Below are positions 1 to 64,000 of a DNA stretch of 64,000 bases, one piece after another. The stretch is from positions 626,041 through 690,040 of the forward strand of contig NZ_CP117180.1 in the NCBI RefSeq assembly GCF_033971325.1. The letters run 5' to 3'. Numbering within the stretch: the first letter of the stretch is position 1; each line of letters begins with the position of its first letter. Made by a program: the position numbers and the translations under genes. The DNA is from Hydrogenobacter sp. T-2. GTDB taxonomy: Bacteria; Aquificota; Aquificia; Aquificales; Aquificaceae. Below the pieces are notes generated by a model. It did not search any database and was not told where the DNA came from. It saw only the letters and a program-made list of their open reading frames with translations.

Positions 1-1211
1 GGTGGGGCGTGGTCTTTGATGAAGAGACCACCATAGAAGGAGGTCATTCCTTTCCAAGAGTATACAAGGTAAAGGACTACACGGGCAAAGCCATATACCA
101 AGCCTTGTGGAAGAGGTCTCAAAGCTTAGGCATTAGGGTAATAAGGGGAGAGTTAGAGGAAATCCTTGGAGAGGAAAGGGTAGAAGGGCTTGTTTACCAT
201 GAGGGGCAAAGCCTTAGAGTTATAAAAACACCTGCCATCCTTTTGGCAACGGGTGGGTCTGCGAGTATGTTTTTGCATACCTCTAACCCAGTAAAGGTAA
301 GAGGAGACGCACTGGGCATAGCACTAAGGAAGGGCGTAAAACTAATTAACCCAGAGTTTGTGCAGTTCCATCCCACAGTGGTGAAAAACACCAGCATACT
401 CATCTCAGAAGCGGTTAGGGGAGAAGGTGCTATTTTGGTGGATTCAAAAGGTGAAAGGTTTGTGGAAGAGCTCCAGCCAAGGGATGTGGTAGCAAGGGCA
501 ATATACAAAAAGCTAAGACAAGGGCAAGAGGTTTTCCTTGACCTAAGACCCATAAAAGCCAAAGGAGTAGACCTCTCCAAAAGGTTTCCCACCATATACT
601 CCATGCTAAGGGAAGCAGGCTACAACCCAGAAACCCAACCCATACCCATCACACCCGCATCTCACTACTTTATAGGTGGCATTGAGGTAGACAGCTATGG
701 AAAAACCACCTTTGAAGGTCTCTATGCGGTAGGAGAATGTGCCTGCACGGGCGTGCATGGGGCAAACAGACTTGCCTCTAACTCCTTGCTTGAGGGCTTG
801 GTTTTTGGATACAGAACCGCCTACAGAATTTTTCATGACCTTTCCTTTTTGAAAAAGCCAAAGGAGACCTATTACAAAAACAAAAGGGAAGGGCAAAAAG
901 ACCCACCTTACACCTTTGAAGACCTGAGAAGGCTTATGTGGGAAAACTGTGGACTGGAAAGGGAAGAGACCTCTCTCAAACAGGCACTTGAAAAGCTAAG
1001 CACATGGCTACAAACATGGAAAGACTGGAAACCCACCATAGAAAACCGCCAGCTTTTTGACATAAGCCTTGTAGCCATGGCTACCCTTAGCTGTGCTCTT
1101 TGGAGAAGGGAAAGCAGGGGAGTGCACTACAGGGTGGACTATCCTTTTGAGAGGGAGGAGTTTAGAAAAGACAGCGTTTTTGCTCCTCGTTTTCTTATGT
1201 TGGGAGAGTAG
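1..1211 (+). CDS. nadB: L-aspartate oxidase (C-terminal ~400 residues; gene enters from the left edge)
   Basis: FAD enzyme that oxidises L-aspartate to iminoaspartate, the first step of de novo NAD synthesis. The reading frame is open to the left edge, so roughly the first 100 residues, including the Rossmann GxGxxG, lie outside. Visible family features are the ATGG segment after the FAD domain, the stretch [14 protein letters not shown], the substrate-region segment [11 protein letters not shown] and the FAD-binding C-terminal signature [17 protein letters not shown] at position 9 is only an internal codon. Aspartate oxidase is preferred over succinate dehydrogenase or fumarate reductase flavoprotein because of the short helical C-terminus and the [12 protein letters not shown] form of the motif. 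nadC and nadK are elsewhere in the window. Confidence 0.93.
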
Positions 1212-1257
1212 TCTCCTTTAGGGGTTTCTGAGGGTTTCTGTTTTTTGTCTTTACTTG

Positions 1258-1281
1258 CATCCCTCACAGTGGGCTTAAAAC
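1258..1281. repeat. Orphan copy of a CRISPR-type repeat (24 conserved bases)
   Basis: The 24 bases from CATCCCTCAC to GGGCTTAAAAC are identical to the last 24 bases of the repeat at 2507-2535; the 5 bases before it have diverged. It lies on the other side of the IS5-type transposase from the two-repeat array at 2507-2600, so all three copies may once have been one array. Directly after it an open frame reads ...AKEFEEYYEELREDI and stops at 1329-1331, which could be the tail of a lost gene such as an antitoxin; this is a guess. The remaining intergenic DNA at 1332-1418 shows nothing I can name. Confidence 0.6.
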
Positions 1282-1399
1282 GGGCTAAAGAGTTTGAGGA
1301 GTATTATGAAGAGCTCAGGGAAGATATCTAAGGTTTTTCCTAAGTGCTCTGTCCAACAATGCAAATTTTAAACTCCCATCAAAATTCCACTTCCTGTTT

Positions 1400-2335
1400 A
1401 TACTATATTACATATACCTTAAGTTCCCAAATTAAGAAATAGATTTATTATCCATACCTTAAACACAACCTCTTTCCTTATGTTCTCAAATTTTACATGA
1501 CTTACATACTCGCCAAACCATCGCTTGAATACAGAAAAAAAGCTCTCTACAAGCCATCGCTTGCCATAACCACTCGCTTCTTTCCACACCCTCTTACTTC
1601 TCCTTATTAGCCTTATAACCTTATCCCTCGCTATATTTCCACTTATCCTCGCAGATGACCTCGGCAATATACACGCCTCTATTCCTCTCTCATGCATGTC
1701 CCTGAATATCCTGTGTGTGTCATAGCCTCCGTCCGCTATTACCTTCTCTACTCTCTTGCACTTCTCTTTAGCTTTCTGCCTTGCTGTCTCTACAAGCTCC
1801 TCTGCCTTCTGGCTATCATGTGTCTTCTCATCAGTTACTTCAACACTAACCACCTGCTTGCTATTTATGTCAAAGGCTACGTGTAGCTTTATCCATCCCT
1901 TCCTTGTCCTCCTACCATGCTTTTTTCTAAGCCACTCTCCTCTGTTTGTGACCTTTAACCCAGTTGAGTCAAGCACTATGACAAAGTCATCTTGTAGCTT
2001 TTCTATCTGTGGCAGGTCTTCAAGGTTTATCTCTTCTTTTGTTAATCTATAATGCAGTGTTCTAAAGTTGGGGATGGTAACGCCCAAGGAGGAAAAGATT
2101 TTTCTTGCCAATCCTTCTGTCTGTCTATATGGTAGTCTGAGGGAGAATTTTAGGAGCAAGAGTAGGAATATGAGTGCTTTTGGGTATGTGTATGGTCTTC
2201 CTCTTTTTGGCTTTGTGTCTGGAGTGGTCGGGCTTCCGAAAAGGGATAGGTCAATAAGCATTTCCCCTCTCTTAACCAGTTCCTTGTTATAGTCCCTGTT
2301 TCTCATCTCTTTCCTACCTTATTTTAAAGAGATTA
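1400..2335 (-). mobile_element. IS5-family-like insertion sequence (boundaries approximate)
   Basis: The element is defined by its single transposase gene. I searched about 40 bases on each side for terminal inverted repeats and a target duplication and found no convincing pair, so the boundaries given are only the limits set by neighbouring features. The right edge must lie near the 3' end of a small membrane ORF that ends at 2333. The element separates the orphan repeat at 1258 from the repeats at 2507-2600. Confidence 0.6.
1419..2306 (-). CDS. IS5-family transposase
   Basis: A 295-residue DDE transposase. An N-terminal DNA-binding part (KRGRPYTYPKAL, DUF772-like, residues 1-85) is followed by an RNase-H-like DDE_Tnp_1 domain. 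The three catalytic acidic regions are visible: the first Asp in VLDSTGLKV (about 113), the second in VIADGGYDTH (about 191) and the Glu in VESFFSVFKRWFGE (about 254). Length and motif order fit IS5-family enzymes (IS1031/ISL2-like subgroup not resolved). No internal stop or frameshift is present, so the gene appears intact. An AT-rich -10-like TATAAT lies about 20 bases before the ATG. Confidence 0.88.
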   Translation of the reverse strand: MRNRDYNKELVKRGEMLIDLSLFGSPTTPDTKPKRGRPYTYPKALIFLLLLLKFSLRLPYRQTEGLARKIFSSLGVTIPNFRTLHYRLTKEEINLEDLPQIEKLQDDFVIVLDSTGLKVTNRGEWLRKKHGRRTRKGWIKLHVAFDINSKQVVSVEVTDEKTHDSQKAEELVETARQKAKEKCKRVEKVIADGGYDTHRIFRDMHERGIEACILPRSSARISGNIARDKVIRLIRRSKRVWKEASGYGKRWLVESFFSVFKRWFGEYVSHVKFENIRKEVVFKVWIINLFLNLGT

Positions 2336-2488
2336 TATCTTAGACAAAGCAAGTGCAAACTTGTAAACCACATACAACATCATAAGAATAGTAGCAAGTA
2401 TAAAGGCAAGAAACAGACCTATTATTGCCAAAACTGGGAAAAAGTAAAAAATCGCAATCAAAATAGCCCAAGAGATAAGACCAAACAT
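2333..2488 (-). CDS. Small membrane protein, about 51 residues
   Basis: Not recognised. The frame MFGLISWAILIAIFYFF... is almost entirely hydrophobic and reads as two transmembrane helices with a short positively charged end (VYKFALALSKI). The frame can be extended upstream, but the extension would translate the CRISPR-type repeat at 2507-2535, so I place the start at ATG 2488. A perfect TATAAT on the minus strand lies 7 bases before that ATG, the same arrangement as in many genes of this window. Its last codons are close to the presumed right end of the IS5-like element, so the C-terminus might be altered by the insertion. It could also be the tail of a larger lost protein. Confidence 0.4.
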   Translation of the reverse strand: MFGLISWAILIAIFYFFPVLAIIGLFLAFILATILMMLYVVYKFALALSKI

Positions 2489-2506
2489 AGCAGAGATTAT
2501 AAACCA

Positions 2507-2600
2507 GTCTCCATCCCTCACAGTGGGCTTAAAACGAACAAGAAGTTTCAGCAATCAACAAAAAAGCAGAAGTCTCCATTCCTCACGGTGGGCTTAAAAC
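2507..2600 (-). CRISPR. Two-repeat CRISPR-like mini-array (different repeat from the main array)
   Basis: Two 29-base units, 2507-2535 and 2572-2600, start GTCTCCAT and end GGGCTTAAAAC and differ at two positions. They enclose one 36-base unique sequence, which is the spacer size of the main array in this window. Both repeat families end in TAAAAC on the plus strand, so the direction of crRNA transcription is likely minus for both. A third, partial copy is at 1258-1281. The array has no cas gene and no clear leader. Most likely a decayed array of a second CRISPR type, split by the IS5-like insertion; a coincidental short direct repeat is less likely given the length and spacing. Confidence 0.6.
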
Positions 2601-3172
2601 CTCAAATCTACACACAAAGAAAAGCAGGAATTATCAAGCATTTTCTTATGGTAGCACTCCTCTCAAGTTGAGGTAGTTTGCCAGAAGTGTCAGGTCATGC
2701 AAGGTTGAGTATGTTATTATCAAGTTTAAATCTTTGAGAGGTAAGGCTTTGGAGCATGTGTCATAAAAGCATAAAAGCATCAAAGCATCTTGATGCCAAA
2801 ACATCAAAGCATAAAGGCATTAAAAATAATTCAAGCAAACTACCCTATCTCCACCCTACGACCTCTGAAAGAGCCTACAGATAGAAAGCATAAAGAAAAA
2901 TACCTCAACTTGAGAGCTATCAGCCAAGAGGCTAAGGAATTTAGAGAAGTTAAGGCATAAAAGTGCGGTAAGCAAGTCCCACCAGTGTGGCTTCCAAAGC
3001 CTATTGAGCGAATATTACTCCCTTAACTTCAAGAATCAAAAGCCCTATTCACCTGCCAAGATGTCAAGGGAGGCAAAGCTCCAACTAAATGCCTTAGGGT
3101 TATTATAGCTCAAAATCTCTCTCCCATATCAAGCCAACACCAAGGCAAAGGCGGTGCTATAATAAAAAACTT
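2601..3172. other. 570-bp gene-free region rich in inverted repeats
   Basis: No convincing gene. Three exact inverted repeats are visible. The first is 16 bp (CTCTCAAGTTGAGGTA at 2660-2675 against 2901-2916). The second is 9 bp (GTAGTTTGC at 2673-2681 against 2835-2843), nested inside the first. The third is 10 bp (GAAGTTAAGG at 2946-2955 against 3021-3030). Inside lies a run of imperfect AAAGCAT heptamers at 2761-2820. An open frame in the plus direction ends at 2961 (...NLRAISQEAKEFREVKA) but has no start or recognisable family. This may be the scar of a lost mobile element or a structured RNA. The promoter of the gene at 3173 probably lies in GGTGCTATAATAAAAAAC just before it. Confidence 0.5.
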
Positions 3173-3535
3173 ATGGAGGCAAAACTGACAAAATACTACA
3201 GGGATATAGACATAAGGGAACTGGGTAGGCTCTTTGAGGAAAAGCTCAGAAGGGTCTCTCCCACTATGGAGTATGTGAGAAACCTTATACTTGATGCCAA
3301 AATGCTCTATAGGATACTCTCTGACGAGGAGTTTGACCTAAGGCAAGAAGCCAAAAGGGACTTTGTGTCCGCACTTTTATACTTTATAGAAGAGAAGGAC
3401 TCCATACCTGACCGCATACCCTTGATAGGCTACCGGGATGACTACAAGCTCATAAAATACGTCAAAGAAAAGCACAGGGAAGAGATAAACCGCTACTTTT
3501 CACAGGTTAAGCACTTTATAGCCAACTACTTCTAA
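3173..3535 (+). CDS. DUF1232 (YkvA-like) protein
   Basis: A 120-residue protein whose C-terminal half has the DUF1232 pattern: a helical stretch, then KDSIPDRIPLIGYRDDYKLIKYV (Pro-Asp followed by Gly-Tyr-x-Asp-Asp). In most family members this is a membrane-proximal helical hairpin of unknown function; here the hydrophobicity is low. TATAAT lies about 12 bases upstream of the ATG and no strong ribosome-binding site is seen. The stop codon TAA overlaps the ATG of the permease gene that follows, so the two are probably translated together. Function unknown. Confidence 0.75.
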   Translation: MEAKLTKYYRDIDIRELGRLFEEKLRRVSPTMEYVRNLILDAKMLYRILSDEEFDLRQEAKRDFVSALLYFIEEKDSIPDRIPLIGYRDDYKLIKYVKEKHREEINRYFSQVKHFIANYF

Positions 3536-4509
3536 TGGTGGGCTTTCTGCTCTATAGACTTCTTCAGGCTTTTATAACCCTGCTGGGTGTTACCTTTTTG
3601 TCCTTTCTTATCATAAAACTTGCACCGGGGGACTACCTTGACCAGCTAAAGCTAAACCCTCAAATATCTCCAGAAACCATAGAAGCCCTAAAGAGGCAAT
3701 ACGGTCTTGACCAAAACCTCCTTCTGCAATACGTAAAGTGGCTTACCTCTGCCCTTAGGTTTGACCTTGGATATAGCTTTCAGTATCACGCTCCTGTATC
3801 TCAGCTCATAGGCGAAAGGGTCTGGAATACCCTATTGCTTACCGCTACCTCTACAGTCTTGTCTTGGCTTATAGCGGTTCCTCTTGGTATGTGGGCGGGG
3901 CTAAAGGAAGGCACTTGGATAGACAGGCTCATAAGGGCATACAGCTACGCTTTTATGTCTTTTCCTTCCTTTTTCCTCGCCTTTGTTATCCTTGTTTTGG
4001 TTTCAAAGACGGGCTACCTGCCAGTGGGTGGTCCCTATAGTCCAGACTTTCATAAGCTAAGCCTTTGGGGTAAAATAGTGGATGTGCTTTCTCATCTTTT
4101 TGTGCCTGTCCTTACCTTGACCCTTGTGTCCTCCGCGGGTCTTATAAGGCTTATGAGAAGCAGTGTTATAGAGATAAAGAACAGTCCTATGGTGGTAATG
4201 CTTAGGGCAAAGGGTGTGTCCGATTGGGTTATCATTAAACATATACTCAGAAATGCCATGAACCCTTTTACTACCCTTATTGGCTATGAGATAGCGGGTC
4301 TCCTGTCGGGTGCAGCTCTTATTGAGATAATAGTGGGTTGGCCTGGGCTTGGCACTCTTATGTTGGATGCGGTGCTCTCTCAAGACCTCTTTCTTGTTAT
4401 GGGAGGGCTATACATCGGCACTATAATGCTACTTATAGGAAACCTTATTGCGGATATCCTTCTTGCTGTGGTAGACCCGAGGGTAAGGGAGAGGGAGATA
4501 ATAAAATGA
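3535..4509 (+). CDS. Peptide/nickel-type ABC transporter permease (DppB/OppB family), orphan
   Basis: Inner-membrane permease of a binding-protein-dependent ABC importer. The 324 residues carry six hydrophobic segments, an N-terminal helix typical of DppB (LLYRLLQAFITLLGVTFLSFLI) and the cytoplasmic EAA loop around residues 220-250 (MVVMLRAKGVSDWVIIKHILRNA, then GWPGLG). The family normally works with a second permease, two ATPases and a solute-binding protein, none of which is nearby; the next gene is unrelated. It may pair with subunits elsewhere. The start overlaps the stop of the DUF1232 gene. Confidence 0.88.
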   Translation: MVGFLLYRLLQAFITLLGVTFLSFLIIKLAPGDYLDQLKLNPQISPETIEALKRQYGLDQNLLLQYVKWLTSALRFDLGYSFQYHAPVSQLIGERVWNTLLLTATSTVLSWLIAVPLGMWAGLKEGTWIDRLIRAYSYAFMSFPSFFLAFVILVLVSKTGYLPVGGPYSPDFHKLSLWGKIVDVLSHLFVPVLTLTLVSSAGLIRLMRSSVIEIKNSPMVVMLRAKGVSDWVIIKHILRNAMNPFTTLIGYEIAGLLSGAALIEIIVGWPGLGTLMLDAVLSQDLFLVMGGLYIGTIMLLIGNLIADILLAVVDPRVREREIIK

Positions 4510-4522
4510 AGGAGGTTTTCTT

Positions 4523-5074
4523 ATGCCAAAGGTAGCTATAATTCTTGCGGAGGGCTTTGAAGAGGTGGAGGCGGTTGCACCCATTGACGTGCTAAGGCGT
4601 GCAGGCGTGGAGGTTGTGATTGCAGGGCTCTATCCTGAACCTGTCGCCAGTGCAAGGGGTGTAAAGATAGTGCCAGAGACTACCGTTGACCAGCTTAAGG
4701 CGGAAGAGCTTGACCTTGTCATATTGCCCGGTGGTGCAGGTGGTGTGGAAAGGCTAAAGCAAGACCCAAGGGTAGAAGGGCTCATAAAGGCTATGCAGGA
4801 AAAGAAAAAGCTCATAGGTGCCATTTGTGCAGCACCCACAGCCTTGGCAAAGTTTGGTCTTCTTGAAGGCAAGAGAGCAACCGTGTATCCCACCCTTGTG
4901 GAAGATATCAAGCCTGCTCAGTATGTGGACAGCCCAGTGGTAGAGGACGAAAATGTTATAACCAGCCAAGGACCAGGCACAGCCCTTGAGTTTGGTCTAA
5001 GGCTTGCAGAAAGGCTCGTAGGAAGGGAACAGGCTAAGGAAGTGGCAAGGAGGATGTTGGTTCAATACGAATGA
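4523..5074 (+). CDS. DJ-1/PfpI family protein (YajL-like)
   Basis: A 183-residue class-I glutamine-amidotransferase-like protein of the DJ-1 clade. The nucleophile-elbow Cys is C102 in GAICAAP and the conserved acidic residue is in EGFEEVEA (residues 10-17). The C-terminal part keeps GPGTALEFGLRLAERL. Members act as glyoxalase III / deglycase-like or oxidative-stress proteins; the exact activity here is not deducible. A strong site AAGGAGG lies 8 bases before ATG 4523. It overlaps the start of rlmI by 4 bases, so the two form an operon. Confidence 0.88.
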   Translation: MPKVAIILAEGFEEVEAVAPIDVLRRAGVEVVIAGLYPEPVASARGVKIVPETTVDQLKAEELDLVILPGGAGGVERLKQDPRVEGLIKAMQEKKKLIGAICAAPTALAKFGLLEGKRATVYPTLVEDIKPAQYVDSPVVEDENVITSQGPGTALEFGLRLAERLVGREQAKEVARRMLVQYE

Positions 5075-6246
5075 TACAGGTTCGGGTAAAGCCCGGCGTT
5101 GAAGAGAGGATAAGTGGCTTTTTTCCTTGGGTTTACAAACCAGAAATTATAGGATACTCTAAGCCACCTCAGAAGGGAGACCTTGTGGTAGTAAGGGACT
5201 TTGGGGGTAAGTTCCTTGGCTACGGTTATATAAACCCTTCCGCCAGCATAAGCATAAGGATACTTTCCTTTGACAAGGAAGAGCCCATCAATCAAGAGCT
5301 CATAAGAAAGAGATTAGAGCAAGCCCTTGAGTATAGAAAAAGGCTAAAAATAAACAGCAACGCCTATAGGCTTGTTCACTCAGAAGGAGACCTTCTACCT
5401 GGGCTTGTGGTGGACATATATGGCGAATATGTGGTGGTGGAGTTTACCACCTACGGTATGAATAGACTAAGGGACTGGGTAATTCCTGCACTCATTGACC
5501 TTTTGAAACCAAGAGGCATCTATGAAAAAACCGACGAGTATGTAGCCTCTGCGGAGGGTTTTAGAGAAAAGGGTGGGGTCATATACGGAGAAGTGCCAGA
5601 GGAGGTCATAATCTGGGAGTATGACCTTGAGTTTATCGTTAACATACCACAGGGGCAGAAAACTGGCTTTTTCCTTGACCAAAGGTGGGCAAGAAGGCTC
5701 ATAAGGAGCTTTGTCCGTCCGGGGGATGAATGCCTTGACGTTTTCTGCCACACAGGAGGCTTTGCCCTTAGTATGAAAAAGGCGGGTGCGGGAAGGGTTA
5801 TAGCCATAGACATCTCTGAGCTTGCCCTTGAGACCGCAAAGAAAAACGCAGGGCTAAACCAGATTGAAGGCATAGAGTGGATAAACGCCAACGCCTTTGA
5901 CCTGCTTAGGCAGTTTCATAAGGAAGGAAGAAAATTTGACCTTGTGGTAATAGACCCACCTTCCTTTGCAAAGAATAGAGCGTCCGTTCCAAACGCCCTG
6001 CGAGGTTATAAGGAGCTTTTAGTGAGAGGCTTGCACCTTACAAAACCCGGTGGCTACTTAGCCATATACTCCTGTTCCTTTCATATAACAAGGGAGCATC
6101 TTTTAGAAGTGCTCGCATCCGCAGGCAAAGATACAAGAAGGCAGGTTCGTATTGTGGCGGAGAGCTTTCAAGACCTTGACCATCCATGGGTCTTGCAGAT
6201 GCCTAATACCCTATATCTAAAGGGAATATATGCGGAGGTGTTATGA
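5071..6246 (+). CDS. rlmI: 23S rRNA (cytosine-C5)-methyltransferase, RlmI family
   Basis: SAM-dependent RNA methyltransferase, 391 residues. An N-terminal PUA RNA-binding domain (about 1-75, GFFPWVYKPEI...GDLVVVRDF) is followed by a connector and a Rossmann domain. Motif I is DVFCHTGGFALSM; the catalytic region is VVIDPPSFAKN, and a second Cys motif is YSCSFHI. In E. coli the enzyme makes m5C1962 of 23S rRNA. The exact target base here is inferred. The ATG overlaps the stop of the DJ-1 gene, and its own stop overlaps the start of uppP. Confidence 0.88.
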   Translation: MIQVRVKPGVEERISGFFPWVYKPEIIGYSKPPQKGDLVVVRDFGGKFLGYGYINPSASISIRILSFDKEEPINQELIRKRLEQALEYRKRLKINSNAYRLVHSEGDLLPGLVVDIYGEYVVVEFTTYGMNRLRDWVIPALIDLLKPRGIYEKTDEYVASAEGFREKGGVIYGEVPEEVIIWEYDLEFIVNIPQGQKTGFFLDQRWARRLIRSFVRPGDECLDVFCHTGGFALSMKKAGAGRVIAIDISELALETAKKNAGLNQIEGIEWINANAFDLLRQFHKEGRKFDLVVIDPPSFAKNRASVPNALRGYKELLVRGLHLTKPGGYLAIYSCSFHITREHLLEVLASAGKDTRRQVRIVAESFQDLDHPWVLQMPNTLYLKGIYAEVL

Positions 6247-7016
6247 TGGAGATAAGTCAAGCCTTTATATTGGGGGTGGTGGAGGGACTTACGGAGTTCC
6301 TGCCCGTCTCCTCCACAGGACATCTTATCCTCACCGCCCATCTTCTTGGCATACCTCACAACACTTTTACCAAGAGCTTTGAGATTTCCATACAGCTTGG
6401 CTCAATACTGGCGGTGGTTTTTCTCTATTGGAGGAGGTTTCTTACAGACCTTGAGCTTTGGAAGAGGATAGGTGTTGCCTTTCTGCCTACAGGAATTCTC
6501 GGCTTTAGCTTCTACAAGTTCATTAAGGGATACCTTATAGGCAACGATGTGGTAGTGGTTATAGCTTTAGTGCTTGGTGGTGTTTTTCTCCTTTTTGCAG
6601 ACAGGGTGTGCGAGCGTTTTTGTTATCTTGGAGATGCAAGAGAGCTCAGCTACAAAAGAGCCTTTGCCATAGGTCTCTTTCAGAGCCTTGCCATGGTGCC
6701 TGGGGTTTCAAGGTCTGCGTCCACCATAATAGGTGGTATGCTAATGGGTCTAAATAGGAAGGCGTCTGCGGAGTTTTCCTTCCTCCTTGCAGTTCCCACC
6801 ATGCTTATTGCCACAGGCTATGACCTCTTTAAGTCTCATGGAGAGTTTCAAAGTCAAGATTGGCAGGTGCTTTCTGTAGGCTTTATAACCGCCTTTGTCT
6901 TTGCCCTAATAAGCGTAAAGGCACTGCTCGCCTTTCTTTCAAAACACTCCTTTCTTCCCTTTGGCATATATAGGATAGTCATAGGCTTGGCTTACGCCTA
7001 CTTTTTTCTGCTATAA
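6243..7016 (+). CDS. uppP: Undecaprenyl-diphosphatase (BacA/UppP)
   Basis: Integral membrane phosphatase that recycles undecaprenyl pyrophosphate for peptidoglycan and LPS synthesis. Both family signatures are intact: EGLTEFLPVSSTGHLIL near the N-terminus (with the catalytic Glu and the SSTGH segment) and PGVSRSASTIIGGMLMG in the middle, followed by EFSFLLAVP. The 257 residues give about eight membrane segments, the usual size. Two adjacent ATGs (6243 and 6246) are possible; the GGAGGTG at 6234-6240 is better spaced for 6246. It ends only 8 bases before tpiA. Confidence 0.95.
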   Translation: MMEISQAFILGVVEGLTEFLPVSSTGHLILTAHLLGIPHNTFTKSFEISIQLGSILAVVFLYWRRFLTDLELWKRIGVAFLPTGILGFSFYKFIKGYLIGNDVVVVIALVLGGVFLLFADRVCERFCYLGDARELSYKRAFAIGLFQSLAMVPGVSRSASTIIGGMLMGLNRKASAEFSFLLAVPTMLIATGYDLFKSHGEFQSQDWQVLSVGFITAFVFALISVKALLAFLSKHSFLPFGIYRIVIGLAYAYFFLL

Positions 7017-7017
7017 T
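7012..7017 (+). promoter_or_regulatory. -10 box of tpiA, 7 bases before the start codon
   Basis: TATAAT at 7012-7017 overlaps the uppP stop region and ends 7 bases before ATG 7025. If it is used as a -10 element the mRNA would start at or within a base or two of the start codon, giving a leaderless message. No ribosome-binding site is present. No good -35 box is seen. Confidence 0.6.
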
Positions 7018-7024
7018 TTATCTG

Positions 7025-7765
7025 ATGAAGCTCATAGCAGGAAACTGGAAGATGAACCTCACACCCTCTGAAACAAGGGAATACCTCTCAAAGTTTCTCC
7101 CTCTTGTTGAGGACATCTCAGACAGAGAAATACTCCTTTGCCCACCCTTTACATCCCTATGCGTAGCCTATGAGCTCCTAAGGGAAAGCAAGGTCAAGCT
7201 CGGTGCTCAAAACTGCCATTATGAACAAAAGGGTGCATACACGGGGGAGATTTCTCTCAATATGCTAAAAGACCTTGGCGTTTCCTACGTGATAATAGGT
7301 CATTCAGAAAGAAGATGGATTTTTGGCGAGTCTGACGAGCTAATAAACAAAAAATTGACCGCTTGCCTTCAGGGGAACATAAGACCTGTGCTTTGTGTGG
7401 GTGAAAGGCTTGAAGAGAGAGAGGCAGGTTTAACCTTCAAGGTGGTAGAAACTCAAATAAGGCTTGCTCTTTCTGGAATAGAACACTACACGGACAGCAT
7501 AGATATAGCCTATGAACCCGTCTGGGCTATAGGGACAGGAAACCCTGCCACACCAGAAGATGCCCAGCTTGTCCACGCCTTTATAAAAGACCTTCTCCAC
7601 CAAATAAACCCACAGCACGCAGGAAAAACAAGGGTGCTATACGGTGGGAGCGTAAACCCAAAGAACGCAGGAGATTTCATGAAGATGAAGGATGTGGACG
7701 GCTTGCTCGTGGGTGGTGCCAGCTTAGACCCTGAATCCTTTGCTCAAATCGTAAAGTCCTTTTAA
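7025..7765 (+). CDS. tpiA: Triosephosphate isomerase
   Basis: Interconverts dihydroxyacetone phosphate and glyceraldehyde 3-phosphate in gluconeogenesis/glycolysis. The 246 residues form a TIM barrel with all catalytic residues: Lys in GNWKMN (residue 9), His in IIGHSERR (about 92), Glu in AYEPVWAIGTG (about 161) and the phosphate-loop GGSVNPKNA. The gene converges on the LptF/G-type gene and their 3' ends overlap by about 40 bases. A -10 box directly upstream suggests its own promoter in spite of the short gap to uppP. Confidence 0.97.
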   Translation: MKLIAGNWKMNLTPSETREYLSKFLPLVEDISDREILLCPPFTSLCVAYELLRESKVKLGAQNCHYEQKGAYTGEISLNMLKDLGVSYVIIGHSERRWIFGESDELINKKLTACLQGNIRPVLCVGERLEEREAGLTFKVVETQIRLALSGIEHYTDSIDIAYEPVWAIGTGNPATPEDAQLVHAFIKDLLHQINPQHAGKTRVLYGGSVNPKNAGDFMKMKDVDGLLVGGASLDPESFAQIVKSF

Positions 7766-8782
7766 ACTCAAAATAGGTATGGGAGCGTAGAGGAGAAGTA
7801 TCAGGGGCAGGCTCAGGTTAGTGTTTTCTATGGTAGACCTAATAAGGTTTATAGAAAACCAATGGGCGGAGAAGGAAACAACAAGGGCAAAAAGTCCAAG
7901 TTTTAGACTTCGCCATCTTATGTAAACCCAACCCACTATAAGGCTCATAAAGAGAGGAAGAAAAGAGGTCAATGTTCGCTTTGATAGCTCGTAGGCGTAT
8001 TGTCTGTAGTTTATGCCTATGCCTTTACCAAGAAGGCTAAGCACAAAAAGCTCCCTCATGGAGAGGTGCTCTGGCTTTTCCGCAAGAGGACCTATCTGAG
8101 AAAGGTCAATAAATTCAAAGGTTAGCTTTTGAAGTTTTTCTTCGCCAGTAGAGAGGTCTTTAAGGCTCGCCTCGGGAAAGTTCAAAAATTCGCCATGCCA
8201 CTCTCCAGTCTCTGCGGTTGCTACTTGTGTTATAGACCCATCCTTTACCTTAAGAAGGTAAAAGCCATGCACCTTGCCAGTGGATAAGTCTACAAGCTCA
8301 AAGTTGTAAAATTCTTTTTCTCCATTTTTTTCCTGCGTAAGCCACAAGTTTCTCACTATTCCCTTTTCTATCTCCTTAGCCTTTTTGTATTCCTTTTCTA
8401 TGCTAAAAAGCCTTTTTTGACTTTGTGGATAGAGCCAATAACTACCAAAAAGGTTAAAAATTGAAAGGAAAAGAGAGAAAAAGATGGCAAAGGAGAAAAA
8501 TCTCAAAGGTGAGATGCCAAAGCTTTGAATAAGCAAGTCTATCTTTCTCTGAAAGAGTCTCCTGAGAGCTACAAGCAAGGCAAGGGCGTTCACAAAAGCA
8601 CCAGAGTAAAAAAAGGCAGTGGGAAGGAAGTTAAGAGAGTAAGATATCGCAACCTCAGGATTTCTATTCTTGAAAACCAAGAAAACCTCACCTATCATAT
8701 AGGCGTATAGTATTCCTATGAGAACTACAAGTAAAAGGGCAAAGGTTTTAATGTGGTTAACTAACAGGTATCTAAAAAGCAT
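7724..8782 (-). CDS. LptF/LptG family permease (LPS export)
   Basis: Membrane subunit of the Lpt ABC system that extracts lipopolysaccharide from the inner membrane. The 352 residues show the family layout: three N-terminal membrane segments (about 8-120), a periplasmic beta-jellyroll domain (about 130-245, with the typical NLWLTQEKNGEKEFYNFELV strand), and three C-terminal segments (about 270-345). LptF and LptG cannot be separated from sequence alone, and only one is in the window. Its 3' end overlaps the end of tpiA on the other strand. Confidence 0.85.
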   Translation of the reverse strand: MLFRYLLVNHIKTFALLLVVLIGILYAYMIGEVFLVFKNRNPEVAISYSLNFLPTAFFYSGAFVNALALLVALRRLFQRKIDLLIQSFGISPLRFFSFAIFFSLFLSIFNLFGSYWLYPQSQKRLFSIEKEYKKAKEIEKGIVRNLWLTQEKNGEKEFYNFELVDLSTGKVHGFYLLKVKDGSITQVATAETGEWHGEFLNFPEASLKDLSTGEEKLQKLTFEFIDLSQIGPLAEKPEHLSMRELFVLSLLGKGIGINYRQYAYELSKRTLTSFLPLFMSLIVGWVYIRWRSLKLGLFALVVSFSAHWFSINLIRSTIENTNLSLPLILLLYAPIPILSLKGLYDLSKGFRV

Positions 8783-8798
8783 AGGCTAAAATTTTAAT

Positions 8799-9818
8799 AT
8801 GAGAACACCTCTCTATTCAAAACACAAAGAACTCGGTGCAAGGTTTGTGGAGTTTGCAGGCTGGGAAATGCCTCTTGAATACAAGTCCATAGTGGAAGAG
8901 GTAAGGGCGGTAAGAAGCTCTTGCGGGCTTTTTGATGTGTCTCATATGGGAAGGCTAATTATCTCCGATGGCTTTGAGACACTACAAAAGCTAACTTCCA
9001 GAGACATCGGAAGGCTAAAAGAGGGTAGGGTGCAATACAACCTGCTTTTAAACGAGCAAGGTGGAGTAAGGGATGATATAACCCTCTATAGGCTTTCTGA
9101 AAGGGAGTTTTTTATGTGTGTAAATGCAGGAAACAAGGAAAAGGTCAAAGAGTGGCTTTTGGGCTGGGGGCTTTCTGTAAGAGACATGAGCCAAGAGTGG
9201 ATGCAATTTGCCATTCAAGGACCATGGTCGCAAGAAGTCCTTAGCAAACACCTACCTGTGGGGGACATAAAATACTACCACTTTAAGGTCTTTGGAGATA
9301 TGCTCCTTTCACGCACAGGATACACGGGCGAGGATGGATTTGAAGTCTATGCACCGGTGGAAAGGGTCTTAGAGCTTTTTATGGAGCTTTCCAAGGAATG
9401 TATGCCCTGCGGGCTTGGTGCAAGGGATGTTTTGAGGATAGAGGCAGGTATGCCACTGTATGGACACGAGCTTTCAGAAGATATAACACCCTTTGAAGCC
9501 AACCTTCACAGGTATGTGAGCCTTGAAAAGGACTTTGTAGGGAAAGAGGCACTTTTAAATAAGAAGGTAGAAAAGGTTCTTTTTGGACTTGAGCTTTTGC
9601 AAAGAGGCGTGCCAAGAGAGGGCTACAAGGTATTTTACAAAGACAAGGAGATAGGCTATGTAAGCAGTGGCACTTACTCTCCAACCCTGCAGAAGGGTAT
9701 AGCACTTTGTTTTGTCCATGTAGACCACAGAATTGATGGACTTGAAGTGGACCTGCAAGTGAGAGATAAAAGGCTACCTGCAAGGCTTAGAAGTTATCCC
9801 TTCCTTCAGAAGGCATGA
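8799..9818 (+). CDS. gcvT: Aminomethyltransferase, glycine cleavage T protein
   Basis: Transfers the methylene group from aminomethyl-lipoyl H protein to tetrahydrofolate. The 339 residues show GcvT hallmarks: VEFAGWEMPLEY and GLFDVSHMGR near the N-terminus, SRTGYTGEDGFEVY in the middle, GLGARDVLRIEAGMPLYGHEL with the catalytic Asp, and VSSGTYSPTLQKGIAL near the end. A TAAAAT box lies 6 bases before the ATG, shared in an AT-rich gap with the divergent LptF/G gene. The 3' end overlaps mnmH on the other strand by about 45 bases. A GcvH-like protein is at 54.5 kb. Confidence 0.95.
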   Translation: MRTPLYSKHKELGARFVEFAGWEMPLEYKSIVEEVRAVRSSCGLFDVSHMGRLIISDGFETLQKLTSRDIGRLKEGRVQYNLLLNEQGGVRDDITLYRLSEREFFMCVNAGNKEKVKEWLLGWGLSVRDMSQEWMQFAIQGPWSQEVLSKHLPVGDIKYYHFKVFGDMLLSRTGYTGEDGFEVYAPVERVLELFMELSKECMPCGLGARDVLRIEAGMPLYGHELSEDITPFEANLHRYVSLEKDFVGKEALLNKKVEKVLFGLELLQRGVPREGYKVFYKDKEIGYVSSGTYSPTLQKGIALCFVHVDHRIDGLEVDLQVRDKRLPARLRSYPFLQKA

Positions 9819-10820
9819 GTATATATCCTTCAGTCTTTTAAGACATATATCTATTTGGTCGCAGGTGAGCCTAAAGGAAGGGTGCTTGTGTGGTTTGTAA
9901 GTTTTGTCGTAGTATTCCCTTATAAGGAACTCTGCAAACTCCTCTACGCGTTCCTTGCTTAGCAGTTCAAGAGCCAATGAGTAATTCCTCTCTCCAAGAT
10001 ACCTTCTTATCCTAAGCAAGGACTCCTTTGCCTCCTCCTGCCAGTCTTCAAACTTAGTATACTCTTCAAGGAGATTTTTCACCCTCTTCTCCAGCGATGC
10101 TTCAATTTCTACATATACTCCCTCCTCTTTCTTTCTCCAAAAGGCTTCTGGAAGATGTATGTTACCTATTGCCCTACTCTCATCTTCGGTAAAGATAAGG
10201 TCTGATTCTGCTCTTAAAAGGCTCTCATATAGGAGGGTATCAAACATCTTTTGGCTTACTCTTTCCCTTATGCCCATCTTTCCAAAGGCGGAGCCTCTGT
10301 CTTTTGCAAGACCCTCAAGATCAACCACAGTATAGCCTTCTTCCTTTAGCTTCCTTAGTATACGCGTCTTTCCCACGCCAGTTTTACCAGCAAGCACTAT
10401 AAAACTCTTACCTTCAAGGATTCTCTCCATTTCTCTAAGGATAAACTCTCTGTAAGCTCTGTAGCCACCTTCAATCCTTAGAACCTCAACCCCCATAGAT
10501 TGAAGAACTTTACATAGCTCTTGACTTCTCAAGCCACCTCTCCAGCAGTAGACCACCACATGCCTATATCTTTCCTTCAAATCTCTGAAACTTTTCAAAA
10601 GACCCTCAAGTTTTGATTCCGCTATTTCATAACCCAGATGTTTCGCCCTATCCACTCCGTCCCTCCTGTAGATGAGTCCTATAAGTCTTTTTTCTTCATC
10701 CTCAAACAAAGGCAAGTTAATAGCACCGGGTATATGAAACTCTTGGTATTCTGAAGGGCTTCTTATGTCTACAAGAACCTTATCCTCAAGTTGGTATATC
10801 TTCTCAGGGCTTATATCCAT
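9774..10820 (-). CDS. mnmH: tRNA 2-selenouridine synthase
   Basis: Replaces sulfur by selenium at the wobble 2-thiouridine of tRNA, using selenophosphate through a geranylated intermediate. A rhodanese domain (residues 1-130) holds the catalytic Cys92 in VVYCWRGGLRSQ, the form specific to this family. A P-loop ATPase-like domain follows, with AGKTGVGKTRIL at about 142-153. Its presence implies that the organism makes selenophosphate (SelD), which is not in the window. It is the last gene of a minus-strand run gatA - GT39 - mnmH. Confidence 0.92.
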   Translation of the reverse strand: MDISPEKIYQLEDKVLVDIRSPSEYQEFHIPGAINLPLFEDEEKRLIGLIYRRDGVDRAKHLGYEIAESKLEGLLKSFRDLKERYRHVVVYCWRGGLRSQELCKVLQSMGVEVLRIEGGYRAYREFILREMERILEGKSFIVLAGKTGVGKTRILRKLKEEGYTVVDLEGLAKDRGSAFGKMGIRERVSQKMFDTLLYESLLRAESDLIFTEDESRAIGNIHLPEAFWRKKEEGVYVEIEASLEKRVKNLLEEYTKFEDWQEEAKESLLRIRRYLGERNYSLALELLSKERVEEFAEFLIREYYDKTYKPHKHPSFRLTCDQIDICLKRLKDIYSCLLKEGITSKPCR

Positions 10821-10847
10821 AGTTTAATAATTTAAGGCGTCTATATA

Positions 10848-12173
10848 CTACTTCACCAATCTTTCAAGACGAATGGTTTTATCCTTTAGTTTAAACTCCG
10901 CAACACTAAAACCCTTTGATTCTCCACAGGCAACTACATACTCCGCATCCTTGTTTTTCCCTAACGACTGCAGAGGTTCGCCTTTCAACAAACCTATATA
11001 TAAACACACGGATTTCTCCTGTGGACATTCGCAGGCTATTGGACTTTTGGGGTCTATAAGTTTTACCATCCGCTCTGCAATTCTTTTTCTTGAAGTTTCT
11101 CTGCTTTCTGCGTAAGGGAAAAAGAAAAAGCTATGGAGAAATTTCAGTATCACTATTCCAGAGAGAACAATAAAAAGTAGTCTCTTATAGGCTTCAACCC
11201 TGAAAGCCTTATGAACGTAATAGGCAAAAAGTATTGCCAAGAGTGGATAAAGTGGCATTATGTATCTGCCTGCAGAGTTGGAAACCCAATAGGGAATGTA
11301 GTTGGCTATGAAAAGCAAGAGAAGTGCTCTTAGCTGTAGAGGAAAGTCAAGGTCTTTTCTTGCCACATACAAAGACAAAGGGAAAAGAAAACTCCAAGGT
11401 AGCGTATCTTTGAAATTTACAAGTGGGAAGAAGAGCATATGCCTTAGCCTTGAAAAATCTCCTTCTACTCTGCTAAAGCTCTCTCTCCATAGGTTTGCCA
11501 AGTATTGTATTGGCTCTGGTGTTTGAATTATCCACAAAAGCGGTATAAGAAGAGAGGGCGTATATACAAGAAGGGCATCTGGTTTAAAAACCTTCGCATA
11601 ACTTTTGCTATAGAGGGCAAGGGTTAGAACAGAAATACCCATAAAGGCGTAAGCAGGCAAACCTTTGAGTAAAAAGGCAAGACCAAAAACCACGCCCGCT
11701 AAAAAACCAACAACCTCTGAACCCGTGCTCCACCATATGTAAAGAAGGCAAAGGCCAAGAAATACAAAAAAGGTGAAGGTAATATCAATCTCTCCAAGAA
11801 AGCCGTAGAAAAAAAGCACATTACCAAAGGTTAGGAAAACAAGAGAGGATAGGGTGGCAAGGGAGAGGTTTCTAAAAAGATAATGGGAGAATATGCCAAC
11901 GAGCAATGTGGTAAGCAAGAGAAAACTAAGGCTTACCGCCCTTGCGGTCAGCTCGCTCCAAGGTATAATTTGAGAATACAAAACTATGAGCCAGTTAAAG
12001 AGGGGAGGCTTGTTAAAGTATGGCTCGCCAAGAAAGGTAGGCTGAAGGTAGTTTCCAGAATGCCACATCTCAAAGGCTACTTGAGTGCGTAGGGATTCTT
12101 CGTTCTTGAAGGGATACCTATGAAGGTTTGGCAGGAGGCTAACAAAGGCTAAAAGGATAAAAAATAAAAACAT
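10848..12173 (-). CDS. Glycosyltransferase family 39 (ArnT/PMT-like) membrane protein
   Basis: A 441-residue polytopic protein with about ten to twelve hydrophobic segments. The first periplasmic loop starts FKNEESLRTQVAFEMWHSGNYLQPTFLGEPYFNKPPLFNWL, the hallmark of GT39/GT83 enzymes in which an acidic residue early in the loop is catalytic and YxxKPPL is conserved. Such enzymes move a sugar from an undecaprenyl-phosphate carrier to lipid A or to proteins; the acceptor here is unknown. The start is 3 bases after the gatA stop, so it is translated in the same operon. Confidence 0.8.
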   Translation of the reverse strand: MFLFFILLAFVSLLPNLHRYPFKNEESLRTQVAFEMWHSGNYLQPTFLGEPYFNKPPLFNWLIVLYSQIIPWSELTARAVSLSFLLLTTLLVGIFSHYLFRNLSLATLSSLVFLTFGNVLFFYGFLGEIDITFTFFVFLGLCLLYIWWSTGSEVVGFLAGVVFGLAFLLKGLPAYAFMGISVLTLALYSKSYAKVFKPDALLVYTPSLLIPLLWIIQTPEPIQYLANLWRESFSRVEGDFSRLRHMLFFPLVNFKDTLPWSFLFPLSLYVARKDLDFPLQLRALLLLFIANYIPYWVSNSAGRYIMPLYPLLAILFAYYVHKAFRVEAYKRLLFIVLSGIVILKFLHSFFFFPYAESRETSRKRIAERMVKLIDPKSPIACECPQEKSVCLYIGLLKGEPLQSLGKNKDAEYVVACGESKGFSVAEFKLKDKTIRLERLVK

Positions 12174-12176
12174 ACT

Positions 12177-13616
12177 CTAAAGTTTTGGCTCAAGCTCGTA
12201 GTGCTTATATACGTGCTCCCACCAATAGGAAACTCTAAGGAGGGTTGCCTCGTCAAAGGCTTTCCCTATTAGCTGTCCACCCACAGGAAGACCTTCGGAC
12301 ATGCCTATTGGTATGGAGATGCCAGGAAGACCTGCAAGGTTTACGCTTACAGTAAAAATGTCTGAAAGATACATAGAGATGGGGTCTGAGGTTTTTTCTC
12401 CGAACTTGAAGGCGGTTGTGGGGCTTGTGGGTGTGGCAATGAGGTCTACCCTTTCAAAAGCCTTTTCAAAATCCTGTGCTATAAGCCTTCTCACTTTCAT
12501 AGCCTTAAGGTAGTAGGCATCATAATACCCTGCGGAAAGGGCAAAGGTGCCAAGAAGTATTCTCCTCTTTACCTCTGGTCCAAAGCCTTCATCTCTGGTC
12601 TTTGCATACATTTCAAAAAGGTCCTTGTATTCCCTTGTCCTGTATCCAAACCTGACACCATCATAACGCGCAAGGTTAGAGGAAGCCTCAGAGGGTGCTA
12701 TGATATAGTAGCAAGGTATGGCATACTTTACGTGAGGGAGAGAGATTTCTTCTACCTGCATGCCTTCCTTTTCCATCTCCTTGAGAAAGTTTTCAAAAGC
12801 TCTTCTTACACCCTCCTCCAACCCATCCTGCATAAACTCTCTAACTACACCCACCCTTAGACCCTTTACACCTTTTCTTAGCTCTTCCGTATACTTGGGA
12901 ACAGGTCTTTTACTGCTCGTGGAATCTTTAGGGTCATGTCCAGATATGACCTCCATAAGGAGTGCAACGTCTTCTGTACGTCTGCCAAAGGGTCCTATCT
13001 GGTCAAGGGAAGAGGCAAAGGCAACAAGACCATACCTGGAAACTCTTCCATAGGTGGGCTTTAGTCCAATAACACCACAAAAGCTGGCTGGTTGACGAAT
13101 AGAGCCTCCCGTATCTGAACCGAGAGAAAGGGGTGCTGAGCTTACTGCAACCGCCACCGCAGAGCCACCAGAAGAGCCACCGGGAACTCTCTCCAAGTCC
13201 CATGGATTCCTTGTGGGGAAGAAGGCGGAATACTCTGTAGAAGAACCCATGGCAAACTCGTCCATATTGGTTTTTCCAACCACTAAAGCTCCTGCCCTCT
13301 TTAGCCTCTCTATAACGGTAGCGTCATAGGGAGATATATAACCTTGCAGTATCTTTGACGCACAGGTAGTGGGATAGCCTTTTACGTTTATGTTATCTTT
13401 TATGGCTATGGGTATACCAAGTAGAGGGTTTTCCTTAGAGGGTTTGAGGCTTTTTGCCTCTTCAAGGGCTCTTTCATAAAGTGGCAGTATGTAAGCCTTG
13501 ACCTTATCTTCTGTTTCTAAAAACCTTTCATAAAAGCTCTGGACCACCTCTTCTGGTTTTAGCTCTCCCTTGTTTATCAAGGAAGTGAGCTCTATTACCG
13601 ACTTTTTCCACAACAT
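12177..13616 (-). CDS. gatA: Asp-tRNA(Asn)/Glu-tRNA(Gln) amidotransferase subunit A
   Basis: Amidase subunit that releases ammonia from glutamine for transamidation of mischarged tRNAs. The Ser-cisSer-Lys triad is complete: Lys in GIPIAIKDN (about 75), Ser in [12 protein letters not shown] (about 150) and Ser in [16 protein letters not shown] (about 174). Length 479 is typical. A TATAAA-like box sits just before the ATG with no Shine-Dalgarno site. gatB is 2.8 kb away on the other strand, so the GatCAB genes are dispersed as in other Aquificales; gatC is not seen. Confidence 0.97.
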
Positions 13617-13625
13617 GGTTTATAG

Positions 13626-13738
13626 TTTATCATATGCAAGCCTTTGACCTGCGTGCGGAGAGATATGAAGTATGAGGAAGGATTTTATGCAGATGGAGGA
13701 TTTTTGTGCCTTGTAGCTAATCCCATCCTTTCAGACAT
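13626..13738 (+). pseudogene. Possible relic of a short methyltransferase-like gene
   Basis: In the gap between gatA and the HAD gene the plus strand reads MQAFDLRAERYEV then stops, and in another frame KYEEGFYADGGFLCLVANPILSDIV then stops at 13741. The first piece resembles the N-terminus of class-I SAM methyltransferases (FDxRAxxYE) and the second looks like ordinary coding sequence. One reading is a gene that lost its middle. It is short and may be chance. Confidence 0.2.
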
Positions 13739-14414
13739 TGTTTAAACTCAAGGTGTGGAGCAATGCTTGTAAAAGGGATGTTTGTCCATGCTTTGGGATA
13801 TGCCTAACATCCTCTAATACAACACTATCTCCCACGTGAATGTATTCAAGAGGTTTGTTATACATTCTTCTATAATCCCTTAGCATCTGCCAGTCCGCAA
13901 GACTATCGCCCACATAGACACCTGCATCTATACCAAGACCTTCTACGCATAGGTGTAAGGCATAAGGATGTGGTTTTCTGAGTTCCTCTTCCTCTATGGT
14001 ATCCTCGTCTACCACAAAATCAAAGCATTCTGAAAGCCCATGCTTTTCAAAAAGATACAAAAGGTCTTCTCTTGGTCTTCCCGTGACTATGCCAAGAGGG
14101 TATCCCATTTCCCTTAGGCTCATAAAAAACTCTTTTCCAAGTATTAGCTTCTCCTTGTCTCTCAAATTGGTATAAAACTCGTTAAAGACCTTTACAAGCT
14201 CTTCAAAGTCCGCAGTTCCTCCATATTCCCTTATGACCTCAAGAGTGGCAAGCCAGTCGTTGTTTATGCCTTTGGAGAACTTTATTCTTCTTACCTCTTC
14301 TATGGGAACTTCTCTTTTGAGAAAATACTCCGCAGTGTGCTTTATAGCGTAGTGATAGGACTGACTTACATCCACTATGACTCCGTCCACATCAAAAATT
14401 ACACCCTTCCTCAT
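13731..14414 (-). CDS. HAD-superfamily (subfamily IA) phosphatase-like hydrolase
   Basis: A 227-residue haloacid-dehalogenase-type protein. Motif I is FDVDGVIVDVSQSYHYAI, with nucleophile Asp8 and Asp10; the VDVSQSY form matches a small HAD-IA subgroup of unknown substrate. Motif II is GIVTGRPRED, motif III the Lys in LRKPHPYAL and motif IV YVGDSLADW. The helical cap (residues 15-80) is of the C1 type. It overlaps the stop of the LysR gene by 4 bases and is therefore co-expressed with it. Substrate unknown. Confidence 0.82.
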   Translation of the reverse strand: MRKGVIFDVDGVIVDVSQSYHYAIKHTAEYFLKREVPIEEVRRIKFSKGINNDWLATLEVIREYGGTADFEELVKVFNEFYTNLRDKEKLILGKEFFMSLREMGYPLGIVTGRPREDLLYLFEKHGLSECFDFVVDEDTIEEEELRKPHPYALHLCVEGLGIDAGVYVGDSLADWQMLRDYRRMYNKPLEYIHVGDSVVLEDVRHIPKHGQTSLLQALLHTLSLNNV

Positions 14415-15322
14415 CCAGCTAATAATTCAGAGCTTGCCTTAGAAAGTAAAAATTTCATAAACTTGCTTGCCAGGAAGGTAAGTTTTTCATGCTCTGGATA
14501 GATTATGTAATACCACCTTACAGCGTTAAAACCTTTTATCTTCACAGGAACAACGCTACCCTCTTCTATTGCCTTTTCAACTATACCCTTTGAGAGAAAG
14601 CTACAGCCATAGCCATTTTTTACCATACTAAGGATTGACCTTCCGCAGTTTATCTCTATCCTTATGTTGAGCTTTTCAAAGATTATACCAAGCCTTTCCA
14701 ACTCTTCCTTTACCACCTTCCTTGTGCCAGAGCTCACTTCTCTGAAGATTAGGTCTACCCCGTAGAGCTCCTCAGGCTCTATCTCTCCCTTTTTAGCAAA
14801 GGGATGAGAAGGATAAGTAAAAAAGACTACCTCATCCATGAACCATTTTATGGAGCTAAATTTTTCTGAGGGCTCTCTCTCTATAACTCCTATGTTAAGC
14901 ACACCCGATGATAAACCCTCCTCTATGTGCTGAGAGTTGTCCACGAGCACTCTTATAGAGATGTTAGGAAGCTGTCTGTGAAACTCTACGAGAAGCTCTG
15001 GGACCTTGTATTCGCTTAGAGTGGTGCTTATGCCCAAAAGGAGTGTATCTTTGAAGTCCTTCTTTATCTTTGCCATCTCCTCCATGAGGTTTTCGTAGTT
15101 AGAGAGTAGACTCTTGGCGATCTCGTATATTCTCTTTCCTTCATCTGTTAGCACTATCCTACCACCCTGTCTTTGAAAGAGCTTTGCTCCTATTATCCTC
15201 TCGAGGGCTTTTATCTGCTGGGTTACCGCAGGCTGGGTTATGTAGAGTATCTCGGAAGCCTTTGAAAAGCTCCCAAGGTCTGCAACCGCTACAAAGGTCT
15301 TGAGCTTGCTAATGTCTATCAT
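14411..15322 (-). CDS. LysR-family transcriptional regulator
   Basis: A 303-residue LTTR. The N-terminal winged helix-turn-helix covers about 3-62 (LKTFVAVADLGSFSKASEILYITQPAVTQQIKALE) and a periplasmic-binding-protein-like effector domain covers about 90-295. The ligand is not evident. On the minus strand a TATAAT lies about 11 bases before the ATG. LysR proteins usually control a divergent neighbour, but here the upstream neighbour is on the same strand, so the target is unclear. Co-transcribed with the HAD gene downstream. Confidence 0.9.
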   Translation of the reverse strand: MIDISKLKTFVAVADLGSFSKASEILYITQPAVTQQIKALERIIGAKLFQRQGGRIVLTDEGKRIYEIAKSLLSNYENLMEEMAKIKKDFKDTLLLGISTTLSEYKVPELLVEFHRQLPNISIRVLVDNSQHIEEGLSSGVLNIGVIEREPSEKFSSIKWFMDEVVFFTYPSHPFAKKGEIEPEELYGVDLIFREVSSGTRKVVKEELERLGIIFEKLNIRIEINCGRSILSMVKNGYGCSFLSKGIVEKAIEEGSVVPVKIKGFNAVRWYYIIYPEHEKLTFLASKFMKFLLSKASSELLAG

Positions 15323-15364
15323 TACAATCTAAAATTATAAAACTTTCTTATGGCAAGTGTAAGG

Positions 15365-15766
15365 TTAACTTATCTTAAAGAGGGTTTTTATGAGACTTTC
15401 TAACTGTTCTAAGAGTTTTGAGAGCTCTTCTTTTGTCATGCTTGATGTTTCTTCCAAAACCCAATGCTCCCTTCTCATATGCTTCTCCGAATAGGAACAC
15501 ATGTCTCTCGCTTCGGGTGATAGAGTTATGAGCACATCCACTTGGTCGTAGGGTATTTTTTCTACAGGTTTAGGGTAGAGCTTTTCTGTGGGATAACCCT
15601 TTTCCTTTAGGAGAGCTATAACCTCCTCTGGCACTCTTTTGGCAGGCTCTACACCTGCAGAGTATATCTCCAAAGACAAAAGGGCGAGCTTTGATAGCTT
15701 TCTTGCAACCGCCTCTGCCATTATGCTCCTGACTGCGTTTTTTGTGGATATAAAGGCTATCTTCAT
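15365..15766 (-). CDS. Low-molecular-weight phosphotyrosine phosphatase / ArsC-like protein lacking the catalytic Cys
   Basis: A 133-residue protein with the LMW-PTP / arsenate reductase fold: an N-terminal strand-P-loop KIAFISTKNAVRSIMAEA, then YSAGVEPAKRVPEEVIALLKEKG and a hydrophobic strand VDVLITLSPEA. The normal P-loop is C-x5-R-S; here the nucleophile position is Ser7 (STKNAVRS) and the second Cys of that loop is Val. The acid loop, normally DP after a Trp, reads HWVLEETSS and has no Asp-Pro. It should therefore be inactive as a phosphatase or arsenate reductase. It lies 8 bases after rdgB in the same direction. Confidence 0.8.
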   Translation of the reverse strand: MKIAFISTKNAVRSIMAEAVARKLSKLALLSLEIYSAGVEPAKRVPEEVIALLKEKGYPTEKLYPKPVEKIPYDQVDVLITLSPEARDMCSYSEKHMRREHWVLEETSSMTKEELSKLLEQLESLIKTLFKIS

Positions 15767-15773
15767 GGAACTT

Positions 15774-16370
15774 CTATTTTAGCATTTGCATTATCCTTCT
15801 GAGGGCTTTGCCTCTGTGGGATATGAGGTTTTTCTCTTCCATGCTTAATTGTGCCATGCTCTTTTGGAAACCTTCTGGTTGAAAGATTGGGTCGTAGCCA
15901 AAGCCTCCTTCTCCAACTGGCTCTTGGAGTATAGTGCCATAGCATCTCCCTTCTGACCAAAGACCACCATCTTCTAAAAAAAGCACCGCAAAGGCTACAT
16001 AGTATGCCCTTCTGTCCTGCTTGCCTTCCATAAGCCTTAGAAGTTTGTTTATATTCGCCTTGTCTTTGCCCTCCTTTGGCTCTTCCTTTCCTCCCCACTC
16101 TAAGTTATAAAACCTGCTGGAATAGACGCCCGGATACCCATCAAGGCTTGGAACTACGAGCCCAGAATCCTCTGCGAGGGTTGGTATTTTGTAAACCTCG
16201 TAGTATGCCTTTGCCTTTAGATAAGCGTTCTCTAAAAAGCTACAGCTTCCCTCTTCTACTTTTAGGTCTTCCTCTGGGAATAAAACCTCAACCTCATATT
16301 CCCTGAGTATGGAGAGAATTTCTCTCCTTTTTCCCAAGTTTGTGGTTGCTACAAGAATTCTCCTCACCAT
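15774..16370 (-). CDS. rdgB: Non-canonical purine NTP pyrophosphatase (RdgB/HAM1)
   Basis: House-cleaning enzyme that hydrolyses dITP and XTP to monophosphates. Conserved pieces: [14 protein letters not shown] at the start (Lys that binds triphosphate), the catalytic segment [33 protein letters not shown] and the C-terminal SHRGKAL. I chose ATG 16370 ([10 protein letters not shown]) rather than an upstream ATG at 16421 because that extension ([17 protein letters not shown]) is outside the family and would run across the gatB start. A minus-strand TATAAT sits 6 bases before ATG 16370. Confidence 0.93.
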
Positions 16371-16385
16371 GCTACAATTATAAGC
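16371..16385. promoter_or_regulatory. 15-base bidirectional promoter between rdgB and gatB
   Basis: Only 15 bases separate the two start codons. The sequence CTACAATTATAAGC reads as a -10 box in both directions: TATAAT on the minus strand 6 bases before rdgB, and TACAAT on the plus strand about 7 bases before gatB. With so little space both messages must be leaderless or start inside the other gene. Confidence 0.55.
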
Positions 16386-17798
16386 ATGGAGTTTGAGCCA
16401 GTTATAGGTCTTGAGATACACGTGCAGATGGATACAAAAACCAAGCTCTTCTGCTCCTGTCCTGTGGAGTTTGGTGCGGAGCCAAATAGTAATGTTTGTC
16501 CTGTATGTCTTGGACTGCCTGGGAGCTTACCCGTTATAAACAAAAGGGCTGTGGAGTTTGCCATAAGGGCTGGACTTGCTCTTAACTGCCAGATAAACAT
16601 GCGTTCTGTCTTTGCAAGGAAAAACTACTTTTACCCAGACCTTCCAAAGGGATACCAGATATCTCAGTATGAGGAACCTATTGCGGTCAATGGATGGCTT
16701 GAAGTAGATGGCAAAAGGGTAAGAATAAGAAGACTACACATAGAGGAGGATGCGGGTAAAAACATCCATGAAGGTTCAAAAACCCATGTGGACCTAAACA
16801 GGGCTGGCACACCTCTTATGGAAATAGTGACAGAGCCAGATATAGACTCTCCACAAATGGCAAGGGAGTTCCTTGAAAAGCTAAGAAACATTATGAGATA
16901 CACTGGAGTCTCTCGTGCGGACATGGAAAAGGGACAGCTTCGTTGTGATATAAACATCTCCATAAGACCGAAGGGTTCAAAAGAGCTTGGCACGAGAGTG
17001 GAGATAAAGAACGTCAATTCCTTTCGTTTTGTCCAAAAGGCGATAGAGTCCGAAATGGAAAGGCAGATAAAACTCCTCCTTTCTGGAGAGAAGATAGTGC
17101 AAGAGACACGCACCTTTGACCCCTCCACAGGTCTAACACATACCATGAGGACAAAGGAAGAGGCGGAAGACTACAGATACTTTCCAGAGCCAGACCTCCT
17201 GCCCCTTGTAGTTCCTCCCCAGTGGTTGGAAGAGATAAAAGCCGACATGCCAGAGCTTCCAGAGGAAAGATACGAAAGGTTCATAAAAAACTACGCCCTT
17301 GACCAATACTCCGCAAAGGTGCTAACCGATAACAAAGAGCTTGGAGACTTCTTTGAAGAGTCCCTTAGGTATTACGGACAAGACCCCAAGCTAACTGCCA
17401 ATTGGCTACTTAATGACCTTCTTGGAAACCTTTCAGAGGCTGGTAAAGACATAGAAAGCTCTCCTGTTAGCCCCCAAAGTCTTGCAGAACTTGTAAAACT
17501 TATAAAGGAAAATGTGCTCTCTTCAAAGCTTGCAAAGGAAGTTATAAAGGAGATGACCGCAACTGGCAAAAGCCCCTCCCAGATAGTAGAAGAAAAGGGT
17601 CTAAAGCAAGTAAGCGACGAGGGACAGATAAGGTCTATGATAGAAGAGGTTTTGAAGGAAAATTCAAAGGAAGTGGAAAGGTTCAAAGCAGGAGAGGAAA
17701 AGGTCTTTGGCTTTCTTGTGGGTCAAGTTATGAAGAAGGCAAAGGGCAAGGCAAACCCACAGATGGTAAACAGAATTCTTAAGGAAATGCTTAGGTAA
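16386..17798 (+). CDS. gatB: Asp-tRNA(Asn)/Glu-tRNA(Gln) amidotransferase subunit B
   Basis: tRNA-binding kinase/transamidase subunit of GatCAB. Typical features: [20 protein letters not shown] at the start, the zinc site [28 protein letters not shown] (residues 23-50), [13 protein letters not shown] with metal-binding acidic residues, and the C-terminal YqeY-like helical domain (about 330-470, ending [21 protein letters not shown]). Length 470 is normal. It starts 16 bases from rdgB on the other strand. Confidence 0.97.
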
Positions 17799-17804
17799 AG
17801 AACC

Positions 17805-20342
17805 TTAAATCAACCTTTCTGATGGCTTTCCGATGTAATAACCCTGGGCATAGTCAACCTTTAAGTCTTTAAGTATCTTCAGCACTTCTCCGCTTTCCAC
17901 ATGTTCCGCTATTGTTTTCATTCCCATACCCCTTGCAAGAGTAACCACAGATTCTATAAATATCCTGTCTCTCCAATCTTCTATCACATCCTTTACAAAC
18001 TCACCCTCCAGCTTTACAAAGTCAACAGGCAACTTTTTTATGTAATGAAAAGAGGAATAACCAGAGCCAAAGTCATCTATCGCAAACAGAAAGCCTTCTT
18101 CTTTGAGCTTCCTTATAAACCTTTCAAGCAGGCTGATGTTTTTTATACTTTCCCTTTCGGTAAGTTCAAAAACCACCTGCGATGGCTCCATGTTATATCT
18201 CCGCATGAGGTCCTTCATGTTTTCAATAAAGTTTTCCACAAGCATCGCTCTTGGAGAAAGATTAAGAAAGAGCTTACCTCTATAATGCGCATTGTACGCC
18301 TTCTTAAAGGCTTTTTCATATACCTGCATGTCCATCTTAAGAACTATACCAAGCCTCTCTGCCATCTCTATAAACTCTCCAGCTGGAGCTAAGTTGTCTC
18401 CTATTCTCATAAGAACCTCGTTACCGAAAACTTCACCATTCCTCAAATCCACTATGGGCTGGAAGAAGGGAACTATCTCTCCTTTATCAAAGGCTGTAAG
18501 CACCCTTATAGCCTTACTGCTGTATTCTCGGTATGATTGCACAAGCTCCTCCTGACTGGGAAGCCTTATCTTTCCCTTACCCTCCTCCTTCGCATTCCTA
18601 AGCATACTGTCCGCAATGAGGAAAAGGTCTTTCGGCGTTTCTCCGTGCTCTGGATATACCGCTATACCCATGGAAACCCTTGGTGAAATGGAACTCCCAT
18701 CTGGTAGGTTCAGAGTAATGCTTTCTATTTGCTCCTTCAGAGAGGATGCAAGGGCATAAGCATTGAGGGGGTCAGCACCAACTGCAATAATCACAAACTC
18801 ATCCCCACCGTACCTTGCAGCTATGTCAGACTTTCTTTTCCGCTCACCTATAACCCTCGCAACTTCCTTAAGAAGCATATCACCCACGTGATGACCGTAG
18901 GTGTCGTTAATAAATTTAAAGTTGTCAAGGTCAAGGATTATAAGAGAAAGTTTTCTATCAAATCTTTTCGCCCTCTCTATCTCATAGCTTAGCAGTTCCC
19001 AGAAGGTTCTTTGGTTATAAAGGGTGGTAAGCGGGTCCCTCATGGCATAGAACTCCACCTGCTCAATGTAGTCACTTATTGCCTTTGAAGAACCTATTGT
19101 GTTCACAAGAGTTGAAAGTAGACTGTTTAACACCGCCTGCTTTGCTACATCGTCCATGACACAGGATTCCACTCCAAGCCCGACTATTCCCCCAATTTGT
19201 GGTTTATCAAAAAATACAGCCTTAGTCCTGAGCCTTATTTTCTCCTTATCCTCTTCGCTGTAGATTTCCTTCCCGTTTACCGTATGATGCATGATTCGCA
19301 GTTGCCTTCCCATTAACAAAGACACTGGAAGCTCAAGGGTTATCTTCGATTTTATAAAGGCTTCAATATATCTCTCTGTTCTTTCATCTGCCTTCTTATA
19401 CCAGAATATTTCAACCTTGAGCACCTCTGGCTCAAGAAAGAGGGTAAAGACTATATCAATGGGAATTATTTGGTTCATTTCACCTATCAGATTCTTTACA
19501 TAATCGTGCCAGTTTTTTATGGTTTTTGACGTAATTATGAACCTTTCTAAGAGCTTCGCTTCCATATCCAGGATCTCCCTGTCTATGGCTATTGACTTTA
19601 TCCTTTCACCAAGATGTTGAAGAGACTCATACACTGGTTTTAGTTCCTTGTAGGAGTCTTCTATGCTTTTATGCAGGCCTTCCACATCTTCTATTGACCT
19701 TATATTCTCAATGCTTTCACTTATTTTTCTACTTAACTGTCGTAGCAAACCTATTAAGGTAAGCAAAATAAAGGTCAATACAAGAGAAAAGGCAATCAAA
19801 GGTCCTGCTATTAACGCCTTCAAAGTATGCCTTACATTTGATACAAAGCTCTGTATGTTTATACTTGTTTCCACAAGCCCGAGAACACTGCCTTCCTGAG
19901 CGTTCCAGTGACACCTTAAACACTCCGATTCAGCCTTCACAGGTTTTATGTATAGGTAAACGCCACCCTCAAACTTGTTCTGAGGCTCACCCTTGAGGGC
20001 AAGAAAATGAAGTTCCCCCTTAGCTGGCTCAGGAACTGTGCCGTAGATTTCTTTAACAAGGTCAGACCTGTATATGTTTATGTTTACAGGTGTCCCTTGG
20101 TAGGAAACTTCAAGAGCCTTCATAAACTCAAGAAGGTCCCTTCTCTCCCAACCCCTTTTCATAACCTGATACATGGAACTGAATACCTGCTTTGAGATGC
20201 CATCTGCGGTCTGGCGGGCAGTTTCCTTAATGAAGTCGTCCATGTAACGCACAGCCACCACATAAAGGACCATATACACGGATAAGGTTAGAAGGATATA
20301 AACCAATATTATGCGAAATATCAGGCTTTTTTCCTTTTCCAT
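17805..20342 (-). CDS. Membrane-bound GGDEF-EAL protein with a CXXCH (haem c-type) periplasmic sensor domain
   Basis: Predicted cyclic-di-GMP turnover enzyme, 845 residues. Layout: TM1 (about 8-31); periplasmic domain (about 35-180) resembling the Tll0287-like/DUF3365 haem sensor with Cys141-Leu-Arg-Cys144-His145; TM2 (about 185-205); coiled region; GGDEF (about 430-585) with an intact ARYGGDEFV signature; EAL (about 600-845) in which NEVLMR, NLSP, ELTERE, IDDFGSGYS, KLEGEF, AEHVE and AQGYYIGKP keep the metal and catalytic residues. The start is ATG 20342 with TATAAT (20351-20356) just upstream; a longer frame to 20393 would run into the IS982 transposase gene. The haem assignment rests on the CXXCH alone. 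Confidence 0.88.
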   Translation of the reverse strand: MEKEKSLIFRIILVYILLTLSVYMVLYVVAVRYMDDFIKETARQTADGISKQVFSSMYQVMKRGWERRDLLEFMKALEVSYQGTPVNINIYRSDLVKEIYGTVPEPAKGELHFLALKGEPQNKFEGGVYLYIKPVKAESECLRCHWNAQEGSVLGLVETSINIQSFVSNVRHTLKALIAGPLIAFSLVLTFILLTLIGLLRQLSRKISESIENIRSIEDVEGLHKSIEDSYKELKPVYESLQHLGERIKSIAIDREILDMEAKLLERFIITSKTIKNWHDYVKNLIGEMNQIIPIDIVFTLFLEPEVLKVEIFWYKKADERTERYIEAFIKSKITLELPVSLLMGRQLRIMHHTVNGKEIYSEEDKEKIRLRTKAVFFDKPQIGGIVGLGVESCVMDDVAKQAVLNSLLSTLVNTIGSSKAISDYIEQVEFYAMRDPLTTLYNQRTFWELLSYEIERAKRFDRKLSLIILDLDNFKFINDTYGHHVGDMLLKEVARVIGERKRKSDIAARYGGDEFVIIAVGADPLNAYALASSLKEQIESITLNLPDGSSISPRVSMGIAVYPEHGETPKDLFLIADSMLRNAKEEGKGKIRLPSQEELVQSYREYSSKAIRVLTAFDKGEIVPFFQPIVDLRNGEVFGNEVLMRIGDNLAPAGEFIEMAERLGIVLKMDMQVYEKAFKKAYNAHYRGKLFLNLSPRAMLVENFIENMKDLMRRYNMEPSQVVFELTERESIKNISLLERFIRKLKEEGFLFAIDDFGSGYSSFHYIKKLPVDFVKLEGEFVKDVIEDWRDRIFIESVVTLARGMGMKTIAEHVESGEVLKILKDLKVDYAQGYYIGKPSERLI

Positions 20343-20350
20343 AGGTAGAT

Positions 20351-20356
20351 TATAAT
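20351..20356 (-). promoter_or_regulatory. -10 box of the GGDEF-EAL gene abutting the IS982 end
   Basis: TATAAT on the minus strand at 20356-20351, 8 bases before ATG 20342. It touches the inverted repeat of IS982 (starts at 20357), and ATAAT is also the likely 5-bp target duplication of the element. Any -35 contact must therefore come from the IS end, so expression of the sensor gene may have changed on insertion. Confidence 0.5.
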
Positions 20357-20371
20357 AACGCAAGTTGTAAG

Positions 20372-21208
20372 TTATATTAGGTTCATTTTCCACATTCTAT
20401 ACAGATTATAGGAAACCACAGCGGTATAGATTTTCACAAGAAGCCCATTCAGGCTAACAGAATAAGGTCTCATACCGATAAACCTTTTAAGGACACTAAA
20501 CACACTCTCCGCAAGCCTCCTGTATAACCTCTTTGCATACTCAATCCACCCACCCTCATATCTGCTTTCCTTTGTACTCCTTAATGGGTTAAGCACTATG
20601 CCCTCTTCCTTCAAGATATCCTCCATCAGATAATTCTTGTATGCCTTATCACATATGATTTCCTTACTTTCTACACTGTAAAAGCTCATGTTTGCCAAAC
20701 CATCAATATCATGCCTACTCCCCTCAAGTAGATGAACCTCTCTAATTAAACCCTTAGAGTCCATAAGTGCGTTTAGCTTAAGCCCGTAAAAGTATTCTCT
20801 CTTGCCTGGTGTATATCCTCTGTATAGCTCACCTTTTAATGTTTTGCATGTCCATATGCGTGCATTCTCACACACTTTCACTGGCATGCTATCAATTAGG
20901 TAATATCTTTCATCCACCTGTGGTAGAGATGCGAGTTTTAATATGATGGTTTGCATATAAGGTAGCAGTTTTTCAAGTCTTCTTGAGAAGGTAGATTTAT
21001 CAGGGACTTTAGGGAAGAGATGACTACAGAAACTTTTAAGCCAATCAAGAGCCTTTGAGTAGTTTGCACAAAAATCTATGTGGGCTATAACTGCCATTGT
21101 TAACACCTCCGAGTTAGATATTACCGTTTGTGGTTCTTCACGAAGTCTAAGTTCCTTAAGCAAGTCGTCTATAATTACAAAGTATGTTATTATTCTATCT
21201 TCTGTCAT
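20372..21208 (-). CDS. IS982-family transposase
   Basis: A 278-residue transposase with the IS982 signature: the first catalytic Asp in YYLIDSMPVKVCENARI, then GKREYFYGLKLNALMD, LLEGSRHDIDGL, the second Asp in IICDKAYKNY, and the Glu in RLAESVFSVLKRFIGMRPYS. Length and order fit the family. The frame is intact. The ribosome-binding site GGGAGG, 10 bases before ATG 21208, is enclosed in a hairpin (next entry). The stop lies inside the left inverted repeat. Confidence 0.9.
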   Translation of the reverse strand: MTEDRIITYFVIIDDLLKELRLREEPQTVISNSEVLTMAVIAHIDFCANYSKALDWLKSFCSHLFPKVPDKSTFSRRLEKLLPYMQTIILKLASLPQVDERYYLIDSMPVKVCENARIWTCKTLKGELYRGYTPGKREYFYGLKLNALMDSKGLIREVHLLEGSRHDIDGLANMSFYSVESKEIICDKAYKNYLMEDILKEEGIVLNPLRSTKESRYEGGWIEYAKRLYRRLAESVFSVLKRFIGMRPYSVSLNGLLVKIYTAVVSYNLYRMWKMNLI

Positions 21209-21216
21209 TTTTGCAC

Positions 21217-21244
21217 CTCCCTATGGGGATGCTCCATAGGGAGC
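21217..21244 (-). promoter_or_regulatory. Hairpin that encloses the transposase ribosome-binding site
   Basis: On the minus strand CTCCTATGG (21243-21235) can pair with CCATAGGGAG (21227-21218) with one bulged base; the 3' arm contains the GGGAGG Shine-Dalgarno site of the transposase. In IS10, IS50 and IS200 such hairpins form only in transcripts that enter from outside and keep them from being translated. On the plus strand the same hairpin is followed by CTTTTTT and could act as a terminator. Confidence 0.55.
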
Positions 21245-21282
21245 TTTTTTACCACATCTCTTTATAACTTGCAACTCGGGTT

Positions 21283-22957
21283 ATAATAATATGGCAAAAC
21301 TGGAGATTTATACCTTCTCCTGCAGCCTCTGTGGCAACCATGACCTGAGTTTTCTCCTTGAATTCCTTCTCTGCTCCAATCCTTTCCTCTAAGCTCATCC
21401 CACCATGTATATAGCTCACCGAGTAGCCCCAAGACCTTAATTTTTCAACAAGATAGTCCAAAGTGTCCTTTGATTCGGTAAATATGAGTATCTTTTCGTT
21501 TCCTTGCATTTCTCTTATCTTCTTTAGACCCTCCTCTATAGCCTTTCTGAGTTCTTGTAGCTTTACTTCCCTTTCCTCCTTGACTATCCTCTTAGCTCTT
21601 TCAATTAGACCGCTTATAACCCATATCTCTCTTCTTAGTTCCTCTGGATTCTCTGCAAGGGTTAGTGTTTCCCATTCTTCCTCTTCCTTCCACCTCTCTT
21701 CCTCTTCGTAGTCCTCTACCTCCTCAAAGTCCACCAAAAGGTTCCTTTTTTGCATTTTAGACTCTTTCAATAGGCTTTCAAGCCTTCTTTTCCTTCTCTC
21801 AAGAGATTTCCATAGGGCATAGGTGCTTGATGCCATCCTTCTTTGGAGGATCAAAAGGGCAAAGGCTACGTTTCTCTTTTGGTCTCTACCCTTCATAGCC
21901 TTGTTATATTGATGTAGCACATACTTAGAAAGTTCATTGTATAGCTCTTTTTCTTCCTGAGAAAGCCTGAATTTTATCGTCTTTGCATAACGGTTTGTAA
22001 ATATGGGCTTGCCATCAAAGTCCCTCAGGTTTTCCTTTAGTCTCCTTATAAAAAGCGGATTGTCTCCCCTTTCAATAGACTCTTCAATAAGCTCATAGGT
22101 TCCAAAGAACCCCGGCTCTAAAAGGTCAAGCAAAAGCCTAAAGTTTTCTGGGTTTCCTCTGTGAGGTGTTGCAGTAAGAAATAGGAAGTGTATTGTGTTT
22201 TTTGACAGGATTTCACCGAGTCTGTATCTTTCTGTTCTTGAAGTCTTGTTCCCATAAACATAAGCAGACATCTTGTGGGCTTCGTCCACTATAACCAAGT
22301 CCCAGTGGGTAGAGTTCAAAGAGGGTAATATGTCCTCTTGTTTTGCAAAGTCCATAGAGGTTATCACCTGCTTTTCTGTTTCCCAAGGGTTTTCACCATA
22401 GATTGACCTAAAGGTATTCCTGTCTACGGAGTAAAAGGTTTCTTGAAACTTTTCCTTTAACTCTCTTATCCATTGGTCTTTTAGGTGCCCTGGGACAACT
22501 ATTAGGATACGGTTTGCAAGGCCACGCAGTTTTAGTTCCTTTATTACAAGACCTGCCATTATGGTCTTGCCAGCTCCAGGGTCATCCGCTTATAAGAAAT
22601 CTTATCTTTGGAAGTTTAAGGATATGACCGTATACCGCTTCTATTTGATGTGGCAGTGGGTCAACCTTTGAAATGTTCATTCCCAGAAGTGGGTCAAAGA
22701 TAGAAGCCAATCTAAAACGCAGGGCTTCCGTAGCCAAAAAGGCTTCCAGTCCATCCTCGGTAAAGCAGAGGGAAGTATCTACTATCCTTATTTTTTGAAC
22801 CTCATCCTTTGATATTAGTTGGTCTACATACGTCTTAGATTCTACGGTTGCACCAACTATGCGTATGTAATCTTGAAAATACTCAACACTTTTTTATCTC
22901 CACCGGCTCATGCCAAAAGGGACCTTCAAGCACCAAACCTTCTTTTAGCTCTAACAT
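21283..22957 (-). pseudogene. SNF2-type (DrmD/RapA-like) superfamily II helicase, frameshifted twice and truncated by IS982
   Basis: Starting at ATG 22957 the minus strand encodes MLELKEGLVLEGPFWHEPVEIKK, then, after an extra base in an A6 run (22890-22895), VEYFQDYIRIVGATVES...IFDPLLGMNISKVDPLPHQ...LKLPKIRFLI, then, after another extra base near 22590-22594, ADDPGAGKTIMAG. The rest is an SF2 helicase: Walker A, motif II VIVDEAHK, motif III FLTATPHRG, a helical insert, and helicase-C with ATEAAGEGINLQFCH, where IS982 interrupts it. The sequence beyond the element is unrelated, so the C-terminal part (such proteins are often about 1,000 residues) is gone. Related helicases occur in restriction and DISARM-type loci. 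No partner gene survives here. Confidence 0.85.
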
Positions 22958-22980
22958 GGACAAATGTATATAATTTTAAC
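22958..22980. promoter_or_regulatory. Short divergent promoter between rpiB and the helicase relic
   Basis: The 23 bases between the two ATGs contain TATATAATTTTAA. TATAAT at 22969-22974 serves rpiB; the complementary strand reads AAATTATATA and could serve the helicase gene. There is no room for a 5' leader with a Shine-Dalgarno site on either side. Confidence 0.45.
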
Positions 22981-23448
22981 ATGCTTAACATAGCCATAGG
23001 CTCAGACCACGCGGGTTATCCTCTAAAGGAAAAGATAAAAGAGTATCTCATCTCAAAGGGCTATCATGTGCTTGACTTTGGCACTCAGTCCACAGACTCC
23101 ACCGACTATCCCCTTTTTGCAAGGGATGTTTGCCTTGCGGTTCAAAGGGGTGAGGCTCAGATGGGTATCCTTGTTTGTGGCACGGGCATAGGCATGTCCA
23201 TAACCGCCAACAAATTCAAGGGCATAAGAGCTGCTCTGTGCCTAAACGAATACATGGCTCGCATGAGCAGAAAACACAACGATGCCAACGTGCTATGCCT
23301 TGGAGACAGAATATTGGGCGATGACTTGGCTATTGCCATAGTGGACGCATGGCTTTCCACAGACTTTGAGGGTGGAAGGCACGAAAGGAGGGTAAGGCTC
23401 ATAAGGGAGATAGAACATTCCTCTAAAGGTCTTCAAGAATCTTCATGA
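22981..23448 (+). CDS. rpiB: Ribose 5-phosphate isomerase B
   Basis: Interconverts ribose 5-phosphate and ribulose 5-phosphate. The 155 residues match RpiB: MLNIAIGSDHAGYPLKEKIKEYL, DFGTQSTDSTDYPLFA, and the active-site stretch GILVCGTGIGMSITANKFKGIRAALC, followed by HNDANVLCLGDRILG. I chose ATG 22981, because the longer frame from 22819 would include non-family sequence that overlaps the divergent helicase start. A TATAAT (22969-22974) sits 6 bases before the ATG. Its 3' end overlaps hicA by 26 bases on the opposite strand. Confidence 0.95.
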   Translation: MLNIAIGSDHAGYPLKEKIKEYLISKGYHVLDFGTQSTDSTDYPLFARDVCLAVQRGEAQMGILVCGTGIGMSITANKFKGIRAALCLNEYMARMSRKHNDANVLCLGDRILGDDLAIAIVDAWLSTDFEGGRHERRVRLIREIEHSSKGLQESS

Positions 23449-23650
23449 AGTGTTCTACTGTTATGCCAGCGTCTCTTATCAACTTTCTTAGTAGCCCTAC
23501 CCCTATTTCATCGTGATAAGGGATAGTCAATGGGTTTCTATATTTGTGATGTAGCCTCACATGGCTTCCCCTTTGCCTGACAACCTCATAGCCAAGTTTT
23601 TCAAAACACTTTATAACCTTCCACGCAGGGAGCGGAGTTAGCCTACCCAC
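23423..23650 (-). CDS. hicA: HicA family mRNA interferase toxin
   Basis: A 75-residue YcfA/HicA protein with a dsRNA-binding-like fold that cleaves mRNA. It has the family order PLPAWKVIKCFEKLGYEVVRQRGSHVRLHH, with the catalytic His in GSH, then LTIPYHDEIGVGLLRKLIRDAGI. The gene follows hicB with an 8-base overlap, so translation is coupled. All key residues are present, so the toxin is probably functional. Its 3' end overlaps the end of rpiB. Confidence 0.9.
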   Translation of the reverse strand: MGRLTPLPAWKVIKCFEKLGYEVVRQRGSHVRLHHKYRNPLTIPYHDEIGVGLLRKLIRDAGITVEHFMKILEDL

Positions 23651-23861
23651 TTTCCATTACACTGAAAATTAACTCTTCTGGGTTGTAATCCTTGGCTATC
23701 TCAAAATTTTCTGCCTCCTCAAGGCACAAGTTTATGACCTCCTTAAGTCTTTGAAGCGCCTCCTCCAAAGTTCTACCTTGTGTGTAGCATCCCCTAAGCA
23801 GTGGACACTCTACCACATAAAAGCCATCCTCATCCCTTTCTATTACCACTGGCAGTTTCAT
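23643..23861 (-). CDS. hicB: HicB family antitoxin
   Basis: A 72-residue partial-RNase-H-fold (UPF0150) protein: MKLPVVIERDEDGFYVVECPLLRGCYTQGRTLEEALQRLKEVI. It is of the short HicB type without an obvious C-terminal DNA-binding helix, although the tail (EIAKDYNPEELIFSVMESG) could contribute. It precedes hicA. On the minus strand TATATT lies about 7 bases before the ATG. It is divergent from the ATP synthase genes. Confidence 0.88.
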   Translation of the reverse strand: MKLPVVIERDEDGFYVVECPLLRGCYTQGRTLEEALQRLKEVINLCLEEAENFEIAKDYNPEELIFSVMESG

Positions 23862-23887
23862 AGTTCATAAATATAGTCCAAAAGGCT

Positions 23888-23910
23888 TGAGGTATGATAT
23901 AATAACCTCA
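23888..23910. promoter_or_regulatory. Promoter of the ATP synthase stator operon inside an inverted repeat
   Basis: TATAAT at 23898-23903 is framed by TGAGGT (23888-23893) and ACCTCA (23905-23910), a 6-bp inverted repeat. The message would start near 23910 and contains AGGAGG at 23912-23917 before ATG 23923. The repeat could be an operator for this operon or for hicBA just to the left; both are inferences. Confidence 0.45.
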
Positions 23911-23922
23911 TAGGAGGCTAAA

Positions 23923-24363
23923 ATGGATATACAGCAAGCCATGTATCCTAACATAACCCTCTTTATTCAGGCAATTCTTTTCCTTGTGTTTACTGCCATA
24001 ATAAGGAGCATTCTTGTAAAGCCTTACTCTCAGGTAATAGAGGAAAGGGAAAGACTTGTTGAAGAAAACACACAAGAGGCAATAAGACTTAGGGAAGAAG
24101 CTCAGCGGTATATCCAAGAAGCTCAAAGCATCTTAGAAAAGGGAAGAAGGGAATCAAACCAGATACTGGAGCAGGCAAGAAAAGAGGCGGAAAAGCTAAG
24201 GGCAGAGATACTCTCAAAGGTGGAGCAAGAAACCCAAGAGGAAATAGCCAAAGCGGTAGAAGAGATAAGAAAAAGCCTTGAGGAAGAAAAGAGCAAACTT
24301 GATGAGAGGGTAAGGGAAATAGCAGAGCTAATAACAAGCAAAGTCTTGGAGGAGGCGGCATGA
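23923..24363 (+). CDS. atpF: F0F1 ATP synthase subunit b (first copy, b'-like)
   Basis: Peripheral stalk subunit. One N-terminal membrane helix (about 8-32, NITLFIQAILFLVFTAIIRSIL) is followed by LVKPYSQVIEERERLVEE and a long charged helix to residue 146. The pairing with a second, different b subunit directly downstream (4-base overlap) indicates a b/b' heterodimer as in cyanobacteria and Aquificales. The catalytic subunits are not in this window, so the ATP synthase genes are split. Confidence 0.9.
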   Translation: MDIQQAMYPNITLFIQAILFLVFTAIIRSILVKPYSQVIEERERLVEENTQEAIRLREEAQRYIQEAQSILEKGRRESNQILEQARKEAEKLRAEILSKVEQETQEEIAKAVEEIRKSLEEEKSKLDERVREIAELITSKVLEEAA

Positions 24364-24854
24364 GCGAAGGACACCACACCCTTGAGCTAATATGGAAAGG
24401 TCTGAATATTCTGGCTTTTCTTGGTATAGTCTACTACTTTGGGAAAAAACCTATCTCCGAAGCCTTCAATAGATACTTTCATGGTTTGACGGAAAAGCTC
24501 ATAGGCTCTGAAGAGGAGCTTTCAGAAGCTCAAGAAGAGCTAAAGAGAGCAAAGGAAAGCCTTCAGGATGCGCAGAGAAGATATGAAGAACAGCTTAAAA
24601 TTTCCCAGCAGACCGCACAGAGCATAAAGGAAGAGGAGCAAAAAAAAGCACAAGAAATAGCCAACAGGATAAGGGAAAAGGCAAGGGAAGTGATAGACAT
24701 AGAGCTAAAGAAGGCAAAGGAAGAGCTACTTCGCTACGGTGCGGAAAGGGCTTATCAGCTCTCTGCGGAGCTTCTAAAGGAAAGGTTTAAGGACGAAAAG
24801 GTGCAGACCGCATACATAGAGAAGTCTCTTAAAAATCTGGAGGCGAAAAGATGA
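24360..24854 (+). CDS. atpF: F0F1 ATP synthase subunit b (second copy)
   Basis: A 164-residue stalk protein: short N-terminus, one membrane helix (about 12-28, GLNILAFLGIVYYFGKKPISEAF) with the PISEAF motif of b subunits, then continuous coiled coil rich in Glu, Lys and Gln. It differs clearly from the upstream copy, so the two likely form a heterodimer and not a redundant pair. It overlaps atpH by 4 bases. Confidence 0.9.
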   Translation: MSEGHHTLELIWKGLNILAFLGIVYYFGKKPISEAFNRYFHGLTEKLIGSEEELSEAQEELKRAKESLQDAQRRYEEQLKISQQTAQSIKEEEQKKAQEIANRIREKAREVIDIELKKAKEELLRYGAERAYQLSAELLKERFKDEKVQTAYIEKSLKNLEAKR

Positions 24855-25387
24855 AAGCACGGCCCGAGATAATAAGAAAAGTGGCAAAACTACTTTTGGA
24901 AAAGACACAGAAGGAGAGACAAGAACTCATAAAGGTATCACAGCTTTTGGAACTTCTATACAGACTCTACAAGTCAGAAAAGGATTTTAGGGGCTTTGTG
25001 CTAAACCCTACAATACCCAAAGAGAAAAAGCTCGCCTTTTTGAAAGGTCTTAGAGAAAGGTTTGGCATAGGGCAGAGCTTGGATGAAGTGCTTGAATACA
25101 TACTGGACATAAACGCCATTCCCTCCCTCGGTGAGGTCAAAAGGGTCTACGACCACGAGGTGGAGAAACTCTTAAGGCTCAGCAAGGCATTGCTTGTTCT
25201 CGCAAGAAGGGTAGAAGACCAAGAGCTTGAGAGGATAAAAAAGGTAATAAGAGACTATACGGGTAGGGATTACGAGTTTGAGGTGGTAGAAGACCCAGAG
25301 CTTATAGGGGGCTTTCTTTTGAAGACTTCCAGCTTTGTGCTTGATGCTTCTGTAAGAAGAGGGCTTGAGGGCATCTTGAGAGGTTGA
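24851..25387 (+). CDS. atpH: F0F1 ATP synthase subunit delta
   Basis: OSCP-type subunit linking the stalk to the alpha3beta3 head. The 178 residues show an N-terminal helical bundle (LLLEKTQKERQELIKVSQLLELLYRLYKSEKDFRGFVLNPTIPKEKKLAFLKGL) and the C-terminal family signature EVVEDPELIGGFLLKTSSFVLDASVRRGLEGI. The order b-b'-delta is typical. One base separates its stop from the next start. Confidence 0.92.
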   Translation: MKARPEIIRKVAKLLLEKTQKERQELIKVSQLLELLYRLYKSEKDFRGFVLNPTIPKEKKLAFLKGLRERFGIGQSLDEVLEYILDINAIPSLGEVKRVYDHEVEKLLRLSKALLVLARRVEDQELERIKKVIRDYTGRDYEFEVVEDPELIGGFLLKTSSFVLDASVRRGLEGILRG

Positions 25388-25388
25388 T

Positions 25389-25667
25389 ATGGAGTATCCA
25401 AAGGAAAAATTTGAAGAGCTTTCAAAAAGATTAAAATCTATGGCTATACCGCCAGAGGTGGATGTGGAACTACTACTGCCAGACAGAGACCAAGTGGAAT
25501 ATCCTACCGTAGTTATCACATACCTTGAGGGTGATGAAGAAGGTCCGCAAAAGGAGCTTGTTTTTAACGAGGCTTACTGGAACTCTCCTGTGGAGAACCT
25601 TTTGGGTGCAATTATGCACCAAGTTAAATCCCTTATGGAGGAGTTACAATCCTTTGAAGGAGAATAA
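25389..25667 (+). CDS. Small acidic protein of unknown function in the ATP synthase operon
   Basis: Not recognised. The 92 residues are acidic (pI low) and soluble, with no signal peptide or membrane helix: MEYPKEKFEELSKRLKSMAIPPEV, then a beta-like stretch VDVELLLPDRDQVEYPTVVITYLEGD and a helical end NLLGAIMHQVKSLMEELQSF. Its start lies directly after the atpH stop and it is followed by ndk 12 bases on, so it is clearly part of the operon. A role in ATP synthase assembly or energy sensing is possible but only suggested by position. Confidence 0.7.
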   Translation: MEYPKEKFEELSKRLKSMAIPPEVDVELLLPDRDQVEYPTVVITYLEGDEEGPQKELVFNEAYWNSPVENLLGAIMHQVKSLMEELQSFEGE

Positions 25668-25679
25668 AGGAGGTATAAG

Positions 25680-26102
25680 ATGGAGAGGACGCTGGTTATA
25701 GTCAAACCCGATGCCTTTGAGAAGGGTGCTACGGGCAAAATAATTGACCGTTTTATATCTGAGGGCTTTAAGATTAGGGCTATTAAGCTCCTTAGGTTTA
25801 CCAGAGAGCAGGCGGAAGGCTTTTATGCGGTTCACAGAGAAAGACCCTTCTTTGGAGAACTGGTAGAGTTTATGACCTCAGGTCCTGTGGTTGCTATGGT
25901 CTTGGAAGGCGAAGATGCCATAAGAAGGGTCAGAGAGATAATAGGTCCTACAGACAGCAACGAGGCAAGAAAGGTAGCTCCTAACTCCATTAGGGCACTT
26001 TTTGGCACCGACAAGGGCAAAAACGCAGTGCACGCTTCGGACTCCAAAGAGTCTGCGGACTACGAAATACCCTTTATCTTTTCACAGCTTGAGGTAGTCT
26101 GA
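25680..26102 (+). CDS. ndk: Nucleoside diphosphate kinase
   Basis: Transfers the gamma phosphate from ATP to NDPs through phosphohistidine. MERTLVIVKPDAFEKGATGKIIDRF at the start, SGPVVAMVLEGEDAIRRVREIIGPTD in the middle, and the active-site His in KNAVHASDSKESADYEI. Length 140 is normal. AAAGGAGG lies 6 bases before the ATG. Its last 40 bases overlap hemH on the opposite strand. Confidence 0.97.
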   Translation: MERTLVIVKPDAFEKGATGKIIDRFISEGFKIRAIKLLRFTREQAEGFYAVHRERPFFGELVEFMTSGPVVAMVLEGEDAIRRVREIIGPTDSNEARKVAPNSIRALFGTDKGKNAVHASDSKESADYEIPFIFSQLEVV

Positions 26103-27079
26103 ATCACAAGCTCTTTTAAGGCTTGTATATACGCGGGGTGTGTCTTGAGAGTTGGGATTCTAACAAAGTCCACACCCCTTTCCCTTGCCATGTTTCCATA
26201 AAGATAGTCAAGCTCATACAAGGTTTCTGAGTGTTCGCAGGTAAAGGATACTGGAACAACCGCTATCCTCTTTACGCCTGAGTTAATAAGTTCTTCTAAG
26301 AGTTTATCTGTAAAGGGTTCAAGCCACTTGGTGGGTCCCACCTTGCTTTGATAGCCAAGAGCATACCTTACACCCGGAAAGTGTTCCATAATAAGCCTTA
26401 CTGTCTCTTCCGTTTGCCTTTGGTATGGGTCTCCTTCCTTTATGATACTAACTGGAAGGCTATGGGCAGTAAAGAGAAAGAAGTATTCCTGCCAGTTTGG
26501 TAGATGTTCCTTTATGTTCTCTACCATAGCTCTTATGTAGGTGGGATGGTTGTGATAACAGTTTATTCTATGGATAGGTAAAGTAGAGGGATAAAAGTAT
26601 GGGTTTTCTTGACCCTCTACGGTAGTTAGGGAAAAGTGCTTTCCTGAGCCTGTAAGTCTTCTAAAAACCCTGTCAAACTCATTAAAGGAAGAGCCTGTGG
26701 TGGTCCTGCTGTATTGAGGATAGAGGGGCAGTAGCACTATCCTCTCAACGGGGTAAGACAAAAGTTCGCTGAGAGCTTCCTCTGTGAGGGGATGCCAGTA
26801 GCGGAGGGCAACCACCACCTTGAAGTCTTCTCCAAGGGCTTCCTGCAGAGCTTTTGCCTGAGCCTGAGTTTGTTCCCTTTGTGGAGATTTTCCACCCATT
26901 ATTTCGTAATAGTGCCTTGTTTTCTTAGCCCTAAACCTTGAAATGAGCCAAGCAAGAGGTTTTTGAATAGGTCTTGGAAACCTTATTATGTCGTGGTCAG
27001 AAAAGAGGTTATAAAGAAAGGGTCGTATAGCAGATAGGCTGTCTGGACCTCCCATGTTAAAAAGGACTACTCCAACCAT
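26060..27079 (-). CDS. hemH: Ferrochelatase
   Basis: Inserts Fe(II) into protoporphyrin IX, the last step of haem synthesis. MVGVVLFNMGGPDSLSAIRPFLYNLFSDHDII is the standard N-terminus; the metal-binding His is in FLFTAHSLPVSII (about 190) and the Glu in SFTCEHSETLYELD (about 275). 339 residues, typical. Follows hisA with a 7-base gap, so it is the last gene of the run GGDEF-EAL, hisA, hemH. Confidence 0.95.
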   Translation of the reverse strand: MVGVVLFNMGGPDSLSAIRPFLYNLFSDHDIIRFPRPIQKPLAWLISRFRAKKTRHYYEIMGGKSPQREQTQAQAKALQEALGEDFKVVVALRYWHPLTEEALSELLSYPVERIVLLPLYPQYSRTTTGSSFNEFDRVFRRLTGSGKHFSLTTVEGQENPYFYPSTLPIHRINCYHNHPTYIRAMVENIKEHLPNWQEYFFLFTAHSLPVSIIKEGDPYQRQTEETVRLIMEHFPGVRYALGYQSKVGPTKWLEPFTDKLLEELINSGVKRIAVVPVSFTCEHSETLYELDYLYGNMARERGVDFVRIPTLKTHPAYIQALKELVIQTTSSCEKIKGIS

Positions 27080-27086
27080 AGGAAAA

Positions 27087-27791
27087 TCATAACAGCTCTC
27101 TTAGGTTTATTCTGCCCTCATATATTGCCTTTCCAACCACCACTCCTTCCACTATACCCATGAGCTTTTTTACGTCCTCAAGACTTGCCACACCTCCAGA
27201 GGCAAGCACGGGTTTTTTTGTATAGCCTTTAAACTCCACATAAGGTTTTGTATCCACACCCTCAAGGGTGCCATCCCTGTCTATGTTGGTGTAAAGATAA
27301 CCCCATATGGGTATGTTTTCGTATTTTAGAGCCAGCTCCTGCGGGCTTGTAGAGCTCTCCTCCTTCCAACCACCTACCGCCACCTTTCCACCCTTTGAAT
27401 CCACAGCCAATATAACCCTTTCTGGAAAAAGCTCCACCATCCTTTCAAAGGTTCTTGGCTCTCTTACTGCCAAAGTGCCAACCACAAAAAACTCTATTCC
27501 TTCCTCGTGCAAGACCTTACAGGTTTCCACGCTTCTTATACCACCGCCAACCTCAATAGAGCCAGAAAAGGCTTTCCTTATAAGTCTAATGGAAGGGAGG
27601 TTCAGTGGCATACCCTCAAGACTTCCATCAAGGTCCACCACATGAAGTCTTTTAAAACCGAGCTCCTCAAAGAGCTTTGCCATATCCTCGGGAGAGCTTG
27701 AATAGACCTTTGTCTTTTCAAAATCACCTTTAAAGAGCCTTACTACTTTACCTTCCTTTAGGTCAATGGCGGGTATTATAAAGTTTTTCAT
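27087..27791 (-). CDS. hisA: HisA, phosphoribosylformimino-5-aminoimidazole carboxamide ribotide isomerase
   Basis: TIM-barrel isomerase of histidine synthesis. The catalytic base Asp is in IPAIDLKEGKVVRL (about 8) and the acid Asp in LYTNIDRDGTLEGVD (about 171); VGGGIRSVE and ASGGVASLEDV bind the phosphates. 234 residues. The start overlaps the stop of the upstream GGDEF-EAL gene by 4 bases. No other his gene is nearby. Confidence 0.96.
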   Translation of the reverse strand: MKNFIIPAIDLKEGKVVRLFKGDFEKTKVYSSSPEDMAKLFEELGFKRLHVVDLDGSLEGMPLNLPSIRLIRKAFSGSIEVGGGIRSVETCKVLHEEGIEFFVVGTLAVREPRTFERMVELFPERVILAVDSKGGKVAVGGWKEESSTSPQELALKYENIPIWGYLYTNIDRDGTLEGVDTKPYVEFKGYTKKPVLASGGVASLEDVKKLMGIVEGVVVGKAIYEGRINLRELL

Positions 27792-29017
27792 AACAGTTGA
27801 GGTCTTCCTAAGTAAAAGCCCTGTGCCATATCCACCTTGAGGCTTTTTATAAACTCAAATTCCTCTTCATTTTCCACCTGTTCCACAACCACCTTAAAGC
27901 CAAGCCTTTTCATCCCAACAACCACCCATTTTAACATAGAACGTGCCTCTCTCAAGAAAAAACCATCAAGTTTTACCACGTCTGGTTTTGTTTTAATAAG
28001 CCTCTCTACAGAAGAGTATTCTACGCCAAAGTCATCCACCGCAATTCCAAATCCATAGCTCCTCGCTTCCTTTACAAGTTCTAATAGGTCTTCAGTGCTT
28101 CCTGTCATCTTACCTTCAGAAAGCTCTAACACCACTCTGGATGGTTCAATTCCGTAAGAGGTTACTTCCTTGTAAAAGTCTAACAGCTTGAGCCTGCCCT
28201 TTGCTACGAAGTTAACAAGGTTGTAAGGGAAATTTACATACATCTTACCCTCAAGACCATAGGCTGTAAACTTTGAAAAAGCCTTCTGAAGCACCATTTC
28301 CTCAAAGGGACTTATAAAGGAGGTTTTTAAAAGGTCTTCTATGAAACAACCAGCAGGCAGGACTCTTCCATCCTCCATTACAAGCCTCATAAGCACTTCA
28401 TAGCCTTCTATCTTTCCACTCTCAAGGTTATATATGGGTTGAAAGGCAGGCTCTACAAGTTTTTTCTTAAGAGCTTCAATGAGGGTCTGGTAGTCAATGG
28501 CTCTCTTTGGCAGTTCCTTTTGAATAAGCACCATATCGCCACCGCCTCTACTTTTAACCTCCGCCACGTGTGCTTCCATAAGGTCAAGCACAGCCTCCAC
28601 GCTTTGACCTGTAGGCACAAGGCTGTATATACCAATAGTAACGCTTATCTTTGAGTTAAAATCAAGGACTTCTATTCTACTTTTTATCCTTTTTGCAACC
28701 TTTTCAGCTCCTTTTGCGTCAGAGTTTGGAAGTAATATAAGGAAAGAGCTACCTTTGTATTTGCCTGCTATATCGCTCTTCCTTATACTGTTTGATATAA
28801 CTTCGGATATTTTCAAAAGAACCTCATTCCCATATGCGTATCCACTGCCTTTGTTTATATGTTTCATGTTATCCACATCCAGAAGAAGCACAGAAAGACT
28901 TTCTCCCTTTCTTTCGTAGAGGTAGAACAACTTTTGCATGTACTCGAGGAGGCAAGCTATGTTTGACACTAAAGTTTGTCTGTAGAGCTCCAAACAGCTT
29001 AGATTTTTCCTCACCAC
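27788..29017 (-). CDS. Cytoplasmic GGDEF-EAL protein with a degenerate GGDEF motif
   Basis: A 409-residue protein without membrane segments. The N-terminal GGDEF domain (about 30-165) has lost its signature: GKYKGSSFLILL replaces RYGGDEF, so cyclase activity is unlikely. The EAL domain (about 175-409) keeps EVLM, NFPYN, ELSEGK, AVDDFG, KLDGFF, VEQVEN and AQGFYLGRP, the metal and base residues, so it may be a phosphodiesterase. It may respond to GTP bound in the dead domain, as in some characterised proteins, but that is inference. Divergent from hslV, from which it is separated by 21 bases. Confidence 0.88.
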   Translation of the reverse strand: MVRKNLSCLELYRQTLVSNIACLLEYMQKLFYLYERKGESLSVLLLDVDNMKHINKGSGYAYGNEVLLKISEVISNSIRKSDIAGKYKGSSFLILLPNSDAKGAEKVAKRIKSRIEVLDFNSKISVTIGIYSLVPTGQSVEAVLDLMEAHVAEVKSRGGGDMVLIQKELPKRAIDYQTLIEALKKKLVEPAFQPIYNLESGKIEGYEVLMRLVMEDGRVLPAGCFIEDLLKTSFISPFEEMVLQKAFSKFTAYGLEGKMYVNFPYNLVNFVAKGRLKLLDFYKEVTSYGIEPSRVVLELSEGKMTGSTEDLLELVKEARSYGFGIAVDDFGVEYSSVERLIKTKPDVVKLDGFFLREARSMLKWVVVGMKRLGFKVVVEQVENEEEFEFIKSLKVDMAQGFYLGRPQLL

Positions 29018-29038
29018 AGGCTGTAAAATATTATAGCA

Positions 29039-29575
29039 ATGAAAGGCATAAGGTCAACTACCATACTTGCGGTAAGGAAAAATCATATAACGGTTATGGG
29101 TGGTGATGGGCAAGTGACTCTTGGGTCTTCTGTGATAAAGCACAGTGCGAGGAAGATAAGGAAACTTTACAAAGATAGCGTTCTGGTAGGATTTGCCGGT
29201 TCTGCGGCGGATGGACTTGCCCTTATGGAAAGGCTTGAAGGGAAATTGGAAGAGTTTAGAGGAAACCTTCTCAGAGCTTGTGTGGAGCTTTCAAAGGATT
29301 GGAGGATGGATAGAAGTCTAAGAAGGCTTGAGGCTCTTTTGCTTGTAGCGGATAGAGAACGCATGCTACTTCTTTCTGGCAACGGAGATGTAATAGAGCC
29401 AGACGAGCCCGTGCTTGCCATCGGTTCTGGTGGAGACTATGCGAGGGCTTCCGCTTTGGCTCTTTACAGAAACACGGACATGTCCGCAGAGGATATAGTT
29501 AGAGAATCTCTCAAGATAGCGGGTGAGATTTGTATATACACTAACCAGAGCTTTATCATTGAAAAACTTGAATAG
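29039..29575 (+). CDS. hslV: HslV peptidase subunit of the HslUV protease
   Basis: Proteasome-like N-terminal threonine peptidase. The 178 residues begin MKGIRSTTILAVRKNHITVMGGDGQVTLG: the catalytic Thr is expected to be exposed by removal of a short propeptide (MKGIRS), so the start is consistent. Also typical are FAGSAADGLALMERLEGKLEEF and the end GGDYARASALAL...EICIYTNQSF. TATTAT lies 4 bases before the ATG. The ATPase partner HslU is not in the window. Confidence 0.95.
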   Translation: MKGIRSTTILAVRKNHITVMGGDGQVTLGSSVIKHSARKIRKLYKDSVLVGFAGSAADGLALMERLEGKLEEFRGNLLRACVELSKDWRMDRSLRRLEALLLVADRERMLLLSGNGDVIEPDEPVLAIGSGGDYARASALALYRNTDMSAEDIVRESLKIAGEICIYTNQSFIIEKLE

Positions 29576-29950
29576 TTAAACCTTTTCTATGAGATTTTGG
29601 ATAATTTTCTCTAACTGCCCCACATAAATTTCCACATCTTTTAAAAGTTTTTCACACTCCTCTCTATCAATGAAGTCTCCTATAACATCGTAGTCTGCCC
29701 TTTGCCTCATATACATCGCTTGGTCATATATCTTTGAAAGGCTAACATACTTCTTTTCTTTAAAAAGATATAGGTTCATCAATTGCCTCACGCCCTTATG
29801 TGTTTGAGGGTCTTCTCCCAAGAGAAATAGATAGGCTTTAGAAGAGTGAAAGACTGAATAGTAGGCTTCATGAACTGCGGAGGGATACATTCCAAGTTCA
29901 AAAAGTTGTTTTGCTCTTTGCAGATGCCTCTGGACTTTGAATAAATGCAT
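29576..29950 (-). CDS. HEPN domain protein (COG1895-type)
   Basis: A 124-residue all-helical HEPN protein: HLQRAKQLFELGMYPSAVHEAYYSVFHSSKAYLFLLGEDPQTHKGV and then AMYMRQRADYDV, the (R/K)xxADYD pattern of the family that pairs with minimal nucleotidyltransferases (MNT). In such pairs HEPN is the toxin (RNase-like) and MNT the antitoxin that AMPylates it. The MNT gene directly upstream is broken. The stop touches the hslV stop on the other strand. Confidence 0.82.
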   Translation of the reverse strand: MHLFKVQRHLQRAKQLFELGMYPSAVHEAYYSVFHSSKAYLFLLGEDPQTHKGVRQLMNLYLFKEKKYVSLSKIYDQAMYMRQRADYDVIGDFIDREECEKLLKDVEIYVGQLEKIIQNLIEKV

Positions 29951-29995
29951 CTCCGCATACTTTAACTTACTACTCTCTGAAAATCTCTCCTTTTC

Positions 29996-30216
29996 CTACA
30001 TCCTTACCTCTCCGTATATGGGTATTATTGGTCTTATTGTAAGGTCTTTTAACTGGTTTTCTTTCACAAAGATAGGACTTAATCTGAACCTGAGTGAAAA
30101 TCTCCTCTTGCATAAGAACCAAAAAGTAAAAGTGAAAGGCTCTTACCTGTAAACTTTTCTATCTCCTTACCAAGCTCTCTCAAGATGCCTTTTAGCTTCT
30201 TCACCAAAAGCGTCAT
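29996..30216 (-). pseudogene. MNT-type nucleotidyltransferase with an internal deletion
   Basis: From ATG 30216 the minus strand reads MTLLVKKLKGILRELGKEI...LSLLLFGSYARGDFHSGSD and then TAA (30079-30081). GSYARGDxxxxSD is the nucleotidyltransferase active-site motif, which should continue DID/DLLV. One base out of frame the coding continues LSPIFVKENQLKDLTIRPI...YGEVRM and stops at 29996. The central part with the second catalytic Asp is therefore missing, by an out-of-frame deletion. It would have been the antitoxin of the HEPN gene that follows. Confidence 0.78.
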
Positions 30217-30233
30217 GGTTTAAAATTTATAGC

Positions 30234-31661
30234 ATGTTCAGAAAAGTTCTTGTGGCTAACAGGGGAGAAGTGGCTCTTAGAATAATAAGGGCGTGTGAGG
30301 AGCTTGGTATAAAGACTGCTGCCATATACTCAGAGGCGGACACAAAATCCCTTTATGTGAAAAAGGCGGATGAGGCTTACCTAATACCCGGTGATCCTGT
30401 AAGGGCTTATCTTGACTACGTGAGAATAGTAGACCTTGCCAAGTCCATAGGTGCGGATGCCATACACCCGGGCTATGGTTTTCTTGCGGAGAACGCAGAC
30501 TTTGCTCGTTATTGCAAGAAAAAAGGCATAACCTTTATAGGACCTTCTCCAGAGCATATTGAGCTCTTTGGAGACAAGGTAAAGGCAAAACAGGCTATGC
30601 AAAAGCTTGGCATTCCCACCATACCCGGGTCTCCAAACCCTCTCAAAAACTACGAAGACGCCATGCACTATGCAAAGGAGATAGGTCTTCCTGTAATCCT
30701 TAAGTCCGCTTACGGTGGTGGTGGTAGGGGTATGAGGGTGGTGCGTAGCCTTGAAGACCTACCAAGGCTCTTTGAATCTGGCTATAGAGAAGCAGAGGCT
30801 TTCTTTGGCAAGGGAGACCTCTTTGTGGAAAAGTATTTGGATAACCCCAAGCATATAGAAGTTCAAATCTTGGGGGACATGTATGGTAATGTAGTCCACT
30901 TGGGCGAGAGGGACTGCTCTGTGCAGAGAAAACATCAGAAGGTAATTGAGATTACTCCATGTCCTGTGCTTCCAAGGGATATAAGACAGAAAATGCTGGG
31001 GCTTAGCGTAAAGGCTATGATGCAGGTAGGCTACTACAGTGCAGGGACCTTAGAGTTTTTGGTGGACCTAAAAAGTGGAGAGTTTTACTTTATAGAGATG
31101 AACACCCGTCTTCAGGTGGAGCATACCATCACAGAAATGGTAACGGGCATAGACATAGTGGAGACCATGATAAGGGTTGCCATGGGCGAGCCACTGCCTT
31201 TTACACAAAGTGATATTACCTTTAGAGGATATGCCATTGAGTTTAGGATAAATGCAGAAGACCCAAGAAAAGGGTTTGCACCCGCACCAGGAAGGCTAAC
31301 CGCCTACTACTCACCGGGTGGTCCTGGTATAAGAATGGACTCTGGTGTTTACAAGGACTATGTGATACCACCTTACTATGACTCTATGATAGCCAAGATG
31401 AGCGTCTGGGCTCTCACTTGGGACAGGGTGTTGGCAAGGGCAAGAAGGGCTATAGATGAGTTTATTGTGAGAGGAGTCCCCACCAACATACCCCTACATA
31501 GGGAGATAATAAGAGACCCAGACTTCATATCGGGCACTTTTGGTATAAGGTTCTTAGAGGAGAAACTGCCTACATATGATTTTGAGATAGAGGGCGAAGA
31601 AGACCCAGAAAGCCTTGCACTTGCCATATCCGTTGCAATCGCCGCATACTACGGGCTATAA
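30234..31661 (+). CDS. accC: Biotin carboxylase subunit (acetyl-CoA / pyruvate / 2-oxoglutarate carboxylase type)
   Basis: ATP-grasp enzyme that carboxylates biotin. MFRKVLVANRGEVALRIIRACEELGI at the start, the glycine loop KSAYGGGGRGMRVV (about 160), ERDCSVQRKHQKVIEI (about 225-240) and FIEMNTRLQVEHTITEM (about 285-300) give all key residues. 475 residues with no biotin-carrier or transferase domain, so it needs partners that are not here. In Aquificaceae close homologues act in acetyl-CoA, pyruvate or 2-oxoglutarate carboxylase (reductive TCA cycle); sequence alone does not settle which, so the symbol is generic. Confidence 0.88.
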   Translation: MFRKVLVANRGEVALRIIRACEELGIKTAAIYSEADTKSLYVKKADEAYLIPGDPVRAYLDYVRIVDLAKSIGADAIHPGYGFLAENADFARYCKKKGITFIGPSPEHIELFGDKVKAKQAMQKLGIPTIPGSPNPLKNYEDAMHYAKEIGLPVILKSAYGGGGRGMRVVRSLEDLPRLFESGYREAEAFFGKGDLFVEKYLDNPKHIEVQILGDMYGNVVHLGERDCSVQRKHQKVIEITPCPVLPRDIRQKMLGLSVKAMMQVGYYSAGTLEFLVDLKSGEFYFIEMNTRLQVEHTITEMVTGIDIVETMIRVAMGEPLPFTQSDITFRGYAIEFRINAEDPRKGFAPAPGRLTAYYSPGGPGIRMDSGVYKDYVIPPYYDSMIAKMSVWALTWDRVLARARRAIDEFIVRGVPTNIPLHREIIRDPDFISGTFGIRFLEEKLPTYDFEIEGEEDPESLALAISVAIAAYYGL

Positions 31662-32392
31662 TCTACAGACCTTCCCTTGCTTTCAAAACCCAGAGGACTG
31701 ACCACCTTTACCGTAAAGGTTGTTTTTCCCTCTGGAAGTTCCGTTTCAAAGGCAAAGCCTGTGGTCCTTCCTATCTCCTTGCCATCTCTGTATATGACAA
31801 ATTCTCTGTAGTCCTGCCCATAAGACCATACAAGGTATAGAGCTTGCTTTCCCTCTCTTATCTCAAGCCCGTCAACTTCAGGCACAGTGGGTGGTGGTTT
31901 TGGCTTTACACAAAACTCCACAGGTTCACTTTCCACGTTCCCCCTAATGCCTGTAATGGCATAACACCTCTCCCAGTAGTCTCTTTCCAACCTAATAGAC
32001 TCTCTAAAGGTTTTGGCATTCTCAAGGGACAGGGAGCTGTCCCTGAGGTTGTATAGCCTGTAGGCTTCAAAGTTAGAAGGGTAAACCTCTACAAAGGCTT
32101 CGCCCTCTGATATTTTCAAAGAGGGCTTTTCTTCAAGAGCACCACCCACACAAAACTTCTTTGAGGCTTCTCTAACCCTTTCCACTACAAAGCAGAAGGG
32201 TTTTTCCTCCTCTCTTACCCAGTAATCGCCTTGTCTTTCAAATCCTTTTATTTGCACCTCCCCAGAAAGGCTTTTTACATAAACCTTTTGTCCTATCCTT
32301 CTAATCTCAACCTCTGGAGCCTTTAGCACCTCTGGGCTTGCCTTGATGCCACAGCTTGCTAAAAGGAAAAGTAAGGGTATTAGCCTTTTCAT
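31649..32392 (-). CDS. Predicted lipoprotein with a fibronectin-III-like C-terminal domain
   Basis: Not recognised as a named family. The N-terminus MKRLIPLLFLLASCG is a lipoprotein signal with Cys14 after LLAS. The mature part holds two beta-rich stretches; residues about 155-247 (VPEVDGLEIREGKQALYLVWSYGQDYREFVIYRDGKEIG...FTVKVVSPLGFES) read like a fibronectin type III domain. Two Cys pairs in the middle (FCFVVER...KKFC and RCYAI...VEFC) may form disulfides. The start overlaps the stop of the rhodanese gene by 4 bases; the stop overlaps the biotin carboxylase end. Confidence 0.78.
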   Translation of the reverse strand: MKRLIPLLFLLASCGIKASPEVLKAPEVEIRRIGQKVYVKSLSGEVQIKGFERQGDYWVREEEKPFCFVVERVREASKKFCVGGALEEKPSLKISEGEAFVEVYPSNFEAYRLYNLRDSSLSLENAKTFRESIRLERDYWERCYAITGIRGNVESEPVEFCVKPKPPPTVPEVDGLEIREGKQALYLVWSYGQDYREFVIYRDGKEIGRTTGFAFETELPEGKTTFTVKVVSPLGFESKGRSVDYSP

Positions 32393-32706
32393 TTAGGAGG
32401 TCCAGACTCCTTCTCGTAGGGCCAGACAATTATACCTCCTGAAAGGTTGTAGGCTTCGTAGCCCATGTGCCTAAGGAAGTATGTGGCAAAGGCACTTCTT
32501 TCACCGCTCCTGCAGTAGACTATGTAGGTTTTATCCTTAGGAAGGTCCTTGAAGGCGTATCTAAGCTCATCAAGGGGTATGAGCATGGAATTGGGGATTC
32601 TAAGTTGGACGTGCTCCTGTGGTGTTCTAACATCAAGAAGGACTACATTATCCCTTTGAAGCATCTCCTTTGCTTCTTGTGGTCCAACCTCTGGCACTTG
32701 AAACAT
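32389..32706 (-). CDS. Single-domain rhodanese-like protein
   Basis: A 105-residue rhodanese fold with catalytic Cys65 in IVYCRSGERS, preceded by VVLLDVRTPQEHVQLRIPNSMLIPL. It probably carries persulfide sulfur in the cytoplasm, as there is no signal peptide. AAGGAGG lies about 6 bases before the ATG. It sits between nadC (22 bases upstream) and a lipoprotein gene, all on the minus strand. The sulfur substrate is not indicated. Confidence 0.88.
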   Translation of the reverse strand: MFQVPEVGPQEAKEMLQRDNVVLLDVRTPQEHVQLRIPNSMLIPLDELRYAFKDLPKDKTYIVYCRSGERSAFATYFLRHMGYEAYNLSGGIIVWPYEKESGPPK

Positions 32707-32728
32707 CTTAACCTCCTTAAGTCATTAA

Positions 32729-33547
32729 TTATATTCTAAAAAGCCTCATACTCAAGTCAAGCCATCTGGCAGAGTGAGTTATTGCACCGCTTGATATAAA
32801 GTGAACGCCTTCTATGGCATAGTCCTTTATGTTTTGAAGGTTTATATTCCCAGATACTTCCACTATAACTCTGTCCTTTGTTAAGGCCACCGCTTTTCTT
32901 ACTTCCTCTGGACTAAAATTATCAAGCATGACCATATCAACACCACACTGCAGAGCCTCTTGGAGCTCTTGAAGATTTTCCACCTCCACCTCAATTTTGT
33001 AGACTGGACTTATCCTTTCTCTAACCCTTTTGACCGCTTCTGTTATACTACCCGCTATGGCTTTATGATTGTCCTTTATTAACACCATATCGTAAAGGGC
33101 ATACCTGTGATTAAGACCACCACCTATCCTCACTGCGTATTTTTCAAAGTATCTCATACCGGGCGTAGTTTTCCTTGTGTCAAGTATTCTTACTCCAGTT
33201 CCCTCAAGAGCTTTAACAAACTCTCGCGTTAAAGTTGCTATCCCGCTCAGTCTCTGTAAAAGATTAAGGGCTACCCTCTCACCCATCAAGAGCAAGTTGG
33301 CAGGAGCTTCTATTACCAAAATTTCATCATCCTTGGAAAACTCTTCTCCGTCCTTAATTGCATATATTAGCTCTATCTCCCCCAAGAGCTGAAACACCCT
33401 AAGAGCAAAGTCTATCCCGGCAAGGACTCCACCTTCCTTTGCCCTTATGACCCCTCTTGCTCTCTCACCTCTAAATATGCCTTCTGTGGTTATATCTCCC
33501 TGCCCCAGGTCCTCTTCAAGGAATCTTAACAAGAAGTTGTCTACCAT
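32729..33547 (-). CDS. nadC: Nicotinate-nucleotide pyrophosphorylase (quinolinate phosphoribosyltransferase)
   Basis: Converts quinolinate and PRPP to nicotinate mononucleotide. The 272 residues show EEDLGQGDITTEGIF at the start, the key segment RILDTRKTTPGMRYFEKYAVRIGGGLNHRYALYDMVLIKDNH, EVEVENLQELQEAL, MLDNFSPEEVRKAV and VSGNINLQNIKDYA. All catalytic Lys/Arg/Asp residues are present. It completes, with nadB at the left edge and nadK near the right edge, part of the NAD pathway. Confidence 0.96.
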   Translation of the reverse strand: MVDNFLLRFLEEDLGQGDITTEGIFRGERARGVIRAKEGGVLAGIDFALRVFQLLGEIELIYAIKDGEEFSKDDEILVIEAPANLLLMGERVALNLLQRLSGIATLTREFVKALEGTGVRILDTRKTTPGMRYFEKYAVRIGGGLNHRYALYDMVLIKDNHKAIAGSITEAVKRVRERISPVYKIEVEVENLQELQEALQCGVDMVMLDNFSPEEVRKAVALTKDRVIVEVSGNINLQNIKDYAIEGVHFISSGAITHSARWLDLSMRLFRI

Positions 33548-33573
33548 AGACTATAATTTTAATGGGGGAAATT

Positions 33574-35025
33574 ATGAAAATAGTGTTTGTTGCCTCAGAA
33601 AGTTCCGCCTTTGTAAAGGCAGGGGGTCTTGGAGATGTGGTTCACTCTCTTGCAAAGGCACTTATAAGGCTTGGACACACCCTTTATGTGATAATGCCGA
33701 GATACTCAAAGGTCAAGGTAGAGCCCAAAAATGTCTCAAAGGGAAAGATATTTTTCAACAGCCATTGGCTGGAGTTTGGAATACTTGAAGAGACAAAAGA
33801 CCATGTGAGATATTACTTTCTGGACTATCCTGAATATTATCAAAGAGAACACATATACTCAACCCCGAAGGGTGAATATGAAGACAACCCCCTTAGGTTT
33901 GGCTTTCTCTCTTTGGCAAGCCTTGAAGTCATAAAGAGCCTGCAACTGAATCCCGACATTATACATTTACACGACTGGCATACGGGACTTGTCCCCCTGT
34001 ATAAGAAAATACACTATCCAGAGTTAGAGCCTATCCCTACTGTGTTTACCATACATAACGCCCTCCACCAAGGCATATACGACCCACACTTCTTGCCCCT
34101 TTTGAACCTACCTTGGGAGCTTTACCATCCTTTTACAGGCATTGAGTTCTATGGCAGGATAAACTTTCTAAAGGCTGGTATAGCCTTTTGCGATGTTTTG
34201 ACTACTGTTAGCCCATCCTATGCGGAGGAGCTAAGGCAATACGCCTATGGGCTTGAGGGTCTTATAAGGGAGAAAAAATACTTCTTTGGTATCCTAAACG
34301 GCATAGACTACGAGGTTTGGAACCCCGAAGCTGATAAGTTTATAAAATACCACTACAGTCTGAAAAATTTCCACAAGGGAAAAGCAAGCAACAAAAAGCA
34401 TTTAAAAGAGACCTTTGGACTTAAGACTCCTAATGATAGACCTCTTGTTGGAATTGTTTCAAGGCTTACCGCACAGAAAGGTCTTGACCTTGTTCAAGGT
34501 ATAATCTGCGAAGCGGTCAGGGAAGGTTTTGACTTTGTCTTTCTGGGTTCTGGTGAGGAAAAGTATCAAGATATGCTAATAGAGTTCATGAAAAAACATC
34601 CAGAAAGTGTAAGAGTGAGGATAGAATACAACGAGGAGCTCGCTCACAAGATATTCGCAGGTGCGGATATGTTTCTAATGCCCTCTTTGTTTGAACCTTG
34701 TGGCATATCTCAGATGATCGCCATGAGGTATGGCACTGTGCCTATAGTGAGGTCAACAGGTGGTCTAAAAGACACGGTGGTGGACTTTGTGGAAAACCCA
34801 CACGAAGGAAACGGCTTTGCCTTTGAGGAATACTCAAGCAAAGACCTTATGCATGCCCTTTTGAAGGCAAGAGTCTACTACGATATGCATACCTGCGACC
34901 ACTCAAGGGAATGGCAGGAGGTAATAAAGAGGTGCATGAAAAAGGATTTTTCTTGGGAGAAAAGTGCCAGGGAATACGAAAGGATATATTCTACCGCTAT
35001 AATGCTAAGGAAATATGGTTCTTAG
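33574..35025 (+). CDS. glgA: Glycogen synthase (ADP-glucose type)
   Basis: GT5 enzyme that extends alpha-1,4-glucan from ADP-glucose. KAGGLGDVVHSLAKAL near the N-terminus binds ADP-glucose; the C-terminal Rossmann half has the Glu motif SLFEPCGISQMIAMRYGTVPIVRSTGGLKDTV. I prefer ATG 33574 (MKIVFVASES, the family start, preceded by GGGGGA) over ATG 33562, which would add four residues. TATAAT at 33552-33557 is close to the upstream ATG. With the two phosphorylases at 58-61 kb it implies glycogen storage. Confidence 0.94.
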   Translation: MKIVFVASESSAFVKAGGLGDVVHSLAKALIRLGHTLYVIMPRYSKVKVEPKNVSKGKIFFNSHWLEFGILEETKDHVRYYFLDYPEYYQREHIYSTPKGEYEDNPLRFGFLSLASLEVIKSLQLNPDIIHLHDWHTGLVPLYKKIHYPELEPIPTVFTIHNALHQGIYDPHFLPLLNLPWELYHPFTGIEFYGRINFLKAGIAFCDVLTTVSPSYAEELRQYAYGLEGLIREKKYFFGILNGIDYEVWNPEADKFIKYHYSLKNFHKGKASNKKHLKETFGLKTPNDRPLVGIVSRLTAQKGLDLVQGIICEAVREGFDFVFLGSGEEKYQDMLIEFMKKHPESVRVRIEYNEELAHKIFAGADMFLMPSLFEPCGISQMIAMRYGTVPIVRSTGGLKDTVVDFVENPHEGNGFAFEEYSSKDLMHALLKARVYYDMHTCDHSREWQEVIKRCMKKDFSWEKSAREYERIYSTAIMLRKYGS

Positions 35026-35494
35026 TCTTGAAGAGCTTTTAAGGGTTCTTGAGCCTCTTAGAGAGGAAAAAAGAATAGTCTTTACTAACGGATGCTTTGA
35101 TCTAATTCATGCAGGACACGCTCATTACCTTTCAAAGGCTAAGAGCTTTGGTGATATATTGGTGGTGGGTTTAAACTCTGACAGCTCCATAAGGAGAATA
35201 AAAGGTCCAAAAAGACCCATAATACCCCAGCATATGAGAGCTTACTTGCTTGATAGTCTCAAGCCAGTAGACTATGTGGTTATCTTTGAAGAGGACACAC
35301 CCATAGAACTCATAAGGGCTATAAGACCCCATGTGCTTGTAAAGGGTGCGGACTGGCAGGTAGAAAATATAGTGGGTGCGGACTTTGTGCTATCTTATGG
35401 TGGGAAGGTGGAGAGGGTTGAGTTTGAGTTTGACATTTCTACCTCTAAGATAATTGAGAGGATATTAGACCTCTACAGAGAAGAGGAAAGGTGA
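35015..35494 (+). CDS. rfaE2: D-glycero-beta-D-manno-heptose 1-phosphate adenylyltransferase (RfaE domain II)
   Basis: Makes ADP-D-glycero-D-manno-heptose for the LPS core. The 159 residues are a cytidylyltransferase-type fold: IVFTNGCFDLIHAGHAHYL with HAGH at 32-35, VGLNSDSSIRRIKGPKRPI and EFDISTSKIIERI at the end. It is the stand-alone second half of HldE; the kinase half is not here. gmhA, the first enzyme of the same pathway, is at 62.4 kb. Overlaps glgA by 11 bases and recO on the other strand by 22. Confidence 0.93.
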   Translation: MVLSLEELLRVLEPLREEKRIVFTNGCFDLIHAGHAHYLSKAKSFGDILVVGLNSDSSIRRIKGPKRPIIPQHMRAYLLDSLKPVDYVVIFEEDTPIELIRAIRPHVLVKGADWQVENIVGADFVLSYGGKVERVEFEFDISTSKIIERILDLYREEER

Positions 35495-36051
35495 GATTCT
35501 ATTGCTTGGTCAAGCTTTGTAATGAGCTCCCTGCTTACCCTTAGTCTTTCAAGTTTTTTTAGGGACCGCTCTTCTATCAACCTCTTCACAAAGCCTCTGA
35601 GCCTTTCCTCAAAGATATCTTCCTTATATAGTCCCATGTGTTTCAAAAACTCCAACTTAAACCTCAAAAGAAAAAGGTCGTGGTTTTCTGGGTACATGCT
35701 TATGTAAAAAAGTAGTATATTGAAAAGCTCAGGGTCATATTGAAGAAACCATCTTTCCACAAAAAGTGCGAGAGAATTCATCCAAACATACCTTTTATAG
35801 TCTTCAAGGGAAAGATAGGCTAAAAACTCCACTTCAAGTAGGTCTTGGAGGATTATGACGTTTCCTGCTTGCTTGTATACTATGCTTACAAAGTTAAAGG
35901 GCTCTGTATATCCCGAAAGTCCACGCTCCACTCTAAACCCGCTTGGCACTAAGACCTTTGCAATTCCACACGTTCCGTAAACCTTTAAGATTATGTCCTC
36001 ATCACCTGCTCTATACCTCTTGAGAATAAGAAAACTACCTTTTGCGGACAT
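35473..36051 (-). CDS. recO: RecO-like DNA repair protein
   Basis: A 192-residue protein with the RecO order: a short N-terminal OB-fold (KGSFLILKRYRAGDEDIILKVYGTCGIAKVLVPSGFRVERGLSGYTEPFNFVSIVYK), then an all-helical part. It is shorter than the usual 230-250 residues and the C-terminal zinc-finger Cys residues are missing. RecO loads RecA with RecR at gaps. Identification rests on the N-terminal pattern and overall form, so moderate certainty. TATAAT lies 8 bases before the ATG in a palindrome shared with panC. Confidence 0.68.
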   Translation of the reverse strand: MSAKGSFLILKRYRAGDEDIILKVYGTCGIAKVLVPSGFRVERGLSGYTEPFNFVSIVYKQAGNVIILQDLLEVEFLAYLSLEDYKRYVWMNSLALFVERWFLQYDPELFNILLFYISMYPENHDLFLLRFKLEFLKHMGLYKEDIFEERLRGFVKRLIEERSLKKLERLRVSRELITKLDQAIESHLSSSL

Positions 36052-36054
36052 GTG

Positions 36055-36066
36055 CTATAATTATAG
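36055..36066. promoter_or_regulatory. Palindromic bidirectional -10 element between recO and panC
   Basis: The 12 bases CTATAATTATAG are a perfect palindrome that contains TATAAT on both strands. On the minus strand it lies 8 bases before ATG 36051 of recO; on the plus strand 23 bases before ATG 36085 of panC. It is the clearest case of one -10 element serving two divergent genes in this window. Confidence 0.6.
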
Positions 36067-36084
36067 TCCCTTAAAACATGTGCC

Positions 36085-36945
36085 ATGCCTACACTTTTTA
36101 GAAAGCCAAGGGAGATAAGGAATTATCTGAAGTCTGTAAGGTGCGAAAGCAAGCAGAGTATAGGCTTTGTCCCCACTATGGGCTACCTTCATGAGGGACA
36201 CAGAAGGCTCATAAGGGAATCAAAGATACAAAACGACATAACGGTGGTAAGCATATATGTAAATCCCCTTCAGTTTGGTCAAGGAGAAGACTACGAAAGA
36301 TATCCCAGAGACTTAGAAAGGGACATAAGCATATGTGCGGAAGAGGGCGTGGATGTGGTTTTTGCTCCCTCCGATGAGGATATGTATCCAGAAAAGCCTC
36401 TAATAAACATTGAGATTAAGGGACTAACGGACATATTGGAGGGTAAATTTAGACCAGGGCACTTTAACGGCGTGTGCACCGTAGTGCTTAAGCTCTTTAA
36501 TATCATCCAGCCAGACAGGGCATACTTTGGAGAGAAGGACTATCAACAACTCAAAGTGATACAAAGGCTTGTAAAGGACTTGAGTTTGCCTGTGGAAATC
36601 GTGCCAGTTCCCACAGTTAGAGACCCAGATGGGCTTGCTCTTAGTTCAAGGAACACATACCTTTCCCCCGAAGAGAGAGAGTCCGCTCTTTCTCTTTATA
36701 GGTCTTTTCTCCTTGCGGAAAAACTTTTTAAGAGTGGCAACACCGATGCAAACCTTCTAAAAGAAGCTATAAGGGAGTTTATACTAAAGCATCCACGTGT
36801 AAAAGGGATAGATTATGTGGAGATAATCGACCAAGACCTAAAACCCGTTAGCGAAGTAAAGATAGGTGATAGAATTCTTCTTGCTGTGTGGGTAGGCAAT
36901 ACAAGACTTATAGACAACTGGAGGTTAGGCGATGCAAAAGTATGA
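36085..36945 (+). CDS. panC: Pantothenate synthetase (pantoate-beta-alanine ligase)
   Basis: ATP-dependent ligase of vitamin B5 / CoA synthesis. [18 protein letters not shown] carries the HxGH nucleotide site (36-39); [20 protein letters not shown] binds pantoate; [10 protein letters not shown] is here [10 protein letters not shown]; and [13 protein letters not shown] is the KMSKS-like segment. 286 residues, complete. First gene of panC-ribH-nusB, which overlap each other by 14 and 4 bases. Confidence 0.97.
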
Positions 36946-37396
36946 AGGTCTTTTAAAGGCAGAAGGTTTTAGCTTTGGTATAGTGGCAAGCAGGTTTAAC
37001 CATCTTCTTGTGGATAGACTTATAGAGGGAGCTATAGATTGCATACTCAGACACGGAGGAAGTGAAGAAAACATACATCTTGTGAGAGTCCCAGGGTCTT
37101 GGGAAATTCCTATTGCGGTAAAGGAGCTCATAAGCAAAAAGAAGGTGGACGGTGTTGTTGCACTTGGAGTCCTCATAAGAGGACAGACCCCGCACTTTGA
37201 TTACATAGCCAGCGAAGTTGCTAAGGGTATTGCCATGGTAAGTCTTGAGACGGGCAAGCCTGTTAGCTTTGGTGTGATAACCGCAGACACCTTAGAGCAA
37301 GCCATTGAAAGGGCTGGGACAAAGCAAGGAAACAAGGGCTGGGAGTCCGCATTAGCCCTTATAGAGATGGTAAACCTTCTGAGAAGTCTTGAATGA
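36932..37396 (+). CDS. ribH: 6,7-dimethyl-8-ribityllumazine synthase
   Basis: Penultimate enzyme of riboflavin synthesis, forming an icosahedral capsid in many bacteria. 154 residues with [62 protein letters not shown] with the catalytic His, and [24 protein letters not shown]. Starts inside the end of panC. Confidence 0.96.
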
Positions 37397-37809
37397 TATA
37401 CAAACCTAAAGCGAGAAAGGATGCCTTTTTGGTCCTCTACCAGTGGGATATGAAGGGAGAGCCAATAGAATCTTTGGTGGAGGAATACATATCCGCAAAC
37501 CGTATAAACATCTCAGACCAAAGAAGATATATAAGAAAATTGGTTAGAACATACATGGATAATTCCACAGACATTGACAAGCTCATAGCGGAGCTTTCAG
37601 AAAAGTGGGACATAGACAGGGTAGGCTACATAGAGAGAAACTTACTTAGGATAGCCCTTGCAGAGTTTTTGTATATAGGTGTAAAAAATCCAAAGCTCAC
37701 CATATATGACTATGTAAAGTTGGCACAAAAATATGCAGGCAAAAAATCCGCAAAGTTTATAAATGGTATATTGGGAAGGTTAGTAAGGGAAAAACTCGGT
37801 GAGGCTTAA
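37393..37809 (+). CDS. nusB: Transcription antitermination factor NusB
   Basis: All-helical RNA-binding protein that joins NusE on boxA during rRNA antitermination. 138 residues: [17 protein letters not shown] at the start, [23 protein letters not shown] and [23 protein letters not shown] at the end, all family hallmarks. Overlaps ribH by 4 bases, a common gene order in bacteria. Converges on tatA. Confidence 0.94.
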
Positions 37810-38003
37810 GATTTGTCTCCTTCTTTCACTTCTTGACCTTTAACTTCCTTTACTTTCTCTTCCTCACCTGAGAATGCCTTTTTGAAGTTTCTTATGCCTT
37901 CACCGAGGGACCTTCCAACTTCTGGAAGTCTACCTGCTCCAAAGAGAATCATAACTACAACCAGTATAAGAAGAATCTCTGTGAAAGAAAACTGTGGTAT
38001 CAT
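37806..38003 (-). CDS. tatA: Sec-independent translocase TatA/E protein (second copy)
   Basis: 65 residues: one N-terminal membrane helix (FTEILLILVVVMILFGAGRLPEVGRSLGEGI), an amphipathic helix with the FGAxxLPExGrxLGxGixxFKKAF pattern, and an acidic/lysine tail. Oligomers form the Tat pore for folded, twin-arginine proteins. Its start overlaps the stop of the other tatA by 4 bases; the two differ in helix sequence and tail, so they may act as TatA and TatB-like partners. TatC is not in the window. Confidence 0.9.
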   Translation of the reverse strand: MIPQFSFTEILLILVVVMILFGAGRLPEVGRSLGEGIRNFKKAFSGEEEKVKEVKGQEVKEGDKS

Positions 38004-38179
38004 GCCTGCTCCTTCTTCTCTGGCTTTTTCTCCTCTTCTGTCTCACCTGAAAGGGCTTTCTTGAAGTTCCTTATGCCTTCACCCAGACCCTTACCGAACT
38101 CGGGCAGTTTTGACGCACCAAATATAACGAGGATTACAAGAAGTATAAGCACTATCTGCCAAGGCAATGGAAAGTGCAT
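38000..38179 (-). CDS. tatA: Sec-independent translocase TatA/E protein (first copy)
   Basis: 59 residues starting MHFPLPWQIVLILLVILVIFGASKLPEFGKGLGEGI, then the amphipathic helix and a charged tail. I place the start at ATG 38179, which has AAGGAGGTG 5 bases upstream; a longer frame to 38230 would begin inside the promoter. Expressed from a TATAAT (38202-38207, minus strand) whose -35 overlaps that of cspA. Confidence 0.92.
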   Translation of the reverse strand: MHFPLPWQIVLILLVILVIFGASKLPEFGKGLGEGIRNFKKALSGETEEEKKPEKKEQA

Positions 38180-38201
38180 GTTTTCACCTCCTTGACTTTT
38201 A

Positions 38202-38246
38202 ATTATATGCCTACCCCTTGACAAAGACAAGGGGATGGCTTATGAT
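38202..38246. promoter_or_regulatory. Divergent tatA / cspA promoters over a shared palindrome
   Basis: Plus strand: TTGACA (38218-38223), 17 bases, TATGAT (38241-38246), a near-consensus promoter for cspA. Minus strand: TTGTCT (38230-38225), 17 bases, TATAAT (38207-38202) for tatA. The two -35 boxes overlap in CCCCTTG-acaaaga-CAAGGGG (38214-38234), a perfect 7-bp inverted repeat. A protein bound there would cover both -35 boxes. Unlike most genes here, both messages have leaders and strong Shine-Dalgarno sites. Confidence 0.72.
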
Positions 38247-38327
38247 TATCTCAGAGTAAGTAAAGAAAGGGAGGGCGCCTACCTTTCTAACTTGCTCGGT
38301 AATAACTTTTCAGGAGGTTTTTGTTCC

Positions 38328-38537
38328 ATGTCACTCACAGGCACAGTTAAATGGTTCAGCAAGGAAAAGGGTTATGGCTTTATAACCCGAGATGACAATC
38401 AAGGGGATGTGTTTGTCCACTTCTCCGCCATACAGCAAAGAGGCTTTAAAACCCTTGAACAAGGGCAAAGGGTTGAGTTTGAAGTAGAACAGGATACAAA
38501 GGGCTTAAGGGCAAAGAACGTAAGAGTCTTGTCTTAA
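38328..38537 (+). CDS. cspA: Cold-shock-domain protein
   Basis: 69 residues: [56 protein letters not shown]1 (KGYGFI) and RNP2 (VFVHF) are intact, so it binds single-stranded RNA/DNA. I chose ATG 38328, with AGGAGG at 38312-38317, over an upstream frame that starts inside the promoter. The leader is about 75 bases long, as is common for csp genes. A GC-rich hairpin follows the stop. Confidence 0.93.
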
Positions 38538-38542
38538 ACCTT

Positions 38543-38556
38543 CCCCCTTCGGGGGG
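38543..38556 (+). terminator. Hairpin after cspA (CCCCC-TTCG-GGGGG)
   Basis: Five C, a TTCG tetraloop and five G directly after the cspA stop form a very stable hairpin. No T-run follows; instead the -10 box of folC (TATAAT, 38558-38563) begins 2 bases later. It could terminate or merely protect the 3' end of cspA mRNA. Confidence 0.5.
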
Positions 38557-38571
38557 CTATAATTTATCCTT

Positions 38572-39798
38572 ATGCGGATTTACGACCTTTATGAGGGCAA
38601 AGACTATCAAATAGTCCCCACTCTGGATAGAATAGAAAGGGCGGTAAGCTATCTTTCCTTTAAACCTTCCTATACCTCTCTTCAAGTAGGTGGGACTAAC
38701 GGGAAGGGTTCTACCTGTGCCTTTGCTCAAAACATACTTAAGCATCATGGCTACAAAGTAGGATGGTTTGTATCTCCACATCTTTTTGAGGAGCGAGAAA
38801 GGTGGAGGATAAACGGAGAGAAGATATCCGAAGAGAGGCTTTCAGAGTATGTGAAAGAGCTAAGGGAAGTTTTTGAGAGGTTTGAGCTTACATACTTTGA
38901 AGCCTGCACTCTTGTAGCACTACTATACTTTGAGGAAGAAGGAGTAGACTTTGCGGTTTTCGAAGTAGGAATGGGTGGAAGGTGGGATGCTACAAAGGTT
39001 TGCCAACCTGAAGTATGCGTAATAACCAACGTGCAAAGAGACCATACAAGGTGGCTCGGAAAAGACTGCGAAAGTAGAGCGGTAGAAAAGCTGGGTATAT
39101 ACAAAAGGGGAAAGCCCTTAGTTTTGGGAAGCATGAGGTATCCACTTTACACGAAAGCCCTTGAGCTATGCGATATAAGGGACCTATGGGTGGCGGGTAT
39201 AGACTTTTTCTCTGCGGGAAGGGTTGAGGGGACAAGGACCATATTAGACTTTTATCAAGATGAAAAAGTAGAGCTTAGAAATGCAGAGCTTGGTCTGTGG
39301 GGTAAATATCAAATAGACAATGCAAGCCTTGCCATAAGAGCTGTGGGGCTTTTGATTGATTTGAAAGAAGAGCCTCTCAAAAAGGCACTAAGGGACACAA
39401 GGTGGGAAGGAAGGATGGAGGTAGTGAGAGAAAATCCTTTGCTTTTGCTTGATGGAGCTCATAATCCAGACGGCGTGGCAAGGGTTGTAAAGGAAGTAAA
39501 AAGGCACTTTGGAAGCCTTACACCTGTTTTTACCGCCCTTAGGGATAAGGAGTGGGAGCTTTCTCTTTCTTACCTAAGAGAGCTTTCAGAGAGGGTCTAC
39601 TTGGTTCCCTTAAAGCATCACAGAGGTGAAGATTTGACAAAGCTATACGAAAAGGCAAAGGAAATGGGCTTTAGGGAAATGCTTTTTCTTGATAGTGCGG
39701 AGCAGGTCTTGGAAATAAAGGAAGACTTATTGGTTCTTGGCTCTCTCTATCTTGTGGGTGAAGTAAAGGAGAGTTTGGAAAAAAGCAGGATGATATGA
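38572..39798 (+). CDS. folC: Folylpolyglutamate / dihydrofolate synthase
   Basis: Mur-ligase-family enzyme that adds glutamate to folates (and often dihydropteroate). GGTNGKGSTCAFAQNIL is the P-loop, then GWFVSPHLFEERERWRINGE, VFEVGMGGRWDATKV, ITNVQRDH and LLDGAHNPDGV with the conserved domain-2 motif. 408 residues. TATAAT lies 8 bases before the ATG without a Shine-Dalgarno site. Overlaps engB by 4 bases. Confidence 0.93.
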   Translation: MRIYDLYEGKDYQIVPTLDRIERAVSYLSFKPSYTSLQVGGTNGKGSTCAFAQNILKHHGYKVGWFVSPHLFEERERWRINGEKISEERLSEYVKELREVFERFELTYFEACTLVALLYFEEEGVDFAVFEVGMGGRWDATKVCQPEVCVITNVQRDHTRWLGKDCESRAVEKLGIYKRGKPLVLGSMRYPLYTKALELCDIRDLWVAGIDFFSAGRVEGTRTILDFYQDEKVELRNAELGLWGKYQIDNASLAIRAVGLLIDLKEEPLKKALRDTRWEGRMEVVRENPLLLLDGAHNPDGVARVVKEVKRHFGSLTPVFTALRDKEWELSLSYLRELSERVYLVPLKHHRGEDLTKLYEKAKEMGFREMLFLDSAEQVLEIKEDLLVLGSLYLVGEVKESLEKSRMI

Positions 39799-40346
39799 GG
39801 GTTAGGTTTGTAGGGAGCTTTTTTGAAAACTTTCCAGAAGATGAGCTAAGGCATGTGGTCTTTGTGGGAAGGTCAAACGTGGGAAAGTCCTCTTTGATAA
39901 ACATGCTCGTAGGGCAGGACATAGCAAGAGTAAGCAAAGAACCGGGTAGAACAAGAGCTATAAACTTTTTCCTGCTTGAAGAGTATGACCTATACCTTGT
40001 AGACTTGCCGGGTTATGGATATGCCAAGGTTTCAAAAAGGCTAAGGGATGAATGGAAAAGGGTCATAGAAAACTACTTCCATACCTGCTGGAAGAATATA
40101 AAGCTGGTAGTTTTGCTCGTTGATAGTCTTGTAGGTCCTACAGAGCTTGATATAGAAAGCATCCAATGGTTACAGAGTCTTAGACTTCCTTATGTCATAG
40201 CTCTTACCAAGTGCGACAGAGCAAGCCAGAAGGAGATTAGCTCAAGTCTAAAGAGGTTAAGGGAAGTATCTGACGCAGAGGTGGTCTTGGCCTCTTCAAA
40301 GGAAGGCAAGGGCAAAAGGGAGCTTTTAAAGTATGTTCTCGGTTAA
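39795..40346 (+). CDS. engB: Ribosome biogenesis GTPase YihA/EngB
   Basis: 183-residue circularly ordinary TRAFAC GTPase needed for late 50S assembly. G1 VGRSNVGKSSLINML (about 26-40), G2/G3 PGRTRAINFF and LVDLPGYGYAKVSK, G4 ALTKCDRASQ, G5 VLASSKEGKG. The order and length match EngB. Overlaps folC upstream and lipA downstream (14 bases), so it sits in a translationally linked run. Confidence 0.95.
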   Translation: MRVRFVGSFFENFPEDELRHVVFVGRSNVGKSSLINMLVGQDIARVSKEPGRTRAINFFLLEEYDLYLVDLPGYGYAKVSKRLRDEWKRVIENYFHTCWKNIKLVVLLVDSLVGPTELDIESIQWLQSLRLPYVIALTKCDRASQKEISSSLKRLREVSDAEVVLASSKEGKGKRELLKYVLG

Positions 40347-41163
40347 GGCACCACAGGTAGAACTTATCAAAAGAACATCGGAAATTGTCAAAAAATATTC
40401 TCTCAACACTGTTTGTGAAGAATCTCTTTGTCCCAATATGGGGGAATGCTTTTCAAAAGGAACCGCAACCTTTCTTATATTAGGAAATGTTTGCACAAGA
40501 GCCTGTAAGTATTGCCATGTATCTACTGGAAAGCCAAAACCACCAGACCCATCAGAAGCTGTAAGACTATACTATGCGGTAAAGGAGCTTGGGCTAAAAC
40601 ACGTAGTGATTACTTCCGTAGACAGGGATGACTTGCCAGATTACGGTGCGGAACACTTTAAAAGATGCGTGGAGTTTTTAAAGTCCAGAGATAGCAATCT
40701 AAGAATAGAGGTGTTAACGCCGGACTTTCAGGGCTCTGAGAGAGCCCTTGAGCAGATAGTGGGGGCAAAGCCTGATGTGCTTTCGCATAATATAGAGACG
40801 GTGGAGGGTGTTTTCAGAGAGGTTAGACCCAAAGGAGACTACAGAAGGAGCCTTAAGGTTCTCAAGTTTTACTCAGAAAGCAGGGTCTCTCCCGTAAAGT
40901 CTGGCATAATGCTCGGCTTTGGTGAAAGCTGGGAGGAGGTAATAAAGACCATGGAAGACCTGAGAGGTGTGGGAGTCACCATCCTTGTTATAGGTCAATA
41001 TCTCAGACCAAGCCCCAAACATTATCCTGTGAAAAAACTCTATCATGAAGAAGACTTCAAAAAACTTGAAGAGATAGCACTTGAGATGGGATTTGAAGGG
41101 GTTCTCTCCAAACCCCTTGCCCGGTCTTCTTACCATGCGGAGGAAATTATAAGGGATATCTGA
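40333..41163 (+). CDS. lipA: Lipoyl synthase
   Basis: Radical-SAM enzyme inserting two sulfurs into octanoyl groups. Auxiliary cluster Cys residues in VCEESLCPNMGEC (28-40), the radical-SAM CTRACKYC (about 55-62), and the C-terminal Ser ligand in LARSSYHAEE. 276 residues, typical. Its targets would include the GcvH-like protein at 54.5 kb. It ends 26 bases before the CRISPR array. Confidence 0.95.
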   Translation: MFSVKAPQVELIKRTSEIVKKYSLNTVCEESLCPNMGECFSKGTATFLILGNVCTRACKYCHVSTGKPKPPDPSEAVRLYYAVKELGLKHVVITSVDRDDLPDYGAEHFKRCVEFLKSRDSNLRIEVLTPDFQGSERALEQIVGAKPDVLSHNIETVEGVFREVRPKGDYRRSLKVLKFYSESRVSPVKSGIMLGFGESWEEVIKTMEDLRGVGVTILVIGQYLRPSPKHYPVKKLYHEEDFKKLEEIALEMGFEGVLSKPLARSSYHAEEIIRDI

Positions 41164-41189
41164 AAAACGACCACAGATGTAATTATTCC

Positions 41190-42866
41190 TTCTTAATCCC
41201 ACAATTGGCAACTAAAACTTTACTACATAAGCAGATATCTTAAGGTTGGTGTAATCTTTCAATCCCACAATTGGCAACTAAAACGACTAAGCCCTAATGA
41301 CGCGTGGCAGTTTGGAGAAATCTTTCAATCCCACAATTGGCAACTAAAACCATGCTCTGGGACATCCTGCAGACTAATGCCGTCTTCTTTCAATTCCACA
41401 ATTGGCAACTAAAACCTTGCCAGATAAATATGTCGCTTACATACAAAACACCTTTCAATCCCACAATTGGCAACTAAAACGCAACGTAGAGGTAAGACAA
41501 GAAGCTGGCGGTAGTGTCTTTCAATCCCACAATTGGCAACTAAAACCTCCCTCACAGGAGCAATAAGCCAAGATAAAGTGCTTCTTTCAATCCCACAATT
41601 GGCAACTAAAACTTGACAGACAAGGACTTGAGCAATATTAATATAAAAACTTTCAATCCCACAATTGGCAACTAAAACAAGTTGTGCGTAGTGTTTTATG
41701 TCCTCGGGCTTAACAGCTTTCAATCCCACAATTGGCAACTAAAACGAAATGCCCTCAAGTTCGTTTTGCAATTCCAACTACCTTTCAATCCCACAATTGG
41801 CAACTAAAACGGTTTTTCTCTTGCGATAGGTTTTCAAGGTTGTATTCTTCTTTCAATCCCACAATTGGCAACTAAAACTGTTTTGTTTCTTAACTGGCTT
41901 GCAAGGTGGTTGAGCTTTCAATCCCACAATTGGCAACTAAAACACAGTTTTAAGTCTTGCATTATCTCTCTTGCCATCCTCCTTTCAATCCCACAATTGG
42001 CAACTAAAACGAGGGCTTACTAAATGGGAATGGAGGGGAAACATGATCTTTCAATCCCACAATTGGCAACTAAAACTAAAACGCATATAGTCGTTTACCT
42101 TTCTAAGCCTTCTTTCAATCCCACAATTGGCAACTAAAACATGCTTGTCTTTATGCTTGCTTGTACTGTTTCCTGCTTCTTTCAATCCCACAATTGGCAA
42201 CTAAAACAAATATCAAACAAAAGCCCGTTTATACCTTTGCCCACCTTTCAATCCCACAATTGGCAACTAAAACTTGCCACTATCCACTCCCTCGCAGGTC
42301 TCGGAATTGCTCTTTCAATCCCACAATTGGCAACTAAAACCTAACATCTTTGCCCAGATAAAGCCGTCCGTATACACTTTCAATCCCACAATTGGCAACT
42401 AAAACGTCTGTCAAAAAATTTCTCCATCCTGTCTTCCAGCCTTCTTTCAATCCCACAATTGGCAACTAAAACTGATGCAACCGACAAAAAAAGTAGGGTT
42501 ATCTTACGTTCTTTCAATCCCACAATTGGCAACTAAAACTGACTATCATCCCGACATGCCAGTGCTATTTGTATTCTTTCAATCCCACAATTGGCAACTA
42601 AAACGTGACTATCCGTGGTGGTATGGGCTAGGGCTAATGACTTTCAATCCCACAATTGGCAACTAAAACCGAACGGGGACGGCAAACTTGGTTTTGAATG
42701 GTTGTACTTTCAATCCCACAATTGGCAACTAAAACGACAAGATAAACCTAAACCATTCTACCGCCTACCGTCTTTCAATCCCACAATTGGCAACTAAAAC
42801 CATGTCCTTATATTCACCGCATACCGCATGGAGAGGTCTTTCAATCCCACAATTGGCAACTAAAAC
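41190..42866 (-). CRISPR. CRISPR array, 26 repeats and 25 spacers
   Basis: The 29-base repeat starts CTTTCAATCCCACA and ends TTGGCAACTAAAAC on the plus strand. Units begin at 41190, 41256, 41322, 41387, 41452, 41518, 41584, 41650, 41717, 41782, 41850, 41915, 41982, 42048, 42112, 42179, 42245, 42312, 42377, 42444, 42511, 42576, 42641, 42707, 42772 and 42838. Spacers are 35-39 bases. The leftmost repeat has three mismatches and the fourth one; the rest are identical. Decay at the left and the complementary repeat ending ATTGAAAG (the usual 8-base crRNA tag of type I/III systems) both say that transcription is on the minus strand, with the leader at the right. No cas gene lies in the window. Confidence 0.97.
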
Positions 42867-42960
42867 CCGTTACCCTGTAACGCTAAAAAACCTTCAGCAG
42901 CAACTACTATAATAACATAGGTCCATCGCCGGAAGCAAGCATTTTTTCTCCAAGTGGCGG
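42867..42960 (-). promoter_or_regulatory. Probable CRISPR leader and promoter
   Basis: Directly right of the last repeat. On the minus strand it reads TTATTATAG (a -10-like box, 42911-42919), then a GC-poor stretch, TTTTTT, and a perfect hairpin CGTTAC-agg-GTAACG (42868-42882) that ends one base before the first repeat. Transcription from here would run through the array leftwards. The palindrome at the leader-repeat junction could be a site for the integration machinery or a processing signal; this is inference. Confidence 0.5.
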
Positions 42961-43022
42961 TAGTGCATTTTTACCTATTTCCGTAGCAGGGTGGAAATAT
43001 TCCAGCGACTGCGGTTTGTCTG

Positions 43023-43063
43023 TGCTATAATTAAAAATTCAGTTGTCAGAAAACTGTAGGAGG
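43023..43063 (+). promoter_or_regulatory. rplT promoter (extended -10) and ribosome-binding site
   Basis: TGTGCTATAAT gives an extended -10 with TATAAT at 43026-43031, and AGGAGG lies 6 bases before ATG 43069. Upstream, between this promoter and the CRISPR leader, 42981-43014 can form a hairpin (TGGAA-ata-TTCCA inside CCG...CAG / CTGCGG), which might separate the divergent transcription units. Confidence 0.6.
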
Positions 43064-43068
43064 CAAAT

Positions 43069-43428
43069 ATGCGTGTAAAGGGTCCATCCTCAAGGAAGTT
43101 TAAGAAGAAGATACTAAAGTTGGCAAAGGGCTTTAGAGGTCAGCGTAAGAACGTATACAGAAGGGCGAAGGAATATGTCTTTAGGGCTCTTCAGTATCAG
43201 TATAGAGATAGAAGGCAAAGAAAGAGACAGTTTAGAAGGCTCTGGATTGCTCGTATAAACGCAGCGGTCAGGGCTCATGGTTTCTCTTATAGCAAGTTTA
43301 TGAATGGTCTATCAAAAGCTGGTATAACCCTAAACAGGAAGATGCTCGCAGAAATGGCAGTAAGAGACCCAGAAGGATTCTCCAAGATAGTGGAGAAGGC
43401 AAAGGAAGCGCTGGCACAACCTGTATGA
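43069..43428 (+). CDS. rplT: 50S ribosomal protein L20
   Basis: 119 residues, very basic: [66 protein letters not shown], then the globular part [26 protein letters not shown]. The usual upstream partners infC and rpmI are absent; instead the CRISPR leader lies upstream. The stop overlaps the ATG of pheS by 4 bases. Confidence 0.97.
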
Positions 43429-44438
43429 TAGATTTTCAGAAAGTTCAAGAAGAGCTTGAAGGTAGTATAGAGGCTATAAAAGACCTCAGCCAACTGCAAC
43501 AGCTCAAGGCAAAATATCTCGGGAAAAATGGTCTCATAACCCAAGCCATAGCACGCATAAGGGAAGTGCCACCAGAAGAAAGAAAAGAATACGGGCTTAG
43601 GGTAAACAGGCTAAAGGAGTTTGCGGAAGAGCTATTCAAGAAAAAGGAAGAGGAGCTCAAAGCCCTTGAGATTGAAAAGAGACTCTCTCAGGAGTGGATT
43701 GACCTTTCTGTGCCTCTTGAGACAGAACTTGGAAGCCTTCATCCCATAACTCAGACCATGAAAAGAATAAGGGACATCTTTGTTAGTATGGGCTTTTCTG
43801 TAATGGAAGGTCCAGAGATAGAGCTTGAAGAGTATAACTTTGACATGTTAAACATTCCAAAGGAGCATCCTGCAAGGGAGATGCAGGACACCTTCTATGT
43901 AAACAAAGAGGGCTATCTCTTAAGGACGCACACCTCTCCTGTGCAGATAAGAACCATGCTCTCTCAAAAGCCACCCATATACATAATGGCACCGGGCAAG
44001 GTCTACAGAAGGGATGACGACCCAACCCATTCGCCTATGTTTCACCAAGTGGAAGGGCTTGCGGTAGATAGAGACATTAGCTTTGGACACATGAAATACA
44101 CTATAGAGACCTTTTTGAAAGAATTTTTTGAAGTGGATGTGCCTGTCCGTTTTAGGGCTTCTTACTTTCCTTTTACAGAGCCTTCTGCAGAAGTAGACAT
44201 AGGCTGTGTTATCTGTGGTGGTAGTGGTTGTAGGGTTTGCAAGGGAAGCGGGTGGCTTGAGGTGATGGGCTGTGGCATGGTCCACCCTCAGGTCCTCAAA
44301 AACTGCCAGATAGACCCAGAGGAGTATCAGGGCTTTGCCTTTGGAATGGGTGTGGAAAGGCTCGCCATGCTCTACTTTGGCATAGACAACATAAAGCTCT
44401 TCTATGAAAACAACCTGAGGTTTCTCAAACAATTTTAG
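43425..44438 (+). CDS. pheS: Phenylalanyl-tRNA synthetase alpha subunit
   Basis: Class II synthetase catalytic subunit. N-terminal coiled coil (about 1-85) that binds tRNA, then motif 1 [23 protein letters not shown], motif 2 [25 protein letters not shown] and motif 3 [15 protein letters not shown] Cys-rich zinc-like insert [25 protein letters not shown] precedes motif 3, typical for many thermophiles. 337 residues, complete. The beta subunit is elsewhere. Confidence 0.97.
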
Positions 44439-44440
44439 TT

Positions 44441-45646
44441 ATGTTAGAGGACTTCACACCACAGGAAAGGAAGGTAGTTCTTAGCATAACCTTTGCGGTT
44501 ATGGTGCGTATGCTCGGTCTTTTCTTGCTTCTTCCTGTTCTTTCTCCTTACCTTGGGACTCTTGAAGGAGCTACTCCAACGCTTATTGGTCTTGCCATAG
44601 GCATATACGGTCTTGCACAAGCCATGCTTCAGATACCCTTCGGATATCTCTCCGATAAGTATGGAAGAAAGCCCATTATCTTTGTAGGCATGATTACATA
44701 CGCTCTTGGGAGTTTCATGGCTGGTCTTGTTTCAAACATATGGAGCATGGTCTTTGCCCGTTTTCTACAGGGTTTTGGTGCGGTATCCTCTGCCATGGTA
44801 GCCCTTTCTGCAGACCTTACGAGGGAAGAGGTAAGGACAAGGGCTTTTGCCCACATAGGTGCTTCTATTGGACTTACCTTTGCTTTGAGTTTAACAGTAG
44901 CTCCAGTTCTTGCGGGTAAGTTTGGAGTTCCCTTTCTCTTTTTCCTTACCGCTTTTTTGAGCCTTGTGGCAACCGCATTGCTTATGCTAAAAGTTCCTGA
45001 GCCTTCCCAGAGGGCTAAAGAGCGGGAAATAAACCCATCCCTAAAAAACATCACTCTTCTCCTCACAGACAGAAACCAGCTCTTTCTTAACTTCTCCATA
45101 GCTCTGACTCATGCCCTTATGGTCCTTATATTTACCGTAGTGCCTTATGAGCTTGTTTATCTGTATAACTATCCTAAAATAAAGCATTGGGAGATATACT
45201 TACCTACGATAGTTATAGCCCTTGCCATCATGGTCCCTGCGGTAATACTTGCAGAAAAGAGAGGTAGGTTTAAAGAGGTGTTTATGCTTGCGGTTATGTT
45301 CCTTGGACTTTCTTTTCTTTCCTTTACCTTTATTGAAAACTTCTGGGGGATAGTTTTTATGGTGCTTTTCTTTTTCGTGGGCTTTAACATACTTGAGGCT
45401 CTTGTGCCGTCCCTACTTACAAGGCTAACACACAAAGACCTGAGAGGTCTTTCTCTTGGATTTTTCAACACTACCCAGTTTCTTGGAGCTTTTGCAGGTG
45501 GTATGTGGGGAGGTTATGCATTAAAGCATGGCTACATGTATATGATAAGCCTTGCACTTCTTTTGGTGTCCATATGGGGACTGTTTGCTCTTTTATGGTT
45601 TAAAGGCTTGAAACTGCCTCCAAAATTAGAAACTACAAGGGGGTAG
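44441..45646 (+). CDS. Major facilitator superfamily transporter (YajR-like)
   Basis: 401 residues with 12 predicted helices. The cytoplasmic motif A is GYLSDKYGRKPIIF (between helices 2 and 3), and FARFLQGFGAVSSAMVALSADLTREEVRTRAFAHIGASIGLTFALSLTVAPVL is the drug-antiporter-type motif C region. It lacks the extra C-terminal soluble domain of YajR. Probably a proton-driven exporter; substrate unknown. It follows pheS directly and precedes murF by 8 bases. Confidence 0.85.
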   Translation: MLEDFTPQERKVVLSITFAVMVRMLGLFLLLPVLSPYLGTLEGATPTLIGLAIGIYGLAQAMLQIPFGYLSDKYGRKPIIFVGMITYALGSFMAGLVSNIWSMVFARFLQGFGAVSSAMVALSADLTREEVRTRAFAHIGASIGLTFALSLTVAPVLAGKFGVPFLFFLTAFLSLVATALLMLKVPEPSQRAKEREINPSLKNITLLLTDRNQLFLNFSIALTHALMVLIFTVVPYELVYLYNYPKIKHWEIYLPTIVIALAIMVPAVILAEKRGRFKEVFMLAVMFLGLSFLSFTFIENFWGIVFMVLFFFVGFNILEALVPSLLTRLTHKDLRGLSLGFFNTTQFLGAFAGGMWGGYALKHGYMYMISLALLLVSIWGLFALLWFKGLKLPPKLETTRG

Positions 45647-45654
45647 GTGTTGAT

Positions 45655-46977
45655 ATGCTGTTAACTACTCTTGAGTTAGCTAAGCTTCTTGGAGGAAGGC
45701 ATATTGGGAAGCCTGCTTCTTTTAGTGGTTTCTCAATAGACAGTAGAAGCGTGCAAGAGGGTCAGCTGTTTGTGGCAATAAAGGGCAAGGTCCACGATGG
45801 ACATGACTATGCCTTGCAGGCAATTCAGAAAGGAGCGGCGGGGGTTATCTGTGAGAGAGAGCTTGAGCTACCAAAGGATACTCCTCAGATAATAGTGGAA
45901 AGTGCCTTGAAAGCTCTAAGAAGGTTTGCAAGTTGGAAGAGGGAAAACTTTAAGGGAAAGGTTGTTGCCATTGCAGGGTCTGCAGGCAAAACCACCACGA
46001 AGGAACTTACCGCCTTTTTGCTTTCTAAGGTAGGAAAGGTTTGCAAAACGCCCAGAAACTACAATTCCCAAATCGGTGTCCCTCTCTCTGTAGCTAACTT
46101 TGAAGAGGACTGTGATTTCTGGGTTGTAGAGATGGGTGCAAGCCAAAAGGGAGATGTAAAGAGGCTCGTGGAACTGGTAAAGCCACACATAAGAGCAATA
46201 ACCGCCATAGGCGAAGAGCATCTTGAGACCTTTGGATGCCTTGATGATGTGGTGCTTGGAAACGGCGAAGTGTTCTACCAGATGCAGGAGGAAGATTGTG
46301 GCATATGCCCTGCTTATGTATCTCACTGCTACCATATACCCAGAAAGTTGGTTTTTGGAGATGGCAAGTTCAAAGCGGAAGACCTAAAGCTTTCCGAGGA
46401 GGGTGTGAGCTTTATAGTGGACGGAGTGCAAGTCTTTATTCCAGTGCCAAGTCTTGCGATAGTAGAGAATGCCCTCTGTGCCCTTGTCATACTTGAGGCT
46501 TTGGGTATAAACTGGAAGGGTCTTTGTGGACACCTTTCGGACTTTCACCCAGTGGAAGGTCGTTTTCGCATCCTAAGGAAGCAAGACCTACTCCTCATAG
46601 ATGACGCCTACAATGCGAACCCTCCCTCTGTAAGGATGGCTCTGAGAAGTTTGAGCCTTTTCAATGATAAAAAAATTGCGGTCTTAGGTGATATGTTAGA
46701 GCTTGGAGCGGACTCTGAGAAATACCATAGGGAAGTGGGAAGGCTCTGTGCAGAGCTTGGTATAGATGTGTGTCTTTTCTTTGGAGAGAATATGAGGCAT
46801 GCTTACGAAGAGTGCAGAAAGCGTAAGGAAGGGTGCTTCTTTTTTAAATCTCATGAGCAAGTTCTTCGTTGGCTTCTTTGGAATATTCATGAAAAAGCGG
46901 TTATACTTTTTAAAGGTTCAAGAGGTATGAGTATGGAGCAGTTAGTGGAGGGGATGATTAATGGCAAAGTTTGTTGA
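45655..46977 (+). CDS. murF: UDP-N-acetylmuramoyl-tripeptide--D-alanyl-D-alanine ligase
   Basis: Cytoplasmic ligase completing the peptidoglycan pentapeptide. GFSIDSRSVQEGQLFVAIKG in the N-terminal domain, the P-loop AIAGSAGKTTTKEL (about 105), NYNSQIGVPLSV, WVVEMGASQKGDV, and VEGRFRILRKQDLLLIDDAYNANPPSV in domain 3. 440 residues. Overlaps the PilZ gene by 17 bases. No other mur gene is adjacent. Confidence 0.94.
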   Translation: MLLTTLELAKLLGGRHIGKPASFSGFSIDSRSVQEGQLFVAIKGKVHDGHDYALQAIQKGAAGVICERELELPKDTPQIIVESALKALRRFASWKRENFKGKVVAIAGSAGKTTTKELTAFLLSKVGKVCKTPRNYNSQIGVPLSVANFEEDCDFWVVEMGASQKGDVKRLVELVKPHIRAITAIGEEHLETFGCLDDVVLGNGEVFYQMQEEDCGICPAYVSHCYHIPRKLVFGDGKFKAEDLKLSEEGVSFIVDGVQVFIPVPSLAIVENALCALVILEALGINWKGLCGHLSDFHPVEGRFRILRKQDLLLIDDAYNANPPSVRMALRSLSLFNDKKIAVLGDMLELGADSEKYHREVGRLCAELGIDVCLFFGENMRHAYEECRKRKEGCFFFKSHEQVLRWLLWNIHEKAVILFKGSRGMSMEQLVEGMINGKVC

Positions 46978-47560
46978 TGTTTATAAGATACTTGAAGGTG
47001 GCATCCTCTTCCATACAAGGCTTGAGAAACTCAAATATCAGGAGGGTATGCTTTATCTGAAGACAACGCCCTTGGCGGGAAGGTTTATATTGACAGGAGA
47101 CATTATAAACCTTGGATACATGAGCTTCGTTATTCCGGGAAGAATAGTAGGTAAAAGCAACCAGATAATAGTAAACATCTTCTACACAGGTGAAGGGAAA
47201 CTTGGAGATAGGAGCAAACCAAGGGTTCCAGTCCAAAAGGATCAAACCTTTATGGTTCTTCTTAAAATTGACGGTGTCTTCCGTGCCTTTGTGCCTCTTG
47301 ATATATCAGAAGGCGGTTTCTCTCTTGTGGTGACAGATACCTCCATAATACCAGAAATGCTAAATAAGAGATTAGATTTCAAAATTACGGGTAGGGAAGA
47401 GCTTTCGGGAGTATCTGGTAGTGCAAGGCTTGTAGGTATAATGGAGGAAAACACCTCTACTTCAAAGCTATCTTTTGAAGTAGATGTGGACGATGTCAGT
47501 TCTACGAAGATTAGGCTATACGCTATAAATACTATTAAGAGGTTGTTAAGTGATGCTTGA
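46961..47560 (+). CDS. PilZ domain protein (cyclic-di-GMP effector, YcgR-like layout)
   Basis: 199 residues. The first 80 form a beta-rich YcgR-N-like domain; the PilZ domain then shows the two binding motifs, RxxxR in GDRSKPRVP (Arg84, Arg88) and D/NxSxxG in LDISEGGFSL (Asp114-Gly118). Both are intact, so c-di-GMP binding is likely. Two GGDEF-EAL proteins in this window could control its ligand. Its start lies inside the end of murF; its last codons contain the -35 box of the efflux operon. Confidence 0.8.
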   Translation: MAKFVDVYKILEGGILFHTRLEKLKYQEGMLYLKTTPLAGRFILTGDIINLGYMSFVIPGRIVGKSNQIIVNIFYTGEGKLGDRSKPRVPVQKDQTFMVLLKIDGVFRAFVPLDISEGGFSLVVTDTSIIPEMLNKRLDFKITGREELSGVSGSARLVGIMEENTSTSKLSFEVDVDDVSSTKIRLYAINTIKRLLSDA

Positions 47561-47584
47561 CATATTAGAATATAATGATATAAT
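47557..47584 (+). promoter_or_regulatory. Promoter of the RND efflux operon
   Basis: TTGACA (47557-47562), 16 bases, TATAAT (47579-47584). This is the second near-consensus sigma-70-type promoter of the window besides cspA. Transcription would start about 10 bases before ATG 47601. No obvious operator or regulator gene is next to it. Confidence 0.7.
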
Positions 47585-47600
47585 TATACGGTGATAAGCT

Positions 47601-48911
47601 ATGAGAATAGTGGTTTTCCTTCTAACGCTTTTGAGTTTGGCTCTGGCAAGGGAGCTTGAACTAAGAGAGGCTATAGAGCTCGCCATTAGAAACAATTACC
47701 TTATAAAGTCCGCACAGAGGGATATTAAGGCTCAGGAGCTGGAGCTAAAGGCGGCAAAGGGTGCTCTCTTTCCCAGAATAAAGGTGGAAGAGACCTTCAC
47801 AAGAACCGATGTGCCAGCCTATGCCTTTATGAGCAGGTTAAATCAGGAAAGGATAACCATGCAGGACTTTGACCCTGCAAGACTAAACAATCCAAAGGCT
47901 ATAAACAACTTTGAGACAAAGTTTACCCTTGAAGTTCCCATATGGCTTGGTGGCAAGGTGCAGTCCGCACAGAAAATGGCGGAGTATGAATACAAGGCTG
48001 TGAGCCTTGAGGCGGAAAGAAGGAAAGAAGAGGTTATAAGGCAAGTATACAACGCTTACATGGATGCGGTGCTTGCCAAAGAAAGCATAAAGGTTGCAGA
48101 GCAGGCGGTCGAAGATGCAAAGGAACATCTTAGGCTCGCAGAGCAGATGCATAAGGTTGGTCTTGCATTGCTCTCTGACGTGTTAAGAGCAAAGGTATAC
48201 CTCTCAAAGGCTGAGGAAAACTTACAAAAGGCTATAAGAGGCTATCAAACCGCAAAGAAGGGTCTTGAGCTTGTGGTGGGTGTCCCTCTTGGAGACTTTG
48301 AGGTTCAAGAAGTAGCACACTGCCCACAGATAGATATAAACCATCTCAGAGAAAAGGTTCAAAACAGAAAAGACATAAAGGCTCTTGAAGAAAGGCTTAA
48401 GATGCTTGAAGAAGCCTACAGGTTTACCCTTTCAGATAACCTGCCGCAGGTTTTTGCCTTCGCTCAGTATTTCCTTAACTCAAAGGACCACCCCCTTGGT
48501 GCGGACGGCAAGGGCTATCTCGCAGGTGTAAGCGTGTCCTGGACCTTTGACACAGGGCTTACAACCCTAAGAAGGGCTCAGGCAAACTTAGAGAGGAGAG
48601 CAAGCCTTCAAGAAAGGTTAAAGCTCCTTAGGGATTCTGCCCTCTTTGACCTCAATAGGTCTTATGCGGAGTATGAAAACGCACTTGATATGCTCAGGTC
48701 CGCAGAAGACAGAATAAGGGCAAGTCAAGAGGTTTTGAGGGTTATGGAGCTAAGATATAGGAACGGACTTGCCAGAATGGTAGATATCTTAGACGCTCAA
48801 ACGGAGCTTGATAAGGCAAGACTTGAAAGAGTTCAGGCAATAAACGCATGCCATAAGGCTTATATGGATGTCCTTTATAATGCAGGTTCTGTGGAGGAGG
48901 TAAAGAGATGA
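47601..48911 (+). CDS. TolC-family outer-membrane efflux protein
   Basis: 436 residues with a signal peptide MRIVVFLLTLLSLALA (cleavage after about residue 16) and the internally repeated OEP helices: ELELREAIELAIRNNYLIKSAQRDIKAQELELKAAKGALFPRI and later ILDAQTELDKARLERVQAINACHKAYMDVLYNAG. It forms a trimeric outer-membrane channel for the RND pump encoded next. The three genes overlap or abut (4-base overlap with the adaptor). Confidence 0.92.
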   Translation: MRIVVFLLTLLSLALARELELREAIELAIRNNYLIKSAQRDIKAQELELKAAKGALFPRIKVEETFTRTDVPAYAFMSRLNQERITMQDFDPARLNNPKAINNFETKFTLEVPIWLGGKVQSAQKMAEYEYKAVSLEAERRKEEVIRQVYNAYMDAVLAKESIKVAEQAVEDAKEHLRLAEQMHKVGLALLSDVLRAKVYLSKAEENLQKAIRGYQTAKKGLELVVGVPLGDFEVQEVAHCPQIDINHLREKVQNRKDIKALEERLKMLEEAYRFTLSDNLPQVFAFAQYFLNSKDHPLGADGKGYLAGVSVSWTFDTGLTTLRRAQANLERRASLQERLKLLRDSALFDLNRSYAEYENALDMLRSAEDRIRASQEVLRVMELRYRNGLARMVDILDAQTELDKARLERVQAINACHKAYMDVLYNAGSVEEVKR

Positions 48912-50026
48912 AGGGCTGGATAAAGTATGCAGTCTTTGTTTTGATAATACTTGCCATGGTAGTCTGGCTTGGGGGATTCCTCACAAAGAAGGAAAAGGCT
49001 GGTGAAATCTCCAAAGAGGCAAAGGTGGTTCAGGGTATAAGCATTGGCACTGTGGAAAAGCTCTCAGAAGTTCTAAGTCCATATACTGGTCAGATAGTAG
49101 CGGACAAGAGAGTAGAGGTTTCCACCAGAATTATGGGAAGGGTAAAGAGCGTTCTTGTTAAGGAGGGCGATAGCGTAAGGGTTGGTCAGCTTCTTGTAAG
49201 CATAGATGCGGAAGACATTCAGGCTCAGACAGAGGCTGTAAATCATCAGATAGCTCAGGCAGAGCAGGCACTCAGGTCTGCGATTGCAAACTACGAAGCG
49301 GTGAGAAAAACCTTTGAAAGGTATTCTGCTCTCTTGAAGGAAGGAGCTATAACTCAGCAGGAGTTTGACCAAGTAAAAGCCCAGTTTGAGTCCGCACAAG
49401 CACAGGTAGAACAGGCAAGGGCGGGAGTAAGGGCAGTTCAAAGCCAAAGGCAAGCTATAGCAAGTAACATAAAGTATGCCAACATTACATCACCGGTAAG
49501 TGGTTATGTGGTTCAAAAAAGGGTAGATGTGGGAGACATTGCAGTGCCTGGTCATCCGCTCCTTGTGGTAGAAGCTCCTCCATACTTCTTTGAAGCCTTC
49601 TTACCAGAGAGGTTTGTGGGTAAGGTCAGAATAGGTCAAGAGTATGAGGTAAGCGTGTCTGGACTTGGAAAGACTTTGAGGGGTAAAGTGGTAGAAGTTT
49701 CACCTGCACTTGACCCTGCTACGAGAACCTTTAGGGTCAAGGTAAGGTTAGAGAATGCGGAAGGGATTAAGAGCGGTATGTATACAAGCCTTCTAATACC
49801 CGAAAGTGTAGATGTGCTCCTTGTCCCAGAAAGTGCTATAGTAAGACGCTTTGATTTCACGGGTGTTTGGGTAGTAAAGCCTGATAATACTCTTGAGTTG
49901 AGATTTGTAAAGCTCGGTGAGAAAAGGGGTGATAGGGTGGAAGTGCTATCGGGTCTAAGAGAGGGTGAAAGGATAGTTATTGAGGGCATAGAAAAAGCCT
50001 GCGAAGGTTGTAGGGTAGGAGGCTGA
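48908..50026 (+). CDS. RND efflux periplasmic adaptor (membrane fusion protein)
   Basis: 372 residues: an N-terminal membrane anchor (WIKYAVFVLIILAMVVWLGGFL), barrel-sandwich half motif RVKSVLVKEGDSVRVGQLLVSIDAED, a long alpha hairpin (about 95-180, rich in Ala, Gln and Glu), then YANITSPVSGYVVQKRVDVGDIAVPGHPLLVVEA and the beta-barrel with SPALDPATRTFRVKVRLEN. Links the RND pump to TolC. Confidence 0.92.
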   Translation: MKGWIKYAVFVLIILAMVVWLGGFLTKKEKAGEISKEAKVVQGISIGTVEKLSEVLSPYTGQIVADKRVEVSTRIMGRVKSVLVKEGDSVRVGQLLVSIDAEDIQAQTEAVNHQIAQAEQALRSAIANYEAVRKTFERYSALLKEGAITQQEFDQVKAQFESAQAQVEQARAGVRAVQSQRQAIASNIKYANITSPVSGYVVQKRVDVGDIAVPGHPLLVVEAPPYFFEAFLPERFVGKVRIGQEYEVSVSGLGKTLRGKVVEVSPALDPATRTFRVKVRLENAEGIKSGMYTSLLIPESVDVLLVPESAIVRRFDFTGVWVVKPDNTLELRFVKLGEKRGDRVEVLSGLREGERIVIEGIEKACEGCRVGG

Positions 50027-50028
50027 GC

Positions 50029-53000
50029 ATGTATGGTTTTGCAGGAAGGCTTGCTAACTACTTTATAGACTCAAAGCTAACTCCTGTCCTAATATTGGTT
50101 TCTCTCGCCTTAGGTCTATTTGCGGTTATTACCACTCCAAAGGAGGAAGAGCCACAGATAGTGGTTCCTATGATAGATATAATGATAGCCTATCCTGGTG
50201 CTACTCCTGAAGAGGTGGAGAGGAGGGTTGTGGCACCTCTTGAGAAAAAGCTTTGGGAACTGAAGGATATTGAATACATATACTCCGCCAGTATGGAAGG
50301 AATGGCGGTGGTAACCGCACGTTTTTATGTGGGCACAAACCCAGTAAAGGCTCTTGTGGACCTAAACACCAAGATGATGTCTGCGATGGACTTGGCACCC
50401 CCTGGAGTTATCCTACCACCTCTTATAAAGCCCAAGTCCATAGATGATGTGCCTATACTAACCCTTACCCTTTGGGGTAAGAACTACGACTATTATGACC
50501 TGAGGCGAATAGCTGAAGCTCTTGAGAACGAGATAAAAAAGGTTCAAAACGTGGCGGATGTTTTCTTGGTGGGAGGCAGACCAAGACAAGTTCGCATAAT
50601 TCTTGACCCACAAAGAATGGCAGCTTACGGTATTTCTCCCCTCTATGTAGCTCAGGTTATACAATCCGCCAACGCACAAGGTCTAAGCGGTAAGGTAGTC
50701 CAGGGTGGGAAAGAGTATGTGGTAAGAACTGGAGAGTTTTTAAGGTCTAAGGAAGATGTGGAAAACATAGTGGTTGGTGTTTTCAATTCAAGACCAGTTT
50801 ATATGAAGGATATAGCCACAGTAGTGGATGGTCCCTCTGAAATAAAAGACTACGTGCTTATGGGCTTTGGTCCTCAGCATAGGGAAAAGGGTATTGAGGG
50901 GGTAAAGCCTGGGGAGCTTTATCCTGCTGTCACCATAGCGGTCTCTAAGAGGATAGGAACCAATGCGGTAGAGGTAGCCAAGGAGGTGCTTGACCTTGTA
51001 GAACACTTAAAGGGTAAGATAATACCTAAGGACTTAAACATAACCATAACGAGAAACTACGGAGAGACCGCAAAAGAAAAGGCGGACACTCTTATAAAGA
51101 AGCTCATAATAGCCACCTTCTCTGTGATACTTCTCATTGCAGTCGCCCTTGGCTTTAAGGAAGCCATAGTGGTAGGCATCGCAGTGCCTGTAACCCTTGC
51201 CATAGCCCTATTTCTCAGTCAAGTCTTTGGCTTTACCCTAAACAGGGTTACCCTCTTTGCCCTTATCTTTGCCATAGGTATACTTGTGGACGATGCCATA
51301 GTGGTAGTGGAGAACGTGCACCGCTGGTTTGAGCTAAAGTTAGCAAAAACACCAAGAGAAGCAATAGTAAGAGCAACAGACGAGGTAGGAAACCCCACCA
51401 TATTAGCAACCTTTACCGTTATCGCAGCCCTTATGCCCATGGCTTTCGTGACAGGTCTTATGGGTCCCTACATGAGACCAATACCCATAAATGCTTCTGT
51501 TGCCATGTTCTTCTCCCTGCTGGTTGCCTTTATCATAACTCCATGGGCGAGCTACATACTTTTAAGAGATAAATTTGACAAGGAACACGAAAAACACGAA
51601 ATTAACATAAAGGAGACAAGCTTCTGGAAGATATACTCTCGTCTAATGGTGCCTCTACTTACAAGTAAGCCTAAAAGATATGCCTTTTATGCCTTTACCT
51701 TTGCCCTTATGGGTCTTTCGGTGGGTCTTTTGGTCACAAAAGCGGTAGTGGTTAAGATGCTACCTTATGACAACAAGAGCGAGCTTCAGATAGTCATAGA
51801 CATGCCTGAGGGCACACCCCTCGAGAAAACCCTTGAAGCAACAAGAGTCATAGGAGACTACATTTCAAGACAATCCATAGTGACCGACTATCAGGTATAT
51901 GTGGGAACATCCTCACCCTTTAACTTCAATGGTCTTGTAAGACACTACTATTTGCGTCAAGGTTCAAACCTTGCGGATATTCAAGTAAATCTCATAAACA
52001 AGGACAAACGCGAGGAACAGTCCCACGACTTTGCCAAGCGGATAAGACCTGCGGTTCATGAAATAGCACAAAAATACGGTGCCAAGTATGTGGCGGTTGT
52101 GGAAGTCCCACCAGGACCACCCGTGCTATCTCCCATCGTAGCAGAAGTCTACGGTACAGACCTCAAGGTCCAACAAGAGTTTGCCAGAGAAGTGCTTAAG
52201 GTATTCAAGGAGAGCAAAAGCGTAACAGATGAAGGCATATACCTTGAAGACCCTGCCCCTATGCTTAGACTTGTGGTAAAAGAAGACAAGGCAAAGTTGG
52301 CAGGTCTCTCAAAGCAGGAGATAGTTTACACGCTACATGCCCTCCTCGGAGGACACCAAGCAGGCATAATGCAGAACACGGATACAGAGCATACGCCAAT
52401 AATTGTCAGGTTTGACGAAAAGTATAGAACCATAGATACGCTAAAGATGCTACAAATCCCCACAAGAGATGGCAAAAGGGTGCCCCTTTCAGAGCTTGTG
52501 GAAATAAAGGAAGACACCATTCCCACCACCATATACCGTAAAAACCTTAGGCGCGTGGTCTATGTGATAGGTGATGTGGCGGGAAGAGAAGAAGCACCCT
52601 TCTATGGCATACTTGACGTGAGGTCTAAGATAAAGAACCTGCCCAACCCCTACGGAGAGGTGAAGGAGCTTTGGATGTCTCTGCCTCTTATAGAGGATGG
52701 TGTATATGTTAAGTGGGACGGAGAGATGCACATAACCCTTGAGGTCTTCAGAGACCTTGGCTTAGCCTTTGGCGTTGCCCTTTTTGTCATGTATGTTCTC
52801 ATACTGGCTTGGTTCAAAGACTTTAAGATACCAGGTATAATCATGGCACCCATACCCCTCACATTGGTGGGTATAATCCCAGGGCATCTTATAATGAATG
52901 CCTTCTTTACTGCTACCTCCATGATAGGTTTTATAGCTTTGGCTGGTATAATAGTGAGAAACTCTATCCTCTTGGTGGACTTTGCAGAAGAGAGGATAAA

Positions 53001-53271
53001 GGACGGAGTGCCACCTCACCTTGCGGTGGTAGAAGCAGGAGTAATAAGGACAAGACCTATTCTTCTTACCGCTATAGCGGTTATAGTGGGTGCCTTTGTT
53101 ATAATCTTTGACCCCATATTCAACGGTCTTGCCATATCTCTAATATTTGGAACTATAGGCTCTACAACCCTCACCCTCGTGCTCATACCTGTGATGTATT
53201 ACGCAAGCAAGGTAAAGAGGATGGATACACTGCCCACTGCGGAAGAGGTGCAAAGGGATATCCTCAAGTAA
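50029..53271 (+). CDS. RND efflux pump inner-membrane transporter (AcrB/HAE-1-like)
   Basis: 1080 residues with 12 helices in two homologous halves and two large periplasmic loops (about 35-340 and 570-880). Helix 4 carries the proton-relay pair in GILVDDAIVVVENVHRWF. Motifs such as ITPWASYILLRD and IALAGIIVRNSILLVDFAEERIKDG match the family. The substrate could be hydrophobic compounds or a metabolite; it is not a heavy-metal (CusA) type because helix 4 has DD and not the CusA DxxxE pattern. Last gene of the operon. Confidence 0.93.
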   Translation: MYGFAGRLANYFIDSKLTPVLILVSLALGLFAVITTPKEEEPQIVVPMIDIMIAYPGATPEEVERRVVAPLEKKLWELKDIEYIYSASMEGMAVVTARFYVGTNPVKALVDLNTKMMSAMDLAPPGVILPPLIKPKSIDDVPILTLTLWGKNYDYYDLRRIAEALENEIKKVQNVADVFLVGGRPRQVRIILDPQRMAAYGISPLYVAQVIQSANAQGLSGKVVQGGKEYVVRTGEFLRSKEDVENIVVGVFNSRPVYMKDIATVVDGPSEIKDYVLMGFGPQHREKGIEGVKPGELYPAVTIAVSKRIGTNAVEVAKEVLDLVEHLKGKIIPKDLNITITRNYGETAKEKADTLIKKLIIATFSVILLIAVALGFKEAIVVGIAVPVTLAIALFLSQVFGFTLNRVTLFALIFAIGILVDDAIVVVENVHRWFELKLAKTPREAIVRATDEVGNPTILATFTVIAALMPMAFVTGLMGPYMRPIPINASVAMFFSLLVAFIITPWASYILLRDKFDKEHEKHEINIKETSFWKIYSRLMVPLLTSKPKRYAFYAFTFALMGLSVGLLVTKAVVVKMLPYDNKSELQIVIDMPEGTPLEKTLEATRVIGDYISRQSIVTDYQVYVGTSSPFNFNGLVRHYYLRQGSNLADIQVNLINKDKREEQSHDFAKRIRPAVHEIAQKYGAKYVAVVEVPPGPPVLSPIVAEVYGTDLKVQQEFAREVLKVFKESKSVTDEGIYLEDPAPMLRLVVKEDKAKLAGLSKQEIVYTLHALLGGHQAGIMQNTDTEHTPIIVRFDEKYRTIDTLKMLQIPTRDGKRVPLSELVEIKEDTIPTTIYRKNLRRVVYVIGDVAGREEAPFYGILDVRSKIKNLPNPYGEVKELWMSLPLIEDGVYVKWDGEMHITLEVFRDLGLAFGVALFVMYVLILAWFKDFKIPGIIMAPIPLTLVGIIPGHLIMNAFFTATSMIGFIALAGIIVRNSILLVDFAEERIKDGVPPHLAVVEAGVIRTRPILLTAIAVIVGAFVIIFDPIFNGLAISLIFGTIGSTTLTLVLIPVMYYASKVKRMDTLPTAEEVQRDILK

Positions 53272-53355
53272 AGGGTAGTGTCCCTTTGCCAATATTCTCT
53301 ACAGAAGGGAGGAACTCTGGGCTTTTATGGACTACTAAGTAGATTTAAAAGAGAA

Positions 53356-53399
53356 AACCCTTCATAAGGTCTCCTGCATCCTTATGTGGAGGAAGGGTT
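53356..53399 (-). terminator. Rho-independent terminator of the minus-strand HhH gene
   Basis: A long hairpin, outer stem AACCCTTC (53356-53363) with GAAGGGTT (53392-53399) and inner stem CATAAGG (53363-53369) with CCTTATG (53380-53386). On the minus strand it follows the gene end at 53415 and leads into TTTTCTCTTTT, as expected for a terminator. A short plus-strand hairpin AAAGGG/CCCTTT (53270-53287) lies right at the RND stop codon. Confidence 0.62.
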
Positions 53400-53414
53400 A
53401 AGAGAAAAGTTTGG

Positions 53415-54194
53415 TTATAGATGAGAGTAAAGGACTACCTCCATAAGGATATCAAAGGCATGGAAGTGGGCATACCACATACCTGATGCTATTTTAGCTA
53501 CCGTAAGCGTATTGTTTTTGTTGTTTTTATTCAGGTATTGGAAAAGGTATATATAGAAGAATTTTTCTGTATCTGTAGGAAAGTAGCCTTCCAAAACTTT
53601 CTTCACATGAGTATCCTGAGGGAATATGTATTTTATGCACTCTGGGTTTTCTATTTTTAATTCCAACCCCGCAACCAGTATAACATCCCTAAGAATAAAG
53701 GACGCTATTTTCTCACCTACTTGCTTAATCTTACGAAGCTCCATATATGCCTTTTCAATGCTTTCCTCAATCAGCCCTTTTATGTGGTTATAGATATTAT
53801 AGTTTCCAGGAAACTTTCTCATGTATTCTATTAGAGATATAATGTGTTCTTCGTCAGGTTTGGGTATTTTTAGACTTTCTATGTGGTTTTTAAGCTCTTC
53901 TATGGGCTTTGCCTTGTCTTCTAAATCTGACAAGACCCTGCTAACCTTTGAAAAAATTTCATCGGAGAGTTCTTGACGTCTTCCTCTATAGAAGGAATGC
54001 TTTAGGAAAAACTCTAAAGCAAGGTATGGGTTTTCCCTTAGGTTTTCGTCAGTATAATCCCTATTGTGTAGATAAACTTTCCTGTATCTCTCTCCGTATT
54101 CTTCAAAAAAGGGCAAAAGTTTCTCATTATAAGCCAGTAGCGTTTCTTGAGCCATTAGCCTTAAGTTTCCTTTGTGTAATATCAAAGTTTCCAT
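53415..54194 (-). CDS. Helix-hairpin-helix DNA glycosylase-like protein
   Basis: 259 residues. The C-terminal half contains LRKIKQVGEKIASFILRDVILVAGL, a helix-hairpin-helix with the Gly-x-Lys of HhH-GPD enzymes, and YIFPQDTHVKKVLEGYF, which matches the catalytic-Asp strand (PVDTHVxRV) of endonuclease III / OGG-type glycosylases. The N-terminal 110 residues are charged helices unlike standard members. No FeS Cys cluster. I chose ATG 54194 over a TTG-initiated extension (54239); TATATT precedes it. A base-excision role is likely; substrate unknown. An archaeal-type 8-oxoguanine glycosylase is possible. Confidence 0.6.
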   Translation of the reverse strand: METLILHKGNLRLMAQETLLAYNEKLLPFFEEYGERYRKVYLHNRDYTDENLRENPYLALEFFLKHSFYRGRRQELSDEIFSKVSRVLSDLEDKAKPIEELKNHIESLKIPKPDEEHIISLIEYMRKFPGNYNIYNHIKGLIEESIEKAYMELRKIKQVGEKIASFILRDVILVAGLELKIENPECIKYIFPQDTHVKKVLEGYFPTDTEKFFYIYLFQYLNKNNKNNTLTVAKIASGMWYAHFHAFDILMEVVLYSHL

Positions 54195-54226
54195 ATATCT
54201 ACAATATAACACAGTTTTTTCATGGG

Positions 54227-54517
54227 TCAATCTTGACAAGGGTCTTTGTTAAATTTGAGCATGTATTCCTTTCTTCTTTTTCTGCTTGGATATGCGGTGA
54301 TAAGTTTTATACAATCCTTTTCAATCCTATATGGCACTTCCCACACATAGGAATTGAGGCATAGTATTATAAGCCATTGTCCACTATATTGCTCATTTTC
54401 ATTTGGTATAACATAAAGCACCTTACCCTCAGCTATTGCACGAACTATGGAAGGAAAGTCTATACCTCTTTCCGATAAGAGCTTTAAATTTTTATCCTCA
54501 TCCCATCAAAACTTCAT
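54227..54517 (-). pseudogene. BrnT-like (DUF4258-type) toxin with an in-frame TGA at codon 4
   Basis: From ATG 54517 the frame reads MKF, TGA, then WDEDKNLKLLSERGIDFPSIVRAIAEGKVLYVIPN...YVWEVPYRIEKDCIKLITAYPSRKRRKEY, the pattern of small BrnT-like toxins, which usually begin MKFEWDE. The stop at codon 4 should prevent synthesis unless re-initiation occurs further down (an ATG at 54421 would give only the last 64 residues). The ATG overlaps the TGA of the GcvH-like gene, so it was once coupled to it. No antitoxin gene follows. Confidence 0.65.
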
Positions 54518-54963
54518 TCCCCCTTACACTCTACACCCTCTCTATCTATGTATTCTTGCATTTTTCTAACCGCTTCCTCTCCAGTAACCAAGTCCTTTAG
54601 GTCTCTTTCAAGGTTTGTAGGTTTTAGCCTTGCTATCCAACCCTTGGTGTATGGATAGTCGTTTATGAGGTCTGGGGTGTCAAAAAGTTCTTCGTTTCTT
54701 TCTACCACCTCTCCCTCTATGACTGCTGGGACTGGTCCTGTCCACTTTCCGCTTTCAAGGCTCGCTATAGGCTTTCCCTTTGGCACATGTTTGCCTACCG
54801 CCTTTATCCTTACATTTACCATTCTACCTGCCCTTGTTTGACCTATGTCTGTAGCTCCAACTACCACTGTGCCATCTGGCTCAAGCCTATACCATACTTG
54901 ATTTTCTATGTCGTAGTAAAGCTCTGGTGGAATTTTACAGCCTTTGTATTTTACCTCGCTCAT
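54514..54963 (-). CDS. GcvH-like lipoate-binding protein
   Basis: 149 residues; I start at ATG 54963 (MSEVKYKGCKIPPELYYD), since a longer frame to 55047 would add a non-family hydrophobic piece lying within the aldolase gene. The lipoyl domain has GTVVVGATDIGQTRAGRMVNVRIKAVGKHVPKGKPIASLESGKWTGPVPAVIEGEVVERNEEL, with the lipoyl Lys in ESGKW. The ES-x-K-W form and spacing differ from housekeeping GcvH (ESVKAAS) and look closer to the lipoate-binding proteins of the sulfur-oxidising Hdr-like pathway. No hdr genes are adjacent. Confidence 0.8.
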   Translation of the reverse strand: MSEVKYKGCKIPPELYYDIENQVWYRLEPDGTVVVGATDIGQTRAGRMVNVRIKAVGKHVPKGKPIASLESGKWTGPVPAVIEGEVVERNEELFDTPDLINDYPYTKGWIARLKPTNLERDLKDLVTGEEAVRKMQEYIDREGVECKGE

Positions 54964-55501
54964 AGAGGAGTATTTTACAAGAACGCTCAAGGACAGAAAT
55001 ATGAGCATAAGCATAAAAGGGGTCAAGGTCTGCGGAAAATACTCCATGAGACCTCACCACCACGAGCCTTGAAGACCTCAGAACAGAAGCTACCGCCCTT
55101 GCAAGCTCCAAACTTCCAGAGGGATAGGCTGGGATTATTTGAACCCTTCCAAGAAGGCCTTTGCCCTCGGAGTCTATTGGTTCTATGTAGTCCCTTTCAA
55201 AGGACAAAAGGGTTGCTCCAACGGGGTGTGCGTGCACTACCGAAAGGTAGTCTGTCTGCAAGTATATCTCTCTGTGGACCACGAGCTCTGAGGAAGCTCT
55301 ATCCGAAAGAGGATGTTCTTCCTGTAAGGGAAGGGATATAAAATCCCAATCTTGAAGGTTTCCAAGATGACTTCCTCTACGCGTTATGACTATCTTGTCC
55401 TTTAACCTTGCTGATAGGTTGCCTGCCCTTGCATCTACAAGACCTTCTGTATAGAGGAGCTTTCCTACCTGCTTTAGTTTTCTTACTGCTATCTCTTCCA
55501 T
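54935..55501 (-). CDS. Class II aldolase/adducin family protein
   Basis: 188 residues: GLVDARAGNLSARLKDKIVITRRGSHLGNL, the zinc His pair in SVVHAHPVGATLL (about 96-98), ISLP and a third His in VVRSHGVFSADLDPFYAYAHI (about 160). The active-site Glu of fuculose aldolases is at SELVVHREIY. Candidates are sugar-phosphate aldolase or a methylthioribulose-phosphate dehydratase-like enzyme. It overlaps the GcvH-like gene by 29 bases and the symporter gene by 13. Confidence 0.84.
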   Translation of the reverse strand: MEEIAVRKLKQVGKLLYTEGLVDARAGNLSARLKDKIVITRRGSHLGNLQDWDFISLPLQEEHPLSDRASSELVVHREIYLQTDYLSVVHAHPVGATLLSFERDYIEPIDSEGKGLLGRVQIIPAYPSGSLELARAVASVLRSSRLVVVRSHGVFSADLDPFYAYAHISVLERSCKILLYERGKIQRL

Positions 55502-56856
55502 ATGAGAGTAAAAAGTATATAGGAGCTTATACTAAAGCCAAGACCTACAAGAAGAGCAAAGTCGTTGTGGAAAACATACTCAAGCAGAGCCCAGCTGAAA
55601 AATCCAGAAAGCATGGAGGCTATGGCGGACACTGGGTTTGAACCCTTAAAGTAAAGCCCTGCGGTAAGAGGAACAAAGAGGGATACAAGGCTCAAGGCTG
55701 AGGAGCTTGCCACAAGATGATATATGGACTCCCCAGAGAGAGCAAACATAAGGGACGCAAGGGAAACTAAGACTACACAAGCCCTCGTAAGCCACAGAAA
55801 GCCTTTGTCTGAGAGATTTCTTATATACGGCTTTATAAGGTTTTCACTAAGCACCGACGCAGGAGCAAGCACTGCAGCGCTTGCGGTGCTCATAATGGCA
55901 GAAAGCAGTGCACCAAAAAAGAGCACCTTTGTGGGGAGGCTCGCATGCTCCATTATCATAGTGGGAAGCATAAGCTGTGGGTCTATATCCAAAAGCTCGG
56001 GATACCTTGTCCTTGCAAAAACCGCAAGGATGAGAGGTATAAGGGCTACAGTAAGATACATAAAACCTGCGGATATACTTGAAAGCACCGCAACCCTTTC
56101 GCTCCTTGATGCCATAACCCTTTGGAACACATCCTGCTGAGGGATAGAGCCAAGTCCTATGGTAATCCATGCGGATATGTAAAGGAGTATTTCTTTGATG
56201 CTTGGCTCTGGGAAAAACCTGTAGTAATCTAATGGTTGGGAAGCAAGGACTGGAGCTATCTGAGAAAAGCCAGAGGAAACCTCATAAAGCACTGCGATTA
56301 AACCCACTATTATCATTATAGTTTGCAAGAAGTCTGTAAGGGACACCGCCCACATACCACCCAAAAAGGTATAAAAAAGCACCACACCAAAACCCAAGAG
56401 TATACCCCACAGGAGAGGAACTCCCAACACGAGCTGAAGGATAACTCCTATGGCTACCATCTGTGCACCCACCCACCCAAAATAGGAAAACACTATCATA
56501 AAACTTGCCACCACCTCCGCCTTTCTGCCATACACCACTCTGTAGAAATCTCCCATAGTAAGGAGGTTCATCCTGTATAGAGGCTTGGCAAAGAAAAGAC
56601 CTATGAGGATAAGACACAGTGCTGCTCCAAAGGGGTCTTCTATAACGCCCAAAAGCCCCTCCTTTGCCATCACGGAAGAAGCACCAAGCACCGTCTCTGA
56701 GCCAAACCATGTGGCAAAGGATACAAAGGTAGCCATGTAGAGGGGAAGGCTTCTGCCAGCCAGTATGTAGTCCTTTGAATTTTTAACGAGCCTTAATGCC
56801 AAAACTCCTATAAGGAGAGTGCCTAATATATACAGAAGGATAAACCCCAAAAGCAT
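55489..56856 (-). CDS. Sodium:solute symporter family protein
   Basis: 455 residues, about 13 helices. SKDYILAGRSLPLYMATFVSFATWFGSETVLGASSVMAKEGLLGV is the SSS N-terminal signature with the substrate/Na region; GSIPQQDVFQRVMASRS and FFGALLSAIMSTASAAVLAPASVLSENLI are further SSS motifs. The substrate is not clear (PutP/SglT family; an organic acid or pantothenate-type solute). First gene of the aldolase / GcvH-like run on the minus strand. Confidence 0.88.
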   Translation of the reverse strand: MLLGFILLYILGTLLIGVLALRLVKNSKDYILAGRSLPLYMATFVSFATWFGSETVLGASSVMAKEGLLGVIEDPFGAALCLILIGLFFAKPLYRMNLLTMGDFYRVVYGRKAEVVASFMIVFSYFGWVGAQMVAIGVILQLVLGVPLLWGILLGFGVVLFYTFLGGMWAVSLTDFLQTIMIIVGLIAVLYEVSSGFSQIAPVLASQPLDYYRFFPEPSIKEILLYISAWITIGLGSIPQQDVFQRVMASRSERVAVLSSISAGFMYLTVALIPLILAVFARTRYPELLDIDPQLMLPTMIMEHASLPTKVLFFGALLSAIMSTASAAVLAPASVLSENLIKPYIRNLSDKGFLWLTRACVVLVSLASLMFALSGESIYHLVASSSALSLVSLFVPLTAGLYFKGSNPVSAIASMLSGFFSWALLEYVFHNDFALLVGLGFSISSYILFTLIWKR

Positions 56857-56866
56857 GCCATTTATT

Positions 56867-58207
56867 TTATGAAATTTCCTCTAAGGGTTTACCCTTTGTT
56901 TCCATTCCCCTAAAAGCCCATATAACAAAGGCAACAAAGCCCACAAGCCAGAAAAGGGCAAGCCCAAGCATGGCATATTTGAAACCAAACTGAGAGAGGC
57001 TTACGAGAAATAGAGGAGAAAAGGCACCAGAAAGCCTGCCTATTATAGACAAGATTCCTATGGCGTACGCCCTTATATAGGAGGGATATATCTCCGTTGC
57101 TATTACATAGGCAACAGAGGCAAAGGAAAAGGCTATAAGGGAGTATACAAAGAAGGTAAGCCTTATGTCAAAACCCAAGAGGAAAGAAAGGCTAAGAAGG
57201 GCTGACGCCAAGCTAATGAGAATGCCAAGGGGAATTCTTCCCACCTTATCCACAAGCAGAGCCACCACAAGCCCGCCTATAAGCCCACCAAGACTTCCCA
57301 ACGTGAGAAGTTGAGGTATTTCCTTACTGCTTAGAGAGTAAACCTCAGAAAGTATTACGGGAAGCAAGGTTATCATGCCATAGTAGGTGGTAAGGATAGT
57401 AAAACTCATGCTGGCACTAAAGAGAAAACGCCACTTGTATCTGCCTAAGATTATCTTTGACGCATCTAAGATATTTCCCTCAAAAACTGGCACTTGGCAT
57501 GTCTCTTGGCTTTTTCTACCACCTGCTTGTATTTCAATTCTGCTCACTATCCTCTCCGCTTCTTCTATCCTACCCTTTGAAAGAAGCCATCTTGGAGATT
57601 CTGGAACATAAAGCCTTACAAACACCACCAAAATAGCTAATGCTCCACCAAAAAAGTATGCGACACGCCACGCAAGCTCCTCATCTATTACCTTAAGTAG
57701 CCCTATAGCACTGAGAGATGCCATAAGGCTTCCAAGATTCCAAAGTGCGGTTATTGTGCCATCTACTTTTCCTCTGTGCCTTGATGGGACAAACTCGTCT
57801 ATGGCGGACTGTATGGCGGCGAACTCGCCACCAAGCCCAGCACCTGCAAGGATTCTAAAGAGCAGGGCAGTTTCAAAGCTGTTGGCAAAGCCAGTCAGAA
57901 AAGTGCCACCTGCGTAGAGCAAAAGGGTAATAAGAAAGAGCTTTTTTCTGCCGTATTTGTCCGCAAGGTAGCCAAAGATAAGCGAACCTATTATCGCACC
58001 CAATAGGAAACCGCTCACCATCATAGAGCTTTGCTGTGGTGTAAACTCAAGGCTTTTTGCCATGGGTTTTAGAACCGCACTCACTATCACCACCTCGAAG
58101 GCGTCGAGCACCCAAGTGATACCAAGAGCAAAGACAAAGCGTGTATGAAAGCCCGTCCAGGGCAGGCTATCGAGCCTACAGGTTATATCTGTGTTTATGA
58201 GCCTCAC
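56867..58207 (-). CDS. MFS transporter, sugar-porter/metabolite:H+ type
   Basis: 446 residues and 12 helices. GYLADKYGRKKLF is motif A; LYVPESPRWLLSKGRIEEAERIV carries the PESPRWL signature of the sugar-porter and aromatic-acid/metabolite symporter branches. GAGLGGEFAAIQSAIDEFVPSRHRGKVDG is typical of that group. An importer for a sugar or organic acid is likely. It lies 10 bases upstream of the symporter gene and divergent from the phosphorylases (23-base gap). Confidence 0.86.
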   Translation of the reverse strand: MRLINTDITCRLDSLPWTGFHTRFVFALGITWVLDAFEVVIVSAVLKPMAKSLEFTPQQSSMMVSGFLLGAIIGSLIFGYLADKYGRKKLFLITLLLYAGGTFLTGFANSFETALLFRILAGAGLGGEFAAIQSAIDEFVPSRHRGKVDGTITALWNLGSLMASLSAIGLLKVIDEELAWRVAYFFGGALAILVVFVRLYVPESPRWLLSKGRIEEAERIVSRIEIQAGGRKSQETCQVPVFEGNILDASKIILGRYKWRFLFSASMSFTILTTYYGMITLLPVILSEVYSLSSKEIPQLLTLGSLGGLIGGLVVALLVDKVGRIPLGILISLASALLSLSFLLGFDIRLTFFVYSLIAFSFASVAYVIATEIYPSYIRAYAIGILSIIGRLSGAFSPLFLVSLSQFGFKYAMLGLALFWLVGFVAFVIWAFRGMETKGKPLEEIS

Positions 58208-58230
58208 GATGCTATAAAATATAAACCATC

Positions 58231-59892
58231 ATGATAGCTTACTTTGTAATGGAATTGGGGCTTGAAGACAATATGCCTCTATATAGTGGAGGTTTGGGAA
58301 CACTTGCAGGGGATACCCTTTTTTCCTATGCGGATATGGATATTCCTGCAGTTTGCATTACCCTGCTTTACAAAAGAGGCTACAACCTTCAGAAAATAAC
58401 TCCTCACGGCATGCAGCTGGACTTTGACGCCCTTTGGGACTACAAGCGATATCTCAAAAAACTTGACGCGGAAGTAGAAATATTCTTTGGAGACTTAAAG
58501 CAGAAGGTTACCTGCTGGGAGTATTGGGTCAGGTCAAAGGGGGATGTGAGGGTTTTGTTTCTTGATGCTGACATAGAGGGTAATGACCCAGAGATAAGGA
58601 AGCTAAACAGCAAGCTATACTTTGACGATGGTCTCTATAGGCTCAGACAGGAAATACTCTTAGGAATTGGGGGTTATAGAATCCTAAAAGCCCTTGGCTA
58701 TCCTATCCATGTTTATCATATGAACGAAAGCCACTCTGCTTTTCTTGTAGTAGAGCTTCTCAAAGAGCTAGGTAGCATAGAAGAAGTGAAAAAAAGGTGC
58801 GTTTTTACAACCCACACACCAGTCCCCGCAGGTCACGATAGGTTTCCACTGGATATGGTAAAGGAGGAGCTAAAGGCATATAACCACATAGATTGGGAAA
58901 AGGAAGCGGAAGGAGGAAATATAAACCTCTCTTTACTTGCCTCTAAGTATTCTGGTAAGGTAAACGCAGTTTCTCACAGGCACAAGTTTGTAACCGCTGG
59001 TATCTTTCCAGAGCTTGGTGAAGATATTGAGTATGTCACAAACGGCGTATACCACAAAAGATGGGTCCACGAGGAAATACAGGAACTTTTCAACGAGTAT
59101 ATACCCGGTTGGGACGAGAATCCTATCCTGCTCCAAAGAGCCCATGAAATACCCTCAGAACTTCTACTCAAGAAGCATAACAAGATAAAAAGCGACCTTG
59201 TAAACCTTGTGAATAAACAGACAGATGCAAGCTTTTCTGACGATATATTTACAATAGGCATAGCAAGAAGAGTAACACCATATAAAAGAAACGACCTAAT
59301 ACTAAGAGATATAGACCGGCTGATACACATAGCGGAGAACATTGGTGAGATTCAGATTGTCTTTGCAGGCAAGGCACATCCAAGAGATAGTTTGGGAAAA
59401 GAAATAATAAAGAATATCTTTGAGAAGATAAGGCTAATAAAAGAGAAAACAAAGGCTGTAAAGGTTGCCTTTCTTGAAAACTACGGCATAGATATGGCAA
59501 AGCTTCTGATAGCAGGGTCTGATGTATGGCTTAACAATCCCAAAAGACCCTACGAAGCCTGTGGAACAAGCGGTATGAAAGCGGGAATGAACGGAGTTTT
59601 GAACTTTTCCACATGGGATGGCTGGTGGCTTGAAGGTGGTATAGAGGGAGTAAACGGATGGGGTATTGGCCCAAAGCCAAGCTGGCAAGATATGACCGAA
59701 TCCAAAGACGAGGAAGACCTCGAAGACTTGTATGGAAAGTTAGCTTATGTGATCATACCTACCTTTTACAAGCACAGGGACGAGTGGGTTCGGCTCATGA
59801 AAAACAGCATAGCCACCATAGGCTCTCACTTTAATACCCACAGGATGGTAAGCGAATATATTAGTAAGGTTTATAAAATTGGTCTGAGGTGA
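58231..59892 (+). CDS. Alpha-glucan phosphorylase, short form (copy 1)
   Basis: GT35 enzyme that releases glucose 1-phosphate from alpha-glucans. 553 residues, the short type without the long N-terminal extension. MIAYFVMELGLEDNMPLYSGGLGTLAGDTL is the glycine-rich start; VYHMNESHSAFL and CVFTTHTPVPAGHDRF lie in the middle, and the PLP region is NPKRPYEACGTSGMKAGMNGVLNFSTWDGWW, with the cofactor Lys in SGMKAG. The next gene is a paralogue of the same length, coupled by overlap. Without activity data glycogen versus maltodextrin preference is unknown. Confidence 0.92.
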   Translation: MIAYFVMELGLEDNMPLYSGGLGTLAGDTLFSYADMDIPAVCITLLYKRGYNLQKITPHGMQLDFDALWDYKRYLKKLDAEVEIFFGDLKQKVTCWEYWVRSKGDVRVLFLDADIEGNDPEIRKLNSKLYFDDGLYRLRQEILLGIGGYRILKALGYPIHVYHMNESHSAFLVVELLKELGSIEEVKKRCVFTTHTPVPAGHDRFPLDMVKEELKAYNHIDWEKEAEGGNINLSLLASKYSGKVNAVSHRHKFVTAGIFPELGEDIEYVTNGVYHKRWVHEEIQELFNEYIPGWDENPILLQRAHEIPSELLLKKHNKIKSDLVNLVNKQTDASFSDDIFTIGIARRVTPYKRNDLILRDIDRLIHIAENIGEIQIVFAGKAHPRDSLGKEIIKNIFEKIRLIKEKTKAVKVAFLENYGIDMAKLLIAGSDVWLNNPKRPYEACGTSGMKAGMNGVLNFSTWDGWWLEGGIEGVNGWGIGPKPSWQDMTESKDEEDLEDLYGKLAYVIIPTFYKHRDEWVRLMKNSIATIGSHFNTHRMVSEYISKVYKIGLR

Positions 59893-59897
59893 GAAAC

Positions 59898-61556
59898 ATG
59901 ATAGCTTACTTTGTGATGGAGGTGGGGCTTGAAGGTCAGATGGCAACCTACAGTGGCGGACTGGGAGTTCTTGCAGGTGACACACTTATGTCCTTTGCAG
60001 ACCTTGGAGTTCCTGTTGTAGCAGTTACGCTTCTTTACAGAGGTGGATACCTTCAGCAAAGGATAGGACCAAGGGGTGAACAGATTGAATATGAACAAAG
60101 ATGGTATCAGAGGAAGTTTCTGAAAAAGCTGGATTTAAAGGTGGAAGTTCCCTTTAGCGACAGGGTTCAAAAGGCTACATGCTGGGAATATACTCCTGGT
60201 CTGGGGGATAGCTTGCGAATATTCTTCTTGGATGCAGACCTTCCAGAAAACTACCCCGAGATTAGAAACCTAAACCAAAGGCTCTACTGGGCAAATGGCA
60301 TTTACAGACTGCGACAAGAGATACTCTTAGGAATTGGAGGCTACAGACTCCTAAAGGCTCTTGGTTATGAACCGCAGGTTTATCACATGAACGAAAGCCA
60401 CTCCGCACTATTACTTGTAGAACTCCTAAAGGAACTCAAGGACGAAGAGAAAGTTAGAAGAAGATGTTTATTCACTACACATACACCTGTTCCCGTAGGT
60501 CATGATCGCTTTCCAGTAAATATGGTAAAGGAAGAACTAAAGTCATACGACCATATGAACTGGGATAGGGAAGTAGAAGATGGGCATATAAACCTTTCAA
60601 AGCTCGCAGTGAAATATTCTGGTTATGTCAATGCGGTTTCTCTCAAGCATATGTATGTATCAAGGGAAATTTTCCCAGAAAGAGAGGACATAGATTATGT
60701 GACCAACGGTGTGCATCATGTAAGATGGATCCACGAAGAGCTTAAGGGACTTTTTAATTATTACATTCCGGGGTGGAACTCAAACCCGATGCTTTTACAG
60801 CAGGTTCATTTCATCCCTTCTCACCTTCTTTACGAAAAACATGAAAGGATAAAAGGGCAACTCATAAACCTTGTAAATAAACAGACAGATGCCAGCTTTT
60901 CCAGCGATGTGCTCACCATAGGTATAGCAAGGAGAATAACACCATACAAAAGAAATGACCTTATACTTATGGATATTAATAGACTGATAGAGATAGCAGA
61001 ATCCTGTGAAGGTATACAGCTAGTTTTTGCTGGGAAATCCCATCCGAGAGATGAAGGCGGAAAAGGGATTATAAAAAACATCATTGAAGCTTCACATTAC
61101 GTAAAAAGCAGGACAAAAAGACTAAAGATAGCCTTTATTGAAAACTATGATATAGACACAGCAAAAATCTTAGTTTCTGGTTGCGATGTGTGGTTAAACA
61201 CACCAAAAAGGCCCTACGAAGCCTGTGGAACAAGCGGTATGAAAGCAGGGATGAACGGGGTTTTGAACTTTTCCACATGGGATGGATGGTGGCTTGAGGG
61301 TGGCATAGAGGGGATAAACGGCTGGGGTATTGGCCCAAAACCCAGTTGGCAGGATAACACACCCTCTGATGACCTTCAGGATATGAAGGACCTATACAAC
61401 AAGCTCCAGTATAACATAGTCCCCACCTACTACACCAAAAGGGAAGAATGGGTAAAGCTTATGAAAAATAGCATAGCTACAATAGGACCCTTTTTCAATA
61501 GCCACAGAATGGTTAACGAGTATATTAGTAAGATACATATAAACCTTTTGAGGTGA
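59898..61556 (+). CDS. Alpha-glucan phosphorylase, short form (copy 2)
   Basis: 552 residues, clearly homologous along its whole length to copy 1 (same order of motifs: SGGLGVLAGDTLMSFADLG, VYHMNESHSALLL, FTTHTPVPVGHDRF and the PLP region around SGMKAGMNG). I start at ATG 59898 (MIAYFVMEVGL, aligned to copy 1), which has GAGGTGA upstream; an earlier GTG would add three residues. The tandem arrangement shows a gene duplication followed by divergence mainly in the first 200 residues. Same operon as copy 1 and the ferritin-like gene. Confidence 0.92.
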   Translation: MIAYFVMEVGLEGQMATYSGGLGVLAGDTLMSFADLGVPVVAVTLLYRGGYLQQRIGPRGEQIEYEQRWYQRKFLKKLDLKVEVPFSDRVQKATCWEYTPGLGDSLRIFFLDADLPENYPEIRNLNQRLYWANGIYRLRQEILLGIGGYRLLKALGYEPQVYHMNESHSALLLVELLKELKDEEKVRRRCLFTTHTPVPVGHDRFPVNMVKEELKSYDHMNWDREVEDGHINLSKLAVKYSGYVNAVSLKHMYVSREIFPEREDIDYVTNGVHHVRWIHEELKGLFNYYIPGWNSNPMLLQQVHFIPSHLLYEKHERIKGQLINLVNKQTDASFSSDVLTIGIARRITPYKRNDLILMDINRLIEIAESCEGIQLVFAGKSHPRDEGGKGIIKNIIEASHYVKSRTKRLKIAFIENYDIDTAKILVSGCDVWLNTPKRPYEACGTSGMKAGMNGVLNFSTWDGWWLEGGIEGINGWGIGPKPSWQDNTPSDDLQDMKDLYNKLQYNIVPTYYTKREEWVKLMKNSIATIGPFFNSHRMVNEYISKIHINLLR

Positions 61557-61561
61557 AAGAC

Positions 61562-62452
61562 ATGGATAAAAAAGAGACGGTAAGTTTGCTTCTCTATGAT
61601 GTAGCCCTTGAACATTCTGCCATAGTGCAGTATCTGTATCACATATTCCTCATAAGCGATGGAAACATCACATCAGAGATAGAGGAAATAGCTCGTCAAG
61701 AGATGAGGCATCTCAAATGGTTTGCCCAGAAGGTGGTTCAGCTGGGTGGACAGGTGGTCTTAGACAGGCTTGAGGACATGATAGTTATAGGTGGACCAGA
61801 TTGGGCAGACATGCTCTCAAAGGATGTATGGGCTGAAGAGGAAGCTATAAGGATATACAGCCAGCAGTTGGAAATGGTCAAGGATGACTCTGTAAAGAAG
61901 CTCCTTGAGAGAGTTATAAAGGATGAGCAAGACCACAAGGTGGAGTTTTCAGAGCTTATGGAAAAGGTAAAAGAAGGTCTTGTTTGTATTCCGTTAGAGG
62001 AGCAGAGACCAGACCCAAGGACTCTTGAGGTCTTAAACAAGTTTCTAAAGGAAGAGTATCAAACCATAATCAACTACCTTTATCAGTTTTTCCATTCCAA
62101 AAACTGCGACTACAAGGACATAATGCTTGACCTTGCTATAGAGAGCATGGTGCATATGGGTAAGCTCGGCGAAAAGATAGGTGAGCTTGGTGGAATGCCT
62201 AACATACAAAGAGTAGACTTTTCGCCAAAACCCTTAAAGAGTCTCCAAGAGCAGGTCAAGGCGGAAATACTTTACGAGCAGGAAACGGGCGGTGAGTATG
62301 GGAAAGAGATTGCAAAGATTGATGACCCAGAAATAAAGAGGCTTTTCACCTTCATAGAAAACCAAGAGGAATATCACAAACAAAAGCTCGTGGAATTTTT
62401 CAAGCTAATGAACAGGCTCACGGTGGGAGACCTCAGAAAGAAGGATGCTTGA
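61562..62452 (+). CDS. Two-domain ferritin-like diiron protein
   Basis: 296 residues, all helical. The first half (about 1-140) has a complete ferritin/rubrerythrin-like ligand set: Glu in [11 protein letters not shown], ExxH in RQEMRHLKW, Glu in [10 protein letters not shown] and ExxH in [10 protein letters not shown]. The second half (about 150-296) repeats the fold ([31 protein letters not shown]) with only part of the ligands. It likely binds a diiron site; role (iron storage, peroxide reduction) unknown. I prefer ATG 61562 with GAGGTGA upstream over a GTG at 61553. It is coupled to copy 2 of the phosphorylase and overlaps gmhA by 8 bases. Confidence 0.75.
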
Positions 62453-63008
62453 GTTTGTTATAAACTCCTTTAGAGAGAGTGCGGAGCTTAAGTTGGCTTT
62501 TGTGGAGCTTTATGCGGAAAGAATTGTAGAAGTAGGTCAGATAATAGCGAGAGCTTTAAAGGATGGCAACAAGGTGCTTCTCTTTGGCAACGGTGGTAGT
62601 GCTGCGGACGCTCAGCACATCGCAGGGGAGATAGTGGGAAGGTTTAAAAGGGAAAGGAGGGCTTTGCCAGCCATAGCCCTTACCACAGACACTTCCATCC
62701 TTACCGCAGTAGGGAACGATTACGGCTTTGAAAGGGTTTTTGAAAGGCAGGTGGAAGCCCTGTGTATGCCCGGAGACATCGCCGTTGGTATAAGCACTTC
62801 TGGAAATTCACCTAACGTGGTAAGAGGTCTCATGAAGGCTCATGACCTGGGTGCTACCACCATAGCTTTTACTGGAAGGGATGGGGGTAAGTTGGTGGAT
62901 ATTGCCCACTACAGCTTTGTAGTGCCTTCTTACGATACCGCACGCATTCAAGAATGCCATATAACCCTTGGTCATGTGCTTTGTGAGATAATTGACAGGC
63001 TTCTATGA
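62445..63008 (+). CDS. gmhA: Sedoheptulose 7-phosphate isomerase
   Basis: First enzyme of ADP-heptose synthesis for the LPS core. 187-residue SIS-domain protein: [81 protein letters not shown], and [18 protein letters not shown] with the catalytic His/Glu. Works in the same pathway as rfaE2 at 35 kb. It overlaps the ferritin-like gene and nadK by 8 and 4 bases. Confidence 0.95.
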
Positions 63009-63826
63009 GGGTTCTCCTCTTTGTGAAGGACAGCCAGAGGGCAAGAGAAGTCTCCGAAAGGGTAAAGACGCTTGTGGGGTCTTTTGGGGTTGACTTGGAG
63101 GTCTTTATAAATGAGCGTTCAAAAGGAGAAAAGCCAAAGGTTAGGGGCTTTGACTTGCTTGTGGTGGTGGGTGGAGATGGGACTTTTTTGGCTGGTGCAA
63201 GGCTTGCCTCAAAGGAAGGTGTGCCACTTCTTGGCATAAACGTGGGAAGGTTTGGCTTCCTCACAGAGGTGGAGCTGGAAGAGACAGAGGAGGTCTTTAA
63301 ACTCCTCTTAGAGGGCAGAATAGAGCCTCAGAGGAGGATGATGCTTTCCGCTTTTCTCCTTAGAAGGTCTCAGGAGCTTTACCTGGGGGACTACCTTAAC
63401 GATGTGGTGGTTTCAAAGGAAAGCCTTGCTCGTATGGTGGAGGTGGAAATAGAGCTTCAGGGAGAGAGGGTGCTTAGGGTCTATGGAGATGGAGTTATAG
63501 TCTCCACACCCACGGGTTCTACTGCCTACGCCCTTTCTGCAGGAGGACCTATCTTGTATCCTCTTATGGAAGCCCTGCTCTTTGTGCCCATATGTCCGCA
63601 TACCCTTTCAAATAGACCTCTTGTGGTGCCACCAAACTTTAGAATAAAGCTCATAAACCTATCTGAAGACCACATGGCATATCTTACCCTTGACGGACAA
63701 GAGGGAATGAGCTTAAAAAGAGAAGATGTGGTGGTGATAAAAAAGTCTCCTCACTATTGCCTTATGTATCCAAATCCGAAGAGGAGCTTTTTTGGTATCC
63801 TAAAAGAAAAGCTAAGGTGGGGCTGA
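63005..63826 (+). CDS. nadK: NAD kinase
   Basis: Phosphorylates NAD to NADP. 273 residues with [39 protein letters not shown] (GGDGT active-site loop, NxGxxGFL), FLNDVV-like [10 protein letters not shown], and [24 protein letters not shown]. All catalytic residues are present. The gene starts in the stop of gmhA and ends just before the DUF815 gene. Confidence 0.96.
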
Positions 63827-63829
63827 AAG

Positions 63830-64000
63830 ATGGAGCATTTAGCTTATCGCTTTAAGGAAGGAGAGTTAATTCCGATAAAACACCCACACATTCCAAACTT
63901 TTCAAACCTGCTCCATATAGAAAGGCAAAAGGAGACCCTTAGGAGAAATACCCTACAGTTTGTGAAAGGCTTGCCTGCAAACGATGTTTTACTCTGGGGA
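63830..64000 (+). CDS. DUF815-type AAA+ ATPase (N-terminal part; runs off the right edge)
   Basis: The last 171 bases encode MEHLAYRFKEGELIPIKHPHIPNFSNLLHIERQKETLRRNTLQFVKGLPANDVLLWG. The segment LxxIxRQKExLxRNTxxFxxGLPANxVLLWG is the start of the DUF815 P-loop ATPase family and should continue with ARGTGKSS outside the window. ATG 63830 lies 3 bases after the nadK stop. Function of the family is unknown. Confidence 0.78.
   Translation, partial: MEHLAYRFKEGELIPIKHPHIPNFSNLLHIERQKETLRRNTLQFVKGLPANDVLLWG

Follow-up and report, generated by a model that had tools for sequence, protein, structure and literature searches.

A GGDEF-EAL protein of Hydrogenobacter sp. T-2 with a predicted periplasmic haem-c Cache sensor and a candidate methionine ligand

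What does a GGDEF-EAL protein sense when the domain that it exposes outside the membrane carries a CXXCH motif, and how would the signal reach its enzyme half? This question is raised by a gene in a 64,000-nucleotide stretch of the Hydrogenobacter sp. T-2 genome, here called the window. The genome is a single contig of 1.69 Mb, and the host is probably a heat-loving bacterium. Our answer is that a haem is very likely fixed permanently to the outer domain, where it would sense the redox state or nitric oxide (NO) and in this way set cyclic di-GMP (c-di-GMP).

The gene occupies window positions 17805-20342 on the minus strand, where all of the features below also lie, and it encodes an 845-aa sCache_heme / GGDEF-EAL protein. 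We place the start at the Met codon at 20342, near which the alignments of homologues also begin; the open frame itself extends to a GTG at 20393. The protein consists of a membrane helix (residues ~7-33, 20244-20324), a periplasmic domain (residues 34-172, 19827-20243), a second membrane helix (residues ~173-204, 19731-19826), a linker region, a GGDEF domain (residues 433-590, 18573-19046) and an EAL domain (residues 615-840, 17823-18500), in that order, with both helices assigned by hydropathy. It has just three cysteines, at residues 141, 144 and 394. The original prediction had put a CXXCH motif between two membrane helices and numbered it Cys141, Cys144 and His145. This is confirmed; the motif reads CLRCH (residues 141-145, 19908-19922), and from the motif and its conservation Cys141 and Cys144 are predicted to attach a haem c with His145 as its proximal ligand.

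The region upstream of the gene differs from that in a close relative, G036, whose sensor is 99% identical. Compared with G036, T-2 has an insert of ~2.6 kb (20359-22980) between an rpiB-like gene and the sensor gene, made up of an element with a DDE transposase and an incomplete helicase gene. The element occurs in the genome once more, matching 904 of 951 query bases at 100%. The insert ends 16 bases before the Met codon, so that the coding sequence is intact and the region upstream of it is altered; therefore, expression in T-2 may differ from that in G036.

The CXXCH motif is conserved wherever the sensor is found. Of 118 loci compared, 44 match residues 1-425 at E<=1e-3 and all 44 have CXXCH, although this number includes the window's own gene twice, L010 (99% identical) and L039 and L046, which are copies of L013 and L021. 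Dropping the self matches (L001 and L009) and the duplicates (L010, L039 and L046) leaves 40 rows, the query and 39 others, and C141, C144 and H145 are invariant in the same columns of all 40; the rows are not independent events, with close relatives such as L024, L026, L027 and L028, or L040, L041 and L044, being kept. An alignment of 38 rows, A1, which is also without L035 and L045, has identities to the query that go down to 20% and a mean column identity of 38%. The phylum contributed 38 non-self matches: 29 loci (L010-L038), one entered as L136, seven weak ones that were checked separately and a last one that forms the latter half of a broken gene, counted once as L035. CXXCH is also present in seven of seven weaker matches. 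As judged from these alignments, the conservation of the motif is more than chance. A fold in which the two cysteines are buried and paired had been named as the case that would speak against haem; the equal invariance of His145 (40/40 rows) makes such a fold unlikely.

The family to which the domain belongs is less easily read from Pfam. The Tll0287-like model, PF11845, covers only residues 119-148 of the query at 17.3 bits, below its cut-off of 24.1 bits. Among the 27 genomes of the phylum with the GGDEF-EAL type of protein, it gives a match at E<=0.001 in eight and exceeds the cut-off in one (G068, 26.7 bits). Censuses that use the model only would thus undercount the subfamily, as the protein is below the cut-off or without a match in 26 of the 27 genomes. 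A profile-profile comparison of the query family with 30 Tll0287-like loci nevertheless returns a probability of 97%. We read the query family as a divergent subfamily that the PF11845 model misses, with fold and motif outweighing the detection score.

An AlphaFold2 model of residues 33-170, built with A1, has a pLDDT of 91. In this model a short helix (107-111) overlaps the motif (model 109-113) and lies between strands 96-104 and 121-130; as modelled, the sensor has a single-Cache fold with a CXXCH insertion between strands. The top three Foldseek matches are GSU0935 (two chains) and GSU0582 of Geobacter, at E 3e-4 to 8e-4, followed by the Cache domains of WalK and CitA, with Tll0287 at rank 10; the Geobacter structures 3b42 and 3b47 are matched with TM-scores of no more than 0.41-0.47, at an rmsd of ~16-17 and identities of 14-19%. 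A second look with VIA gave WalK and CitA at Z 10-11 and Tll0287 (5b82) at Z 10.0, with an rmsd of 3.8 over 125 residues and 8% identity, and 3b42 and 3b47 are not among the 50 matches listed by VIA. The Geobacter sensors crystallized as helix-swapped dimers (PMC8396549, PMC3460858), which could explain both the high rmsd and the missing VIA matches.

The earlier likening of the domain to the Tll0287/DUF3365 family thus agrees with profile and fold, but it needs refinement in that the Met-type sensors of Geobacter are nearer than Tll0287 by profile and by Foldseek. The rest of that reading, covalent haem and a c-di-GMP output through GGDEF-EAL, is supported by sequence and model, in agreement with the profile, the fold, the CXXCH motif and the attachment genes. 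The latter had been suggested as a check, and the genome has one match to ResB and two to CcsA-type proteins. ResB and CcsA-type proteins suffice for the system II pathway of haem-c attachment, and the sensor is predicted to be loaded with haem.

Which residue would be the distal ligand? With the A1 profile, 3b42 (GSU0935) is the sole meaningful entry among the PDB sequences, at a modest E of 0.0024; the other three matches, cytochrome c3 and two KLLA0E03455p chains, were set aside as motif-only or chance. The sensor domain alone gave no meaningful match to the PDB sequences. In the alignment with 3b42, CQSCH (C106, C109 and H110 of the chain) falls on CLRCH and M26 of the chain falls on Met61 (20160-20162). 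The haem residues of GSU0935 are Cys140, Cys143, His144 and Met60 (PMC8396549), and M26 becomes Met60 by the offset of 34 that we computed from H110 and His144. The spacing is also equal, with Met61 80 residues before Cys141 in the query and Met60 80 residues before Cys140 in GSU0935. Methionine is present at this position in 38 of the 40 rows, the exceptions being L035 (a gap in a broken gene) and L045 (Ser), and in six of the seven weaker matches (L195 has Leu). From the alignment, Met61 is predicted to be the distal ligand, a residue that can be named and that matches Met60 of GSU0935, even though its conservation could reflect packing and not ligation.

The cysteine that Tll0287 has in its first helix is absent from the query family, as there is no Cys at residues 34-140 in any of the 40 rows, the query included. 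In all 30 Tll0287-like loci of the phylum that we examined, the N-terminal helical region contains a Cys; these loci are among those matched by Pfam, and their open frames were chosen by the presence of CXXCH. The Cys pattern caught 29 of them, and the Cys of L180, at the same place, was found on reading. This Cys occupies one of two positions, depending on the length group (11 and 19 loci). Opposite Met61 the profile alignment has a Leu; the longer group has its Cys four positions further, off the Met61 column.

The methionine of GSU0935 and GSU0582 is reported to be bound when the haem is reduced, released on oxidation and displaced by NO and CO (PMC8396549). In the oxidised crystals, GSU0582 and one of the two GSU0935 haems have His/water, and Met is bound in only one (PMC8396549). 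It is by analogy with this behaviour that we propose a His145/Met61 switch. The protein would be a one-component enzyme of c-di-GMP turnover that spans the membrane and bears a haem-c Cache domain in the periplasm, and the switch would be driven mainly by redox, a reading towards which we lean with moderate confidence. Cys141 and Cys144 would hold the haem covalently, His145 would be its proximal ligand and Met61 the distal one. Met61 would be bound to the reduced haem and would leave upon oxidation of the iron or displacement by NO or CO. As the domain's long first helix, on which Met61 is predicted to lie, adjoins membrane helix 1, release of Met61 would let the helices shift, and the shift would be relayed by the segment that follows membrane helix 2 and by the linker domain, changing the balance between synthesis by GGDEF and hydrolysis by EAL. 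The direction of the signal and the enzyme activity that would prevail are points that we infer, as is redox as the main natural input.

The enzyme half is as intact as had been predicted, with Pfam scores of 140 bits for GGDEF and 203 bits for EAL, a complete GGDEF signature and the catalytic motifs of EAL present. In an alignment of 31 of the 32 sequences (L125, a split gene, was left out), GGDEF is kept in 30 rows and reads SSDEF in L045. Within the EAL motif, Glu and Leu are present in 31/31 rows and Arg in 30/31 (L133 has Gly); DDFG is present in 31/31, and the late Gln of EAL is kept in 30/31, the remaining sequence, L045, ending at a contig edge. These motifs make both activities, GGDEF and EAL, plausible.

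Between membrane and enzyme lies a cytoplasmic linker domain (residues 245-432, 19047-19610) that is conserved across an alignment of 26 rows, in which several positions are invariant. It has no Pfam match at E<=1, and its model, with a pLDDT of 77, has no Foldseek match at E<=0.001. The VIA matches are mixed, led by a TRAPP-complex chain (Z 8.3) and then a GAF domain (7.8), with many LuxR-type and GAF domains near 7, a range that the tool calls common. The fold is weakly GAF-like in this model, which is only a lead, and the linker may provide a second input or serve as a transmitter. In the query Pfam detects no HAMP domain; HAMP is present in two chemotaxis fusions, L036 and L038, and below the cut-off in L050.

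The sensor region is matched in 32 of the 136 genomes of the phylum (25 of the 88 good-quality ones), and 27 of the 32 have a strong match of the GGDEF-EAL type (split at E 1e-15). In a wider collection 80 of 557 relatives were kept, most of them with a match that covers GGDEF-EAL only; sensor and enzyme are both matched in several of these, Thiomicrorhabdus and a Thermodesulfobacteriaceae MAG among them, and in Calditerrivibrio the match covers part of the sensor. A shorter form that lacks the linker is present in MAGs titled Nitrosomonadales, Gallionellaceae, Helicobacteraceae or Helicobacter (L047-L051), and in L036 and L038 the same sensor is fused to chemotaxis signalling domains. Not all copies are whole. 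The ortholog in G045 (L158 2292-4829) is split into three frames, and that in G093 (L035) is also broken by frame breaks or stops. The gene looks dispensable in G045 and, barring assembly errors, seems to be in decay in some relatives.

The T-2 genome encodes other probable c-di-GMP proteins. A PilZ effector had been placed near 47 kb of the window, and a PilZ-like protein is indeed encoded at 46961-47560, ~27 kb from the sensor gene, although it scores below the Pfam cut-off (18.9 vs 22.5 bits). The query has 18 matches in the genome, its own gene among them, mostly over GGDEF or EAL. Together with the PilZ-like protein, these matches make a c-di-GMP network likely. By eye, RxxxR and DxSxxG-like motifs are visible in the PilZ-like protein. 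A second c-di-GMP-type protein, of 409 aa, is encoded in the window at 27788-29017 on the minus strand; by eye it has a degenerate KGSSF at the place of GGDEF, EVLMR and DDFG are visible, and it adjoins hisA-like and ferrochelatase-like genes.

The position of the sensor gene relative to motility genes is variable. It lies within ~13 kb of fliG in G036, G045, G046, G081 and G086; however, fliG is 200 kb away in the window's own genome and is also far in G038, G050, G079 and G001, and given these distances we make no claim of a link to a chemotaxis operon. By eye, CheA-, CheW-, CheY- and FliG/FliM-like genes are found a few genes from the sensor gene in G081 and G086 (L156 7280-17189 and L157 5935-15119). 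The CheA- and FliG-like neighbours suggest a link to motility in these two genomes.

The proposed switch would respond to NO as well as to redox, and the protein might be mainly an NO sensor, in which NO on the ferrous haem would displace the distal ligand and change c-di-GMP while redox would be incidental. We regard this as possible but rather unlikely. A preprint reports that a signalling-type member of the sCache_heme family binds NO tightly and gives no stable complex with oxygen, and it argues for NO and not redox as the input of such fusions, using a protein without an axial Cys (PMC12889525). There is also a weak co-occurrence across the phylum with the cytochrome cd1 gene nirS (PF02239, counted at E < 1e-100), which is present in 16/27 genomes with the sensor vs 34/109 of the others (Fisher p 0.013); a permutation within genera, to which 14 of 30 genera contribute, gives an observed 15 vs a mean of 11.0 (p 0.013). 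However, the signal within genera comes mostly from two genera and may mirror genome size. A control gene, fliG, is also commoner with the sensor (26/27 vs 84/109, p 0.027), so that part of the nirS signal may reflect larger genomes. Furthermore, PF02239 has no match in the T-2 genome, and a strong nirS match is missing in 11 of the 27 genomes whose protein is of the GGDEF-EAL type, one of them being G015, which has weaker, partial matches in a fragmented assembly. The co-occurrence leans weakly to NO and the absence of PF02239 in T-2 leans the other way, although NO could be supplied by neighbours or another enzyme. No NO reductase was recognised by eye among the four COX1-family matches of the host genome. 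As a separate observation, L147 (1366-2685) encodes a distant haem-copper-oxidase-like protein of 439 aa that is just above the Pfam cut-off (35.1 vs 34.8 bits).

These four COX1-family matches, together with the well-known haem-based c-di-GMP enzymes that sense oxygen (PMC8846402), could instead point to an oxygen or CO sensor that uses the same haem; two tested members of the family form no stable oxygen complex (PMC12889525), and we consider this reading improbable. It is also hard to believe that the haem is bound only for electron passage or stability, with the c-di-GMP output independent of it. Redox roles have been proposed for stand-alone members (PMC12889525), but the query has two membrane helices and a conserved linker, the enzyme motifs are intact in nearly all of the relatives examined, and the same domain is also fused to chemotaxis signalling domains. 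Finally, Cys141 and Cys144 might form a haem-free disulfide redox switch, a role that a periplasmic Cys pair has in the CSS-motif phosphodiesterase PdeC (PMC8846402). The motif of the query reads C-L-R-C-H, so the CSS motif of the redox phosphodiesterases is not found in it, and the invariant His145, the profile and fold matches to haem-c domains and the presence of haem attachment genes make such a switch very improbable indeed. The mainly redox-driven His145/Met61 switch is the reading that we prefer.

If this switch exists, it would give a c-type-haem c-di-GMP enzyme with a predicted ligand mechanism centred on Met61. C-di-GMP governs swimming vs attachment, and in thermophiles of the phylum the switch would make this choice depend on redox state or NO in the periplasm. 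We put forward only tentatively, as a proposal that may well prove wrong, that a c-di-GMP enzyme of a thermophile is gated from the periplasm by a His/Met haem-c switch and that the haem-Cache proteins of the phylum are divided into signalling fusions with Met, which would be redox/NO switches, and Tll0287-like proteins with Cys, which would be electron carriers. The Met/Cys contrast would be a testable rule that separates sensors from electron carriers. Part of the picture is already known. The sCache_heme family was described in the 2026 preprint, which names GGDEF/EAL fusions and reports an enrichment in Aquificota (PMC12889525), and the Geobacter and Tll0287 structures are available. The sixth haem ligand in the preprint is Cys or water; its main text does not contain the word "methionine" and apparently does not consider a Met ligand (PMC12889525). 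What the sequences add here is the predicted Met ligand and the low PF11845 scores of the query and most of its GGDEF-EAL relatives. A literature search, with most subscription papers outside it, found none on the Aquificota protein or on haem-c GGDEF-EAL activity. In the text available of a 2022 review of c-di-GMP sensing, the words "c-type" and "cytochrome" are absent and the oxygen/redox table has no c-type haem sensor (PMC8846402).

Among known systems, DosP/PdeO works alike in that a haem-based sensor sits on a GGDEF-EAL protein, but by sequence the match is limited to the catalytic half (query 429-840). The haem of DosP/PdeO is non-covalent and is held in a cytoplasmic PAS domain. Tll0287 (5B82) shares the Cache/PAS-like fold and has a haem c, but it is a stand-alone protein with Cys as distal ligand (PMC12889525). 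The sCache_heme proteins have, like the query, a Cache fold with a CXXCH insertion and can be fused to signalling domains (PMC12889525); the query family differs from them in the Met in the first helix, and the query falls under the Pfam cut-off. GSU0935 and GSU0582 (3B42, 3B47) have a periplasmic domain between two membrane helices with CXXCH near its end, as does the query, and in the alignment their Met60/His144 correspond to Met61/His145. Their output is to chemotaxis through HAMP, whereas that of the query would be through a conserved linker domain to GGDEF-EAL.
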